Source: an uncultured Acidimicrobiia bacterium
GTDB lineage: Bacteria > Actinomycetota > Acidimicrobiia > Acidimicrobiales > CAIXPF01
DNA length: 64,000 nucleotides
Reading direction: 5' to 3'
Assembly: GCA_903921205.1 (NCBI GenBank)
Contig: CAIXPF010000180.1
Coordinates: 1 to 64,000 of the forward strand
Notes under the pieces: model-generated
What the model saw: the letters and a program-made list of their open reading frames with translations, nothing else
What the model was told of the DNA's origin: nothing
Databases searched by the model: none
In this document: positions 1 to 64,000 of the stretch, piece after piece
Position numbering within the stretch: position 1 is the stretch's first letter
Layout of the letters: every line of letters starts with the position of its first letter
Made by a program: the position numbers and the translations under genes

Positions 1-343
<343 letters not shown>

Positions 344-645
344 CGTGTCTTCCGGTTACCCGGATGAACGATCATTTGAGAGCCAGTGTCACACCGAGGT
401 GTGACGACCTGACCATTTGCCTCGATTCTCTACCCGAAGGCAGATCGATGAGGCACTCGGAATCGACATGGATTTACCGATCGGGCGGACCCGATGCGGC
501 TTATCCGCACTAGCCGTTTTCGTCCTCTCTTCCGTTTTCAAGGAACGCAGTGCCTGTTAGGCTCTGTGTTGCTCGTTGCAGGTGAGAAACCCGGAGGCTT
601 TCAGAGCTGCGGCCCGAATGCGGCGAACCGCTGGGGCGAGGAGAC

Positions 646-674
646 ACTATAGGGAAGGTCTGCCGGAGCGTCAA
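646..674 (-). promoter_or_regulatory. rrn operon promoter (-35 TTGACG, 17-bp spacer, -10 TATAGT)
   Basis: Minus strand TTGACG (674-669), 17 nt, TATAGT (651-646), about 300 nt upstream of the 16S 5' end. Confidence 0.75.
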
Positions 675-710
675 GCGTTTTCTTGAGATTCGCGGCAATT
701 TCTTCGGATT

Positions 711-2006
711 TCAGTCGACGGACAGCAGGTGAAAGCTGCTCTTACCCCGTCTGACCAGGATGTATCGCCCCCTGATGAGGTCTGACGGGGTGAGGCGATC
801 TTGGGGTTCGAGCCGCCGGCCGTTGACCAACCACCCCCGCTGCTCGAGCAAACGTCGTGCCTCCGAGCGTGATGCGGCCAGTCCTAGATCCGCGAAGAGC
901 TCGGCCGGCACGGCACCGTCGCCCGCCAGGCGCGCAGCATCGAGCGTTGCGAGAGGCACCTCGCGGCGGAGCATCTCCCAGGAGGTTGCCTCGACCTGCC
1001 GAGGATCGCCTCCGGCGAAGAGGAGATCGGCAGCCTCCTCGGCGGCGTGCGCCTGATCAGCCCCGTGCACCAGTGCGGTGAGTTCCCGAGCGAGTCGGCG
1101 CTGGGCAACTCGTCGTTCCGGTGCCTGCTGGTGCGCAGCCACGAGGTCGTCAACCGTGCCCACCTCGAGCAGGGTCAGCTGGAGGAGGAGCTTCTTGACG
1201 TCTTCATCGGGCGTCCCGATCCACGCCTGGTGGAAGCGGAACGGGCTCATCTTCTGTGCGCTGAGCCAGAGGTTCTCGCCGCTCGAAGACTTGCCGTACT
1301 TGGTGCCGTCACTGCGTGTGAGCAAGGGACTGGTCAAGCCGAAGGCGTGCGCGCCGGTGCGTCGGCGGATGAGATCGATGCCGGCCGCGATGTTGCCCCA
1401 CTGGTCGCTTCCGCCGATCTGCAGCTCACATCCCTCGAGACGATGCAGCTCGTAGAAATCATTGGCCTGCAGGAGCATGTAGCTGAACTCGGTGTAAGAG
1501 ATCCCCGAGGAGCTCTCGAGGCGGCTACGGACCGACTCCTTGCCCAACATCTGATTGACCGTGACGTGTTTGCCCACGTCCCGGAGGAAGTCGATGACGC
1601 TCGTTGCGATGGTCCAGCTGCGGTTGTCCACGAGTCGAGCGGGGTGGCTCCCGCCGTCGAAGTCGAGGAACCGACGCAGTTGGGGCACGATCCCCTCGAG
1701 GTTGGCCGCCAACTGGGCGTCGTCGAGCAGGTTCCGTTCCTCGGATCGGCCGCTCGGATCGCCGATCATGCCTGTGGCGCCGCCGGCGAGCGCGATAGGC
1801 CGATGGCCACCGTCCTGGAACCGACGGAGATTGAGCAACATCAACAGGTTGCCGGCGTGCAGGCTGTCCGAGGTCGGGTCGAAGCCGCAATAGACGGTGA
1901 TCGGACCATCGTCGAGCCGCTGTCGCAGTGTTTCCAGGTCGGTGCTGTCGTGGATGAGGCCACGTGCCTGCAGGTCGTCGAGGACTGCGGATCCCTTGTG
2001 CGTCAC
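711..2006 (-). CDS. tyrS: Tyrosyl-tRNA synthetase (GTG start)
   Basis: VYCGFDPTSDSLHAGNLLML, GGSDQWGNI and KYGKSSSGE (KMSKS-like) motifs; C-terminal S4-like region. The ORF track start is over-extended; VTHKGSAVLDDL gives the start. Confidence 0.93.
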   Translation of the reverse strand: MTHKGSAVLDDLQARGLIHDSTDLETLRQRLDDGPITVYCGFDPTSDSLHAGNLLMLLNLRRFQDGGHRPIALAGGATGMIGDPSGRSEERNLLDDAQLAANLEGIVPQLRRFLDFDGGSHPARLVDNRSWTIATSVIDFLRDVGKHVTVNQMLGKESVRSRLESSSGISYTEFSYMLLQANDFYELHRLEGCELQIGGSDQWGNIAAGIDLIRRRTGAHAFGLTSPLLTRSDGTKYGKSSSGENLWLSAQKMSPFRFHQAWIGTPDEDVKKLLLQLTLLEVGTVDDLVAAHQQAPERRVAQRRLARELTALVHGADQAHAAEEAADLLFAGGDPRQVEATSWEMLRREVPLATLDAARLAGDGAVPAELFADLGLAASRSEARRLLEQRGWLVNGRRLEPQDRLTPSDLIRGRYILVRRGKSSFHLLSVD

Positions 2007-2174
2007 GTCGCCAGGTTGCCCCAGGCCGTGTAGTGGGTCCAAGTGATCTGGTAGGTGGCCGTGCGGTCGCCGATCGGCATGCAGCGAAAAGCGTGGGTAG
2101 AAGGCGATTCGAGCACACCTGGCGGCAGCTGCTCTTCCGACCCTGCACTGCAGAAGGCCCTCCGGCATAGGACA

Positions 2175-4301
2175 ATGGGAACCATGGTTCGGCCCATGAA
2201 GCGCCACAGGCGGGTTCCCAGACGTTCCGGCGTCGTGGTCCCTGCGCTGCTCGCCCTGCTCGCCACGCTCGTGGCTGCCTGCTCGTACCGCCAGACCGAG
2301 GTCACGCCGGTCATCCCCCAGATGTCGGAGTCGTCTCGGATCTTTGCCGCCGACGGCAGCTTGTTGACCGTGCTGCACGCCGAGCAGAACCGCGAGCTCG
2401 TCACGTTCGAGCAGCTACCAAAGACCCTGGTCGACGGGGTCGTGTCCATCGAGGACAAGCGGTTCTGGGAGCACAACGGCGTCGACCTTCAGGCGGTGCT
2501 TCGCGCCGCCAAGGCCAACGCCGAGGCCGGCGGGATCGCCGAGGGCGGATCGACCATCACCCAGCAGTACGTCAAGAACGCACTGCTCGACCCCGAACAG
2601 ACCGTCAACCGCAAGCTGCGTGAGATGTCGCTCGCGCTGGAGCTCGAGCGCAACTTCTCCAAGGAGCTGATCCTCGAGCTGTACCTCAACACGATCTATT
2701 TCGGGCACGGCGCCTACGGCGTGCAAGCGGCGGCCCAGACGTATTTCGGGCTGCCGGTGACGCAGGTCAGTCTGCCTGGATCGGCGTTGCTGGCCGGTCT
2801 GATCCAGTCGCCCAGCGCCACCGACCCGTACGTCAACCCCGAGGCCGCCCTCGCCCGGCGCAACGTCGTGCTCGAGCAGATGCTCGCCGACGGGCGGATC
2901 ACCGATAGCGAGGCGCTTGCTGCGCGCAGCGCACCGCTCGGCCTGCGCCCCGAGTTCACCGAAGCGGACCGTTTCCCGGCCGCGCACTTCGTCGAGGAGG
3001 TGAAGCAGTTCGTCCTCACCGACCCCGCCTTCGGCGAGACCGAGCGCGCCCGGCGCGACCTGCTCTTCGGAGGTGGCCTGCGGATCCATACCACGATCGA
3101 CCTCCGCCTGCAGGCGCTTGCGGAGCGAGCGGTGGCCGAGATCCTGCCGGACCCCGAGACCGAGCCCGACGCTGCGCTGGTGAGCATGGACGTTGCGACC
3201 GGCAAGGTGCTGGCCATGGTGGGTGGGCGGGACTACTTCGGCTCCAGCCCCTACGCCAAGGTCAACCTGGCCATGGGCAACGGACGACAGGCAGGGTCGA
3301 CCTTCAAGACCTTCGTGCTGTCGACCGCGGTCGAGAAGGGAGTCCCCCTCGCCAAGATCTACGCCGCACCACCACAGATGGACTTCAAACTCGACAACGG
3401 CGACACCTGGGTGGTGCGTAACTACGGGGGGTCAGGAGGCGGCCAGGCCAACCTGCTCGAGGCCACCACCAGGTCCTACAACACGGTCTTCGCCCAGCTC
3501 ATGATGGAGGTGACCCCCGATGCTGCGGTGAGCGTGGCCCATGCCATGGGCATCACCTCGCCGCTGCTGCCGGTACCGGCAGCGGTGCTCGGCACGGAGA
3601 ACGTCACGGTCCTCGAGATGGCCAGCGCCTACGGGACACTGGCCAACCGCGGCATCCACGTTCCCCCGGTGTTCGTCTCGCTGATCACCGACGCCGGCGG
3701 CAACGTGCTCTACGAAGCCCCCAGGGACCGCACTCGGGCCATCGAGGAGGAGAGCGCCGACCAGGTGACCTACGCCCTCCAACAGGTGGTCAAGCGGGGA
3801 ACAGGCACCGGTGCACAGATCGGTCGGCCGATCGCCGGCAAGACGGGCACGGCCGAGGAGTATCGCGACGCCTGGTTCGTCGGCTACACCCCGCAGGTGG
3901 TGACCGCCGTTTGGGTTGGCTACCCGCAGGAGCAGACACCGATGGTTCCGCCGACGACCCCGCTGACCGTGACCGGAGGATCGTGGCCGGCGGACATCTG
4001 GCGCACGTACATGGGCGAGGCCACCGCCGACCTCGAGGAGGTCGATTTCCCTCCCCCGCCGACCAAGGTCGCTGCGTACTTGTCGGCCCCCACGTCGACG
4101 ACCATGCCCTCGACCACCATTGCGCCGGTGGCCACCACGGTGGCCACGACCACGACCCGCTCCGGCGGGACCACCACGACCGGTGTGACCACGACGTCGG
4201 TCACCACCACCGTGGTGTCCTCCACCACGACCGGATCGACGAGCACCTCCGGCCCACCTCCGGTCTCGACGACGGCAGCGGCACGAAGTGGTGGTGGCTG
4301 A
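2175..4301 (+). CDS. Class A penicillin-binding protein (transglycosylase/transpeptidase) with Thr/Ser-rich C-terminal tail
   Basis: GT51 motifs EDKRFWEHNGVD, GGSTITQQYVKN and LYLNTIYFGHGAYGV; transpeptidase motifs STFK and KTGTAEEY. Confidence 0.93.
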   Translation: MGTMVRPMKRHRRVPRRSGVVVPALLALLATLVAACSYRQTEVTPVIPQMSESSRIFAADGSLLTVLHAEQNRELVTFEQLPKTLVDGVVSIEDKRFWEHNGVDLQAVLRAAKANAEAGGIAEGGSTITQQYVKNALLDPEQTVNRKLREMSLALELERNFSKELILELYLNTIYFGHGAYGVQAAAQTYFGLPVTQVSLPGSALLAGLIQSPSATDPYVNPEAALARRNVVLEQMLADGRITDSEALAARSAPLGLRPEFTEADRFPAAHFVEEVKQFVLTDPAFGETERARRDLLFGGGLRIHTTIDLRLQALAERAVAEILPDPETEPDAALVSMDVATGKVLAMVGGRDYFGSSPYAKVNLAMGNGRQAGSTFKTFVLSTAVEKGVPLAKIYAAPPQMDFKLDNGDTWVVRNYGGSGGGQANLLEATTRSYNTVFAQLMMEVTPDAAVSVAHAMGITSPLLPVPAAVLGTENVTVLEMASAYGTLANRGIHVPPVFVSLITDAGGNVLYEAPRDRTRAIEEESADQVTYALQQVVKRGTGTGAQIGRPIAGKTGTAEEYRDAWFVGYTPQVVTAVWVGYPQEQTPMVPPTTPLTVTGGSWPADIWRTYMGEATADLEEVDFPPPPTKVAAYLSAPTSTTMPSTTIAPVATTVATTTTRSGGTTTTGVTTTSVTTTVVSSTTTGSTSTSGPPPVSTTAAARSGGG

Positions 4302-4374
4302 AGGTCCTCCTCCGTCGTCGCCCGCCCGTCGCCCCGGCCAGCCATCCCGTTGTCGGCTCGCCCCCTAGCCATCC

Positions 4375-4989
4375 ATGCCCCCAGCCACCCTGTCGACCGG
4401 GTGGGAAAGCAGAGCACGCGCCGCTGTGAGCACGCCTACGACTTCCGTCACTCCTGCCGATTCGGTGGACCCGACAGTCCCCCGCCGACCGTGGTTCCGC
4501 CGGCCGTCCGGGCTGGCAGCCGCCGCCGTGGTCGCTGCGTCGTTCGCCCTGTGGACCTATGCCTTCTCCGGGCTCGCCAAGAAGGACCCGCCCGACACGC
4601 TCGCCGACAAGGCCTACGCCGCCCGGGCCGAGGCCGTCTGCGCGCCGTACCGGGCGCTGGTCGATGCGCTGCCGCCGGCACCGGCCTCGAGGACCGCCGC
4701 TGATCGCGCCGTCGTGCTCGGGGAGGCCACCGATTCGCTGACCCGGATGGTCGCGTCCCTGCGCACGATCGGCCCCGACAACGCCGCCGATCAGTACATC
4801 GTGACCAAATGGCTCGCCGACTGGGATCAGTACCTCGCCGACCGCACGGCCTACCGGGACATCCTCGCCACCGGTACCGACGCCAAGTTCGTCCTCACCT
4901 CGGCCGACGGGGAGTTCTACACCAAGTCGATGGACAACCTGGCCACGGTCAACGCCATGACGTCCTGCGCCACACCCGGCGACGTCTGA
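4375..4989 (+). CDS. Hypothetical membrane-anchored protein (start may be GTG at 4426)
   Basis: ORF of 204 aa with one hydrophobic segment (LAAAAVVAASFALWTYAFSG); no family recognised. Confidence 0.6.
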   Translation: MPPATLSTGWESRARAAVSTPTTSVTPADSVDPTVPRRPWFRRPSGLAAAAVVAASFALWTYAFSGLAKKDPPDTLADKAYAARAEAVCAPYRALVDALPPAPASRTAADRAVVLGEATDSLTRMVASLRTIGPDNAADQYIVTKWLADWDQYLADRTAYRDILATGTDAKFVLTSADGEFYTKSMDNLATVNAMTSCATPGDV

Positions 4990-5011
4990 GCGTCGCGACC
5001 GCTCGGAATTC

Positions 5012-5599
5012 TCAGACCAGCCCGGCGTCGACCAAGGCAAGGCCGCGCGCCACCAGACGACGCAGGCCGTCGTCAGGATCGTATGCCGCCAACTGGTCAC
5101 CTTCGACCCAGCTCTGCGCGGTCGACTCGTGATTGTGCTGTGCCACGGCACCGGTCGGCGCCAGGACGAGGTACCGCACGTCGAGGTGCAGGTGCGGCGC
5201 TTCGTTCGGCGGTCGGACCTCGTGCACATCGAGGTCGATCGCCGGGCCGAACACCACCAAGGACTCGATGCCGCTCTCCTCGGTGGCCTCCCGCCAAGCG
5301 GAGCGCGCCAGGTTGGCCTCGCCGTCGGCGTGACCGCCCGGCTGGAACCAGCGGCGCAACTTCCGATGCTCGAGCAGCAGCACCCGGCGATCGTCGGAGG
5401 CGACCACCAGGGCCGACGAAGTCAGGTGCCCGGGAGCACAGCTACGCAACAGGGCGTCGTGGTGCTCGTCGATGAACCGCAGCATCATCGACCGATGCCG
5501 CTCGTGGTCGGCATCACCGTCCAGCGCCCCGACGATCTCGGCCCGGGCACGGGCCAAGAGACTGCTGGGGGACAACTCCGCCGGAGCGAGCAGGGACAC
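5012..5599 (-). CDS. NUDIX hydrolase
   Basis: Nudix box GGHADGEANLARSAWREATEESGI; GTG start inferred. Confidence 0.85.
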   Translation of the reverse strand: MSLLAPAELSPSSLLARARAEIVGALDGDADHERHRSMMLRFIDEHHDALLRSCAPGHLTSSALVVASDDRRVLLLEHRKLRRWFQPGGHADGEANLARSAWREATEESGIESLVVFGPAIDLDVHEVRPPNEAPHLHLDVRYLVLAPTGAVAQHNHESTAQSWVEGDQLAAYDPDDGLRRLVARGLALVDAGLV

Positions 5600-5610
5600 G
5601 CCCGTTGACG

Positions 5611-6255
5611 TTAGCCCTGCGCCGCCCGACGCGACACGTGTGGGCTGCCGGTCAGCAGCCAGCGCCACGGCTGATCGATCGCCTTGGAGATGCCGATACG
5701 GGTGGTTCGGATGACATCGGTCGGGTTCGGCACCCATCCGGTCGGCCCACGGCCCGGATCGATGCCGACCGGGGCCGACAGGCGCGGCGAGCCACCGGGA
5801 CGGCAGAGATCCACGCCGTCCTGCGTCGCGTCGATCGCAAGGGCCGAACAAAGCTTCCCCGGCCCCGAACACAGTTGCCGCAGCGCCGACGCAGGTGCTC
5901 GCCGTTGCGCCATCAGCGATGCACCGACCATCGGCTCGCCGGCCCGCAAGAGCACCGCGGATCCGACACCCGGCGCATCGCACACCACGTTGGCGCACCA
6001 GTGCACACCGTAGGACCGATAGACGTACAGGTGTCCCGGCGGGCCGAACATCGACCGGGTACGGGGCCGCGGCCCGATGAAGCTGTGGCTGGCCGGATCA
6101 TCCGGCTCGTACGCCTCGACCTCGACGATGCGCACTGCGGTCCGCCCGTGCCACAGCCACAACCCGAGCAACTCCGGCGCGACCTCAACCGCCGGCCTGG
6201 CAAAGAACGACCGCGGCAGGACCGCGCCGGACAACTCTGCGTTCGCCACCGTCAT
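5611..6255 (-). CDS. 3-methyladenine DNA glycosylase (AAG/MPG family)
   Basis: VEVEAYEPDDPASHSF, RTRSMFGPPGHLYVYRSYGVHWCANVV and GPGKLCSAL motifs. Confidence 0.93.
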   Translation of the reverse strand: MTVANAELSGAVLPRSFFARPAVEVAPELLGLWLWHGRTAVRIVEVEAYEPDDPASHSFIGPRPRTRSMFGPPGHLYVYRSYGVHWCANVVCDAPGVGSAVLLRAGEPMVGASLMAQRRAPASALRQLCSGPGKLCSALAIDATQDGVDLCRPGGSPRLSAPVGIDPGRGPTGWVPNPTDVIRTTRIGISKAIDQPWRWLLTGSPHVSRRAAQG

Positions 6256-6296
6256 CGACCCGGTGGTTCCGTTCCGCCCGACCCGGCCTCCGCAGC

Positions 6297-7754
6297 TCAG
6301 GCGTCCTGCAACCTGGTCATGGACGTGTCGAGCTGCTTCTGGAACTTCACCAGCTGCTTGGCGACCTGCTCGGGTCCCCCCGCACCCGGGCTCGACCGTC
6401 GCTGCACGGCCTGACCGGGAGCGCACAACGCCGCCGCCTCCTCCCCCAGCAGAGGATGGGCCGCGACCAGCTCCGGGAGGCCGACATTGCGTTCCAGCGA
6501 ATCGCGGACGAGGGCACCGATCAGTGCATGAGCATCACGGAAGGGGGTGCCCCGACCCACCAGCCACTCGGCGAGGTCGGTCGCCGCCAGGTACGGCGAG
6601 TCCGCGGCCGCCTCCATGCGCTTGCGGTCGAAGCGCAACGTCTCGATCATGCCGCTCATCGCAGAAAGCGCCAGCTTCAGCTGATCGACCGCGTCGAAGA
6701 AGGGCTCCTTGTCCTCCTGCAGGTCCCGGTTGTAGGCCAGCGGCAAGCCCTTGAGCATGGCGAGCAGCCCGGTCAGGTGGCCGATGAGCCGGGCGGCCTT
6801 GGCCCGCGTCAGCTCGGCGATGTCCGGGTTCTTCTTCTGCGGCATCATCGACGAACCGGTCGAGTAGCGATCATCGAGGCGGATGAAGCCCACCTCCTCG
6901 CTCGACCAGATCACGATCTCCTCGGCGATTCGTGACAGGTGCACGGCGAGAAGCGTGCAGCAGAACAGCGACTCCGCAACGAAATCACGGTCGGAGACCG
7001 CATCGAGCGAATTGTCGAAGACCCGGGCGAAGCCCAGTTCGTTCGCGGTGAACCGAGGGTCGAGCGGCAGCGAGGAGCCGGCCAGCGCCCCGGCCCCGAG
7101 CGGCGAGACATCGGCCCGGCGTCGGGCATCGAGCAGCCGCTCGACATCGCGGAACAATGCCCAGCCGTGGGCCAGCAGGTGATGAGCCAGCAGCACCGGC
7201 TGGGCCCGCTGCAGGTGGGTGTAGCCCGGCACGTAGGTCTCACCGGCCTCCTTGGCCCGATGCAGCAGCGTGCGTTGGAGCACGGTGACCCGCCGGGCCA
7301 CGTCGATCAGCTCACGTCGGGTGTACAACCGCAGATCGGTGGCCACCTGGTCGTTACGGCTGCGGCCGGTGTGCAACTTGGCGCCGGGCGGGCCGGCGAT
7401 CTCGGTGACACGACGTTCGACCGCGGTGTGGATGTCCTCGTCGGTCGCCAGGAACGTGAAGGACCCCGAGCGCATCTCGCGCTCGACCTGGTCGAGGGCG
7501 TCGAGCACGGCAGCCTCCTCGGCGGCGCTGATCAACTCGACCTTGGCCAGGCCCTTGACATGGGCTCGCGAACCGGTGATGTCGTCGAGCCACAACCGGC
7601 GGTCGAAGGGGAGGCTGACCGTGAACGCCCACAGTTCGTCGGAGGGGCCCTGCTCGAATCGTCCGTGCCACAGCGGTGCCGCTGCAGGGTTGGGATCACC
7701 ACCCTCGGGATCGCCGCTGCGCGGCTCGTTGGTGGGCATGTTCTGGTTCGTCAT
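6297..7754 (-). CDS. argH: Argininosuccinate lyase
   Basis: GSSMMPQKKNPD signature, HTGRSRNDQVATDLRLY, GYTHLQRAQPV. Confidence 0.97.
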   Translation of the reverse strand: MTNQNMPTNEPRSGDPEGGDPNPAAAPLWHGRFEQGPSDELWAFTVSLPFDRRLWLDDITGSRAHVKGLAKVELISAAEEAAVLDALDQVEREMRSGSFTFLATDEDIHTAVERRVTEIAGPPGAKLHTGRSRNDQVATDLRLYTRRELIDVARRVTVLQRTLLHRAKEAGETYVPGYTHLQRAQPVLLAHHLLAHGWALFRDVERLLDARRRADVSPLGAGALAGSSLPLDPRFTANELGFARVFDNSLDAVSDRDFVAESLFCCTLLAVHLSRIAEEIVIWSSEEVGFIRLDDRYSTGSSMMPQKKNPDIAELTRAKAARLIGHLTGLLAMLKGLPLAYNRDLQEDKEPFFDAVDQLKLALSAMSGMIETLRFDRKRMEAAADSPYLAATDLAEWLVGRGTPFRDAHALIGALVRDSLERNVGLPELVAAHPLLGEEAAALCAPGQAVQRRSSPGAGGPEQVAKQLVKFQKQLDTSMTRLQDA

Positions 7755-8236
7755 CTCGATCCCTCGCCGGCCAACCCGGCCAGTTCTGCCAACTCTTCGG
7801 CCATGCTGGTGCCGGTTCGGCCCTCGGCCACCACCACCAACAGTGTGTCATCGCCCGCAACCGTTCCCAGGACACCGTCCAACCCGGAGCGGTCCAAGGC
7901 CGAGGCCACCACGTGGGCGGAGCCCGGCGGTGTGCGCAGCAGCACCAGGTTGCCCGACGGTGCCACCTCCACCACCCACTCCCCGAGCACCCGTCGCAAG
8001 TGCTCATGCGGGGCGAGTTGCTCGGAGGGCAACTCGGGGATGGCATAGGCGGCCTCGCCACCGCGCATGCGTACCTTCACCGCTCCGAGATCCTCGAGAT
8101 CGCGCGACACCGTGGCCTGGGTGGCGGCGACACCCTCGGCGGCCAGCAACTCGACCAGCAGGACCTGACTCGTCACCGTGTGGTGTTCGAGCAGCCGGGC
8201 GATGCGGTGTTGGCGCTGTGCCTTGGACAGGGTCAT
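7751..8236 (-). CDS. argR: Arginine repressor
   Basis: N-terminal winged helix ATQATVSRDLEDLGAVKV and C-terminal AGDDTLLVVV; 4-nt overlaps with argF and argH. Confidence 0.93.
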   Translation of the reverse strand: MTLSKAQRQHRIARLLEHHTVTSQVLLVELLAAEGVAATQATVSRDLEDLGAVKVRMRGGEAAYAIPELPSEQLAPHEHLRRVLGEWVVEVAPSGNLVLLRTPPGSAHVVASALDRSGLDGVLGTVAGDDTLLVVVAEGRTGTSMAEELAELAGLAGEGSR

Positions 8237-9132
8237 GGTCGGCCTCGTTCCGCCCACAGCCAACCCAGCAGGCCACGTGCGGCGTGCATCCGGTTCTCGG
8301 CCTGCCGCCAGACCCGACTCTGCGCACCGTCGATCACCTCGGCCGAGACTTCCTCGCCCCGATGCGCCGGCAGGCAGTGCAGGAACACCGCATCGGACGC
8401 CGCGTGGCCCATGAGACCGGCCGTCACCTCGAAGGGGGCGAACGCCGCCCGCTTGATGTCGGCCACCCGTTCCTCGCCCATGGACACCCACACATCGGTG
8501 TAGACGGCGTCGGCACCCGCAACGGCTTCGACGGGGTCCTCGGTCTCCTCGAGACTGCCGCCGAGGGCCCCGACCCGAGTTGCGGCCTCTTCCCCGAGGC
8601 CGTAACCGGCGGGGCTGGCAACCCGCATCCGCATCCCGCACATCGCCGCGCCGAGCGCCAGCGAGCGGCAGACGTTGTTCCCATCGCCCACGTACGCCAC
8701 GGTGCGCCCCGCCAGACTCCCCCACTCCTGCTGCATCGTGAGCAGATCGGCGAGGGCCTGCATCGGGTGGGAACGGTCCGACAACAGGTTCAGCACCGGG
8801 GCCACGCCGACGTCGGCCATTCGTTGCACCGTGCGGTGGTCGAACACCCGGGCGCCGATGGTGCCGTAATAGCCCGCCAGGGTCCTGGTCACGTCCTCGA
8901 CCGACTCCCGCTGGTCGAGCCCTACCTCGGCCCCGCTGATGTAGGACGGGTGTCCACCGAGCTGCACGACCGCCATCTCCATCGAGTGCCGGGTACGCGC
9001 CGAGGGCTTCTCGAACACCAGCGCCACGCCCGCTCCTGCCAGCACACGGGGCGGATCGGGCATCGCCGCCAGTTCCAGCACGCGGGCCAGTTCGTCGGGA
9101 CGCAGATCGTCGATCTCGAGCAGATGACGCAT
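8233..9132 (-). CDS. argF: Ornithine carbamoyltransferase
   Basis: FEKPSARTRHSMEMAVVQLGG (SxRT), HPMQALADLLT, FLHCLPAHRGEEV. Confidence 0.96.
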   Translation of the reverse strand: MRHLLEIDDLRPDELARVLELAAMPDPPRVLAGAGVALVFEKPSARTRHSMEMAVVQLGGHPSYISGAEVGLDQRESVEDVTRTLAGYYGTIGARVFDHRTVQRMADVGVAPVLNLLSDRSHPMQALADLLTMQQEWGSLAGRTVAYVGDGNNVCRSLALGAAMCGMRMRVASPAGYGLGEEAATRVGALGGSLEETEDPVEAVAGADAVYTDVWVSMGEERVADIKRAAFAPFEVTAGLMGHAASDAVFLHCLPAHRGEEVSAEVIDGAQSRVWRQAENRMHAARGLLGWLWAERGRP

Positions 9133-10334
9133 CACAGCGACTGCAGCACCCGGCCGAGGATGTCGACCGCGGCGTCCATGTCGGCCTCGCTGATGTTCAA
9201 CGGTGGCGTCAGGCGCAGTGCGCTCGCCGTGATGGCATTGACCACCAGCCCGGCCTCGAGGCAGGCCGCGTACACGGCCTTCGCGTCCAGGCCGGGAGCC
9301 AGCTCCGCGGCCAGGATCAGACCCGAGCCACGCACCGACGCCACCTGGGGAATCTGCTCCAGCTTCGCCGTGAGGTACGCGCCCTTCTCGCGCGCCCGGC
9401 TGGGCAGGTCGTCGCGTTCCATGATCTCGAGCACCTTGCGCACCGCAGACGTGGCCATGGGCTGGCCCGAATACGTCGAGCCGTGATCGCCGGGCTGGAA
9501 GGACGCAGCGACGTCGGCCCGGGCCCAGATCGCCCCGATGGGCATGCCGTTGCCCATCGCCTTGGCCAGGCAGACCACGTCGGGCTCGATGCCGTGGTGC
9601 TGGAAGCCGAACCACCGTCCGGTGCGGGCGAACCCGGTCTGCACCTCGTCCATCATGAGCAGCAGGCCACGCTCGTCACACAGACGTCGCGCTGCCCGCA
9701 GATACTCCGTCGACGCCGGGAACACGCCACCCTCACCCTGGATCGGCTCGAGCAGGATCGCAGCGACCGTGGGATCGATCGCTGCCTCGAGGGCCTCGAT
9801 GTCGCCGAGGGCGACGTGACGGAAACCCTCGGGCATCGGCGCGAACGGCTCGTGCTTGGCCGGTTGCCCGGTCGCTGCCAGAGTGGCGAGCGTCCGACCG
9901 TGGAAACTGCCGTAGGTGGTGATGACCCCGTAACGACCGTGGCCGGCCCATTTGCGGGCCAACTTGATGGCTGCCTCGTTCGCCTCGGCACCGGAGTTGC
10001 AGAAGAACACCTGGCCACCGGCGGGGCTTCCGTCGCCGATCAGACGATCGATGGTGCGGGCCACCTGCCAGGCGTGCTCGGTGGCGAAGATCGACGACAC
10101 GTGCAGCAACGTGCGCGCCTGCTCGGCGATCGCATCGGCCACCTCGGGATGAGCATGCCCGAGCGAGGTGACCGCCAGGCCGCACAGGAAATCCAGGTAC
10201 TCCTTGCCGTGGTTGTCCCACAGACGGGAGCCCTCACCACGCACGAACATCACCGACGGCGCGGCGAAGTTCGACATGATCGGGCAGCGAACGAGATCGT
10301 CCGGTGCGTCCATCTGGATGGAGTGGGTCGACAT
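9132..10334 (-). CDS. argD: Acetylornithine aminotransferase
   Basis: FCNSGAEANEAAIKLARKW, LLLMMDEVQTGFARTGRWFGFQ; in the arg cluster. Confidence 0.94.
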   Translation of the reverse strand: MSTHSIQMDAPDDLVRCPIMSNFAAPSVMFVRGEGSRLWDNHGKEYLDFLCGLAVTSLGHAHPEVADAIAEQARTLLHVSSIFATEHAWQVARTIDRLIGDGSPAGGQVFFCNSGAEANEAAIKLARKWAGHGRYGVITTYGSFHGRTLATLAATGQPAKHEPFAPMPEGFRHVALGDIEALEAAIDPTVAAILLEPIQGEGGVFPASTEYLRAARRLCDERGLLLMMDEVQTGFARTGRWFGFQHHGIEPDVVCLAKAMGNGMPIGAIWARADVAASFQPGDHGSTYSGQPMATSAVRKVLEIMERDDLPSRAREKGAYLTAKLEQIPQVASVRGSGLILAAELAPGLDAKAVYAACLEAGLVVNAITASALRLTPPLNISEADMDAAVDILGRVLQSL

Positions 10335-10541
10335 GGTGGTTCCCCCTGGGCAAGGCGTGGATGAGCTGATGGGTGACCGGCCACGAGGCGGGTCGGCGGG
10401 TTGTGGCGATGATGATGACCGCACGGGGCGGCACGACGGCTCGGTGGTAGGACGGCTACGTGGTAAGACGGTGGTCGGCGCAGTCGGACGGTTGGGCAGG
10501 ACCGCGTCGATGGGCCGGGGCGTCGTCGCCGGAAGACCGGC

Positions 10542-11420
10542 TCAGCCCCCGGTGATCATCGTGCCGATACCGCTGTCGGTGAACAGCTCCAGCAGCAACA
10601 CGTGATCGACACGCCCGTCGATCAGGTGGGCCGAACGCACGTTGGCGCCCACCGCATTCAGGCAGGCCTCGACCTTGGGAATCATCCCGGAGGCCACGGT
10701 GCCGTCCTCGATCAGGGGCTGCAGCTCGGTTGCCGTTATGTGCGAGATCAGCGTGGCCGGATCCGCCACGTCGCGCCGAAGGCCCTCGATGTCGGTGAGG
10801 AACACCAGCTTCTCGGCATCGAGGGCGACGGCGATGGCGCCGGCCACGGTGTCGGCGTTGATGTTGTACGCCTGGCCGGTGTCGTCGACGCCGATCGTGG
10901 CGATCACCGGGATGAGGTCCTGCTCGAGCAGCCGCAGCAGCAACGACGGGTTGATGTGCGCAACGTCACCGACGAAGCCGAGATCGGGATCGTGCAGCAC
11001 GGCGGTGATCAGCCCGGCATCCTCGCCGGACACGCCGACCGCGAGCGGACCGTGGCGGTTGATGTCGGAGACAAGCTCACGGTTCACCTTGCCCACCAGC
11101 ACCATGCGGGTGATCTCGAGCGACTCGGCGTCGGTGACCCGCAAACCGTTGCGGAACTCGGCCTTCTTGCCGAGCCGGCTCATCATCTCGGTGATCTGGG
11201 GACCGCCACCGTGGACCACGACCGGCTTGAGGCCGACCGACTGCATCAGCACGATGTCCTCGGCGAACTGGGCCGCCCCTCCCCCCGGGTTCATGGCGTT
11301 GCCGCCGTACTTGACCACCACGACCTTGTTCCGGAAGCGCTGGATGTAGGGCAGGGCCTGGGCGAGCACGGAAGCGGTCGTGGTGCTCGTGGCAGTCGTG
11401 CTCGTGCCGTCGTCGGTCAT
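10542..11420 (-). CDS. argB: Acetylglutamate kinase
   Basis: VVVKYGGNAM, VVVHGGGPQI, YNINADTVAGAIA, GMIPKVEACLNAV. Confidence 0.96.
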   Translation of the reverse strand: MTDDGTSTTATSTTTASVLAQALPYIQRFRNKVVVVKYGGNAMNPGGGAAQFAEDIVLMQSVGLKPVVVHGGGPQITEMMSRLGKKAEFRNGLRVTDAESLEITRMVLVGKVNRELVSDINRHGPLAVGVSGEDAGLITAVLHDPDLGFVGDVAHINPSLLLRLLEQDLIPVIATIGVDDTGQAYNINADTVAGAIAVALDAEKLVFLTDIEGLRRDVADPATLISHITATELQPLIEDGTVASGMIPKVEACLNAVGANVRSAHLIDGRVDHVLLLELFTDSGIGTMITGG

Positions 11421-12448
11421 GGGTACACTCCCACCACCGGCAGGCCGGTGGTCTCGGGAAGCCCGCAAATCAGGTTGGCGCACTGCACGGCCGCACCCGA
11501 GGCTCCCTTGGTCAGGTTGTCGATGGCGCAGATGCCGAGCACGTAGCCGGTCCGGGCGTCGTAGCGCACGGTCACCTGGGCGACGTTGGAACCGAGCGTG
11601 GCCTTGGTGGACGGCGAACCGTCGGTCACCACGACGAACGGCTCGTCTGCGTAGTACTCGCGGTACAGACGCAGCAGGCTCTCGGTGCTGAGCTCGGCCT
11701 GGCGTCCTGCAGCCGGCCGGGCGTAACAGGTGGCCAGGATGCCGCGATTCATCGGCGCGAGGTGAGGCGTGAACAGAACCTTGGCGCCGAGCAACATCTC
11801 CATCTCGGGCGTGTGGCGATGGTCGAGCAGACCGTAGGCGGTGAAGTCCTCGTCGACGGTGCAGAAGGTGGTGTTCGGCTTGGGCGGACGGCCCGCCCCT
11901 GACACCCCGCTGGCGGCATCGACGATCACCGCATCGAGGTCGATCAGCCCGGCCCTGGCGGCGGGCAGCAACGACAAGGTCCCGGCGGTCGGGTAGCACC
12001 CCGGCGACGCCACCAGGTCGGCGCCGAGCAACTGCTCCCGGTAGACCTCGGGAAGGCCGTAGACGAAGGAGCCGAGCAGCTCGGGGGCCTGGTGCTCGTC
12101 GTGATACCAGATGGGGTAGAGACCTGGGTCCTTGAGCCGGAAGTCCGCAGCGAGATCGACGATGCGCTTGGCTCCCGCAGCCCGCAGCTGCGGCACGATG
12201 CCCTGCGAGGCGCCGTGGGGCAACCCGAGGAACACGACGTCGGCGCCGGCCGCAGCGGCGATGTCGACCTCATCGAAACAGCGGTCCCGATAGACGGCGG
12301 CGAGGCTCGGGTACAGGCCTGCGATCGGTGTGCCGGCCTGGGAATCACCGGTGGCCAGCTCGACGTCGAAGTTCGGGTGCGTGGCCAGCAGACGGAGCAG
12401 TTCCGCCCCCGTATAGCCCGACGCACCGATGATGGCGGCAGAAAGCAC
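11417..12448 (-). CDS. argC: N-acetyl-gamma-glutamyl-phosphate reductase (GTG start)
   Basis: AAIIGASGYTGAELLRLL, VASPGCYPTAGTLSLLP, HLAPMNRGILATCYA. Confidence 0.95.
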   Translation of the reverse strand: MLSAAIIGASGYTGAELLRLLATHPNFDVELATGDSQAGTPIAGLYPSLAAVYRDRCFDEVDIAAAAGADVVFLGLPHGASQGIVPQLRAAGAKRIVDLAADFRLKDPGLYPIWYHDEHQAPELLGSFVYGLPEVYREQLLGADLVASPGCYPTAGTLSLLPAARAGLIDLDAVIVDAASGVSGAGRPPKPNTTFCTVDEDFTAYGLLDHRHTPEMEMLLGAKVLFTPHLAPMNRGILATCYARPAAGRQAELSTESLLRLYREYYADEPFVVVTDGSPSTKATLGSNVAQVTVRYDARTGYVLGICAIDNLTKGASGAAVQCANLICGLPETTGLPVVGVYP

Positions 12449-12484
12449 CCAAAGACAATACGACACGGTGCATAGATATTCAAG
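12446..12484 (-). promoter_or_regulatory. argC promoter with ARG-box-like operator overlapping the -35
   Basis: Minus strand TTGAAT (12483-12478), 17 nt, TATTGT (12460-12455), 6 nt, then the argC GTG. Plus strand TGCATAGATATTCAAG (12469-12484) resembles an ArgR box. Confidence 0.65.
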
Positions 12485-12520
12485 AACCGGTGGCCCGTTG
12501 GCCCGGTACCGTGCGGGGCG

Positions 12521-13567
12521 ATGGAACCCCGGCACGACACCCCCGCCGACGCGATCCGACGCCTCGAGGCCCTCCCCCGCATCGCCCTGACCCCGCTGCC
12601 GACCCCGCTGCACCGACTGCCGAGGTTCTCCGAAGCGCTCGGGGCCGACGTCTGGATCAAACGTGACGACATGGGCAGCGTCGCTCTCGCCGGCAACAAG
12701 GTCCGCAAGTACGAACTGCTGCTGGGGCAGGCACTGGCCGAGGGAGCCGACACCCTCATCACCACCGGCGCGCTGCAGTCGAACTCGGCGCGGGCCGGTG
12801 CAGCGGCCGCGGCCCAGTTGGGGCTGCGCTGCGTGTTGGTGCTCACCGGCGAGCCGCCCGCTGAACGCCGGGCCAATCTGCTGCTCGACGACCTCTTCGG
12901 CGCCGACGTCCGCTTCGTGGGAAGGCTCGCCTGGTCCGAGCTCGCTCCGGTGCTCGACGCCACCGCGGCAGAGGTCACCCGGGCCGGCGGACAGCCCTAT
13001 GTCGCCCCGGTCGGCGCCTCGTCGCCATTGGGATCGCTGGGCTTTGCGTTGGCGTACCGCGAGCTGCTCGACCAACTCCGTCAGGCCGGCCTCGGTGGCG
13101 GCGAGCACGGCGACGCCACCGAACCCCTGCTGGTGCATACCAGCACCTCCGGCGGCACCCATGCCGGGCTGGTCGTCGGCCGGGAGCTGTCGGGCCGTGG
13201 ACCCCGCCCGATCGGCGTTGACGCCGGCCGTGTGCTGCCCGACCCGGCACGAGACCTGGCCAGGATGGCGACCGAGGCGGCGGCGATGATCGGGCTCGAT
13301 CGCCACTTCGCCGAGGAGGAGATCGCCGTCGAGCTCGGCTATGCCGGCCCGGCCTACGGCAGCATCACCGAGGAGGGGGTGGCAGCGATCCGGCTGCTCG
13401 CCGCCACCGAGGGCATCGTGGCCGACCCGGTCTACTCGGCCAAGGGCCTCGCCGCGGTCGTGGAGCTGGCCCGTTCGAGTCGCCACGGTGGACGACCGAT
13501 CGTGTTCTGGCACACCGGTGGCTGGCACGCGAACTTCGACCCGCATTACGGGGATGCGCTGCGCTGA
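12521..13567 (+). CDS. PLP-dependent D-cysteine desulfhydrase / ACC deaminase family protein
   Basis: DVWIKRDDMGSVALAGNKVRKYE (PLP lysine region), LITTGALQSNSAR, STSGGTHAGL, VFWHTGG. Confidence 0.85.
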   Translation: MEPRHDTPADAIRRLEALPRIALTPLPTPLHRLPRFSEALGADVWIKRDDMGSVALAGNKVRKYELLLGQALAEGADTLITTGALQSNSARAGAAAAAQLGLRCVLVLTGEPPAERRANLLLDDLFGADVRFVGRLAWSELAPVLDATAAEVTRAGGQPYVAPVGASSPLGSLGFALAYRELLDQLRQAGLGGGEHGDATEPLLVHTSTSGGTHAGLVVGRELSGRGPRPIGVDAGRVLPDPARDLARMATEAAAMIGLDRHFAEEEIAVELGYAGPAYGSITEEGVAAIRLLAATEGIVADPVYSAKGLAAVVELARSSRHGGRPIVFWHTGGWHANFDPHYGDALR

Positions 13568-13628
13568 ACCCGGTTGGTCACGGATGACCCGTCCGACCGC
13601 GCAGGTGCTGTGGCCGCCCCGACGATGG

Positions 13629-15995
13629 TCAGCCGCGCAGCACTGCGCCCAGGGTGCCGGTGACCGCCTCGATGCAGCCGAGCCGAGCCGCGGAGACCTC
13701 GGTATCGGTCAGCGTGCGATCGGCGGCCTGGAAACGCAGTCGGTATGCCAGCGACCGGCTGCCGGCTTCGACGCGATCGCCGCGATAGACGTCGAACAGG
13801 TGCAGGTCGACGAGAAGCTCGCCGCCGGCGGCCCGCAGCGCGGCCGCCACCGCTGCAGCGGGAACCGACTCGGCCACCACGAAGGCCAGGTCGACGTCCG
13901 AGGACGGATACCTCGAGACCCGGCGGTAGGCACGAGCGCCGTGGGGCAGTACGAACAGCGCAGTCAGGTCCACCTGCAGCCAGGCCACACGACGCTCGAC
14001 CCCGTAGCCCGAAGCGACCTGGGGATCGACCTCGCCGACCGCTCCGACCACCGTGCCATCGATCTCGATGTAGGCGCTGCGGGTGGGGTGCATGCCGGCA
14101 GGGGCGTCCGCCTGCAGCACCCAGTCCCCCACGCCCAGCACGTCGGCCACGACCTGCCACACCTCGACCGCAGACGGGGCCTCGGCACCCGAGAGCGCCA
14201 CGCCGAGCTGCTCGCGTTCGTCGGGCAGGGACGCCGATCGATCGGTCGGCAGGAACACGTGGCCGATCTCGAAGCAGGCCAGATCGGGATTGCGGTGCGA
14301 GGCGTTGAAGGCCAGCGTCTTCAATACCCCGGGCAACAGCGAGGTCCGCATGACCGACTCCGCCTCGACGAGCGGGTTGGTGACCCGCACGGCGTCGGCA
14401 TCGAGGCCTGCCCGGGCCAGATCGCCCGGCGCCAGGAACGGCAACGGCATGACCTCGGTCAGCCCGAAACCGACCAGAGCGTGGCGCAACCGACGGCGGT
14501 CCTGCTGGACCTCGCTGAGCGCACCGGCCTGGGCCGTGGGCCGCGGTACCCGCTTGGGGATCCTCTCGAACCCGAAGTGCCGACCCACTTCCTCGATCAC
14601 GTCGATCTCGGTGGACGTGTCGACCATCCGGAAAGAGGGGACCTGCACCTCGAGGTCGTCACCGACCACGCGGCTGCGGAACCCGATCGGGGCCAGCAGC
14701 GCCGCGATGGCGTCACGGTCGAGGTCCACCCCGAGCATGGCGTTCACCCGGGAGGTCCGCAGCGTCACCGTGGCCGGAGCGGGGAGATTGCCCTCGCTCA
14801 CGATCTCCCCGGCGGCCATCCGAACCGGGCTGCTCTCGCGCAGCAACTGCACGAAGCGGCGCATCGCGACGTCGATCACCTCGGGGTCGGAACCACGCTC
14901 GAAGCGGGTCGACGCCTCCGAACGCAGACCCAGACGACGCGCCGTGCGGGCGATCGACATCGGATCCCACCAGGCCATCTCGAGCAGGACCTCGGTGGTG
15001 GTGTCGGAGATCTCCGTCGATGCTCCGCCCATCACCCCGGCGATGCCGATCACCGCGTCGGCACCGTCGCAGATTGCGCCGTCCCGACCGGTAAGAGCGC
15101 GTTCCTGCCCATCGAGCGTTTCCACCGTCTCACCGTCGCGCGCCCAGCGAACCCGGATGTGCCGGCCGGCCACCCGACCGAGGTCGAAGGTGTGCGACGG
15201 CTGGCCGAGCTCGAGCATCACGTAGTTGGAGACGTCCACCACGTTGTTGATCGGACGCATGCCCAGGGCCGTGAGACGGTTGGCGAGCCACTGCGGTGAG
15301 GGCCCGACGGTGATGTCGCGCAGCAGCCGGGCCACGAAGCGTCCGCAGAGGTCACCGTCGACGATGTCCACCGTCGCCTTGCCGGCCGCCGGCCACGAGG
15401 CATCGGACTCGACGACCGGATCGGGCATCGAGAACGGCACCCCCAACCAGGCGGCGAGGTCGCGGGCCACGCCCGCCACCGACAGTGCGTCCGGCCGGTT
15501 GCCGGTGACGTCGAGGTCGTAGAGCACATCGCTCTCGATGCCCATCACCGTGCGGAAGTCGGCGCCCACCGCGAAGTCGGCGGGGAGGATCATGATCCCG
15601 TCCACCAGGTCCGCGAGCCCCACCTCGCGCGCCGCGCACAACATCCCGTTGGACCACTCGCCGCGCAGCTTGCGCCGCTCGATGAGCATGCCGTTGGGCA
15701 TGGTCGTACCCAACGTGGCGAAGGGCACCAGATCGCCCGGCGCCATGTTGAAGGCGCCACAGCACACCTGCAGCGGCTCACCGTCACCGGGGTCGACGTC
15801 GACGAGCTGGATGCGATCGGCCTTGGGATGGGGTCGGGTGGCGAGCACCCTGGCCACGACGATGCCCTCGAGGTTGGCCCCGAGCAGCTCCACACCCTCG
15901 ACGGCGAGGCCGAGCGCGCTGAGCTGGTCGGCCAGCCAGTGGGGATCGCCTTCGATCGGCGCGAACTCGCGCAGCCACGACAGCAGGACCTTCAT
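13629..15995 (-). CDS. pheT: Phenylalanyl-tRNA synthetase beta subunit
   Basis: MKVLLSWLREF start, tRNA-binding domain, B3/B4 and B5 domains, FDX-ACB-type C-terminus (VFDVYRGD..). Confidence 0.95.
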   Translation of the reverse strand: MKVLLSWLREFAPIEGDPHWLADQLSALGLAVEGVELLGANLEGIVVARVLATRPHPKADRIQLVDVDPGDGEPLQVCCGAFNMAPGDLVPFATLGTTMPNGMLIERRKLRGEWSNGMLCAAREVGLADLVDGIMILPADFAVGADFRTVMGIESDVLYDLDVTGNRPDALSVAGVARDLAAWLGVPFSMPDPVVESDASWPAAGKATVDIVDGDLCGRFVARLLRDITVGPSPQWLANRLTALGMRPINNVVDVSNYVMLELGQPSHTFDLGRVAGRHIRVRWARDGETVETLDGQERALTGRDGAICDGADAVIGIAGVMGGASTEISDTTTEVLLEMAWWDPMSIARTARRLGLRSEASTRFERGSDPEVIDVAMRRFVQLLRESSPVRMAAGEIVSEGNLPAPATVTLRTSRVNAMLGVDLDRDAIAALLAPIGFRSRVVGDDLEVQVPSFRMVDTSTEIDVIEEVGRHFGFERIPKRVPRPTAQAGALSEVQQDRRRLRHALVGFGLTEVMPLPFLAPGDLARAGLDADAVRVTNPLVEAESVMRTSLLPGVLKTLAFNASHRNPDLACFEIGHVFLPTDRSASLPDEREQLGVALSGAEAPSAVEVWQVVADVLGVGDWVLQADAPAGMHPTRSAYIEIDGTVVGAVGEVDPQVASGYGVERRVAWLQVDLTALFVLPHGARAYRRVSRYPSSDVDLAFVVAESVPAAAVAAALRAAGGELLVDLHLFDVYRGDRVEAGSRSLAYRLRFQAADRTLTDTEVSAARLGCIEAVTGTLGAVLRG

Positions 15996-16017
15996 GGTCG
16001 GACGTCCTTCCTCGTGC

Positions 16018-17025
16018 TCAGAACTGACTCAGGAAGCGGACGTCGCCGCTCCAGAACTCGCGCAGGTCATCGACCCCGTGGCGGGTCAGGGCGAAACGGT
16101 CGATCCCGAACCCGAAGGCGAACCCCGACCACTCCTCGGGATCGATACCCCCGGCCCGCAATACGTTGGGGTGTACCATCCCGCACCCGCCGAGCTCGAG
16201 CCATGACCCGTCCGGGCGACGGACGTCGAACTCGGCCGACGGCTCGGTGAACGGGAAGTACGAAGGCCGCAGACGCGACGAGAACGCACCCCCGAAGAAC
16301 GCCTTCACGAACGAATCCAGTGTGCCGGCGAGGTCGCCGAGGCTGATGCCCTTGTCGATGACCAGGCCCTCGATCTGGTGGAACACCGGCATATGGGTGG
16401 CATCGGGGGTGTCCTGGCGGTACACGCGACCCGGGCACACCACGTAGATCGGCGGCTCGTGGGCCAGCATCGTGCGGACCTGCACCGGCGAGGTGTGGGT
16501 GCGCAACAGCGTGGCACCCGGATCACCCCAGTCCACCCACAGCGAGTCCTGGCTCTCCCGGGCCGGGTGACCGGCCGGGAAGTTCAAGGCGCCGAAGTTG
16601 AACCACTCCGTCTCGATCTCGGGGCCCTCGGCCACCTGGAATCCCATTCCGACGAAGACGTCCTCGAGACGCTCCCAGGCAGCGGTGAACGGATGGAGGT
16701 GCCCACGTCGACGGCGGGGCGAGAACTCGGTGAGATCGAGGCGCTCGGTCTCGAGTCGCGCTACCCGCTCGACCGACTCGATGGCGGCTCGGCGGTCGGT
16801 CACCGCGTCGCCGATCTCGGTCATTGCGGCATTGAGCGCCTGGCCGACCACCCGGCGGCCCTCGGCGTCGAGCCCGCCGAGCGCCTTGCGCAGCTCCACG
16901 ATCACCGACCGCTTCCCGAGCACCTCGGTCTCCGCGGCGGCCAGCTCTGCGAAGGTGGCGGCGGCAGCCACCTTCGCGAGGGCCTCGACACGGGCGCGTT
17001 CGACGGCGTCGAGTTCGGTGGTCAT
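16018..17025 (-). CDS. pheS: Phenylalanyl-tRNA synthetase alpha subunit
   Basis: GHLHPFTAAWERLEDVFVGMGF, LLRTHTSPVQVRTM, FGFGIDRFALTRHGVDDLREFWSGDVRFLSQF. Confidence 0.96.
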   Translation of the reverse strand: MTTELDAVERARVEALAKVAAAATFAELAAAETEVLGKRSVIVELRKALGGLDAEGRRVVGQALNAAMTEIGDAVTDRRAAIESVERVARLETERLDLTEFSPRRRRGHLHPFTAAWERLEDVFVGMGFQVAEGPEIETEWFNFGALNFPAGHPARESQDSLWVDWGDPGATLLRTHTSPVQVRTMLAHEPPIYVVCPGRVYRQDTPDATHMPVFHQIEGLVIDKGISLGDLAGTLDSFVKAFFGGAFSSRLRPSYFPFTEPSAEFDVRRPDGSWLELGGCGMVHPNVLRAGGIDPEEWSGFAFGFGIDRFALTRHGVDDLREFWSGDVRFLSQF

Positions 17026-17182
17026 GGCTGCAGAGCCTGCCCTTTGGCCGGTGGAGCGTCCAATTCCGGGGTTTCGAGCACCACGGCCCGCCCGATGCCA
17101 CCGGGATCGGATCGTCCCACACTGCTGATGGCGGCGGATCGGACGGCGAAACAGATCAGAGGACGAGCGCCGCCGATGACGG

Positions 17183-17977
17183 TCAGCCCCGGCGTTGGCG
17201 CCACGCCTCGAACCCGATGACGGTGGCCGCCATCGCCACGTTGAGCGACTCCACCGACCCCGCCATCGGAACGGTGAGGCGACGATCGGCGGCGGTCACC
17301 GAGCGGGCATCCAAGCCGTGCGCCTCGCTCCCCAACAGCACTGCGGTGGGGCCGCGCAGGTCGCTGGCATAGAGGTCCTCACCACCGGCGACGACCGTGG
17401 CGAAGGTGGTCAACGTCTTGCGCCGCAGCCAGGCGTGCACGGCGTCGAGGTCCTCCTCGGCGGCGATGGGCAGACGGAACAGCGCCCCCGCCGCCGCACG
17501 GACCACCTTGGGCGACAGCGGGTCCACACAACGGCCGGCGAACACGACGCCGGCAGCACCAGCGGCCTCGGCGCTGCGCAGGATGGTGCCGGCATTGCCC
17601 GGATCGTTGATGTCCACCAACACGAACACCAACGGCGCCCCGGACCGCGTCCACCGAGCCTCGAGCGGTTGTCCCGGCACCGCCCCCGCGGCGGTCGCGG
17701 GCTCCTCCAGGGCAAGCGCCGGCGCTCCCACCACGGCGAGAACTCCCTGGCTGGTCACGGCGTCGCCGAGCCGGTCCAGGGTTCCGGCCCGCACGAGGGT
17801 GGCGCCGGGCCAATCGCCCTCCACCTCGACGAAGACCTCGTGGACGGGCAGAGACGCGTCAAGGGCCTCGGCCAGAAGCCGAGGCCCCTCGACGACCATG
17901 CATGCACGCTCCCGGCGGGCTGCCCGCGACCCGAGCAGCCGGCGAACCTCCGCCAGGCGGGGGTTGCGTGGTGACAA
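17183..17977 (-). CDS. TrmH/SpoU-family RNA methyltransferase (start uncertain, probably TTG)
   Basis: DINDPGNAGTILRSAEAAGAAGVVFA and VLLGSEAHGL..SLNVAMAATVIGFEAWRQ SPOUT motifs; adjacent to rplT and pheS. Confidence 0.88.
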   Translation of the reverse strand: MSPRNPRLAEVRRLLGSRAARRERACMVVEGPRLLAEALDASLPVHEVFVEVEGDWPGATLVRAGTLDRLGDAVTSQGVLAVVGAPALALEEPATAAGAVPGQPLEARWTRSGAPLVFVLVDINDPGNAGTILRSAEAAGAAGVVFAGRCVDPLSPKVVRAAAGALFRLPIAAEEDLDAVHAWLRRKTLTTFATVVAGGEDLYASDLRGPTAVLLGSEAHGLDARSVTAADRRLTVPMAGSVESLNVAMAATVIGFEAWRQRRG

Positions 17978-18002
17978 TCCCTCGGTCAGGAGCAGGTCCT
18001 GA

Positions 18003-18377
18003 TCAGGAGGCCTTGGCCTGCGAAGCCAGCCCGGCGCGGGCAGCATCGACGAGCGCAGTGAACGCTGCAGCGTCGGTGACAGCCACCTCGGCGAGCACCT
18101 TGCGATCGACCTCGACACCGGCGAGACGCATCCCCGCGATGAACTGGCTGTAGCTCATCCCGTTCTGGCGGCAAGCGGCGTTGATGCGGGTGATCCACAG
18201 CCGCCGGAAGTCACCCTTGCGGGCCCGGCGGTCACGGAACGAGTACTGCAGCGCATGCATGACCGCCTCGTTGGCGGCCCGGTAGTTCCTGCTGCGGTGG
18301 CCGTAGTAGCCACGGGCGCGTTCGAGGACGACGCGGCGGCGCTTTTTCGAGTGGACGGCGCGCTTCACACGTGCCAT
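18003..18377 (-). CDS. rplT: 50S ribosomal protein L20
   Basis: [45 protein letters not shown]. Confidence 0.97.
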
Positions 18378-18450
18378 GGGGAAGCCTCCTCGGGAGTCGA
18401 GCTGATGGTCTAGGGGGGGTGCCGGCGGGAAATCCACGCCGACAGGCGGG

Positions 18451-18645
18451 CTACATGCCCAGCTGGCGCTTGATCGACGACGTGTCCCCGTCGGACACGA
18501 TGACCATCGGCTTCAGGCGACGGGTGCGGGTCGTCGGCTTCTTCTCGAACAGGTGCTTACGGAAGGCACGGCGACGCTTGATCTTGCCCGTGCCCGTCAC
18601 CTTGAAGCGCTTCGCCGCCCCGCGATGGGTCTTCATTTTCGGCAT
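18451..18645 (-). CDS. rpmI: 50S ribosomal protein L35
   Basis: [36 protein letters not shown]. Confidence 0.97.
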
Positions 18646-18738
18646 GAGAATTCAACCTTTCCTTCACCCGCAGGTGGTGGCAGCGCGCTGCCATCGGGGT
18701 CCCCGCCGGGGGCAGGTTCCCGAGCGAGTTCGTCGTGA

Positions 18739-19371
<633 letters not shown>

Positions 19372-19463
19372 TGCTGATCACTCCTCATAAGCGACGCGCT
19401 TTCCTCCATCGATCGGGCGTCTGGTTGTGGATACGGCCCAACCCGTACGCCGAAAACGACGAA

Positions 19464-19487
19464 CGAGCGTCGGAAAACCGACGCTCG
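19464..19487 (-). promoter_or_regulatory. Perfect 10-bp stem-loop in the infC 5' leader (attenuator candidate)
   Basis: CGAGCGTCGG-TTTT-CCGACGCTCG on the minus strand; followed by TTCGTCGTTTTCGG. Confidence 0.5.
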
Positions 19488-19662
19488 CAGCGAACCGACC
19501 CGCCTTCGACGGACCGGCACCCCTGGCAAACATCGACCCGGCGCACCGCCCGGTGGCCGGGTGGGGGACCTGGACCGAGGCTCCCCACTTTCCGAAAGAT
19601 TCTTCAGTTGTGGACCCTACCGGCGAGGAACGCCGACAAGGTCTGCTGCGTAGAGTAGCACC

Positions 19663-20061
19663 ATGAGCAGCTTGTGGACACCCGGCGGCGAACATCCGGT
19701 GGATGGGGGCCCCGGTCAGGTGCCGACCGAGGACCCCGGCCTGACCGCCGAGCAGGAACAGGCACTGGCCGATGCCGCCACCGAGATGGCCGCCGTGCGC
19801 CAGCAACTGCTCGGCGCCCCGGTCGAGATGGTGGTCACCAATCACGTCATGGGGCTCTACGAGTTGGCGGCGATCCACCTCAACCGGGAAGACCCGGACC
19901 TGGTCTCGGCACGGCTGGCCATCGACGCGCTCGGCGGGGCGATGGACGCCTGCAAGGGGCGCCTCGGTGAGCACGAGGCCACGTTGGTCGATGCGCGCGT
20001 TCAGCTGCAGATGGCCTTCGTCAGCGTCGCCAACTGGGTCAGCGAGCAGCGGTCGGGTTGA
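19663..20061 (+). CDS. DUF1844-like protein
   Basis: VEMVVTNHVMGLYELAAIHLNREDPDLVSARLAIDALGGAMDACKGRLGEHE; divergent neighbour of infC, as in other Actinobacteria. Confidence 0.75.
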   Translation: MSSLWTPGGEHPVDGGPGQVPTEDPGLTAEQEQALADAATEMAAVRQQLLGAPVEMVVTNHVMGLYELAAIHLNREDPDLVSARLAIDALGGAMDACKGRLGEHEATLVDARVQLQMAFVSVANWVSEQRSG

Positions 20062-20284
20062 CCCCGGCGGCGGGAACGATGCCCGCCGCCTCCCAACGAC
20101 CGTGCAGACCGGCCACCAGCCGGTAGGTCACCGCGATTCCGACGTCGATGGTGCGGCTGCCGTCGGCGATGGCTACGCAGTGGAAGCCGACCATGTCCTC
20201 GCCGTCACCGGCGATCTGGCCGAGCCCGACAGCCGCATCGAACGCCTTCACCACGCCGAGCCGACCGTCGCCGCCGACGTTCAC
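20039..20284 (-). CDS. Divergent cold-shock-domain-like small protein (GTG start overlapping the hisG stop)
   Basis: VNVGGDGRLGVVKAFDAAVGLGQIAGDGEDMVGFHCVAIADGSRTIDVGIAVTYRLVAGLHGRWEAAGIVPA resembles the CSD pattern G-V-K-x-F-x-x-x-x-G-x-G-x-I...F-H-x-x-A-I. Confidence 0.6.
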   Translation of the reverse strand: MNVGGDGRLGVVKAFDAAVGLGQIAGDGEDMVGFHCVAIADGSRTIDVGIAVTYRLVAGLHGRWEAAGIVPAAGVNPTAAR

Positions 20285-21156
20285 GGGATGATCTTGAGGA
20301 TCGGCAACTCGAGGATGTCGCTCGCCCCGAGTTCGAGCAGCCGCGGGATGAGGGTGTTGATCCCGGCCTTGGGCACCACCGACTCCACGGCGTAACCGCT
20401 GTCGCCGTACAGCTCGTTCACGGTGGGCGACTTGGCCGCCGGCATCTCGGCGATGACCGCGTCGAGGCGATCCTTGGGCACGTTGAGCTTCAGCAGAACC
20501 CGGCCACGGGCGTCGAGCGAGCCCATCAGCAGCGTACGGATCTGTGCCATGGCATGGGCCTTGGCTGGATCGGCGGCGGCCGCCGGATTCGCCACAAGCT
20601 CGGTGTAGGACGTGACGATGGTATCGATGATCTTGAGGCCGGCGGCCCGCAGGGCCCGACCGGTCTCCGTGATGTCGACCACGCAATCGACGATGTCGGG
20701 GATCTTGGCCTCGGTGGCGCCGTAGGACAGGCGGATGTCGGCGTCGATGCCGCGCTCGGCGAAGAAGCGCCGGGTGAGATTCGGGTACTCGGTGGAGACC
20801 CGCAGGCCGTGCGGGAGGTCGTTGACCGAGGTGGCAGGTGAGTCCTGCTGGACCGCAACGACGATGCGAACCGGGTTGGATGTGGCCTTCGAATATTTCA
20901 GCTCGCCCAGGGACACCACATCGGAGCCGGTCTCCTCGACCCAGTCGCGGCCGGTGATGCCGAGATCGAACAGGCCCTCGGCGACGTAGACCGGGATCTC
21001 CTGTGGGCGCAGGATGCGCACGTCGATGATCCTGGGGTCGTCGACGGTCGCCTTGTAGTCGACCGAGGACGAACGATTGACCGCCAGATCGGCAGCCTCG
21101 AACAACTCGAGCGTTGCCTTCTCCAATGAACCCTTGGGCAGCACCAACTTCAGCAC
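20281..21156 (-). CDS. hisG: ATP phosphoribosyltransferase (long form)
   Basis: MLKLVLPKGSLEKATLELFEAADL, DLGITGRDWVEE, VVDITETGRALRAAGLKII; C-terminal regulatory domain present. Confidence 0.95.
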   Translation of the reverse strand: MLKLVLPKGSLEKATLELFEAADLAVNRSSSVDYKATVDDPRIIDVRILRPQEIPVYVAEGLFDLGITGRDWVEETGSDVVSLGELKYSKATSNPVRIVVAVQQDSPATSVNDLPHGLRVSTEYPNLTRRFFAERGIDADIRLSYGATEAKIPDIVDCVVDITETGRALRAAGLKIIDTIVTSYTELVANPAAAADPAKAHAMAQIRTLLMGSLDARGRVLLKLNVPKDRLDAVIAEMPAAKSPTVNELYGDSGYAVESVVPKAGINTLIPRLLELGASDILELPILKIIP

Positions 21157-21248
21157 GGCGGCACCCTACCGGCCGGACCGACGCGCAACCGAAGCAGATT
21201 CGTCACACCCGGGTCCCGGCCTTGTCACGGTTCCGGTCGGCGAGGCCC

Positions 21249-21743
21249 TCAGTGCTCGGTCGGCTCGTCGGCGAGCAGGCGGAGGGCGTGGGGCAGCACG
21301 TCGAGTACGGCACCGAGGCACTCTTCGGCTCCCTTCGGCGAACCGGGGGTGTTGACGATGAGTGTCCGGCCGACGGTCCCGGCGACCCCACGCGACAACC
21401 GGCCGGGTCCGGGGTTGACGGCACGCGTCGCCTCTGCGAGGCCGGGAGCCTCACGTTCGATCACGGTGCGCGTGGCCTCGGGGGTGAGATCACGCGGACC
21501 GAATCCGGTGCCGCCGGTGGTCACGATCAGCCCGGCGAAGCCCTCGGCCATCGCCGACAGTGCGTCGCCGACCGACGCCACCCCGTCGGCGACCACCCGG
21601 CGATCGACGACCGCGAAACCGGCGTCCTCGAGCAACGAAACCAGCACCTCGCCGGACCGATCGACCCGGGTGCCGGCCACGACCCCGTCGGAGGCGGTGA
21701 GCACCTTGGCCGCCAAACCCTCGGCCGGTCGCGTCGTCGACAT
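21249..21743 (-). CDS. Molybdopterin adenylyltransferase-like protein (MogA/MoaB family)
   Basis: VTTGGTGFGPRDLTPEATRTVIEREAPGLAEA, VNTPGSPKGAEECL. Confidence 0.92.
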   Translation of the reverse strand: MSTTRPAEGLAAKVLTASDGVVAGTRVDRSGEVLVSLLEDAGFAVVDRRVVADGVASVGDALSAMAEGFAGLIVTTGGTGFGPRDLTPEATRTVIEREAPGLAEATRAVNPGPGRLSRGVAGTVGRTLIVNTPGSPKGAEECLGAVLDVLPHALRLLADEPTEH

Positions 21744-21777
21744 GGTTCGCTCTCCCCTACTCGTCCGCCGGGCAAGT

Positions 21778-23016
21778 TCACCCGGGTTGGCCCGTCGTGG
21801 CCGTCGGATCCGTCTCGATTTCCCCGGCCACATCGATTTCCCCGCCCACATCGATGTCGACGGCCGGCACGTCGTCGCCGTGCGGCCGGCGCAGCCGCAG
21901 AACGTACATCCCATCGGTACCCGCAGCCTGCGGCAGCAACAACCATCCCCGCCCAGACGCCACCCACGGGCTGTCGAGGCCATCCGCCGGGATCAGGGAG
22001 GGGTGGGCCGCGGCAAGGTGGTCGTCGACGCCCCTGGTCTCGAGGGCCGAGAGCGTGCAGACGCTGTAGACCAACAGGCCACCGGGCGCCAGGACGCGCA
22101 CCGCCTCGTCGACCAAGCGTCGCTGCAGATCTGCCAGACGCACCAGCGCATCGGCCTCCATGCGCCAGCGGGCGTCCGGCCGCCGGCGCAGTGCACCGAG
22201 GCCGCTGCACGGCGCGTCGACCAGCACCCGGTCGAACCGGCCGTCACGGAACGGCAACTGCGCCCCGTCGGCCCCGATGACGGCCACCCGGCTGCCGAGC
22301 CGCTCGACATTGCGGCGCATCAGCCGGGCGCGTGCCGGCCGCAGTTCGACGGCCACCACCTCCGGCAGCGCCGCCGAACGCCCCGCGGCCAGCGCCGTGG
22401 CCTTGCCCCCCGGGGCGGCACAGGCGTCCAGGACCCGGACGGCGTCGTCTGCCTCCACCGCAGCGGCCACCCACTGCGAAGCCAGGTCTTGGACGTAGCC
22501 GTCGCCTCGCTCGGTGACCGGCGGCGGCTCGTTCATCACCGTCAGGGCGGCCACGGCGTCGTCGGGGCCGAGGTCGAGCGTCAGCCGCTCGACGATCCAG
22601 TCGGGATAGCTGAGGGCGGTCGCCGTGTCCGGCCAGTGCGGCGGGTGGGCGGCGAGGCGGCGCAGGACGGCATTGACCAGGCCACTGGTCTTGCGGCCGA
22701 CGGCATCGACGGTGGCGCTCACGGCGGCATGCGGCGGGGTCCCCAGGAACAGCAACTGGTAGGCACCGACCCGCAGCGCCGCCCGGGTGGGCGGATCGAG
22801 GGGCCGCAGGACGTAGGGCTCGATCGCCGCATCACAGGCTCGGCGCATGCGGGTCGTGCCGTAGACCAACTCGGTGGCGAAACGCCGGTCCTCAGGAGCG
22901 AGCCGGCTCTGCTCCAGCAGCCGGGGCAGGACGAGGTTGGCGTACGCGCCGCCCTGGTCGATGCGCACGAGGGCGTCGATGGCCAGGCGACGGGCGGCGG
23001 AACCTGCAGGGCTCAT
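21778..23016 (-). CDS. rsmB: 16S rRNA m5C methyltransferase (RsmB/Sun family)
   Basis: NusB-like N-terminus plus VLDACAAPGGKATALAAG, DAPCSGLGALRRRPDARWR, VYSVCTLSALET. Confidence 0.93.
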   Translation of the reverse strand: MSPAGSAARRLAIDALVRIDQGGAYANLVLPRLLEQSRLAPEDRRFATELVYGTTRMRRACDAAIEPYVLRPLDPPTRAALRVGAYQLLFLGTPPHAAVSATVDAVGRKTSGLVNAVLRRLAAHPPHWPDTATALSYPDWIVERLTLDLGPDDAVAALTVMNEPPPVTERGDGYVQDLASQWVAAAVEADDAVRVLDACAAPGGKATALAAGRSAALPEVVAVELRPARARLMRRNVERLGSRVAVIGADGAQLPFRDGRFDRVLVDAPCSGLGALRRRPDARWRMEADALVRLADLQRRLVDEAVRVLAPGGLLVYSVCTLSALETRGVDDHLAAAHPSLIPADGLDSPWVASGRGWLLLPQAAGTDGMYVLRLRRPHGDDVPAVDIDVGGEIDVAGEIETDPTATTGQPG

Positions 23017-23990
23017 GAACCGAGGACCTCCCCCGGCTTAGGCTGCGCCCCATTGCGCCAGGCTGTCGCGTCGAGCCGGGCCCGGCCCTCGGGCTGGACC
23101 TGGCCGAGGACGAGCCATCCCCGACCGGCCGCCACCCGGACCGTGCCGTCGACCAGTGACAGTTCACCCGGCAGGGGCCGAGCCGCGCCGGCTACAGGCT
23201 CCGTACCCGCCCGGTCCGTGCCGGCACCTGCACCGGAGCCGCTCACGAACTGCTCCGGTGCGGCCGTGGCATCGTGGACCAGCAGGCGCTTACCCCGGAA
23301 GGTGGTCCAGGCCCGTCCGACACGGACCGTCCGCACCAGCTCGACTGCCGGGCGGGACCAGGCCAGCTGCAACTCGGCCGGGTCGATCTTGGCGGCGTAC
23401 ACCGGCTCGCCACGTTGCGGAACAGGCGTTCCGAAGCCGTCCCGCAAGCAGCTCAGCAGCAGGTCGGTTCCGAGCGAGACAAGGCGGCCACGCAGTCCCT
23501 CGAGGGTGTCGTCGGGCCCGATCGGGACCTCCGCGGAGCGGTAGACCGCACCGGTGTCGAGCCCCTCCTCGAGGGCCATGACGCACACGCCCGTGCGCTC
23601 GTCGCCGGCGAGAAGCGCTCGTTCGACCGGAGCCGCGCCACGCCAACGCGGAAGCAGGGAGAAATGCAGGTTCACGAAGGGGATGCGGGCCAACAGGTGT
23701 GGCTTGATGATCCGGCCGTAGGCCACCACCACACCGAGATCGGCCCGCACGTCCAGCAGCGCATCGACGTCGTCGGTGACGTCGAGCCCCAGGTCGAGCG
23801 CAGCCGCCTTGACCGGGCTCGGCGACAACCCGGCCCCCCGGCCACGGCGTCGGTCGGCCCGTGACACCACCAGGGACACCTCGAAACCGGCCGCAACCAG
23901 GGCACGCAGCGGAGGTACCGCCAGCTCCGGCGAGCCGAGATAGACCAGGCGCGTGCAACGGGCGGGTGGGGTTGGCAGTGGGTGGTCCAC
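23013..23990 (-). CDS. fmt: Methionyl-tRNA formyltransferase
   Basis: LVYLGSPELAVPPLRALVAAG, VVAYGRIIKPHLLARIPFVNLHFSLLPRWRGAAPVERALLAGD. Confidence 0.95.
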   Translation of the reverse strand: MDHPLPTPPARCTRLVYLGSPELAVPPLRALVAAGFEVSLVVSRADRRRGRGAGLSPSPVKAAALDLGLDVTDDVDALLDVRADLGVVVAYGRIIKPHLLARIPFVNLHFSLLPRWRGAAPVERALLAGDERTGVCVMALEEGLDTGAVYRSAEVPIGPDDTLEGLRGRLVSLGTDLLLSCLRDGFGTPVPQRGEPVYAAKIDPAELQLAWSRPAVELVRTVRVGRAWTTFRGKRLLVHDATAAPEQFVSGSGAGAGTDRAGTEPVAGAARPLPGELSLVDGTVRVAAGRGWLVLGQVQPEGRARLDATAWRNGAQPKPGEVLGS

Positions 23991-24018
23991 GACTGCTCGA
24001 CACTAGCGTGGCGCCGAC

Positions 24019-24672
24019 ATGTCCCCCACCGAGCGCTCCGCCGCCGAACAGCCCGAGCACTACTTCGCCGACGATCCGGGGACGGTGTCGCAACGACGGG
24101 AGGTCGTGCTGCACCTCCCCGACGGACAGCTCGTTCTGAGTACCGACCGCGGGGTCTTCTCCGCCGATGAGGTCGACGTCGGCACCCGCTACCTGCTGCT
24201 CGACGCCCCGATGCCGCCGGTCGACCACCCGGTGACCGTCGCCGACGTCGGCTGCGGCTACGGACCGATCGCCCTCACCCTTGCCCGGCGGTGTCCGCAG
24301 GCGCGGGTGCTCGCGGTCGACGTCAACCGCCGGGCTCGAGAACTGTGCCGGGACAACGCCGCACGTGCAGCGCTGCAAAATGTCGAGGTGGCCGGGCCCG
24401 ACGAGGTCGACCCCGCCCAGCGGCTCGACGCCATCTACGCCAACCCGCCGATCAGGATCGGGAAGGTGGCGCTGCACGACCTGCTGACCGGCTGGCTGGA
24501 GCGTCTGCATCCCGACGGGTACGCGGTGCTGGTGGTGCACAAACACCTCGGCTCCGATTCCCTCCAGGCCTGGCTCGAACAGCGCGGTTACCGCACCGTT
24601 CGGCTCGGCTCCCGCCTCGGCTACCGCCTGCTCGAGGTTCGACCCCGCCCTGCCGAGGAGCCATTGTCATGA
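24019..24672 (+). CDS. Class I SAM-dependent methyltransferase, RsmC-like (MTS domain)
   Basis: VADVGCGYGPIALTLARRCPQARVLAVDVNRRA, AIYANPPIRIGK. Confidence 0.88.
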   Translation: MSPTERSAAEQPEHYFADDPGTVSQRREVVLHLPDGQLVLSTDRGVFSADEVDVGTRYLLLDAPMPPVDHPVTVADVGCGYGPIALTLARRCPQARVLAVDVNRRARELCRDNAARAALQNVEVAGPDEVDPAQRLDAIYANPPIRIGKVALHDLLTGWLERLHPDGYAVLVVHKHLGSDSLQAWLEQRGYRTVRLGSRLGYRLLEVRPRPAEEPLS

Positions 24673-25265
24673 ACGAACGGCGAACCAAGCAGCCCACGAC
24701 GGCGCTCGACCCGGCTCGCAAGCCGCTCGACCCCACCGGGCTGAAACGGCTGCACCGGACCTGGCGCCGCCAGACCAACGGCCGACTGGCCCTGATCCTC
24801 GACGGGGTGGCAAACCCGTTCAACCTCGGCACCATCGTCCGCCATGCCGCGGCCTACAAGGTCGAACAGGCCTGGCTGGTCGGCGCCCCCGAGGCATTCG
24901 ACCACCCCCGGTTCCACAAGACCGCCATGGGCACGGAGCGATTCGTCTCGTGGTCGGTGGTGGCCACCCCGGGCGAGGCGCTGCGTGCTGCCCGCGACGC
25001 AGGCTTCCGGCCCATCGGCGTCGAGTTGAACCCCGCGGCCGAACCGCTGTTCAACGTCGATCTGACCGAGGGGGTTGCCCTGGTCGTCGGCCACGAGGAA
25101 CGGGGCCTCTCCAAGGCCATGCTCGAGGGCTGCGATGCGTTCACCTTTGCTCCGCAGGTCGGCAAGGTGGGCTCGCTCAACGTGGCGGCCGCAACGGCCA
25201 TCGCCCTTTACGAGGCCCGACGCCAGGAGTGGACCAGGCCGACCGGGCCGGACGATCGATTCTGA
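24669..25265 (+). CDS. TrmH-family RNA methyltransferase
   Basis: LILDGVANPFNLGTIVRHAAAYKVEQAWLVG, VALVVGHEERGLSKAML, VGSLNVAAATAIALYEARRQ. Confidence 0.9.
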   Translation: MNERRTKQPTTALDPARKPLDPTGLKRLHRTWRRQTNGRLALILDGVANPFNLGTIVRHAAAYKVEQAWLVGAPEAFDHPRFHKTAMGTERFVSWSVVATPGEALRAARDAGFRPIGVELNPAAEPLFNVDLTEGVALVVGHEERGLSKAMLEGCDAFTFAPQVGKVGSLNVAAATAIALYEARRQEWTRPTGPDDRF

Positions 25266-25296
25266 CCCGCTGCCGGCAGTCCGCAGGCCCATCGAC

Positions 25297-25578
25297 TCAG
25301 CCGGCACCACCGGCGGCCTGGATGTTCTGTTGCACGACCGCCAGCCGCTCGCGCAGCTCGGCCAGATCAGCCAGCAGGCGCTGCAGATCGGCCTTGGTCT
25401 GACCCCAGACCGATCGGAACTGCTGCGCGAGTGGGCCGTCCCAGTTGGCCACGTCACCGGCGGTGTCACCCGCACCGGCGAGCGCCTGAACCTGCTCGGC
25501 GAGGCCCCCGTTGATGATGGCCGCCATCGTGGCGATGGCTCCGATGGCCTCGGGCGTGGACTTGATGATCGTTGACAT
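25297..25578 (-). CDS. WXG100 (ESAT-6-like) protein
   Basis: 93-aa helical protein MSTIIKSTPEAIGAIATMAAIINGGLAEQVQAL..ANWDGPLAQQFRSVWGQTKADLQRLLADL; central W-x-G (WDG); adjacent to the FtsK/SpoIIIE ATPase. Confidence 0.82.
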   Translation of the reverse strand: MSTIIKSTPEAIGAIATMAAIINGGLAEQVQALAGAGDTAGDVANWDGPLAQQFRSVWGQTKADLQRLLADLAELRERLAVVQQNIQAAGGAG

Positions 25579-25600
25579 GTGTTCCGCCTCCATGAGTTGG

Positions 25601-25620
25601 CCGGCGCCTCGTTGCGCCGG
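25601..25620 (-). promoter_or_regulatory. Stem-loop in the 5' leader of the WXG100 gene
   Basis: Minus strand CCGGCGC-AACGAG-GCGCCGG, followed by GGAGGCGG close upstream of the ATG. Confidence 0.45.
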
Positions 25621-25659
25621 GGTTCATAATTACTGAAATGGGGTGATAGCGCACATGAT

Positions 25660-28600
25660 TTACCAAGAGTTACGATCCGGGACTTCGGGTAGGAATCCCT
25701 GCACGAGCACCGGCTCGGCGTCGGCCACGAGGTAGCCGCGACCGACCGGACGCAACGAGGCCTCGGCCCGCCTCGGGAGCCGAACACCCAGCAGTTCACC
25801 GTCGAGATCGACGTCGGGCTGCAGTAACAGACCTTGCCGTGAGCTGCGCACCTGACGGGTCCAGTGGCCGAAGGTCGAGCGCAGCGCATCGGATCGACCG
25901 GCAGCGATCACCACCCAACCGGCGCCGAGGGCTGCGGACACGATGGCTGCCGGATCGCCGGTGTCCTCGGCGTCGTCGACCAACAACACCGGCGGCGGCC
26001 CATGCCGACCTGACGTCAGGCCGGCGATCACGTCCGCATCGAGCTGGTCGCGGTGGACGTGCAACGCGGCCTGCAGCGCCCGCAGGGGGGACGGCCGCGG
26101 CGTCCAGAGGACCAGGCCGGCACCCGGCCCGTCGCACCCGATCCGTCGGGCCAACTGCAGCAATGCCGTCGAGCGGCCCGACCGACGCGGGCCGGCCACC
26201 AGCGCTGCCGAGCCCGGTGTCAACCACCAGCCCTGCACCGACAGGTCGGGACCGCCGACCCCGACCGGCGTCCACCGAGCCGAACCACCGTCCCGACCCC
26301 GACCGGCGAGCGTCCCGGGGTCCTCGGCACCTCCGACCGCAGCCGAACCGGCGATACCGCAGGCCATGTCCCGGGTGGCGTAGAGGCTCCCGGCGCCCGC
26401 CGTCCACTCCGCTGTGCGAGCAGCACCGGCCTCCCTCCGGGCCGCGCGCCCGGTTGCAGCCCAGCCGTCACGACAATCCTCCGCAGACACCACCTCGGGG
26501 AGACGCCCGGCCGAGAACGGGAAGCATCCTGCGGCTCGACCAGCGCCCGACCAACGGGTGGCCGCCACCGCCAGCGAGGCCTGGGCGACCTCTGGATGCA
26601 CGATCTGCAGCAACCGGCCGCTACCGGCTTCCCGGCCACGTCCGGGAGGGCCGGACACAGGGACGACCCCGAGCTGACGGGCATCGAGCGGATCGGCCGT
26701 CCGCAGCACGATCCGCTGCGTGACCGAGGCCAGCAGTCCGTGGCGCACCGACGACGCCTGTTCGACCGTTGCCACCGTGTAGAGCCCATGGGCCGGGCCG
26801 TCCACCAGCAGGCGACCGAGTCGGTCGGCGTCCTCGGCCGAGTGCGCGGCCGAGTTCATTTCCGCCAAGAGCGAACCCAGTCCGTCGATGACCACCACGA
26901 CGTTGGGCCGGGCCCCCGTCGGCCCGTCCGGATCGTGGCGACGGCGTCGCAGTTCGCCGTCGAGGTACCACAGGAGCCGGGTACGTCGCTCCGTGTCGGA
27001 CCGTCGGACCACCGTGCCGACATGAGGGAGCCGATCGAGACCCACCAGAACCGGGTCATCAGCGATGAGCTGTAGGTGCAGCCGGTCCGGGGCGGCGGCA
27101 GCCGCAGCAGCGACGCAGCCGAGCAAGGCACTGGTCGCACCGCTCCCGGTGGCCCCGAAGATCAGCAGGTTGCCCTGCCGCAGATCCCAACCGCCGCAGA
27201 TGCGACGCTGACGGTCGGGGTCGTCGACCAGGAAGAAAGGACGGAACCCCGTCGGCGACGACGCCCGTCGGGCCTCTGCGAGCTCGGCGTCGCCGACCCG
27301 ATCGGGCAGCGGGTCGGGCCAGGGCACGCGTGGCGGCGGCAAACCCGAGTCGGCTGCGGCGCGGCGGGCCGCACGGACCACCAGGTCAAGATCGCGCTCG
27401 CCATCGGGGCCGGGACGATCGTGTCCAGGGGGCTCAGCCGATTCGGAGCCGGACGGTCGGGCCCCAGCCGATCGAGGCTCGGCGTGATCGGCGTGATCGA
27501 CGGCAACCACGGCCTCGGAGGGTTCCGCCCGCCCGGCGCGGCCGCTGAAGCACGTCTGGACGATCGTGACGTCGTGACGACCGAGCCGAACGTAGGCCCG
27601 ACCCGGACGCTGCCGGGACAGGTCGGCCGCATCAGGCTGCTCGATGACATCGATCGAGTCGGAGCGGTCCTGCACGCGCAGGGCAATACGGATGTTGGTG
27701 TTGGCCTTGATCTGCTCGCTGACCACCCCGGCCGGCCGTTGGGTGGCCAGGACCAGGTGCACCCCGAGGCTGCGGCCCCGCTGGGCGATGCCCACCAGCG
27801 ACTCCAGGAAACGGGGGTGCTCGGCGGCCAGCGTGGCGAACTCGTCGACGACCACGACCAAGCGGGCCAGCCCAGGTGAACCACCCAGAGCCGCCTCGCG
27901 TTCGTGCAGGTCGATGAGATCCCCGACCCCCGCCTCGCGCAGCACGTGCTCGCGGTGGCGCAACTCGGCCTGCAGGCACTGCAGCACCCGGCCGGCGAGA
28001 TCACCGTCGAGGTCGCTGACCACCGCCACCGTGTGGGGCAGCGAGGCACACGCGTCGAAGGCGCTTCCCCCCTTGAAATCGAGCAGGACCACGTTGCACA
28101 CCGCCGGCGAATAGCTCGCAGCGAGTGCCGCCACCCAGCTGCGAAGCAGCTCGCTCTTGCCGGCACCGGTCGTGCCGGCAACCAGCGCATGGGGCCCGTC
28201 CGACACCAGGTCCACGACGACGGGTCCGTCGGTTCCGACACCCAACGTGACCCGGAGGCCGGCCTCGCGCGGCCGCGCCGCCGACGCCGCCCACCGTCGG
28301 GCCATCGCGTCCTCCAACGACTGGGCGTCGGGCCGGAGCAACTCGAGCAACCCGGTCTCGTCCGGCAACCCGGCGTCGGGCGCGTCGAGCTCCGGGTCCT
28401 CGAAACGGGCGAGAGCAGCGGCAAGCCGCGACGCGGTGTCCTCCGAGGCGCCCATCGCCTCGATACCCCCAAGTACGGACCCGTCGTGCATGCGGGTCAA
28501 CGTGGCCCGGCCATCGGCTCGGACCTCGAGCACCGAGCGGCACATCGCCGGGAGCCGTTCGGCAGCAGCAGCCACGACAACGGCGCTACATGGCCCGGCA

Positions 28601-30255
28601 TCACCCCGAAGCGCCGCCCGTACGGGCGCCGAACGACCCGCCCACGCAGCCTCGTCATCGACGACCAGCAACCGGCGCCGCCCCTGCACGGCTCCGCCCG
28701 AACCCGATGCCGAGACGGCCGAGGGGGCGAGCAGTCCCCTGTGCCGGCTGCCTCCCGGAGCCGGACGCCCTGGACCCGGCGCAGCCCCCACCCCGGCCGG
28801 CGCCGCTTCCGCCAGCTCCGTACCATCTGGTATGGATAGTCCACCGTGGGGCAACCAAGCGGTCCAGGCCCAGTCCTGCTCGCGGCCGGCCACCACGAGC
28901 AGGTCGAGATCGGCCGGGCCGTGCAATGTCGCGAGCTGCATCACCACGCTGCGGGCCACTGCCATGGCAGCGCGACGATCACCGACGATCCCGAGCACCG
29001 GATGGGCCAGCAGGTCGAGCTCGACCACCGAATCCCGGGCTACCCCAGCCGCTTCGACCACCTCGGCCGCAGCGGGATCGAGCGTCTCGGTCCCCGTCGC
29101 CTGCTCGAGCACCGACAGCGCAGACCACCGCTGTCCGGCCCGCCCCAGCCGAACCCGGCCGGCATCGGCATCGTCGAGGCGGCGCTCCCACAGCGTGACC
29201 GCCGGCCGCTGCACCCGGCGACCGATCTCGGCAAGGTCGAGGCATCGCCGCGTCACCTCGTCATCGTGCCGGGCACGGGCCTGCTGCAACGCACGTGCGA
29301 AACGGACGAGTTCCTCTGCATGATGCCGGCGCTGCACCCGGCCGGCCCGCCGCGACGATCGCCGGGCCGTCCACCACGTCACCACAGCGGTGCACGGCGA
29401 CAACGCAGTGAGCGCTGCGAACGCCCAATTCCCGCTGACCGCCACGAGCACACCGGCGACGACGAGCGGGAGCAGTACCCCGGCAATCGCCAACGGCACG
29501 GGACGCGCCGGCGCCGGCGGGACCGGAACCCGAACCGCCTCGCCTGGCGAGCCGGCCCGCGCTCGCGGCGGCCGATTGAGCACGATCGTGCCCCGTGGCC
29601 CCCGGTCGCACACGGGGTCCACCCACTGCGGCTCGTCGTGACGCTCGGGCTGTTCCGCCCACCACCATGCCATACCGAGACGTACGGCATGACCGGAGAT
29701 CAGCCGTTGAGGCGCTTGCGCGAACTCGTTCAACCAGGTCACCATCACCTCGCCCGACGGACCTACCTCGAGCGACGTGTGCAACGGCAGCACCCCGGCG
29801 TCGGCAAGCACCAGATCGCACGCCTCCGACGATCCGACGAGGTAGGTCCCTGCCGCCAGGTCGAACCGCCGTCCGGCATCGAGCCCGTCCCGGGTGACCA
29901 GGGACGCGACCACCGCTCGACCCGACGCCATGCCGTGCGTCCGGCCCACGGTTCCGGCGACCGGCGGCGGCCCGGTCCCGAGTCGACCCACGACGCTGCC
30001 CTGACACAGTCCGACCTCATCGAGCCGATCGGCGGCGCGGACCGCACGTCCGTCCACGAGCAACCCGGCCGCCTCGCCGCATCCCAACGACCGGGCCAGG
30101 TCGGCCACCAGCGCGTCGTCGCGGGCGCGGCGCACCACCAGAGCGCCGGACGCGTCCCCGTCACGCAGCCGCAACTCCGTCCACCCCGCGGAACCCGCCA
30201 TACCCGCCATACCCGCCATACCCGCCATACCCGCCATACCCGCCATACCCGCCAT
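25660..30255 (-). CDS. FHA-domain FtsK/SpoIIIE ATPase, EssC/EccC-like type VII secretion ATPase
   Basis: 1531 aa; N-terminal ubiquitin/FHA-like region (GTYLVGSSEACDLVLADAGVLPLHTSLEV), hydrophobic segments, then three P-loop modules: GTTGAGKSELLRSW/LVVVVDEFATL, GATGSGATS/VVVVIDGLGSL, GPRRSGRST/VLLVDDAED. Confidence 0.88.
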   Translation of the reverse strand: MAGMAGMAGMAGMAGMAGMAGSAGWTELRLRDGDASGALVVRRARDDALVADLARSLGCGEAAGLLVDGRAVRAADRLDEVGLCQGSVVGRLGTGPPPVAGTVGRTHGMASGRAVVASLVTRDGLDAGRRFDLAAGTYLVGSSEACDLVLADAGVLPLHTSLEVGPSGEVMVTWLNEFAQAPQRLISGHAVRLGMAWWWAEQPERHDEPQWVDPVCDRGPRGTIVLNRPPRARAGSPGEAVRVPVPPAPARPVPLAIAGVLLPLVVAGVLVAVSGNWAFAALTALSPCTAVVTWWTARRSSRRAGRVQRRHHAEELVRFARALQQARARHDDEVTRRCLDLAEIGRRVQRPAVTLWERRLDDADAGRVRLGRAGQRWSALSVLEQATGTETLDPAAAEVVEAAGVARDSVVELDLLAHPVLGIVGDRRAAMAVARSVVMQLATLHGPADLDLLVVAGREQDWAWTAWLPHGGLSIPDGTELAEAAPAGVGAAPGPGRPAPGGSRHRGLLAPSAVSASGSGGAVQGRRRLLVVDDEAAWAGRSAPVRAALRGDAGPCSAVVVAAAAERLPAMCRSVLEVRADGRATLTRMHDGSVLGGIEAMGASEDTASRLAAALARFEDPELDAPDAGLPDETGLLELLRPDAQSLEDAMARRWAASAARPREAGLRVTLGVGTDGPVVVDLVSDGPHALVAGTTGAGKSELLRSWVAALAASYSPAVCNVVLLDFKGGSAFDACASLPHTVAVVSDLDGDLAGRVLQCLQAELRHREHVLREAGVGDLIDLHEREAALGGSPGLARLVVVVDEFATLAAEHPRFLESLVGIAQRGRSLGVHLVLATQRPAGVVSEQIKANTNIRIALRVQDRSDSIDVIEQPDAADLSRQRPGRAYVRLGRHDVTIVQTCFSGRAGRAEPSEAVVAVDHADHAEPRSAGARPSGSESAEPPGHDRPGPDGERDLDLVVRAARRAAADSGLPPPRVPWPDPLPDRVGDAELAEARRASSPTGFRPFFLVDDPDRQRRICGGWDLRQGNLLIFGATGSGATSALLGCVAAAAAAAPDRLHLQLIADDPVLVGLDRLPHVGTVVRRSDTERRTRLLWYLDGELRRRRHDPDGPTGARPNVVVVIDGLGSLLAEMNSAAHSAEDADRLGRLLVDGPAHGLYTVATVEQASSVRHGLLASVTQRIVLRTADPLDARQLGVVPVSGPPGRGREAGSGRLLQIVHPEVAQASLAVAATRWSGAGRAAGCFPFSAGRLPEVVSAEDCRDGWAATGRAARREAGAARTAEWTAGAGSLYATRDMACGIAGSAAVGGAEDPGTLAGRGRDGGSARWTPVGVGGPDLSVQGWWLTPGSAALVAGPRRSGRSTALLQLARRIGCDGPGAGLVLWTPRPSPLRALQAALHVHRDQLDADVIAGLTSGRHGPPPVLLVDDAEDTGDPAAIVSAALGAGWVVIAAGRSDALRSTFGHWTRQVRSSRQGLLLQPDVDLDGELLGVRLPRRAEASLRPVGRGYLVADAEPVLVQGFLPEVPDRNSW
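30193..30255. repeat. Tandem repeat, 7 perfect copies of 9 bp (ATGGCGGGT on minus strand)
   Basis: Plus strand (ACCCGCCAT)x7 read directly; encodes (Met-Ala-Gly)x7 at the N-terminus of the ATPase ORF. Confidence 0.97.
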
Positions 30256-30365
30256 ACCGGACAGTGTGCAGGACGACCGCCTGCATACTCACGGGGATTT
30301 CGCGGACCGTGAGCCCACGGCGACGGCCGACGGGCACGACGTCCGAGCGCCTTCGCTCGGTCCGA

Positions 30366-32237
30366 TCAGGCGCCGCGGGGATCCACCGCGATCCGCACCC
30401 GTTCGGCCGGCCGGGAGACGGTGGCGAGGCCATCTGCGAGCGTCGCAGAGTCGGCGGCACGCACCAGATACCGGCCGTCGGTGGGGCCGAGCACCGTGAC
30501 GGTGGGTTGGGCTGACAACCCCGCGGCCAGCGCCGCTGCGCCCGGCCCGTCGAGCAACGCCAGCGCGGCGAAGGGCGGAAGCTCCAACTGCCGACGCCGT
30601 GCCGCCTCCGGCCCGCTCCAGCGGCCCGGATCACCGTGCAGCACGGCCTGCACCACATCGTGGTCGGGGCTGCGGGTCTGCACGATCAGCCGTCCGCCGC
30701 GCCGGCGACCACCGAGCATCCTGGCCGCCAACGCCAGCATCGCCAGGGTCTGTTCGGCGGCACGGTAGCGAGGGGCGAACAACTCCTGGTCGAGATCGAG
30801 GAACACCACCACCGCAGCGCGGCGGACACGGTGCAGCACCGCCTCGGTGCCGACCCAGACCCGTGGTCGACGTCCCGGGGCGGGCATCGCCCCCGCATCG
30901 TCGGAACCGCCCAGCGACACGCCGGCCACGGAGACGCCCGCTGCGGTGACCTCGGCCACCGGCTCGCCCACAAGCGCCTCCACCTCCTCCCGAACCCGGC
31001 CGACCCCCGGGCGCAGCACCGCCAGCCGGGTGGCACCACACCCGCTGCACACCTCCGGCCGTTGGTGACCCGCAGCAGCGCAGCGCAGCACCCGGGCACC
31101 GCCGTCCGGCGCACTCGCAGCCTGAACGGCGGCGCCGCACTCGTCGCAGCGGCAAAGCTCGCCGCAACGCGTGCACGCCAGCAACTTCGCCCGCCCGGTG
31201 CGGTTGTGCACCACCACCACCGGACCCTCGCCCCGCAGTGCATCGACCACCGCCACCGAGTACAGGCCTTCCCGTGGATCGAGCTCGCGCCGGTCCACGA
31301 CCGTGACCACCGGCCAGCCCGCCCGCTCGAACGCCCGGGACGGCTCGACGATCGGGGCGAGATGCAGCGCCTCGAGGCTGGGAACCGGCGACACCAGCAG
31401 GCTCGCCACGCCGGCTCGCCTGGCCCGTTCCAGTGCGACGTCGCGGGCGTTCCAGGTGGGGGCGCGTTCGTCCTGGTAGCGGGCATCGTGCTCGTCGAAG
31501 ACCACCACACCGCGCAGGCCACGCACCGGCGCCCAGGCCGCGGCGCGGCTGCCGATCACCGTCGCCCCGGCAGCACCGGCCGCCCAGCCGTCGGGGTGGC
31601 GGGCGATCCAGTGGCCCTCGGCCCGCAGGGCCCGGGCCAAGGTGTCGGCCTCGTGTTGGGACGGGGTCAGCAACAGCGCCGGTCCGTCCTCCAGCGCCGC
31701 GCGGGCCAGGCCGAGCCGTTCGGCGCCCGGCGGCCAACGCAGGATCCGGGTGCCGCCCGCCCCTGCGGCGAGCAGCGCCTCGCGGCCCACCGTGAGGGCC
31801 TCGTCGACACCATCGTCGAACTTGGCCACGCCCGCCGATGGCGGCTGCGCAGCCAACGGCGGTGGCGGGGCCGGCAGCCCGAGAACCGCTCGATCCGGGG
31901 TCGCAGCTCGCACAAAGGTCAGCAAGCGTCCGGCCCATCGATGTGCAGCCCAACCCGCCAGGTCGAGCAGCTCGGCATCGGGTCCGAAGCCGGAGAACTT
32001 CGTGATCTCCCGCAGGGTCACCCCCTGCGGTGGACGGGCACCGATCTCGCACACCCAGCCACGGACCCGCCGGCCCTGCAACGGCACGCGGACCACGCTG
32101 CCGATGACGATCTTTGCGACCAGATCGGACGGAACGCGGTAGTCGAGCAGCCGGTCGATTGCCGGTACATCGGGAAGGACCCCGACCACGAGGTCGGGGT
32201 CCTGCTCGATTGCGTGGGGCTCGTCGGGTGCGTGCAC
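30366..32237 (-). CDS. priA: Primosomal protein N' (PriA-like), apparently helicase-degenerate
   Basis: Zinc-binding region CTRCGELCRCDECGAAV..CSGCGATRL; VVVFDEHDARYQDERAPTWNARDVA; conserved synteny with metK-coaBC-rpoZ-gmk. Confidence 0.85.
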   Translation of the reverse strand: MHAPDEPHAIEQDPDLVVGVLPDVPAIDRLLDYRVPSDLVAKIVIGSVVRVPLQGRRVRGWVCEIGARPPQGVTLREITKFSGFGPDAELLDLAGWAAHRWAGRLLTFVRAATPDRAVLGLPAPPPPLAAQPPSAGVAKFDDGVDEALTVGREALLAAGAGGTRILRWPPGAERLGLARAALEDGPALLLTPSQHEADTLARALRAEGHWIARHPDGWAAGAAGATVIGSRAAAWAPVRGLRGVVVFDEHDARYQDERAPTWNARDVALERARRAGVASLLVSPVPSLEALHLAPIVEPSRAFERAGWPVVTVVDRRELDPREGLYSVAVVDALRGEGPVVVVHNRTGRAKLLACTRCGELCRCDECGAAVQAASAPDGGARVLRCAAAGHQRPEVCSGCGATRLAVLRPGVGRVREEVEALVGEPVAEVTAAGVSVAGVSLGGSDDAGAMPAPGRRPRVWVGTEAVLHRVRRAAVVVFLDLDQELFAPRYRAAEQTLAMLALAARMLGGRRRGGRLIVQTRSPDHDVVQAVLHGDPGRWSGPEAARRRQLELPPFAALALLDGPGAAALAAGLSAQPTVTVLGPTDGRYLVRAADSATLADGLATVSRPAERVRIAVDPRGA

Positions 32238-32271
32238 CGGCGGACCGGGCCGACCGATCCGGTCGTTCAGC

Positions 32272-33465
32272 TCACAGCCCCAGGGCCGAACGCAGCTCGT
32301 TCACCCGGTTGGTCTGCTCCCAGGGGAAGTCGCCGCTGCGGCCGAAGTGACCGTACGCCGCGGTCTGCTTGTAGATCGGCCGGCGCAGGTCGAGATCGCG
32401 CAGGATGGCCGCCGGACGCAGGTCGAACACCTGCTGCACGGCGTCGGAGATCTTGTCCGGGTCCACGACACCGGTACCGAAGGTGTCGACCAGGACCGAC
32501 AGCGGCCGGGCCACACCGATGGCGTAGGCGACCTGGATCTCGCAGCGCCGGGCGATACCGGCGGCCACGACGTTCTTGGCGACCCAGCGGGCAGCGTAGG
32601 CAGCCGAGCGGTCGACCTTGGAGGGGTCCTTGCCCGAGAAGGCACCGCCCCCGTGACGGGCATAGCCGCCGTAGGTGTCGACGATGATCTTGCGGCCGGT
32701 GAGGCCGGCGTCGCCGACCGGACCGCCGATGACGAACCGACCCGTCGGGTTGACGTAGACGGTGTAGTCGTCGTCGCGGTAGCGCTCGGGGATGGTCGGC
32801 CGGATGACCTGCTCGATGAGGTCGGGCCGGATCATGGTGTCGCGGTCGATGCCGTCCGCATGCTGGGTGGACACGACCACGGTGGTCAGCCGCACCGGCT
32901 CGCCGTCGCGGTACTCGAAGGTGACCTGGGTCTTGCCGTCGGGCCGCAGGTACGGGATCTCACCGGACTTGCGCACCTCGGAGAGGCGCTCGGCAAGACG
33001 GTGGGCGACATGGATCGGCAGCGGCATCAGCATGTCGGTCTCGTCGCAGGCGTACCCGAACATCATGCCCTGGTCGCCGGCACCCTGCTTGTCGAGGTCG
33101 GTCTCCTCGCCGGCCGTCCCGCCGCGCACCTCCTCGGAGGCGTCGACGCCCTGGGCGATGTCGGGCGACTGCTCGTCGATGGCGACCATCACGCCACAGG
33201 TGTGACCGTCGAAGCCGTAGGTGCCCTTGTCGTAGCCGATGTCGCAGATCGTCTTGCGCACGATCGCGGGGATGTCGACGTAGGCCTTGGTGGTGATCTC
33301 ACCGCCCACGATGCACAGACCGGTGGTCAGGAAGCTCTCGCAGGCGACCCGGCTCATCGGGTCCTGCTCGAGCAGGGCGTCGAGCACGGCGTCGGAGACT
33401 TGGTCGGCCATCTTGTCGGGATGGCCCTCGGTCACCGATTCCGAGGTGAAGGTCCAGGTGGTCAC
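32272..33465 (-). CDS. metK: S-adenosylmethionine synthetase (GTG start)
   Basis: [63 protein letters not shown]. Confidence 0.97.
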
Positions 33466-33568
33466 GCGCTCCTCCAGGTTGCTGTGGGGGGACGCTGTCC
33501 CCGAGTTGGGTCGTGGGGGCGGAACCCCCGGTTGTGCTGTGTTCGTCGGCTGTGCTCGTGCCGCGCCA

Positions 33569-34804
33569 TCAGGTCCGGTCGCTCCCCGTCGCGGGCGTCC
33601 CGGATCGCAACGAAGCCGCCACGTCGAGCACCGACGCAGCGATCCGGCGCTTGTCGTCGAGGGGGACGTCGATGACCTCCACCTCGTCGGCACCGGGGCG
33701 ACGCACCAGGATGACCACCTGGTTGGTGTCGTGTTCGAACCCGACCTGCGGGGCCGACACGTCGTTGGCCACGATCAGGTCCGCACCCTTGCGGGTGAGC
33801 TTGCCGAGGGCGTTCTCGCGCAGGTCGGACGTCTCGGCCGCGAACCCGACGAGGATCTGGCCCTGCGGTTTGAGCGCCCCGAGGGCGGCCAGGATGTCCG
33901 GCGTCGGTTCGAGGATGACCTGAGGGACGCCCTGGTCCTTCTTGATCTTGCCCGCGGCCGGGTCGACCGGGCGGAAGTCCGCTACGGCCGCAGCCATCAC
34001 GACCAGGTCGGCATCGGTCGCCGCCGTCATCATCGCCTGCCGCATCTGCTCCGCCGACTCCACCCGCACTTGCACGATGGAGTCAGTGATAGGCCGATCC
34101 ACCGTGGTGACCAAGGTGACCTTTGCCCCGCGTCGATCGGCCTCCGCAGCGATGGCGTGACCCTGCTTGCCGGAGCTGCGGTTGCCGATGAAACGGACCG
34201 GGTCGATGGCCTCACGGGTCCCGCCCGAGCTGACCACGACCTTCCAACCCTGCAGTTCGGCGGGGACGAACAGGCGCTCGATGGCCTCGACGATCACGGC
34301 CGGATCGGCCAGGCGTCCCTTGCCGATGTCGCCACCGGCCAGACGGCCCTCCTCCGGCGGAACCATGTGCACCCCACGCCGGGCCAGCAGCGCCAGGTTG
34401 TCCTGCACCGCCGGGTGCTCCCACATCTCGGTGTGCATCGCTGGGCAGACCAGCACCGGCGCCCGTGTCGCCAGCAGCGTGGCGGTCAGCAAGTCGTCGG
34501 CGATGCCGGCGGCGTAGGTGCCCAGCAGGCGAGCCGTCGCCGGACAGACCACCACGAGGTCGGCACCCTGGCCGAGCTTCGTGTGCGGGATCGGGCTGGC
34601 CTCATCCCACAGACTGGTCTGGACCGGCTCGGAGGCCAGGGCCGAGAACGTCGTCTCGCCCACGAAGTGCCGCGACGCCTCGGTCAACACCGGTGACACG
34701 TGGGCACCGAGGTCGACCAGACGACGACACACCTCGATCGCCTTGTAGGCGGCGATACCGCCGCTCACGCCGAGAACGATGCGCCGACCGGCCAGGACAG
34801 ACAT
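33569..34804 (-). CDS. coaBC: Bifunctional phosphopantothenoylcysteine decarboxylase / phosphopantothenate-cysteine ligase
   Basis: [70 protein letters not shown]. Confidence 0.96.
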
Positions 34805-34828
34805 GGCAGCTACCTGTGAGCCCCGAGA

Positions 34829-35128
34829 TCAGTTCGCGGCGTCGTCGGTGTCGTCCGCCGCCGTCTCCTCGTCCTCCGGGAGCTCGCGGTCGATGGCCAC
34901 GATCTTGCCGGCGTCGATCTCCTCGAAGGCGATGGAGAGCGGCTTGCGGGCCAGCGACGTCACCTGCGGCGGCACCAGGGCACCCAATCCGTCACCGAGC
35001 TGGCCGAAGTAGGCGTTGATCTCGCGCGCCCGCTTCGAGGCCACCGTGACCAGGCGGAACTTCGACCTCGTCAGGGCGAGCAGATGCTCGATGGGCGGGT
35101 TCATCATGGTGTCGTGACGCTCGGCCAA
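34829..35128 (-). CDS. rpoZ: RNA polymerase omega subunit
   Basis: MMNPPIEHLLALTRSKFRLVTVASKRAREINAYFGQLGDG; between gmk and coaBC. Confidence 0.93.
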   Translation of the reverse strand: MAERHDTMMNPPIEHLLALTRSKFRLVTVASKRAREINAYFGQLGDGLGALVPPQVTSLARKPLSIAFEEIDAGKIVAIDRELPEDEETAADDTDDAAN

Positions 35129-35254
35129 GGCAGACTCCGATGCAGGGCGACCGGTGAAGGCCCCCGAAGTGAACGCGCGACCGGCGGTCGGCGAGAAACC
35201 AGCAGATAAGCATAGCAGCGGCGGTGCACCCCTCCGGCGCGCCCTGGCAGGGGC

Positions 35255-35815
35255 TCAGCTCAGCGATCGGGAACGCGCCCGCTCGATCAGCCCCAGCACC
35301 TCGCCGGTGGCCCACTCGACATCATCGTTGACAACGACGACCGCCCCGAGCTCCTGGGAGCGGCGGGCCTCGGCCTCGGCCTTGTCCAGCCTGGCGCGGA
35401 TGATGGGCTCGGGGTCACCCCGGTGACGCAGGCGAGCTTCCTGAGCGGCCGGCGACGGTGCCTCGATGAAGATCAGCAACGCCTCGGGGAAGCGGCTGAC
35501 CACCTGGGCAGCACCCTGCACGTCGATCTCGAGCACCAGGTCGAGACCCTCGGGCGGGTCCGGCACGGGGGTTCCGTAGAGGTTGCCGAGGAACTCTGCG
35601 TACTCGAGGAAGCCACCCTCGGCGATGCGCTGCTCGAACGTGTCCCGGGCAACGAAGACGTAGCTGTCGGCGGCCTCACCGGGACGGCGATCCCGGGTGG
35701 TCCACGAGCGGCTCAACCACAGCCGCCCGTCGAGCGGCAACAGCTTGGACACGATGGTTCCCTTACCCGCGCCACCGGGTCCGGAGATGACGACTATCAG
35801 CGTCGGCCCCCTCAG
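35255..35815 (-). CDS. gmk: Guanylate kinase (start proposed at CTG 35815)
   Basis: In-frame extension of the ORF-track call (which starts at GTG 35752) encodes the P-loop [42 protein letters not shown]. No ATG/GTG found before the P-loop. Confidence 0.93.
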
Positions 35816-36135
35816 GAGGCGGGGCTGAACTCGGCCAGCAGTGACTTGCGCTGCTGATCCCCGAGACCACGCACCCGGCGGGTCTCACTGATGCCGATCT
35901 CCTCCATGGTGCGGCGGGCCTTCACCTTGCCGACACCCGGCAACGACTCGAGCAGGGCGAGCACCTTGAGCTTGCCGACGACGTCGTCGGTCTCGGCCTT
36001 GACGAAAACATCGGCCAGCGTGACCGACCCCATCTTCAGGCGCTCCTTCAGCTCGGCACGTACGCGACGGGCCTCCGCGGCCTTTTCGAGCGCGGCAGCG
36101 CGCTGTTCTTCGGAGAGGGCGGGGGGATTCGGCAT
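35812..36135 (-). CDS. mihF: Actinobacterial integration host factor
   Basis: [30 protein letters not shown]...[44 protein letters not shown]. Confidence 0.93.
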
Positions 36136-36261
36136 GGCCTCGATCCTACCGGTTCGGCCCGGCCGCACCGGTGGATAGGTACCGTCCGAACTGGGGCGAT
36201 GCGACCCGACGATGCCCGCGTGGCCCATCAGCCCCCGGCCGCGGCGGGCCGAGCCGGCCGG

Positions 36262-37196
36262 TCAGCGGTGGGCCGCGCCGACCAGCTCACGCACCGAGGC
36301 CACGCCGTGGTCGCGGCACCACTGTGACAGGCCGGCAGCCACTCGGTGGGCGGCCCGAGGGTCGGCGAAGGACGCCGTACCGACTTGCACCGCCGACGCC
36401 CCGGCGAGCAGCAGCTCGACGGCGTCGACGGCCTCGGCCACACCACCCACCCCGACGATGGGCAGATCGGGCAGCGCCTGGTGCACGTCGAAACAGGCCC
36501 GCACCGCCACTGGGTGGACGGCCCGGCCGGACAGTCCCCCACGCTGGGCGCCGAGCACCGGCCGGCGGGTCTCGACGTCGATCGCCATGCCCACGACGGT
36601 ATTGATGAGGGTCACCGCCTCGGCGCCGCCGCGGTGAGCGGCGTCGGCGACCTCGACGATCCGATCGGTGTTGGGGCTCAGCTTCGCCCAGCGCGGTCGG
36701 TTGCACACTGCCGTTGCCGCAACCACGGCCTCGGTCATGTCGGGGTCGTGGGCGAAGATCCGGTTGCGGTCCTCGAGGTTGGGACACGAGACGTTCACCT
36801 CGACCGCCACCACCTCGGGGCCGAGATCGGCGAGCAGTTCGGCGGCACGGGCGAACTCCTCCACCGTACGGCCCCAGATGGACACGACCACGGCGGCACC
36901 GCTGTCCCGCAGCTCGGGCAGTTCCTCGTCGCGCCAGAACGAAACGCCCCGGCCCTGCAGGCCCACGCTGTTCAACATGCCACCGCCGGTCGGGTGAACC
37001 CGGGGCGCCGGGTTGCCGACCCAGGGCTCGGCGGAAAGGGACTTCACCACCAGCGCGCCGAGTTCCCGCAACGGGAAGAACGATCCGAGCTCGGCGCCAT
37101 GCCCTGCGGTACCCGACGCCGTCATCACCGGATGACGCAGGGTCAACGACCCGACCGCAGCGGGCAGGGCCGGCACCGACGCGGTGCCCCGGCGGC

Positions 37197-37200
<4 letters not shown>
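36262..37200 (-). CDS. pyrD: Dihydroorotate dehydrogenase
   Basis: [60 protein letters not shown]. Confidence 0.92.
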
Positions 37201-40521
<3,321 letters not shown>

Positions 40522-40535
<14 letters not shown>

Positions 40536-41664
40536 GGTTCTCCTTCCATTCGTCCATCAGGAGCGCGAACTCGGTGAAGAGGTACCGCGGGTCGTGGGGC
40601 CCGGGACCGGCTTCGGGGTGGTACTGCACGCTGAAGCACCAGCGATCTCGCCGCCGGAGCCCGCCGACGGTGCCGTCGTTGAGGTTGACGTGGGTGATCT
40701 CGACCCCTTCGGGGAGGGTGTCGGGGTCGATGGCGTAGTTGTGGTTGTGTGAGGCGATCTCGATGCCGCCGGTATCGGTCCGGCGAATCGGGTGGTTTCC
40801 GCCGTGGTGGCCGAAGGGCAGCTTGAACGTGGTTCCACCGAGGGCCTGGCCCAGCAACTGGTGGCCGAGGCAGATGCCGAAGATCGGCACCTTGCCCACC
40901 AGCGCGTCGACCGCGGCCACGGCGTAGGGCAGCGCCGCTGGATCACCGGGCCCGTTGGAGAGGAAGACACCGTCGGGTTGTCGGGCCAGTACCTCTGCCG
41001 CCGGCGTGGTCGCCGGCACGACCTCGACGTCGGCGATCTCCGCCAGTTGGTCGATGATGGAGGTCTTGATCCCGAAGTCGTAGGCCACCACCCGGCGACG
41101 GACGTCGCGGCCGGCCGGATCGCCCTCGCCGGCACGGCGGTAGGCCTCGGTGCAGGTGACCTCACGCACGAAGTCCTGCCCGTCGGTGCCCGCCGCAGCA
41201 CGGGCGGCTGCGAGCAGGTCCGGCACCGCTGCAGTGCCGAACGCGCCGGGCATGGCGCCACGATCGCGCAGCACCCGGGTGAGCCGGCGGGTGTCGATGC
41301 CGCTGATGGCCGGGATCCGGTGGGTCTCGAGAAAGTCGGCCAGGCTGAGCTCGGAGCGCCAGTTCGACGCCCGTCGGGCGAGGTCACGCACGATGATCCC
41401 CCGGCAGTAGGTCCGGGCGGCTTCCATGTCGGTGGCGTTCGTGCCGTAGTTACCGATGTGGGGATAGGTGAACGTGATGATCTGGCCGGCGTGGGAAGGG
41501 TCGGAGATCACCTCCTGGTATCCGGACAGCACGGTGTTGAACACCACCTCGCCCACGGCGATGCCGTCGGGCGGCGCCCAGCCCGCGGCCTCGCCCTCGA
41601 AGACGGTGCCGTCGGCGAGCACGAGGTGAGCCGCGACGGGTTGCGCAGTCGTTGATGGTTCCAT
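40522..41664 (-). CDS. carA: Carbamoyl-phosphate synthase small subunit
   Basis: [51 protein letters not shown]. Confidence 0.97.
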
Positions 41665-41676
41665 GATCGGTGCTCC

Positions 41677-43017
41677 TCAGCGCTGGGCGACGGCGTCGAT
41701 GACGACCGGCACGCCGCGCACGATGGTGTGACGGACCCGACCCCGCAGTGCACGACCGGCGAACGGTGTGGTGCGGCTGCGGCTCGCGCCGCGCAGGGGG
41801 TCGAGGGTCCAGGTTGCAGTGGGATCGATCACGGTGAGGTCGGCCACGGTGCCGCGCTCGACCAGCCCCGTGCTCGCAGGGTCGACCAGAGCGGCCGGCT
41901 TCCAGGACAGGGCACCGATCAGCTCGGCCAGACCGACCGGTACGGCGGCTCGGTCACCGCCCTCGCCCACGTCGACGAGGGTCAGCTCGGTCAACGCCAA
42001 CGCCACCAGCCACTCCAGCGACGAGGCACCGGCGGCGGCCTCCCCGAAGGGGACCTCCTTGTCCTCGATCGAGTGCGGGGTGTGATCGCTGACGAGGCAG
42101 TCGACCTCGCCCGCCGCCAACGTGGCCTGCAGAGCACGCCGATCGTCCTCGGGCCGCAGTGGCGGTCGGAACTTGGTGGCGGGGTCGAACTCGGCGCACG
42201 CTGCATCGGCGAGCAGCAGGTGGTGCAACGCCGCCTCGGCGCTGACCCGCAGCCCACGACGACGTGCGCCGGAGACCATGGCCCATGATGCAGCCGTGCT
42301 CAAGGTCCGGAAGTGCAGGTGGCCACCGGTGAGCCGGGCCAGGGCGAGGTCGCGCATGACGACGACCTCCTCCGCCTCCGACGGGATGCCCGGGATACCG
42401 AGCAACGAGGACCACACGCCCTCGTGCATCTCGCCGCCGGCGGCAAGCGACGGATCCTGGGCGAACTGCACGACGACCACCCCGAGGGCGGCGGCGTACT
42501 CGAGGGCTCGGCGCAGCAACCGGGCATCGGGAATGCCACGGCCGTCGTCGGCGAACAACCGCACGCCGAGCGATGCCAACTCGGCCAGGGGTGCCAGCCG
42601 CTCGCCCTTGGCCCCGACGGTGACGGTCGCTGCGGGCAGCACCCGGCAGGATGCGCCGGCACCGAACGCCAGGACCTCTTTCACCATCGCCGCCGAGTCG
42701 ACGACGGGATGGGTGTCCGCCCGGGCGACGATGGTGGTGAACCCACCCAGTGCCGCCGCTCGGGCCGCACTGTGCACGGTCTCGGTCTCCTCGTAACCCG
42801 GCTGGCCGACCCCGGCGTTGAGGTCGACGAGGCCCGGGGTGATGATGCATCCGCCGGCGTCGAGCACCGTGGCTGCACTGAGCCCCTCGCCGACGGCGAC
42901 GACGAGTCCGTCGCTGACCACCACGTCGGCCCGACGACGACCCGAGCGATCGAGCACCTCTGCCCCGCGGAGCACGAACTCGCCGGCCACCGCCGGCCGT
43001 TCCGCCAGTTCACTCAT
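41677..43017 (-). CDS. pyrC: Dihydroorotase
   Basis: [66 protein letters not shown]. Confidence 0.93.
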
Positions 43018-43963
43018 GACCGACACGCTCCGAGCCCTCGTCCGCCGCGGAGCCGTCGGCCCCGGCCAACAGCTTGAACAACACCGCCATGCGCACCGAC
43101 ACACCGTTGGCCACCTGGTCGAGCACCAGGCACCGCTCGAGGTCGGCGACCTCGGGGGCGATCTCGACCCCGCGGTTCATCGGGCCGGGATGCAGCACCA
43201 CGGCCCGCTCGGCGAGCCGGTCGGCCCGGTCGACGGTGAGACCGTAGCGAGCCGTATATTCCCGCAAGGTCGGGACCAGGGCCTCGTTCTGCCGTTCGAG
43301 CTGCATACGCAGCAGGTACACCACGTCCACCGTGCCGAGCACTGCGTCGAGATCCTCGCTCATCTGCACCGGCCAGCCCTCCAGGCTCGGCGGGAGCAGC
43401 GTGCGAGGGGCGACGAGCACCACCTCGGCCCCCAGCGCAGTGAACGCCCAGACGTTGGAACGCGCCACACGGGAGTGCTTGATGTCGCCCACGATGGCGA
43501 TGCGCAGTCCGTCGAGCGAACCGAACCGCTGCCGCAGCGTGAACGCGTCGAGCAGGGCCTGGGTCGGGTGCTCGTGCCAGCCGTCGCCGGCGTTGAGCAC
43601 CGAGCAATCCAACCACCGGGCCAGCTGCCACGGCGCACCCGAGCTGGCATGGCGGACCACCACCGCATCGATGCGCATGGCCTCCAGCGTCAGCGCCGTG
43701 TCACGCAGCGTCTCGCCCTTCTTCACCGATGACGAGCTCACCGAGAAGCTCAGCGTGTCCGCCGACAGGCGCTTGGCCGCCGTCTCGAAGCTGAGCCGGG
43801 TACGCGTGGAGTCCTCGAAGAACAGTGTGGCCACCGTCTTGCCCCGCAACGCGGGCACCTTCGGGATGGGCCGGGCGTTGACCTCGGCGAAGGAATCGGC
43901 GAGCACCAGCAGCTCTTCGAGCGACTCCCGGCTCATCCCCGCGATACCGAGCAGGTGCTTCAC
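43010..43963 (-). CDS. pyrB: Aspartate carbamoyltransferase catalytic subunit
   Basis: [55 protein letters not shown]. Confidence 0.97.
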
Positions 43964-44583
43964 GACTCCCCCGCTTCGGTGCGCACCGAGGCACTGGTGT
44001 CGCCGGTGGCGAATCGGCGCACGATCTCGACGCCGTCGAGGCCGACCTTGACGTCCTCGTCGCGGCGGGTCGGCAGGTTCTTGCCCACGAAGTCGGGACG
44101 GATCGGCAGCTCCCGATGGCCCCGATCGACCAGCACCGCCAACTGCACGGCACGGGGCCGGCCGTGGTCGTTGAGCGCGTCGAGCGCCGCCCGAACGGTC
44201 CGTCCGGTGAACAACACGTCATCGACGAGCACGACGACGCGGTCGGTCAGGTCGCCCGGGATGTCGGTCACCGCGTGGGGCAGGACCCGGCGAAGCGACA
44301 GGTCGTCCCGGTAGAACGACACGTCCAGCCGACCGACCGGCGGTGCGGCGGGCTCGAACTCGCTGAGGACCACGGCGAGCTGCTCGGCCAGCGGGACCCC
44401 GCCGGTTACCAGCCCGACCAGCACGACCCCGTCGAGGCCGTGGTTGCGCTCGGCGATCTCGTGCGCCATACGGCGCAACGCCCGGGCGACATCACCGGCC
44501 TCCATGACCCGGGTCCGTGCAGAAAAAACGCCCCCATCGGGGGGCGTGGACGTACGAGAAGATGGGTCTGGCGCGTCAGCCAT
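43960..44583 (-). CDS. pyrR: Bifunctional pyr operon regulator / uracil phosphoribosyltransferase (alternative start ATG 44505)
   Basis: [48 protein letters not shown]; first gene of the pyr cluster. Confidence 0.95.
44523..44547 (-). terminator. Intrinsic terminator at the pyrR 5' end (attenuator candidate)
   Basis: Minus strand ACGCCCCCC-GAT-GGGGGCGT immediately followed by TTTTTT. Confidence 0.8.
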
Positions 44584-44599
44584 GATGCTCCTGTCCGTT

Positions 44600-44617
44600 C
44601 GGGCCTCACGGGACCCG
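44600..44617 (-). promoter_or_regulatory. PyrR-binding-loop-like hairpin in the pyr leader
   Basis: Minus strand CGGGTCCCGTGAGGCCCG: CGGG/CCCG stem presenting a UCCxGnGAGG-like loop, 8 nt upstream of the AGGAG Shine-Dalgarno. Confidence 0.65.
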
Positions 44618-44687
44618 CTTCACGGTCAGGTGTGGACCTTAGCAGCACGGCACCGTAGGGCGGGGTCGCCCTGGCGGCGGGCTCGGC

Positions 44688-45110
44688 TCAGTGCGCCGAA
44701 GGATCTCGCCCGGGGCGCACCTCGGCGGAGATCGACGCCAGCACGCCGTTGACGAACCGACCCGAGTTGTCGGTCGAGAAGCGCTTGGCCAGTTCGACCG
44801 CCTCGGAGATGATCGCGGCGGTCGGCACATCGGTGCGCTCGGTGAGCTCGAACGCGGCCATCCGCAACACCGTCAGATCCAGCAGCGGCATGCGCTCGAG
44901 GCGCCAACCACGGGCGAACCGGCCGATCAAGGCATCAAGCTCGGGCCGCTTGGCCTCGACGCCACGTACCACCTCGACCGCGAACGGGTCGGCGGGAACG
45001 GGTAGCGCAGCGAGCACGTCCTCGATGGGCAGGTCCTTGGTCGCGGCTTCGTACAACAGCCCCAGCGCCCGCTCCCGGGCTGCACGACGTCCTCCGGCAG
45101 CGACGCTCAT
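44688..45110 (-). CDS. nusB: Transcription antitermination factor NusB
   Basis: RRAARERALGLLYEA, RMPLLDLTVLRMAAFELTERTDVPTAAIISEAVELAKRFSTDNSGRFVNGVLASI. Confidence 0.95.
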   Translation of the reverse strand: MSVAAGGRRAARERALGLLYEAATKDLPIEDVLAALPVPADPFAVEVVRGVEAKRPELDALIGRFARGWRLERMPLLDLTVLRMAAFELTERTDVPTAAIISEAVELAKRFSTDNSGRFVNGVLASISAEVRPGRDPSAH

Positions 45111-45670
45111 GCGCGGGTGAGGTACTCCCCGCTGCGGGTGTCCACCTTCACCCGGTCACCGGGGTTGACGAACAACGGGACCTGGATGACCAACCCGGTC
45201 TCCAGCGTGGCCGGCTTACGCGCGCCCGACACCCGGTCGCCCTGGATGCCCGGTTCGGTCTCGGCGATGTTCAGCTCGACCGCGGCGGGCAGTTCGACCC
45301 CGACGATCTCGTCCTCGAACATGACCAGGATCGCCGTCGAGCTCTCGACCACGTAGTTGGTCGCCTCGCCGAGAGCGTTGGGACCCACGTTCATCTGGTC
45401 GTAGCTGCTGTTGTCCATGAAGACGTAGTCCTCGCCGTCGCGGTAGAGGAACTGCATCTCGCGCTTGTTCAGCACCGCCCGGTCGAACCGTTCACCGGCT
45501 CGGAAGGTCCGGTCGACGACCTGACCGGTGCGGATGTTCTTCAACGTGGTGCGCACGAACGCGCCGCCCTTGCCGGGCTTGACGTGCTGGAACTCGACGA
45601 CGTTGTAGAGGCCCTCATCGAGGTTCAGGGTCATCCCGTTGCGCAGGTCGCTGGTGGAGATCATCGCCAT
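45107..45670 (-). CDS. efp: Elongation factor P
   Basis: ISTSDLRNGMTLNLDEGLYNVVEFQHVKPGKGGAFVRTTLKNIRTG; GDRVKVDTRSGEYLTRA. Confidence 0.97.
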   Translation of the reverse strand: MAMISTSDLRNGMTLNLDEGLYNVVEFQHVKPGKGGAFVRTTLKNIRTGQVVDRTFRAGERFDRAVLNKREMQFLYRDGEDYVFMDNSSYDQMNVGPNALGEATNYVVESSTAILVMFEDEIVGVELPAAVELNIAETEPGIQGDRVSGARKPATLETGLVIQVPLFVNPGDRVKVDTRSGEYLTRA

Positions 45671-45735
45671 GGTGGTCCTCGTCCTTTCCCGGGCGGCCGC
45701 TGGTCGGCGGGCGACGCCCGGACCTTGCGTACCGA

Positions 45736-46848
45736 TCAGACTTCGAGCGATTTCGGAAAGAGGGTGAGGCTACGACATCCGCTCTCGCCGACGACAACCG
45801 TGTCCTCCACCCGCACGCCACCGAGCCCGGCGAGGTACACCCCGGGCTCGACCGTCACCACGTAGTCCCGCTCGAGTGCCCCCGGGGTGGCGCGCGACAG
45901 GATCGGGTACTCGTGCACCGCGAGGCCGATGCCGTGGCCGGTGCCGTGATCGAACTGCTCCGCCCAGCCGGCCTCGCCGATGACCCCGCGGGCCAGCGCG
46001 TCGATGCCCTTGGTGGCCACTCCTGCCCGTACCCCGGACCGGGCGGTCTCGTGCGCGGCAAGGACGACGTCGAACAGGCGCCGCTGCTGCGGGGAGGGTG
46101 GACCGACGCAGACGGTGCGGGTCATGTCGGAGTGGTAGCCGCCGAGCTTCGCGCCGAAGTCCAGCACGACGAGGTCGCCGCGTTCGATGCGCCGGGAGGA
46201 CGGCCGGGCATGGGGGCGGGCGCCATTGGGACCGCTCGCGACGATGGTGTCGAAGGACGGCCCATCCGCCCCCATCCGACGCATCGCCGTCTCCAGCGTG
46301 AAGGCGAAGTCCCGCTCGGTGGGTCTGCCGTGCAACCGGCCGATGCTCTGGGCCAGGGCTGCATCGGCGATCTCGGCCGCCCGTTCGATCCGTTCGATCT
46401 CGCCCGCGTCCTTCACCGCCCGCAACAGCTCGACCACATTGCTCAGCGGCACCAGCTCACTGCCGGCGAACCGCTCGGCGTAGCGCCGTTGCGCCGCCCA
46501 GGTGATCGTTGCGGCCTCGAGCCCGACGCGGACCCGACCGGCCACGGCGGCGGCCAGTGCGCCGTCGAAGTCGATGCTCTCGATCGTGAGCCCGATCGGC
46601 CCGTCGACGCATGCGTCGCCCAACTCGGCGGCGGCCTGTTCCCGATAGCGGCCGTCGGTCACCAGACGGGCGTCGTCACCGGTGACGACCAGGACACCGT
46701 TCGACCCGGTGAAGCCGCTGAGGTAGCGCACGTTGAGCAGGTTGGTCACCACGAAGGCGTCCACCTCGTGGGTGCCGAGCGCAACCCGCAACGCCGCCAG
46801 CCGCCCGGCGTGGTCCATGGTGGCCGGGGCGAGGCCCGACCCGGTCAC
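45736..46848 (-). CDS. Xaa-Pro aminopeptidase (M24 family)
   Basis: VLDFGAKLGGYHSDMTRTVCVG, HGTGHGIGLAVHEYP, VTVEPGVYLAGLGGVRVEDTVVV. Confidence 0.94.
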   Translation of the reverse strand: MTGSGLAPATMDHAGRLAALRVALGTHEVDAFVVTNLLNVRYLSGFTGSNGVLVVTGDDARLVTDGRYREQAAAELGDACVDGPIGLTIESIDFDGALAAAVAGRVRVGLEAATITWAAQRRYAERFAGSELVPLSNVVELLRAVKDAGEIERIERAAEIADAALAQSIGRLHGRPTERDFAFTLETAMRRMGADGPSFDTIVASGPNGARPHARPSSRRIERGDLVVLDFGAKLGGYHSDMTRTVCVGPPSPQQRRLFDVVLAAHETARSGVRAGVATKGIDALARGVIGEAGWAEQFDHGTGHGIGLAVHEYPILSRATPGALERDYVVTVEPGVYLAGLGGVRVEDTVVVGESGCRSLTLFPKSLEV

Positions 46849-47288
46849 GACCGTGACCCGAGCAACTCGAGCACCGCTGATCCGGCCAGCCGGTACCCGG
46901 CACCCCCCAGCCCGCAGATCATCGCCGTGGCCACCGGGGCCACCACCGACGTGTGCCGCCAGGCCTCACGGCGCTGCGGGTTGGACAGGTGCAGCTCCAC
47001 GATCGGGCCCTCGAAGGCCGCCAGCGCATCGTGCAGGGCCCACGAGTAGTGGGTGAAGGCTCCCGGGTTGATGACGATGGCATCGGCGCGGCCACGCGCC
47101 CGGTGCACCGCCTCGACCACCACGCCCTCGTGGTTGGACTGGACGTGCTCGAGGTCGACCCCGGCCGGGTCGAGCACCGAGCGCAAGGTTGCGACGTGGT
47201 CCTCGAGGGTGGCCGTGCCGTACACCGCTGGTTCCCGGGTGCCGAGCAGGTTCAGGTTGGGACCCGACAACAACACCACCAGGGTCAT
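46845..47288 (-). CDS. aroQ: 3-dehydroquinate dehydratase, type II
   Basis: LLSGPNLNLLGTREPAVYG, INPGAFTHYSWALHDAL, VELHLSNPQRREAWRHTSVV. Confidence 0.96.
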   Translation of the reverse strand: MTLVVLLSGPNLNLLGTREPAVYGTATLEDHVATLRSVLDPAGVDLEHVQSNHEGVVVEAVHRARGRADAIVINPGAFTHYSWALHDALAAFEGPIVELHLSNPQRREAWRHTSVVAPVATAMICGLGGAGYRLAGSAVLELLGSRS

Positions 47289-48853
47289 GGCATGCTCCGT
47301 TCCATCATCGCCGTGAACGCCGCCCGCACGGCCGCCGGATCGATCCCGTCCACGACGTCGACGTCGTGGACGCCGTCAGGCCGGACGTACTCGAGCACGA
47401 ACGTGAGCCCGCGCAACGCCTTCTTGTCCCGGCCCATCAGCTCGAGCAACTGCTCGGTGTCCACCCCGGCGGGCAGCCGGTCGCCGAGCCCGTAGGCCCG
47501 CACCACCCGGTAGTGCTCCTCGACCCGGCCGGCATCGATGCGTCCGAGGCCGTGGGCCAGGTGGGCGGCGAAGGGCAGGCCGACGGCCACCGCCTCGCCG
47601 TGGCGCAGATCGAAGGTGCCGGCGATCTCGAGCGCGTGGGCCAGGGTGTGACCGTAGTTCAGGATGGCCCGACGCCCGCCCTCGCGTTCGTCACCGGAGA
47701 CCACCTCCGCCTTGATCCTGGCTGCCTGGAAAACCCGCTCGGGCAACGCTGCGGCGTCGAGCGCCCCGCCTCCGAGGAAGTGGTACTTGGCCAGCTCACC
47801 CATACCGCAGCGGTACTCGCGCGTAGGCAGGCCGATCAGGGTGTCGGTGTCGCAGACCACCGCACAGGGCTGCCAGAAGGCCCCGACGAGGTTCTTGCCC
47901 TCCGGTAGGTTCACCCCGGTCTTGCCGCCGATGGCCGCGTCGATCTGGCCCAGCAGCGTCGTCGGCACGTGCAGTACGGGAATGCCCCGGTGGTAGGCCG
48001 ATGCGGCGAAGCCCGCCACGTCGGTCACCACGCCACCGCCGACCGCCACCACCGCATCAGCGCGCGACAGGCCCCATGCCGCCCACTGCCGGCACAGCTG
48101 TTCGACCGATGCCAGGGTCTTGGCCGGTTCGCCCTCGCCGAGCAGGAACGTGCGCTGTTCGACCGGCAGCTCGACATCGATCCCGATCGCCGCCTGGGTC
48201 ACCACGGCCACCTTGCGGGTCCCTGCGGGCAGCAGCGAGCCCACGGCGTCGAGTGCGCCTGCACCGACCACCACCGGGTAGCTGCGATCACCCAGTTCCA
48301 CCGTCACCCGGAACCGTTCCTCGGCGGCAGAACCGCGCAGTCGGCGGACCACCTCCTCGCAGACCTGCTCGGGCAGGGCCACGGCCGGGACCTCGTCGGT
48401 GGCGGCATCGGCGTAGAAGGGGCCACGTTCGACGGTGAGCCGCTCGAGCGCAGCCCGGGCTCCACCGGCGAGCAGGGGACGTCCCTGGCCGTCACCGACC
48501 CGGGCGGCGAGCGTCTCGGGGTCGGCACGCAGCCATACCACTGCGGCCTCGTACCGGCGCAGGAGGGCGCGGTTGGCGTCGGCGAGCACGGCACCGCCGC
48601 CGGCACCGATCACCGGCCGGTCAGCCCGGGACAACAGGTCCTCGAGCACCTCGCTCTCGATCCGGCGGAACCCGGCCTCGCCGGAGTCGGCGAAGATCTC
48701 GGGAATGGCCCGTCCGGCGGTGGCCTCGATGGCGGCATCGGCATCGACGAAGGGCCGGCCGAGGCGACGAGCGACGAGCGGTCCGACGGTGGACTTGCCG
48801 GCGCCCATCAGCCCGATGAGCACGAGCGGCGCGTGGCGGCGGTCTGGTTCCAT
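47285..48853 (-). CDS. Fused shikimate kinase / 3-dehydroquinate synthase
   Basis: N-terminal AroK: LIGLMGAGKSTVGPLVARRLGRPFVDAD. C-terminal AroB: VVAVGGGVVTDVAGFAASAYHRGIPVLHVPTTLLGQIDAAIGGKTGVNL. One uninterrupted ORF. Confidence 0.95.
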   Translation of the reverse strand: MEPDRRHAPLVLIGLMGAGKSTVGPLVARRLGRPFVDADAAIEATAGRAIPEIFADSGEAGFRRIESEVLEDLLSRADRPVIGAGGGAVLADANRALLRRYEAAVVWLRADPETLAARVGDGQGRPLLAGGARAALERLTVERGPFYADAATDEVPAVALPEQVCEEVVRRLRGSAAEERFRVTVELGDRSYPVVVGAGALDAVGSLLPAGTRKVAVVTQAAIGIDVELPVEQRTFLLGEGEPAKTLASVEQLCRQWAAWGLSRADAVVAVGGGVVTDVAGFAASAYHRGIPVLHVPTTLLGQIDAAIGGKTGVNLPEGKNLVGAFWQPCAVVCDTDTLIGLPTREYRCGMGELAKYHFLGGGALDAAALPERVFQAARIKAEVVSGDEREGGRRAILNYGHTLAHALEIAGTFDLRHGEAVAVGLPFAAHLAHGLGRIDAGRVEEHYRVVRAYGLGDRLPAGVDTEQLLELMGRDKKALRGLTFVLEYVRPDGVHDVDVVDGIDPAAVRAAFTAMMERSMP

Positions 48854-48929
48854 GCGCTGCTCAGCGTACCGAACGGGTCCCACCCGCCTCGTCATCGGGC
48901 CGCAGGACGACGTTGCCGCGGCGACGAGG

Positions 48930-49619
48930 TCAGCCGAAGGGTGCCGAACCGATACCCAACATGACCACGACCGACCCGGCGATCAGCGCCGGACCGAAGG
49001 GATAGGGCTCGCTGCGTCCCCGGCGCACCAGCAGGACCAGACCGACGGCGGTGCCGATGAGGCTGGCCAGCAGGAAGGCGAACAGCGATGCGCGCACCGC
49101 TGCGGACGTGGTGGCCGCCGCCCAGCCGATACCGATCCCGAGCACGGCGCCGAGCTTCACGTCGCCGCGTCCGAGCCCCCGGGGCGACACCAGATGGGCG
49201 GCACCCAGCCCGCCCCACATGGCCAGACCCCCCACCGCGGCAGCCGCCAACCGGTCGAAACGGCCGGACCAACAGGTTGCGACGAACACGACCACTGTTG
49301 CGACGGTCGTCGCCGGAAAGGTGATGCGATCGGGGATACGCGACTGGACGGTGTCGATCACCGCCACCACGACGAGGACGCCGAACATCGTCGAATAGGC
49401 CAACGTCGTGACCGACCAGCCCCAGCGCAGCCCTGCAGACGCCCACAACGTTGCCGCGAGCAACCCGCATATCACCGACAACCGGTCGAGCTGCCAGGGA
49501 CGGCGCTGCGTCGCCTGACGCGCCGCGCGCCACGGGCCGCGCGCCGAAAGCAGCTCCGATGCCCACGCGAGCACCGGCCCGAGCATGCAACCCATCACGG
49601 CTGCGAGTGCCGCAGGCAC
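48930..49619 (-). CDS. Prepilin peptidase (A24 family), start uncertain
   Basis: Multiple hydrophobic segments with aspartate motifs VVAVIDTVQSRIPDR and GRGDVKLGAVLG. Confidence 0.85.
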   Translation of the reverse strand: MPAALAAVMGCMLGPVLAWASELLSARGPWRAARQATQRRPWQLDRLSVICGLLAATLWASAGLRWGWSVTTLAYSTMFGVLVVVAVIDTVQSRIPDRITFPATTVATVVVFVATCWSGRFDRLAAAAVGGLAMWGGLGAAHLVSPRGLGRGDVKLGAVLGIGIGWAAATTSAAVRASLFAFLLASLIGTAVGLVLLVRRGRSEPYPFGPALIAGSVVVMLGIGSAPFG

Positions 49620-49629
49620 CAACAGCCCG

Positions 49630-51000
49630 TCAGCGACCGGTGAAGCCTTGCTGCAACCCGGCGCTCTGCTTGATCGCCTGGCGGGCACGCGGGCTGAGGT
49701 TGAACAGCTGTTGTTCGAGGTCGGTATCCGACGCCGGCGAGTGGTCGCCCGTTTCCGCTGCGGCCCCGTATGCCGGATCGGTGTCGAAACGGGCCGGCGG
49801 AGGCGGCGGCGGGGGTGCGAGCCGTTCCGGCGGGCCGCTCTTGAACAGCGACGTCGGCCCGCCGAACGAACCGACCGGAGCCAGCGGCGTCGGGACGGTC
49901 GGGGCGGCCGGCGTCGAAACCGGGGCCTGGGGAGCCACCGCGGCCCACGGGTCGGCCGTGGACGGCTCCGCACTCGTCGGCCACGTGGCCGGTGCGCCGA
50001 CCTGCTCGATGGCTTCGGCAAGGGAACCGATCCACCCTGCGTCGCCGGACGTGGTGGCCGGCGGCGGCCCGGCCGAGCCGGAAGCGGCCGGCGACCAGTC
50101 GATAGGGGACGCGACCGGGGGCGCGACCGCAAGTCCCGGGTAGGCGTACAGGTCCTCGACCGGGCCCGCCGCAGGTGCGACCGGAGCGACGAACCACGCT
50201 GGTTCCGGCTCGGTCTGAGCCGGGCCGTCAGCCGAGACATACCCGGCGTCAGCCGAGACATACCCGGCGTCAGCCGGAGTTGCCGTGCCGTACGCGGAGG
50301 CCCCAAGAGCGGCGGCCGGCGCGACCTCGGCCGGCATCGGAGCCGCTTCCCACACCGGGCTGGGAACCGCCGAAGCCGGGACGGGTTCGACAACGGCATC
50401 GTCGTACAGCGGAACCGGTGGGACGGGCAGGGCGGCGTCGACCGGAACGTCGGACGCCTCGCCCACGTCAACCAGACCCAGGTCGAGCAGTCGGGCCACC
50501 ACCCGGGCGGTGTGCAGTTCACCCAGCCGCAACGCGGTGCCGAGATCGGCCACGCTGCACCCCACCGAGATCATCACCACGGCCGACCATTCGTCGGGGT
50601 CCAAGGTCACCGCATCGGCACGCAGCTGCGGTTGCAGCGTCACCCACGACTGGGCCGAGGGGATCCGCGCCTCGAGATCGCGCCACTCCCCCAGCATGGC
50701 CTCGGCCTCGGCGAGCACCACCTCGATATCGCTCGGGGCGACCTCGTCCGCAGGCAGTTCGTCGAGCTCGAAGCGGAACGAGCCCCGTTCGAAGCGAAGC
50801 AGCTGGAACACCACATCGGCCGGTTCGACCGCAAAGGGACTCGATACGCTCTCGGCCCCCAGTATCTGGGCATGGCGAACCCACACGGTGCCGGACCGGG
50901 CGGGACCCTGCACCTGGAGCCGGCCTGTCTTGGACGTGGCGGCGAGCAGGCGCAGCACATCGGCGACGGCGAAGGTCTCGATCGATCCTTGTAACGACAC
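49630..51000 (-). CDS. DUF4388/PATAN-like protein with long Pro/Ala-rich C-terminal region
   Basis: MSLQGSIETFAVADVLRLLAATSKTGRLQVQGPARSGTVWVRHAQILGAE, a DUF4388-like N-terminus. Confidence 0.8.
   Translation of the reverse strand: MSLQGSIETFAVADVLRLLAATSKTGRLQVQGPARSGTVWVRHAQILGAESVSSPFAVEPADVVFQLLRFERGSFRFELDELPADEVAPSDIEVVLAEAEAMLGEWRDLEARIPSAQSWVTLQPQLRADAVTLDPDEWSAVVMISVGCSVADLGTALRLGELHTARVVARLLDLGLVDVGEASDVPVDAALPVPPVPLYDDAVVEPVPASAVPSPVWEAAPMPAEVAPAAALGASAYGTATPADAGYVSADAGYVSADGPAQTEPEPAWFVAPVAPAAGPVEDLYAYPGLAVAPPVASPIDWSPAASGSAGPPPATTSGDAGWIGSLAEAIEQVGAPATWPTSAEPSTADPWAAVAPQAPVSTPAAPTVPTPLAPVGSFGGPTSLFKSGPPERLAPPPPPPPARFDTDPAYGAAAETGDHSPASDTDLEQQLFNLSPRARQAIKQSAGLQQGFTGR
50228..50278. 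repeat. 21-bp direct repeat, about 2.4 copies, inside the DUF4388-like gene
   Basis: GTCAGCCGAGACATACCCGGC repeated perfectly twice plus a partial copy; encodes ADAGYVSADAGYVSAD. Confidence 0.9.
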
Positions 51001-51224
51001 AGTGGCCTCCCGACCTCGGGAACCCCCGCGGTGCGGTGAACGATGGCGGATGACCCGCCGCGGCGGGTATCACTCTACCGAGGCGACGGCGGCCGGGGTC
51101 TGACCCTCTCTGAGCAGGACGTGTGGGGCCCTCAGCGCGCCTCGACCGGCCATCCGGGCGGGTAGTGCGGCTGCACCCGGACGGCATCGTTCCCGGGTCG
51201 GGACGCTTCAGCGGAGCGCGCGGG

Positions 51225-52088
51225 TCACTGCTGGAGATGGCCGAGCACGGCCTCGCGCATGGCCACCAGCGGTGCGGCGATGCCGGTCCACAGCTCGAAC
51301 GCGTAGGCGGCCTGGTGCAGCAGCATCCCCACGCCGTTGACCGTGGTGGCACCGCACGCGGCGGCGACCTCGAGCAGACCGGTCCGTATGGGCTGATACA
51401 CCAGGTCGGCGACGACCTGCCCGGTATGCAGCAAGGTCGGATCGAAGGGCAGGACCGGTTCGGCCGGTGGCCGTACCCCCATGCCCAACGAGGTGGCGTT
51501 GACCACGATGTCGGCCGTAGCGATGGCGGACTCCTCGGCCAGCACACCCACGGGCCCTGCCAGTGCCACGGCCTGCTCGGCACGGGCACGGTTGCGGTTG
51601 ACGACCAGGATGCGGGCCGCACCCGCCTCGGCGAGAGCCTCGGTCACCGCCCGGCCGGCGCCGCCGGCCCCGACGACGGCCACGCAGGCCCCGGACGGGT
51701 CGACCCCGGCCTCGTGACGCAGCGAGTCGACGAAGCCGCGCCCGTCGGTGTTCTCGCCGAACAACCCGTCCTCGTCACGCCGCACACAGTTCACCGCACC
51801 GAGACGTTGGGCGGCCCCGCTGAGGCGCCCGGCCAACGCGGCAGCGACCGCCTCCTTGTGCGGCATCGTCACCGAGAGTCCGCCGAGGCCGAGGGTCCGC
51901 ATGGCGTCGAGCGCCGCCGGTGCCGCACCTGCGGCGACCGGGAACGCGACGTACACCCAGTCCAACCCCGCCGCCCGGAATCCGGCGTTGTGCAGCACCG
52001 GCGACAGCGAGTGGGTCACCGGATCGCCGATGACCGCAGCGACCCGGGTCGATCCACGGGGTGAGCCCGACACGGCCGGTTCGCTCAT
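51225..52088 (-). CDS. aroE: Shikimate dehydrogenase
   Basis: VIGDPVTHSLSPVLHNAGFRAAGLDW, VTMPHKEAVAAALAG, VVGAGGAGRAVTEALAEAGA. Confidence 0.95.
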   Translation of the reverse strand: MSEPAVSGSPRGSTRVAAVIGDPVTHSLSPVLHNAGFRAAGLDWVYVAFPVAAGAAPAALDAMRTLGLGGLSVTMPHKEAVAAALAGRLSGAAQRLGAVNCVRRDEDGLFGENTDGRGFVDSLRHEAGVDPSGACVAVVGAGGAGRAVTEALAEAGAARILVVNRNRARAEQAVALAGPVGVLAEESAIATADIVVNATSLGMGVRPPAEPVLPFDPTLLHTGQVVADLVYQPIRTGLLEVAAACGATTVNGVGMLLHQAAYAFELWTGIAAPLVAMREAVLGHLQQ

Positions 52089-53314
52089 CCGAGCAGTCCT
52101 TTCGCCTCGGCGGCAGCCACGAGCTCGTCAAAGGTGTCTGCGTCGTCGGTGAACGCATGACGGCCGTCGCTGTCCTTGAGCACGTAGTACAGCCACGGTC
52201 CGGGCGCAGGGTTCAGCGCCGCTTCCAACGAGGCGCGGCCCGGGGCAGAGATCGGCCCGGGTGGTAGGCCCGGCACTCGGCGGGTGTTGTACGGCGAATC
52301 GCTGTTCAACTCGGCAACGGTCAGCGTGTTGCCCTCCTTGCCGAACCCGTACAGGGTGGTGGCGTCGATACCGAGCGGCATGTCCTCGGCGAGCCGGTTG
52401 TAGATGACCCGGGCAACCTTTGCCCGCTCCTCCGGCACCTTGGCCTCTTCCTCGATCATCGAGGCGATGATGACCACCTCGTAGGGCGTCAACCCGAGCG
52501 CCGCGGCCCGTTCGTCGAGCTTGATCTCGGCGGCGACGGCCTCGAACTGTGCCGCCATCTTGCTGAGCACTGCGACCTCGTCGGCATCATCGGCCACCTG
52601 GTAGGTGTCCGGGAACAGCAGCCCTTCGAGCGAGCCGCTGGGCGGGAGGTACGCCGAGGGGATCTTCCCGCTGCCGAGGGCCGCGGTGATGCTCTCGACA
52701 CTGAAGCGCGGCAACGAGTCGGCCACCGACTCGGCGAGCTGCGTCAGGCGCAATCCCTCGGGAACCGTGAGGTTGGCGTAACCCACCGGCTTCGGTCCGG
52801 CCTTGAGGACCTCGAGCGCCTCCCACAGCGCCATGTCCTTGCGCAGGGTGAACGTGCCGGCGTTCAGCACGCTGCCCCCCTTCAGCCGGGCGTACTCCTG
52901 GAACAGCCTGGCGTTGCCCACCACACCGGCATCGGCGAGCACCTCGGCCACCTCGGCGGTGGTGGACCCGAGCGGGATCTCCACCACCACGACCTCGCCA
53001 GGATCGCCGGCGGGGTTCACGAGGTGGTAGCCCCACCGCACCGCCAGCAGGAGAACGACCAGCACCCCCAGCTTCACCAGCAAGGACGGGCCGATGAACC
53101 GTGGGGGCTCGGGCGCCCGACGGGGAATGCGCACGTACTTGCCCGGCGCATCGGGGGACCCGAAGAACGCGCCGTACCCGTCGTCGTCGTAGCCGTCGTC
53201 ACCCTGGTCGTACAGCGCCGCCGGAGCCTCGCGGTAGCGGCCAGCACCAGCTGCGGTGTCCCCGCGCCGCGACTCGGCCCGTGCTGAGCCCTGCGGAGAG
53301 CGAGGGTCGGTCAC
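52085..53314 (-). CDS. mltG: Endolytic transglycosylase MltG (YceG-like)
   Basis: One TM segment; FPDTYQV, VVIIASMIEEEAKVPEERAKVARVIYNRL, YNTRRVPGLPPGPISAPGRASLEAALNP. Confidence 0.93.
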   Translation of the reverse strand: MTDPRSPQGSARAESRRGDTAAGAGRYREAPAALYDQGDDGYDDDGYGAFFGSPDAPGKYVRIPRRAPEPPRFIGPSLLVKLGVLVVLLLAVRWGYHLVNPAGDPGEVVVVEIPLGSTTAEVAEVLADAGVVGNARLFQEYARLKGGSVLNAGTFTLRKDMALWEALEVLKAGPKPVGYANLTVPEGLRLTQLAESVADSLPRFSVESITAALGSGKIPSAYLPPSGSLEGLLFPDTYQVADDADEVAVLSKMAAQFEAVAAEIKLDERAAALGLTPYEVVIIASMIEEEAKVPEERAKVARVIYNRLAEDMPLGIDATTLYGFGKEGNTLTVAELNSDSPYNTRRVPGLPPGPISAPGRASLEAALNPAPGPWLYYVLKDSDGRHAFTDDADTFDELVAAAEAKGLLG

Positions 53315-53820
53315 TGCTGCTCCGTTCCTGCCGGCGTCGAACCCGCCGTGCGTGTGTTCGGCGTCGCGCCGTGCGGCTGCGCCACCCCGGCGGCCTCGGC
53401 ATCCAGCCAGGCCTGCAGGATCACCGCTGCGGCGACCTGGTCGATGACCTTGCGCCCCTTCTTGGTGTTCACCCCGGCCCGGTGCAGCGAACGCTGCGCC
53501 GTGACCGTCGTGAGACGTTCGTCGTGGGTGCACACCGGGACCGACAGCGACGTACGGAGTTGCTCGATCTCCTCGAGCACCGCCAGCGCAGCGGGGCCGG
53601 CGGCACCACCGAGCGAGGTCGGCAGCCCGACCACCACCCGCACCGCACCGGCCTCGTCCACCAGTTCGGCGATACGACGATGATCCCGTCCCCGGTCGCC
53701 ACTGCGAGCCACGACCTCGTAGGGCGTGGCCAGCAGGCCACCGGAGTCGCACAGTGCCACCCCGATGCGCCGTTCGCCGAGGTCGAGACCCAGCGAACGC
53801 CGGTCGCTGCGGTCAGCCAC
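53311..53820 (-). CDS. ruvX: Holliday junction resolvase-like protein (YqgF/RuvX)
   Basis: LGLDLGERRIGVALCDSGG, VVVGLPTSLGG, CTHDERLTTVTAQRSL..KKGRKVIDQVAAAVILQAWLD. Confidence 0.93.
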   Translation of the reverse strand: MADRSDRRSLGLDLGERRIGVALCDSGGLLATPYEVVARSGDRGRDHRRIAELVDEAGAVRVVVGLPTSLGGAAGPAALAVLEEIEQLRTSLSVPVCTHDERLTTVTAQRSLHRAGVNTKKGRKVIDQVAAAVILQAWLDAEAAGVAQPHGATPNTRTAGSTPAGTEQQ

Positions 53821-56377
53821 GTCCGAGCGCCGCCCGGATGGCCTCGAGCGCCCGGTCGATCCCGGCGGGGTCCTTGCCACCGGCCACGGCGAGCTCGTCG
53901 CCCTTGCCACCGCCACCCTTGATGAGCCTCGACACCTCGCCCACGAGGTTCCCCGCATGGTGCCCGCTGTCCTTACGTGCCGCAGCGACGAGCGCCACGC
54001 CGCCACCCTCGGCCTCGCCACCCAACACCGCCAGCACGATGCCGGCCTTGTTGCGCACCGACAGCGCCAGCTCCCGGTAGTCGTCGCGGGGCAAGCCGTC
54101 GACCCGGGCCACGACGATGCCGTCGACCGCTGCTGCGGCCAGCTCGTCGGCCCGGCCGGAGGAGAGCTGGCGGCGCAAGGTCTTGAGCTCGCCTTCCAGG
54201 GACTTGATCTGGCTCACCCGGCGCTCCGCGCCCTCGACCAGTTCGTCGAGGCTGACGTTGAGCACCGCCGCCAGCTGCCGCAGATGCGCCTCGGCGTCAC
54301 GCAACCGGGTGAGGGTGTCGAAGCCGGTGGTGGCCTCGATGCGCCGCAGGTTGGACCCGATCGAGCCCTCGGAAACGACCTTCACCGTGCCGATGTCACC
54401 GGTCTGGCGAACGTGGGTGCCGCCGCACAGCTCGACCGACGGGCCGGCCTCGATGACCCGCACGACGTCGCCGTACTTGTCCCCGAAGAAAGCCAGGGCA
54501 CCGAGCTCCTCGGCGGTGGCCTTGGTGGTCTCGAACGAACGCACCGGATGGTTGGCCAGCACCTCTGCGGCGACGAGGTCCTCGATACGGGCGATCTGCT
54601 CGGGGGTCACCGCGTCGTAGTGGCTGAAGTCGAAGCGGAGGCGACCCGGTTCCACCAGCGAGCCCTGCTGGCGTACGTGGTCGCCGAGCACGTCGCGCAT
54701 CGCCCAGTGCAGCAGGTGGGTGCCGGTGTGGTTGCGCCGGATCGCATTGCGGCGGTCGACGGTGATCTCGGCACGCGCTTCCTGGCCCGGATACACCGTG
54801 CCCTCGCTACGGGCGATGTGATGACGCACCAGCCCGGGCAGGGCATAGGTGGTGTCGCCGATCTCGAGGGTCCCGGTGTCGGTGCTGATCCGGCCGGTGT
54901 CGCCCACCTGGCCACCGGCCTCGGCGTAGAACGGGGTGCGATCGAGGAAGACGGCATCGCCGATGACCGCGAGGATCTTGGCATCGAGGTCGGTTCGATC
55001 GGACCGCGCCTGGTAGTCGGTCAGGCCGAACTGTTCGACCAACTCCTGGTAATCGTCGAGGTGCTCGTGGGCGGTGACGTCCTTGCGGGCATCCTTGGCC
55101 CGTTTGCGCTGCGCCGCCATCTCGGCGGTGAATCCCTCGACATCGACGCTGATGTCGCGCTCAGCGGTGATCTCCTGGGTCACCTCGAGGGGGAACCCGT
55201 AGGTGTCGTGCAACTGGAACGCCACCGAGCCGCCGAGGCGACCACCGGCGGGTACCGCCGCCAACGCGTCGTCGAGGATGACCGACCCGGTGCGCAGCGT
55301 CTGGCGGAACCGCTCCTCCTCGCGGGTGATGACCCCGCGGACGAAGTCGTGGGACCGCTGCAGCTCGGGGTAGTCGTTGCCCATCACACCGACCACGGCG
55401 TCGACCATGCGGGGCATGACCAGGTCGTTGAGCCCGAGGATGTAGGCATGACGCACGGCACGGCGGATGATGCGCCGCAGCACGTAGCCCCGGCCCTCGT
55501 TGGAGGGGAACACGCCGTCGGACACCAGGAAGGTCATGGTCCGGGCATGCTCGGCGAAGATGCGCAGCGAGACGTCCTTGACCGGATCGACGCCGTAGCG
55601 GACCCCGGAGGCCGACTGGGCCACGTCGAGCAGTTGCACGAACTCGTCGATGTCCCACACCGAGTCGACTCCCTGCAGCACCGTGAGGACCCGCTCGAGG
55701 CCCGCACCGGTGTCGATCGACGGCTTGGGCAGCGGCACGCGGGTGCCGTCGGCCTGGCCGTCGTATTGCATGAACACCAGGTTCCAGATCTCGACGAAGC
55801 GTTCGTCTCCGCCGAAGGCAGGACCGCCGTCGGCACCGTGCTCGGGGCCCTTGTCCCAGAAGATCTCACTGCAGGGGCCGCACGGCCCCGTGTCGCCGGC
55901 CTGCCAGAAGTTGTCCTTGTCGAGACGCTGGATGCGCGACATCGGGACACCGACCTGCTCATGCCAGATGCGTTCGGCGTCGTCGTCGCTGACGTGCACG
56001 GTGATCCACAACCGCTCGGGGTCGAGGCCCAGCTTCTCGGTGAACAGCTCCCACGCCCAGGCGATGGCCTCGGCCTTGAAGTAGTCCCCGAAGGAGAAGT
56101 TGCCGAGCATCTCGAAGAAGGTGAGATGCCGCTTGGTCCGGCCGACCTCCTCGAGATCGTTGTGCTTGCCGCCCGCCCGGACACATTTCTGGACGGTCAC
56201 GGCCCGCCGGAACGGCGGCACCTCCTCGCCGACGAAGTAGGGCTTGAACGGCACCATGCCCGCCACGGTGAACAACAGCGTGGGGTCGACGGGGATCAAG
56301 CTGGCCGACGGGACATTGGTGTGCCCCCGCTCGGTGAAGAAATCGACGAAGGCGCGACGGAGCTGATTGGCCTGCAT
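53813..56377 (-). CDS. alaS: Alanyl-tRNA synthetase
   Basis: LRRAFVDFFTERGHTNVPSASLIPVDPTLLFTVAGMVPFKPYF; HTGTHLLHWAMRDVLG; VELCGGTHVRQTGDIG. Confidence 0.98.
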   Translation of the reverse strand: MQANQLRRAFVDFFTERGHTNVPSASLIPVDPTLLFTVAGMVPFKPYFVGEEVPPFRRAVTVQKCVRAGGKHNDLEEVGRTKRHLTFFEMLGNFSFGDYFKAEAIAWAWELFTEKLGLDPERLWITVHVSDDDAERIWHEQVGVPMSRIQRLDKDNFWQAGDTGPCGPCSEIFWDKGPEHGADGGPAFGGDERFVEIWNLVFMQYDGQADGTRVPLPKPSIDTGAGLERVLTVLQGVDSVWDIDEFVQLLDVAQSASGVRYGVDPVKDVSLRIFAEHARTMTFLVSDGVFPSNEGRGYVLRRIIRRAVRHAYILGLNDLVMPRMVDAVVGVMGNDYPELQRSHDFVRGVITREEERFRQTLRTGSVILDDALAAVPAGGRLGGSVAFQLHDTYGFPLEVTQEITAERDISVDVEGFTAEMAAQRKRAKDARKDVTAHEHLDDYQELVEQFGLTDYQARSDRTDLDAKILAVIGDAVFLDRTPFYAEAGGQVGDTGRISTDTGTLEIGDTTYALPGLVRHHIARSEGTVYPGQEARAEITVDRRNAIRRNHTGTHLLHWAMRDVLGDHVRQQGSLVEPGRLRFDFSHYDAVTPEQIARIEDLVAAEVLANHPVRSFETTKATAEELGALAFFGDKYGDVVRVIEAGPSVELCGGTHVRQTGDIGTVKVVSEGSIGSNLRRIEATTGFDTLTRLRDAEAHLRQLAAVLNVSLDELVEGAERRVSQIKSLEGELKTLRRQLSSGRADELAAAAVDGIVVARVDGLPRDDYRELALSVRNKAGIVLAVLGGEAEGGGVALVAAARKDSGHHAGNLVGEVSRLIKGGGGKGDELAVAGGKDPAGIDRALEAIRAALGRG

Positions 56378-56426
56378 ATGCAGGTCTGAGCCTATCCCAG
56401 CTCCCGCCCGCTATCGCGCTCTTGGT

Positions 56427-56645
56427 TCAGCGGAGCTTGGCCCGTAGCCGTTGCTCGGTGTCCGCCATGGCCGCCTTGCCCTCGCGCCGGGCCGCGTCGA
56501 CCCGTTGACCGACATTGGTCGCCATCCGCTTGCCGACCGCGACCGGCGTGTACTGATCGGCCACCGCGTTCGCCGTACGGACCGTCCAACGTTTGCCGAT
56601 GGTGACCGCTGCCGCGCCCACCGCCATCCAGAACAGTCGTCTCAT
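56427..56645 (-). CDS. Small hypothetical protein (72 aa) between alaS and the DUF948-like gene
   Basis: MRRLFWMAVGAAAVTIGKRWTVRTANAVADQYTPVAVGKRMATNVGQRVDAARREGKAAM; synteny with alaS. Confidence 0.7.
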   Translation of the reverse strand: MRRLFWMAVGAAAVTIGKRWTVRTANAVADQYTPVAVGKRMATNVGQRVDAARREGKAAMADTEQRLRAKLR

Positions 56646-56658
56646 ACCGCTCGCCTCG

Positions 56659-57078
56659 TCATCGTCGATCCTTCCCCTCGCCGTTGCGGCGGGGCCGTCC
56701 AGCCGGCTGGTCGGGCTCGTCCTCGCCGTTCTGGCGCAGGCGGTTCGCTCCCCTACGGACCCCGGAGGCCACGGCGGCCGCCTTGATCATCGGGTTGGCC
56801 ACCGTACGGTAGGTCATCTTCGAGGCCTGTTCGATCACCTCGACCACCTGGCCCGCCCGGTCGAGCTGGTCCTCGGCGCGTTCCAACGAGCGCCGGGCGT
56901 CGCCGGAGAGCTCGAGCAGCTCGGCGCGCAGCGCCTCGGCAGCCGCCTCGAGCTGCGCGGCGCCACGACGCAATCGCCGAGCGGCAAGACGCAGGTTCCA
57001 CGCCGCCACGACCAGGGCCGCGGCGGCCAAGGTGGCGACGATGACGACGACCACCGCCGCCAGATCTGACGCGCTCAT
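56659..57078 (-). CDS. DUF948-like membrane protein
   Basis: MSASDLAAVVVVIVATLAAAALVVAAWNLRLAARRL..., one N-terminal TM plus a helical tail. Confidence 0.7.
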   Translation of the reverse strand: MSASDLAAVVVVIVATLAAAALVVAAWNLRLAARRLRRGAAQLEAAAEALRAELLELSGDARRSLERAEDQLDRAGQVVEVIEQASKMTYRTVANPMIKAAAVASGVRRGANRLRQNGEDEPDQPAGRPRRNGEGKDRR

Positions 57079-58397
57079 CGTGCACCGTCGGGCGGGTAGG
57101 GCCAGCGTTGGGCCGTCGTCGCCTCCCGGCCGTGCCGGGACGGCCGGTAGAACGCGCCGTCCACGCCATCGGGCAGGTATCGCTGCTCGACCCAACCACG
57201 TGGATCGTCGTGCGGATAGCGGTAGCCGACACCGTGGCCGAGCTGTTCCGCACCCCGGTAGCCGCTGCCGCGCAGGTGCGGCGGCACCCCTGGGTTGGAC
57301 CGGTTGCGCACGGCCTGCACTGCGGCATCGAGCGCCAGGTACACCCGGTTCGACTTCGGCGCCGTGGCCAGGTACACCACGGCGTGGGCCAGGTTGAGCC
57401 GCGCCTCGGGCAGGCCGACGTAGTCGACCGCGCGGGCGGCGGCATCGGCGACCACGAGCGCCATGGGATCGGCCATCCCGATGTCCTCCGAGGCCAGGAT
57501 GACCAGGCGTCGGGCGATGAACCGGGCGTCCTCGCCGGCCTCGAGCATGTGGGCCAGCCAGTACAGCCCGCCATCCACGTCGGAGCCGCGCACGCTCTTG
57601 ATGAGCGCGCTGGCGACGTCGTAGTGCTCGTCCACGCCGTAGCCGATGGCCTTGGTTCCCAGGGCGTCGACGGCATCGTCGAGGGAGATGACCACCTCCC
57701 CCGGCGCCGTGCGGGCTCCGCAACGGCCCACCGCCAGCGCCGCCGCCACGTCGAGAGCCCCCAGCGCGTGACGGGCGTCGCCGTTGGCAACCCCGGCGAG
57801 ATGGTCGATCGCTACCGGATCGGCCTGTACTCCGAGGGAGGCGAGGCCCCGCTCGAGCAACAGCCCGATGTCCTGCACCGTCAACGGTTCGAGCCGGAAC
57901 AGCGACGATCGGGACAGCAACGGGGGGTTGACCTCGAAGTACGGGTTCTCGGTGGTCGCCCCGATGAAGGTCAACAGCCCCGACTCCACCGCAGGCAGCA
58001 GCGCGTCCTGCTGGGCGCGGTTGAAACGGTGGACCTCGTCGAGGAACAGGATCGTGCCCTGCCCGTGCTCGCCGAGACGACGTTGCGCGTCGGCGATGAC
58101 CTCACGCACGTCCTTCACCGTGGCCGTGACCGCCGACAGCTGCACGAACGTGGAGGATGACGCCTCCGCCAGGAGCCGGGCCAGGGAGGTCTTGCCGGTC
58201 CCCGGGGGTCCCCACAGGATCAACGAGGTCAGGCGGTCGGCGTCGGCCAGAGCCCGCAGTGGCCGCCCGGGCCCGAGCAGCTGCCGGTGCCCGACGATCT
58301 CGTCGAGCTTCCGCGGCCGCAACCGTTCGGCGAGCGGGGCCCGGCGGTCGAGGTGCCGTTCCGCCACCACACCGAAGAGGTCGTCGGGGGCACTCAC
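57075..58397 (-). CDS. rarA: Replication-associated recombination protein A (RarA/MgsA AAA+ ATPase)
   Basis: PLAERLRPRKLDEIVGHRQLLGPG, LILWGPPGTGKTSLARLLAE, ILFLDEVHRFNRAQQDALLPAVE, FIGATTENPYFEVN. Confidence 0.95.
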   Translation of the reverse strand: MSAPDDLFGVVAERHLDRRAPLAERLRPRKLDEIVGHRQLLGPGRPLRALADADRLTSLILWGPPGTGKTSLARLLAEASSSTFVQLSAVTATVKDVREVIADAQRRLGEHGQGTILFLDEVHRFNRAQQDALLPAVESGLLTFIGATTENPYFEVNPPLLSRSSLFRLEPLTVQDIGLLLERGLASLGVQADPVAIDHLAGVANGDARHALGALDVAAALAVGRCGARTAPGEVVISLDDAVDALGTKAIGYGVDEHYDVASALIKSVRGSDVDGGLYWLAHMLEAGEDARFIARRLVILASEDIGMADPMALVVADAAARAVDYVGLPEARLNLAHAVVYLATAPKSNRVYLALDAAVQAVRNRSNPGVPPHLRGSGYRGAEQLGHGVGYRYPHDDPRGWVEQRYLPDGVDGAFYRPSRHGREATTAQRWPYPPDGAR

Positions 58398-58440
58398 AGA
58401 ACCCCATCCTAGGCCAGGCCCCCGGTTCGGGTCCGTCGTA

Positions 58441-58473
58441 CCTGCCCAAGCCCTGCCCAGGCCCTGCCCAGGC
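58441..58473. repeat. 11-bp tandem repeat, 3 copies
   Basis: CCTGCCCAAGC CCTGCCCAGGC CCTGCCCAGGC in the intergenic region between rarA and the divergent ORF. Confidence 0.85.
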
Positions 58474-58588
58474 CCGCCCACCCCCTGCCGTGACCCGGCG
58501 ACCTGCGGGCGGACGCTGCCCGTGGCCGGGCGCCCACGTGGGGTCGAACCACTTTCCCGCTACCCCTGATCAGGGCCACAATGGCGCG

Positions 58589-59221
58589 GTGGGATCGTGG
58601 GCGGGGCGTATCGGGATGGTCTGGCTGGTGGCGTCCGTCCTGGCCATGGCGATCCTCACCGCGTTCGTCTTCATCGGTACCTGGCGCCGTCGCCTCGCCG
58701 GCGAGAGCTTCGGCTACGTGACCTTCGAACCGACCGGCCGAGTCATCGACCTCACCGCCCGGGCCGGACCCGGCCACCCCGATGACGGCCACGACCGCGA
58801 GCACCCCGATGCTCCACAGGCCGGCACCGTGCCCACCGAGGACGAAGGGCCCGACCGTCCCCTGCGTCGGCCCGCACCGGTCAGCGGACGTTCCGACGCC
58901 GTCGATCGGCTGCTTGCCGGGGTGTCGTTGCCGTGCGGGCTGCAGGAACTCCCCGACGACGGCCACGACGGACGACGGCGGGTGGCGTTCCACACCACCG
59001 GGCACCCGCCCCGCGAGGTCGCCATCGGCGTGGTCGACGAACTCGAACGTCTCGGCGTGCACCTCGAGCCGCTCAGCTACAGCGAGGCCCGGGCATTTCG
59101 TGACGGGTTCGAGGTAGCGGTCACGATGTTCGTCGAACCCAGCCGGGTCGTGCGCGACCGACGCCTGGCCTTTCCCGGCGTCGACCCGAAGGCCATCGTG
59201 ATCGAGTTCTCGGCGGTCTGA
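58589..59221 (+). CDS. Hypothetical single-TM protein
   Basis: ORF VGSWAGRIGMVWLVASVLAMAILTAFVFIGTWRRR...; N-terminal TM; family not recognised. Confidence 0.6.
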   Translation: MGSWAGRIGMVWLVASVLAMAILTAFVFIGTWRRRLAGESFGYVTFEPTGRVIDLTARAGPGHPDDGHDREHPDAPQAGTVPTEDEGPDRPLRRPAPVSGRSDAVDRLLAGVSLPCGLQELPDDGHDGRRRVAFHTTGHPPREVAIGVVDELERLGVHLEPLSYSEARAFRDGFEVAVTMFVEPSRVVRDRRLAFPGVDPKAIVIEFSAV

Positions 59222-59271
59222 GTGCCCGATGGCCACGGACGGCCACGTCGTCGAGCGACGCAGCCGGGTGG

Positions 59272-61041
59272 TCAGGCCTTCGGGAGAAGCCTCAGGCCGA
59301 GCTCGTTGAGCTGCCGCTGGTCGATCTCGGTCGGCGCGTTGGTCAGCGGATCGAGACCGGACTGGGTCTTGGGGAAGGCGATGACCTCACGGATGTTCTC
59401 CTCGCCGCAGAGCAGGGCCACGAGGCGGTCGATGCCGAAGGCGAAACCGGCATGGGGCGGGGCGCCGTAGCGGAAGGCGTCGAGCAGGAAGCCGAACTTG
59501 CGCTGCTGCTCCGCCTCGCCGATGCCGAGCAGCTCGAAGATCCGCTGCTGCACGTCGCCCCGATGGATCCGGACACTGCCCGAGCCCAACTCCCAGCCGT
59601 TGAGCACCAGGTCGTAGGCCTGCGAACGCGATGCCAGCAGCACGTCGGAGGACGGCACCGGGTCACCGAGACCACCGAGGCTGGCGATGTCATCGGGATG
59701 GGGCATGGTGAAGGGGTGGTGCGCCGGGATCGGGCCGCCGGTCTCGGCGTCGATCCCCTCGAACAGCGGGAAGTCCACCACCCACAGGAAGTTCAGGCCG
59801 CCCTCGTTGACCGGGGGACGGCCGAGCGCCAGGCGCAGCAGCCCGAGCACGTGGCGCACCACGCTGCGCTCGTCGGCCACCAGGTACAGCACGTCACCGG
59901 GCTGCGCCTCCAACGTCGACACGATCGCGGACAGCTCATCGGCCGAGAGGAACTTCGACACCGGCGAGTTGAGCACCCCGCCCTCCTCGACCCGCATCCA
60001 CACCAGGCCCTTGGCCCCCCAACGCTTGGCGTTCTCGGTGAGCTCGTCGAGCTGCTTGCGGGTGCGAGCAGCGCCACCGGGCTCGCGGATCGCCTTCACG
60101 CACGGAGCCCTGAAGGCGTTGAACTCCGTAGCGGCGAACAGCGGCGTGAGCTCGACCAGCTCCATACCGAAGCGCACGTCGGGCTTGTCCGAGCCGAACC
60201 GTTCCTGCGCCTCGTGCCAGGTCAGATCTCCGAGGAACGCCGGGCGGGATCCGGTCACCGACTCCGCCGCAGCGAGCACGGCCTCGGTGATGAAACGGCG
60301 GACGTCGTCGCCGGAGACGAAGCTGGCCTCGGCATCGAGCTGGGTGAACTCGAACTGCCGGTCCGCCCGCAGGTCCTCGTCGCGCAGGCATCGGGCGATC
60401 TGGTAGTAGCGGTCCATCCCGCCGACCATCGACAGCTGTTTGAACAACTGCGGCGACTGGGGCAGGGCGTAGAACGAGCCCGGCTTGAGGCGGCTGGGCA
60501 CCACGAAGTCGCGTGCGCCCTCGGGGGTCGAGGCGATCAGCATCGGCGTCTCGATCTCGAGGAACCCCTGCGATTCCATCGAGTGGCGGACGACCGAGTT
60601 GACCTTGGCCCGGGTGCGCAGGTTCCGCTGCAGCCGCTCACGGCGCAGGTCGAGGTAGCGGAAGCGCAGCCGCTGGTTCTCGTCGACGTCGATCCGGTCC
60701 GACAGCGGGATGGGCGGCGGCTCCGAGGCCGAGAGGATCTCCACCGCACAATCGGTGATCTCCACCGCACCGGTGGGGATCTCGGGGTTCTCGTTGCCCG
60801 CCGGCCGGCGGGTGACGGTGCCGGTCACCCGCAGCACGTACTCGTTGCGCACGTCGACCGAACCGTCCACGACGCACTGCACCACGCCACTGCGGTCACG
60901 CAGATCGACGAAGGCGAGGCTGGCGCCGTGTTCACGACGCCGGGCCACCCAGCCGCACAGCGATACGGTCGCGCCGAGATGCGCCTCGCCGAGGTCGCCG
61001 CAGTAGTGGGTACGCATGGAGGTCTGGGCCGGGTCCGTCAC
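59272..61041 (-). CDS. aspS: Aspartyl-tRNA synthetase (bacterial type; start may be ATG 61017)
   Basis: MRTHYCGDLGEAHLGATVSLCGWVARRREHGASLAFVDLRDRSGVVQ, FLEIETPMLIASTPEGARDFVVPSR, GFAFGIDRLVALLCGEENIREVIAFPKTQSGLDPL. Confidence 0.97.
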   Translation of the reverse strand: MTDPAQTSMRTHYCGDLGEAHLGATVSLCGWVARRREHGASLAFVDLRDRSGVVQCVVDGSVDVRNEYVLRVTGTVTRRPAGNENPEIPTGAVEITDCAVEILSASEPPPIPLSDRIDVDENQRLRFRYLDLRRERLQRNLRTRAKVNSVVRHSMESQGFLEIETPMLIASTPEGARDFVVPSRLKPGSFYALPQSPQLFKQLSMVGGMDRYYQIARCLRDEDLRADRQFEFTQLDAEASFVSGDDVRRFITEAVLAAAESVTGSRPAFLGDLTWHEAQERFGSDKPDVRFGMELVELTPLFAATEFNAFRAPCVKAIREPGGAARTRKQLDELTENAKRWGAKGLVWMRVEEGGVLNSPVSKFLSADELSAIVSTLEAQPGDVLYLVADERSVVRHVLGLLRLALGRPPVNEGGLNFLWVVDFPLFEGIDAETGGPIPAHHPFTMPHPDDIASLGGLGDPVPSSDVLLASRSQAYDLVLNGWELGSGSVRIHRGDVQQRIFELLGIGEAEQQRKFGFLLDAFRYGAPPHAGFAFGIDRLVALLCGEENIREVIAFPKTQSGLDPLTNAPTEIDQRQLNELGLRLLPKA

Positions 61042-61128
61042 GGGGGAAGAAGCTAGCGGCTCCGCAGCGGGACTCCTCCCATGGTGCACCGGACACCTGC
61101 GGCCCGGGCCCGACGTTCGGGCGGTACG

Positions 61129-62397
61129 TCAGCGGGCGGCGTCGAGCATGGCCCGCACCCGGGCAACCACATCCGCACGCGGTACCAGCTGCTGCTCGCC
61201 CCCGAGACGCAACGGCCGCAGTGCCACGCTGGCCGACTCCTGTTCCTGGGAGCCGATGATGAGCGCCAGCCGGGCGCCGCTGCGATCGGCGGCCTTCATC
61301 TGCGACTTCATCGAACGGGCGTCAAAGGCCCGATCGGCGCCGATACCAGCGGCGCGCAACTCGTCGGTGAGCTCCAGCGCGTCGGTCCCGTCCACGGTGG
61401 CCACGACGAACACGTCGACGGCGCTGTCGGGCGGCCCGAAGGTCTCCTCGGCATCACAGGCCAGCAGGATCCGGTCGACCCCCAGGGCAAAGCCCACCCC
61501 GGCCACCGCCGGCCCACCGAGATCGGCCACCAGACCGTCGTAACGGCCGCCGCCACCGACCGCGTTCTGAGCGGCGTCGAGCGCACCGGACGCGAACTCG
61601 AAGGTGGTCCGCGTGTAGTAGTCGAGGCCGCGCACCAGGCGTGGTGCCAGCTCGTAGGGGATGCGCAAGGCGTCGAGCCCGGCACGGACGCGATCGAAGT
61701 GGGCTCCATCCTGCGGCGAGAGATGCTCGACCATCCGCGGGGCGGCTGCGATGATCTCGCCGTCCTCGGGACGCTTCGAGTCGAGCACCCGCAAGGGGTT
61801 GATGGCCAAGGTCTCGCGCGACTGTGCGGACAGGGCGTCGAGGTGGGCGTCGAAGTACGCCTTCAGGGCTGCGACGTACTTCGCGCGCCCCTCACCGTCG
61901 CCGAGCGAGTTGAGCAGCAGGGTCACCTGGCGCAGCCCGATCTGCTGGTAGAAGCGCCAGGCCAGAGCGATGATCTCGACGTCGACGTCGGGGTCGTCGG
62001 TGCCGAGCACCTCGGCGCCGACCTGGTCGAACTGGCGGTACCGGCCCTTCTGGGGGCGCTCGTACCGGAAGTTGGAACCCGAGTAGAACACCTTCCACGG
62101 GGTGGCCGGGCGATGCTGGGCGAACATCCGGCACACCGACGCGGTCTGCTCGGGACGCAGCGCCTGGCGAGACTCGCCCTCCCGCTCGGCGAGCAGGAAC
62201 ATCTCCTTGCGCACCACCTCGGTCGACTCGCCCACCCGCTGGAAGACCGCCAGTTCCTCGAACATCGGCGGGATCACCGGGCGGTAGCCGGCCTGCCTCG
62301 CGGCCTGGGCGAACCGGGCGACGAGGACATGCCAACGCTCGGATTCCGGGGCCAGGATGTCACGGGTGCCACGGGGAGCCTGGAAGGTGTCAGCCAC
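61129..62397 (-). CDS. hisS: Histidyl-tRNA synthetase
   Basis: APRGTRDILAPES, YSGSNFRYERPQKGRYRQFDQVGAEVLG, LVRGLDYYTRTTFEF. Confidence 0.96.
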   Translation of the reverse strand: MADTFQAPRGTRDILAPESERWHVLVARFAQAARQAGYRPVIPPMFEELAVFQRVGESTEVVRKEMFLLAEREGESRQALRPEQTASVCRMFAQHRPATPWKVFYSGSNFRYERPQKGRYRQFDQVGAEVLGTDDPDVDVEIIALAWRFYQQIGLRQVTLLLNSLGDGEGRAKYVAALKAYFDAHLDALSAQSRETLAINPLRVLDSKRPEDGEIIAAAPRMVEHLSPQDGAHFDRVRAGLDALRIPYELAPRLVRGLDYYTRTTFEFASGALDAAQNAVGGGGRYDGLVADLGGPAVAGVGFALGVDRILLACDAEETFGPPDSAVDVFVVATVDGTDALELTDELRAAGIGADRAFDARSMKSQMKAADRSGARLALIIGSQEQESASVALRPLRLGGEQQLVPRADVVARVRAMLDAAR

Positions 62398-62442
62398 GTC
62401 GGCGCAGGCTACCGGACCACCACGACCGCCCCGAAGCGGGGG

Positions 62443-64000
62443 TCAGTCGCTCCGTCGGGGTTTGGCCATCGGTCGGTCCTTGGCGGTGTTCGCCTCGCCG
62501 CCGGGCAGCACGCGGCGCACGTCGTAGACGCTCTCGATGCCCTGCACCGCGGCCAGCGCCGACTGCAGGTGGGACGGGTCGCCGATCTCGAAGTCGAAAC
62601 GCATCTTGGAGACCCGGTCGGGCCCGGTGAGGGTCTGACAGGCCAGGATGTTGATGTGGTAGTCGGCCAACACCGTGGCCACGTCACGCAGCAGCCGGGT
62701 GCGGTCGATCGCCTTCACCTCGATGGCCACCAGGAAGTGCGACCCCTGCTCGTTGCTCCACTCGACCTCGACGAGCCGGCCCGACTGCGCCCCCATCAAG
62801 GAGACCGCGTTCGCACAGTCGGCCCGGTGCACCGACACCCCGCGTCCTCGGGTGTGGAAACCGATCACCTCGTCACCGGGAACGGGTGTGCAGCAGCGGG
62901 CGAGGCGGATCAGCACGTCCTCGAGGCCCTCGACGTGCACCGCTGCGGCGCTGCGCCGTCGCTCGGCCTTCTCGGCGCCGAGCACGTTGGTCGACAGCTG
63001 CACCTCCTGGTCGGGCTCGGCGGCGGAGAGCAGCCGTCGGGCCCGCGACGCCACCAGCCGGGCCGACAGGTTTCCCGCACCGACCGCCCGGTACAGCGCG
63101 TCGAGGTCGTTGAACTTCAACGCCTGGGCGATCTGCTCCAGCAACCCGAGCGACAACAGTTGCTGCACCGGCAGGCCGGCCACCCGCAGCGCCGACTCGA
63201 CCTCCTCGCGACCGTTCTCGGCGACGTCCTCGCGGTCCTGAGCGGCCAGCCACTGGCGGATCCTGGCCTGGGCCTTCGGGGTGGCCACGGTGGCCAGCCA
63301 TTCGCGCGACGGGCCGGCCGTGGGCGTCTTCGTGGTGAAGATCTCCACCGTCTCGCCCGAGTGCAACGGTGTGTCGAGGCTGACGAGGCGGGCATCGACC
63401 TTGGCGCCGATGCAGGCATGGCCGATCTCGGTGTGGATGGCGTAGGCGAAGTCGACCGGCGTCGAGCCGACGGGCAGGCTGAGCACGGCGCCCTTGGGGG
63501 TGAAGACCATCACCTCGTCCTGGTCGAGATCGACCTTGAGGTTGGCCATGAACTCCTTGGGGTCCGCGATGTCGCCCTGCCAGTCGACGATGCGGTCCAA
63601 CCACTCCATGTCGGCCGCCGCCGACTTGTAGCGCCAGTGGGCGGCGACCCCGTATTCGGAGCGGAGGTTCATCTCCACCGTGCGGATCTGCACCTCGAGC
63701 AACTTCGCCTGCGGGCCGATCACCGTCGTGTGCAACGACTGGTAGTTGTTGAACTTCGGCATGGCGATGAAGTCCTTGAAGCGGCCCTGCACCGGCTTCC
63801 ACGCCGCATGGATCGAGCCCACGGCGGCGTACGCGTCCTTGACGGTGTGCACCAGCACCCGGATGCCGACGAGATCGAAGATCTCGTTGAACTCCCGGCC
63901 CTTGACCACCATCTTCTCGTAGATGCTCCACAGGTGTTTCGGACGGCCGGTGACCTCGGCCTCGATGCCCAGCTCACCGAGCCGCTGGCGTACCTCCTCG
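62443..64000 (-). CDS. RelA/SpoT bifunctional (p)ppGpp synthetase/hydrolase, C-terminal part (5' end beyond right edge)
   Basis: Synthetase FNEIFDLVGIRVLV..., TGS domain MVFTPKGAVLSLPVGSTPVDFAYAIHTEIGH, C-terminal ACT domain. Frame is open to the window end. Confidence 0.96.
   Translation of the reverse strand, partial: EEVRQRLGELGIEAEVTGRPKHLWSIYEKMVVKGREFNEIFDLVGIRVLVHTVKDAYAAVGSIHAAWKPVQGRFKDFIAMPKFNNYQSLHTTVIGPQAKLLEVQIRTVEMNLRSEYGVAAHWRYKSAAADMEWLDRIVDWQGDIADPKEFMANLKVDLDQDEVMVFTPKGAVLSLPVGSTPVDFAYAIHTEIGHACIGAKVDARLVSLDTPLHSGETVEIFTTKTPTAGPSREWLATVATPKAQARIRQWLAAQDREDVAENGREEVESALRVAGLPVQQLLSLGLLEQIAQALKFNDLDALYRAVGAGNLSARLVASRARRLLSAAEPDQEVQLSTNVLGAEKAERRRSAAAVHVEGLEDVLIRLARCCTPVPGDEVIGFHTRGRGVSVHRADCANAVSLMGAQSGRLVEVEWSNEQGSHFLVAIEVKAIDRTRLLRDVATVLADYHINILACQTLTGPDRVSKMRFDFEIGDPSHLQSALAAVQGIESVYDVRRVLPGGEANTAKDRPMAKPRRSD

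What the first reader, a model, noticed from the sequence alone, without database searches (positions are those of the whole stretch)
44505..44641. pyr operon leader combines a PyrR-box-like hairpin, Shine-Dalgarno, and an intrinsic terminator that would lie inside the pyrR reading frame
Seen: on the minus strand, a possible -10 (TAAGGT, 44641-44636) is followed by CGGGTCCCGTGAGGCCCG (44617-44600), AGGAG (44592-44588) and ATG (44583). A GC stem with TTTTTT (44547-44523) then sits in frame, encoding ..[10 protein letters not shown].., before the conserved PyrR core near Met 44505. Known: B. subtilis PyrR binds a UCC-x-GnGAGG loop to control transcription attenuation; in Mycobacterium smegmatis PyrR represses translation by binding near the pyrR start. 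Inference: here both could be coupled. PyrR-UMP would block the SD, leaving the hairpin free of ribosomes so transcription terminates; translating ribosomes would prevent the hairpin. Alternatively pyrR starts at ATG 44505 and this is an ordinary leader attenuator.
Basis: partly seen in the sequence, partly recalled or inferred. Interest (0 to 1): 0.75.

Follow-up and report, generated by a model that had tools for sequence, protein, structure and literature searches.

The report
Ribosome-gated terminator inside pyrR coding sequence
An actinobacterial order appears to switch off pyrimidine synthesis with a protein that blocks ribosome loading, which then lets a transcription stop signal hidden inside the first protein-coding gene fold; the design is kept across the order, has been copied in front of a second gene, and is a variant of known attenuation systems rather than a new principle.

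Summary
On the minus strand a promoter -10 is followed by a PyrR-binding loop (UCCCGUGAGG in a stem), a Shine-Dalgarno sequence partly paired in that stem, ATG 44583, and an in-frame 8-bp GC hairpin plus six U (44547-44523). This is not chance. Acidimicrobiales relatives keep the whole set: 366 of 397 order genomes match the model, at least 150 full length.

The hairpin is selected as RNA. Its Val codon is GTT in 75 of 79 (background 8%). Unrelated stems encoding different peptides occupy the same place in other clades. Stem changes are compensated. No antiterminator pairing is conserved. The first codons are translated, and codon 44505 is often not a start, so the terminator really lies inside pyrR.

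In one family a second copy of the module sits in a 22-31-codon leader ORF whose stop overlaps the carA start (12 modules, 11 genomes).

Best model: PyrR-UMP blocks translation initiation, the uncovered hairpin forms, and transcription of pyrR-pyrBC-carAB-pyrD stops; a translating ribosome prevents this. Binding and termination are untested. An E. coli study found a terminator about 30 bp after a start codon little affected by translation, so an RNA polymerase pause is probably needed.

The parts
44636..44641 (-). -10 element TAAGGT of the pyr promoter
   Evidence: A TANNNT sits exactly 28 nt upstream of the loop's UCC in 74 of 92 relatives (10 more at 26); background 0.00115 per position. The same -28 spacing is kept in all 12 carA modules.
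44590..44630 (-). PyrR-binding stem-loop: CCUG-CCGU-CGGG-UCCCGUGAGG-CCCG-ACGG-CAGG; the lower stem pairs the first AGG of the Shine-Dalgarno
   Evidence: Fold -19.8 kcal/mol with CCUG paired to CAGG; compensatory changes in both stems; UCCNGNGAGG invariant or nearly so.
44588..44592 (-). Shine-Dalgarno AGGAG, partly inside the loop's lower stem
   Evidence: over 77 leaders the median SD pairing probability is 0.63.
43960..44583 (-). pyrR, 207 aa, start ATG 44583
   Evidence: NCBIfam NF003549 PyrR, 212 bits against cut-off 138; PDB PyrR relatives 1ufr, 1a3c and others.
44523..44547 (-). In-frame intrinsic-terminator hairpin and U-tract encoding T-P-P-D-G-G-V-F, 36 nt after the start codon
   Evidence: conserved position (24 nt from the start in 63 of 73 relatives).
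43010..43963 (-). pyrB (aspartate carbamoyltransferase), downstream target
   Evidence: Pfam OTCace; overlaps the pyrR stop.
41677..43020 (-). pyrC (dihydroorotase), downstream target
   Evidence: Pfam Amidohydro_1 / DHOase at threshold.
40522..41664 (-). carA, downstream target
   Evidence: Pfam CPSase_sm_chain.
37197..40535 (-). carB, downstream target
   Evidence: Pfam CPSase_L_D2.
36262..37281 (-). pyrD, downstream target
   Evidence: Pfam DHO_dh.

Best explanation
This is a PyrR-controlled attenuator in which the ribosome is the antiterminator. Transcription starts just upstream of the binding loop. When pyrimidines are plentiful, PyrR with UMP binds the UCCNGNGAGG loop and stabilises a stem that contains part of the SD, so no ribosome loads. 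The early pyrR mRNA is then ribosome-free, the GC hairpin at codons 13-19 folds, and RNA polymerase stops at the U-tract, silencing pyrR and the whole pyrBC-carAB-pyrD operon. When pyrimidines are short, PyrR leaves, a ribosome starts at ATG 44583, covers the hairpin within a few codons, and transcription runs through. Shown from sequence: the parts, their conservation, selection on the hairpin as RNA, translation of the early codons, absence of a conserved antiterminator. Inferred: PyrR binding, termination, ribosome suppression, and a polymerase pause (perhaps at the loop hairpin) that gives the ribosome time.
For: (1) Whole set in one order: covariance model R1 matches 366 of 397 genomes of the order, the best 150 listed all full length, about one site per genome; outside the order only weak matches (best E 5e-6). 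(2) RNA-level selection on the hairpin: in 81 loci Val is GTT 75/79 (background 7.7%), Gly GGG 74/81 (21%), Thr always ACG, 74/74 (24%), Phe TTT 35/81 (11%). (3) Compensation: loop and terminator helices together beat all 500 shuffles. (4) Different stems encoding different peptides at the same place. In the bog-type group (RQARxRGLTF) a C/T change in one arm is matched by a Thr/Ala change in the other. (5) No antiterminator: in 77 leaders the terminator forms with median probability 0.998 and its 5' arm pairs upstream above 0.5 in 1%. (6) Early codons are translated: third-position entropy 1.48 against 0.49 and 0.34. (7) Coupling survives rearrangement: small upstream ORFs whose stop overlaps the pyrR start (L006, L015, L025, L026, L033, L048, L073; my reading). 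(8) A detached copy: 12 modules before carA in 11 genomes, with -10, loop, SD, a 22-31-codon ORF containing the hairpin, and its stop overlapping the carA start by exactly NTGA. (9) Relatives without a terminator such as Ilumatobacteraceae and Microbacterium also lack the roughly 20-codon N-terminal extension that holds it.
Against: No experiment exists for any step. In E. coli a tR2 terminator about 30 bp after an AUG lost only about 10% of its efficiency through translation, because ribosomes load too slowly (PMC4824070); here the hairpin begins 24-36 nt after the start, so a pause is needed and none was identified. The binding loop folds without PyrR (-19.8 kcal/mol), so the ligand-free state may already be partly repressed. 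Intrinsic terminators are scarce in this window, so how well this RNA polymerase uses them is unknown. Several lineages have lost the U-tract or hairpin, so it is not essential. Genomes are mostly MAGs and not phylogenetically independent.
Confidence: 0.7

Rival explanations
1. Two separate controls share the leader. PyrR represses translation of pyrR only, while the terminator responds to something else, such as UTP-dependent polymerase pausing that sets ribosome-polymerase coupling (as at E. coli pyrBI), or general translation capacity.
For: E. coli pyrBI has a terminator in a translated leader ORF controlled by coupling (PMC5021804). Loop and terminator fold independently. The loop alone suffices in relatives without a terminator.
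Against: Loop, SD, start and hairpin are kept together at nearly fixed spacing and were copied as one unit to carA. In that arrangement blocking the SD must also strip ribosomes from the hairpin.
Confidence: 0.16
2. The hairpin is not a terminator. It protects mRNA, slows early translation elongation, or affects decay.
For: No termination data; canonical terminators are scarce in this window; some clades keep the peptide without the U-tract (L011, L016, L034).
Against: A U-tract follows on the 3' side only (6.1 T of 8 against 2.2 A of 8 on the other side), enforced by the rare GTT codon, and new stems in other clades keep a U-tract at the same place.
Confidence: 0.1
3. Ordinary leader attenuator: pyrR starts at ATG 44505 and the hairpin is untranslated.
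For: ATG 44505 exists and aligns near the first strand of solved PyrR.
Against: That codon is a non-start Leu codon in 18 of 81 relatives; the upstream codons show coding-type variation; no SD precedes 44505 while AGGAG precedes 44583; no antiterminator.
Confidence: 0.02
4. The hairpin is a by-product of a conserved peptide TPPxGGVF needed by PyrR.
For: The peptide is conserved in most of the order and survives in some clades where the U-tract is gone.
Against: Codon choice far beyond the peptide; other peptides with equally good hairpins; the same design in carA leader ORFs unrelated to PyrR; PyrR relatives without the extension.
Confidence: 0.02

Closest known systems
Bacillus subtilis PyrR attenuation (Rfam RF00515; Bonner 2001 and Turnbough and Switzer 2008, from memory)
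   Same: PyrR family protein, UCCNGNGAGG loop, intrinsic terminator upstream of the biosynthetic genes.
   Different: There terminator and antiterminator are alternative RNA folds in untranslated leaders. Here no antiterminator is found and the terminator lies in coding sequence behind an SD.
Mycobacterium smegmatis PyrR translational repression (Fields and Switzer 2007, from memory; paper not held)
   Same: Single PyrR-binding loop whose stem covers the pyrR SD.
   Different: No in-frame terminator reported there as far as I recall. Here repression of initiation would be converted into transcription termination.
E. coli pyrBI (pyrL) attenuator (PMC5021804)
   Same: Terminator inside a translated ORF, suppressed by the advancing ribosome, in a pyrimidine operon.
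   Different: There UTP-dependent pausing is the signal and the ORF is a leader peptide. Here a repressor protein gates ribosome loading and the ORF is pyrR itself, or a carA leader ORF in one family.
M. tuberculosis Mbox with upstream ORF and Rho termination (PMC12810186)
   Same: Translation block on an actinobacterial leader leads to premature termination.
   Different: Riboswitch and Rho there; RNA-binding protein and an encoded intrinsic terminator here.

Membership tests
PyrR protein family | Family-level sequence match with PRPP loop (DDVLFTGRT) | tested here: met
   NF003549 212 bits against cut-off 138; PDB PyrR hits down to 4e-53.
PyrR-regulated pyr leader (B. subtilis type) | UCCNGNGAGG binding loop in a stem | tested here: met
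   Exact match, covarying stems.
PyrR-regulated pyr leader (B. subtilis type) | Mutually exclusive antiterminator pairing | tested here: not met
   77 leaders: 5' arm pairs upstream above 0.5 in 1%.
PyrR-regulated pyr leader (B. subtilis type) | Terminator in untranslated leader | tested here: not met
   Hairpin is in frame, downstream of SD and a translated start.
PyrR-regulated pyr leader (B. subtilis type) | Match to Rfam RF00515 | tested here: not met
   No RF00515 match at gathering score or with E up to 5.
Mycobacterial PyrR translational repression | Binding stem overlaps the SD | tested here: met
   CCUG pairs CAGG, which holds the first AGG of the SD.
Mycobacterial PyrR translational repression | UMP-dependent PyrR binding blocks translation | not testable with these tools
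   Needs binding and reporter assays.
Ribosome-mediated attenuators (pyrBI type) | Intrinsic terminator inside a translated ORF | tested here: met
   (sequence evidence only; termination itself not shown).
Ribosome-mediated attenuators (pyrBI type) | Signal sensed by elongating ribosome or UTP-dependent pausing | not tested
   No pause element was identified by eye; not analysed formally.

The most novel reading that the evidence does not exclude
A conserved natural translation-to-transcription converter: an RNA-binding repressor that blocks translation initiation of a structural gene whose own early codons encode the intrinsic terminator, with the ribosome as sole antiterminator, used as a movable module (pyrR coding sequence, and a dedicated carA leader ORF).
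Probability: 0.6. Interest if true: 0.8.

Novelty: new variant of a known kind. Interest (0 to 1): 0.7.

Why it matters
It would join two known modes of PyrR control (attenuation and translational repression) in one mechanism and show how one may turn into the other. It offers a large natural series, with losses, swapped stems, leader-ORF forms and a transplanted copy, for asking how quickly ribosomes must load to beat a terminator just after a start codon, an open question given the E. coli data. It also shows that a coding sequence can be shaped codon by codon by a regulatory RNA, which gene callers and codon-based tests overlook.

Tried and rejected
Rfam search of the window at gathering score and of the region at E up to 5: no PyrR element. 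The folding numbers used wrong hairpin registers for some rows and are replaced; its -10 statistics stand. The strict hairpin scan misses the alternative stems, which one search recovers. Start at ATG 44505: rejected. Peptide-driven hairpin: rejected. A requirement for the Pro-Pro motif (EF-P link) was considered and set aside, since alternative stems and some carA leaders lack it. Papers: Bonner 2001 and Fields and Switzer 2007 are not held; the searches I ran showed no report of this arrangement in Acidimicrobiia, but the library omits most subscription papers.

Full report
WHAT IS THERE. Minus strand, 5' to 3': -10 TAAGGT (44641-44636), a stem-loop CCUGACCGUGAAGCGGGUCCCGUGAGGCCCGAACGGACAGG, the SD AGGAG (44592-44588), ATG 44583, and at codons 13-20 ACG CCC CCC GAT GGG GGC GTT TTT, an 8-bp hairpin with a 4-nt loop and six U. 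The ORF is pyrR, followed by overlapping or closely spaced pyrB, pyrC, carA, carB and pyrD.

IS IT MORE THAN CHANCE. In the 64-kb window it is the best hairpin plus T-tract on either strand. One hundred relatives from genome contigs and the genome search were read. Most Acidimicrobiales have the same order of parts. The pattern ACGCCYCC-N4-GGRGGCGTTTTY occurs in 11 of 198 class genomes, once in each, and only at pyrR in this 4.36-Mb genome. A covariance model of loop plus terminator matched 366 of 397 genomes of the order, the top 150 listed full length, and only weakly outside it. Some of the weaker matches within the order are loop-only.

SELECTION ON RNA, NOT ONLY ON PEPTIDE. In 81 loci encoding PPxGG[V/A]F, codon choice departs strongly from the same loci's background: GTT 75/79 Val against 7.7%; GGG 74/81 against 21%; ACG 74/74 Thr against 24%; TTT 35/81 against 11%. 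In A1 (33 sequences) every measure of pairing beat all 500 shuffles; the CG to UA changes in the terminator stem are synonymous and compensated. Other clades have different stems at the same place: GACGCGCCCCGAAGGGCGCGTT-TTC, CGGTGGCGCCTGGCGCCGCCG-TTTTT, ACGCGGCACCCNGGTGCCGCGT-TTG, and CGYCAGRCGC..GYCTGRCG-TTTT. In the last group a C/T difference in the 5' arm is matched by an Ala/Thr change in the 3' arm, so the peptide follows the RNA. On a PyrR tree the terminator needs 20 changes against 44 for shuffled labels: clustered in the order, with repeated losses and probably few gains (the tree has many weak branches).

THE HAIRPIN IS TRANSLATED. Hairpin base to start is 24 nt in 63 of 73 loci and 36 or 39 in the window's clade. 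Codons 2-8 vary mostly at third positions (entropy 1.48 against 0.49 and 0.34), and the codon of ATG 44505 is Leu (CTC, CTT, CTG or CTA) in 18 of 81. Relatives such as Ilumatobacteraceae and Microbacterium, which lack the terminator, also lack the N-terminal extension.

HOW IT IS GATED. The loop stem pairs the first AGG of the SD in the window; across 77 leaders SD pairing is moderate (median 0.63) and there is no conserved antiterminator. A TANNNT at -28 from the loop places the transcript start at the foot of the stem (start position inferred). What can stop the hairpin is therefore a ribosome, and what can stop the ribosome is PyrR on the loop. This is inference from anatomy. Rearranged leaders keep the logic: small ORFs after the SD whose stop overlaps the pyrR start (L006, L015, L025, L026, L033, L048), or the terminator inside such an ORF (L073, TGATG overlap) (read by eye). 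In family f3 a second module precedes carA in 11 genomes: -10 at -28, loop, SD, a 22-31-codon ORF with an in-frame GC hairpin, and TGA overlapping the carA start in all 12 modules. One genus of that family has weakened or lost the U-tract in pyrR but mostly keeps one in carA.

PROBLEMS. Li et al. (PMC4824070) put tR2 30 bp after an AUG in E. coli and found translation reduced termination by only about 10%. E. coli pyrBI solves this with coupling across its leader ORF (PMC5021804), helped by polymerase pausing (PMC4824070). A pause here, possibly at the binding-loop hairpin, is a needed and untested assumption. No transcript or binding data exist for this order in what I could search.

COMPARISON. 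It works like a cross between mycobacterial PyrR translational repression and pyrBI ribosome-mediated attenuation. It uses the B. subtilis PyrR recognition loop but fails the defining antiterminator and untranslated-leader features of the B. subtilis system. Hence: new variant of a known kind.

Noticed in passing
L196-L205, L207, L208 (family f3 genomes): Second copy of the promoter-loop-SD-terminator module in a short leader ORF overlapping the carA start; in G007 (L176) an extra gene separates pyrC from this carA unit.
   Followed up: yes
L194 (G088, family f7): carA with its own PyrR loop but no terminator; the same genome's pyrR (L206) also has the loop only, suggesting translational control of two units.
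   Followed up: partly
L006, L015, L025, L026, L033, L048: Short ORF inserted after the PyrR-gated SD, its stop overlapping the pyrR start, apparently arisen several times, some perhaps by duplication of the start region.
   Followed up: partly
window 45107-45670 and 44547-44523: efp (EF-P) lies two genes upstream of pyrR while the terminator encodes a Pro-Pro motif (PPD), a type known to stall ribosomes without EF-P; PP is absent in other clades, so possibly coincidence.
   Followed up: partly
window 35812-37281: pyrD is followed directly by an S13-like H2TH-domain gene (mIHF-like); no pyrF in this cluster, unlike many actinobacterial operons (from memory).
   Followed up: no
L084, L087, L095, L099: Distant PyrR relatives in other phyla seem to have ordinary terminators upstream of the start codon.
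   Followed up: no
window 1-340: 5' end of a 16S rRNA gene on the minus strand (Rfam RF00177), cut by the window edge.
   Followed up: no
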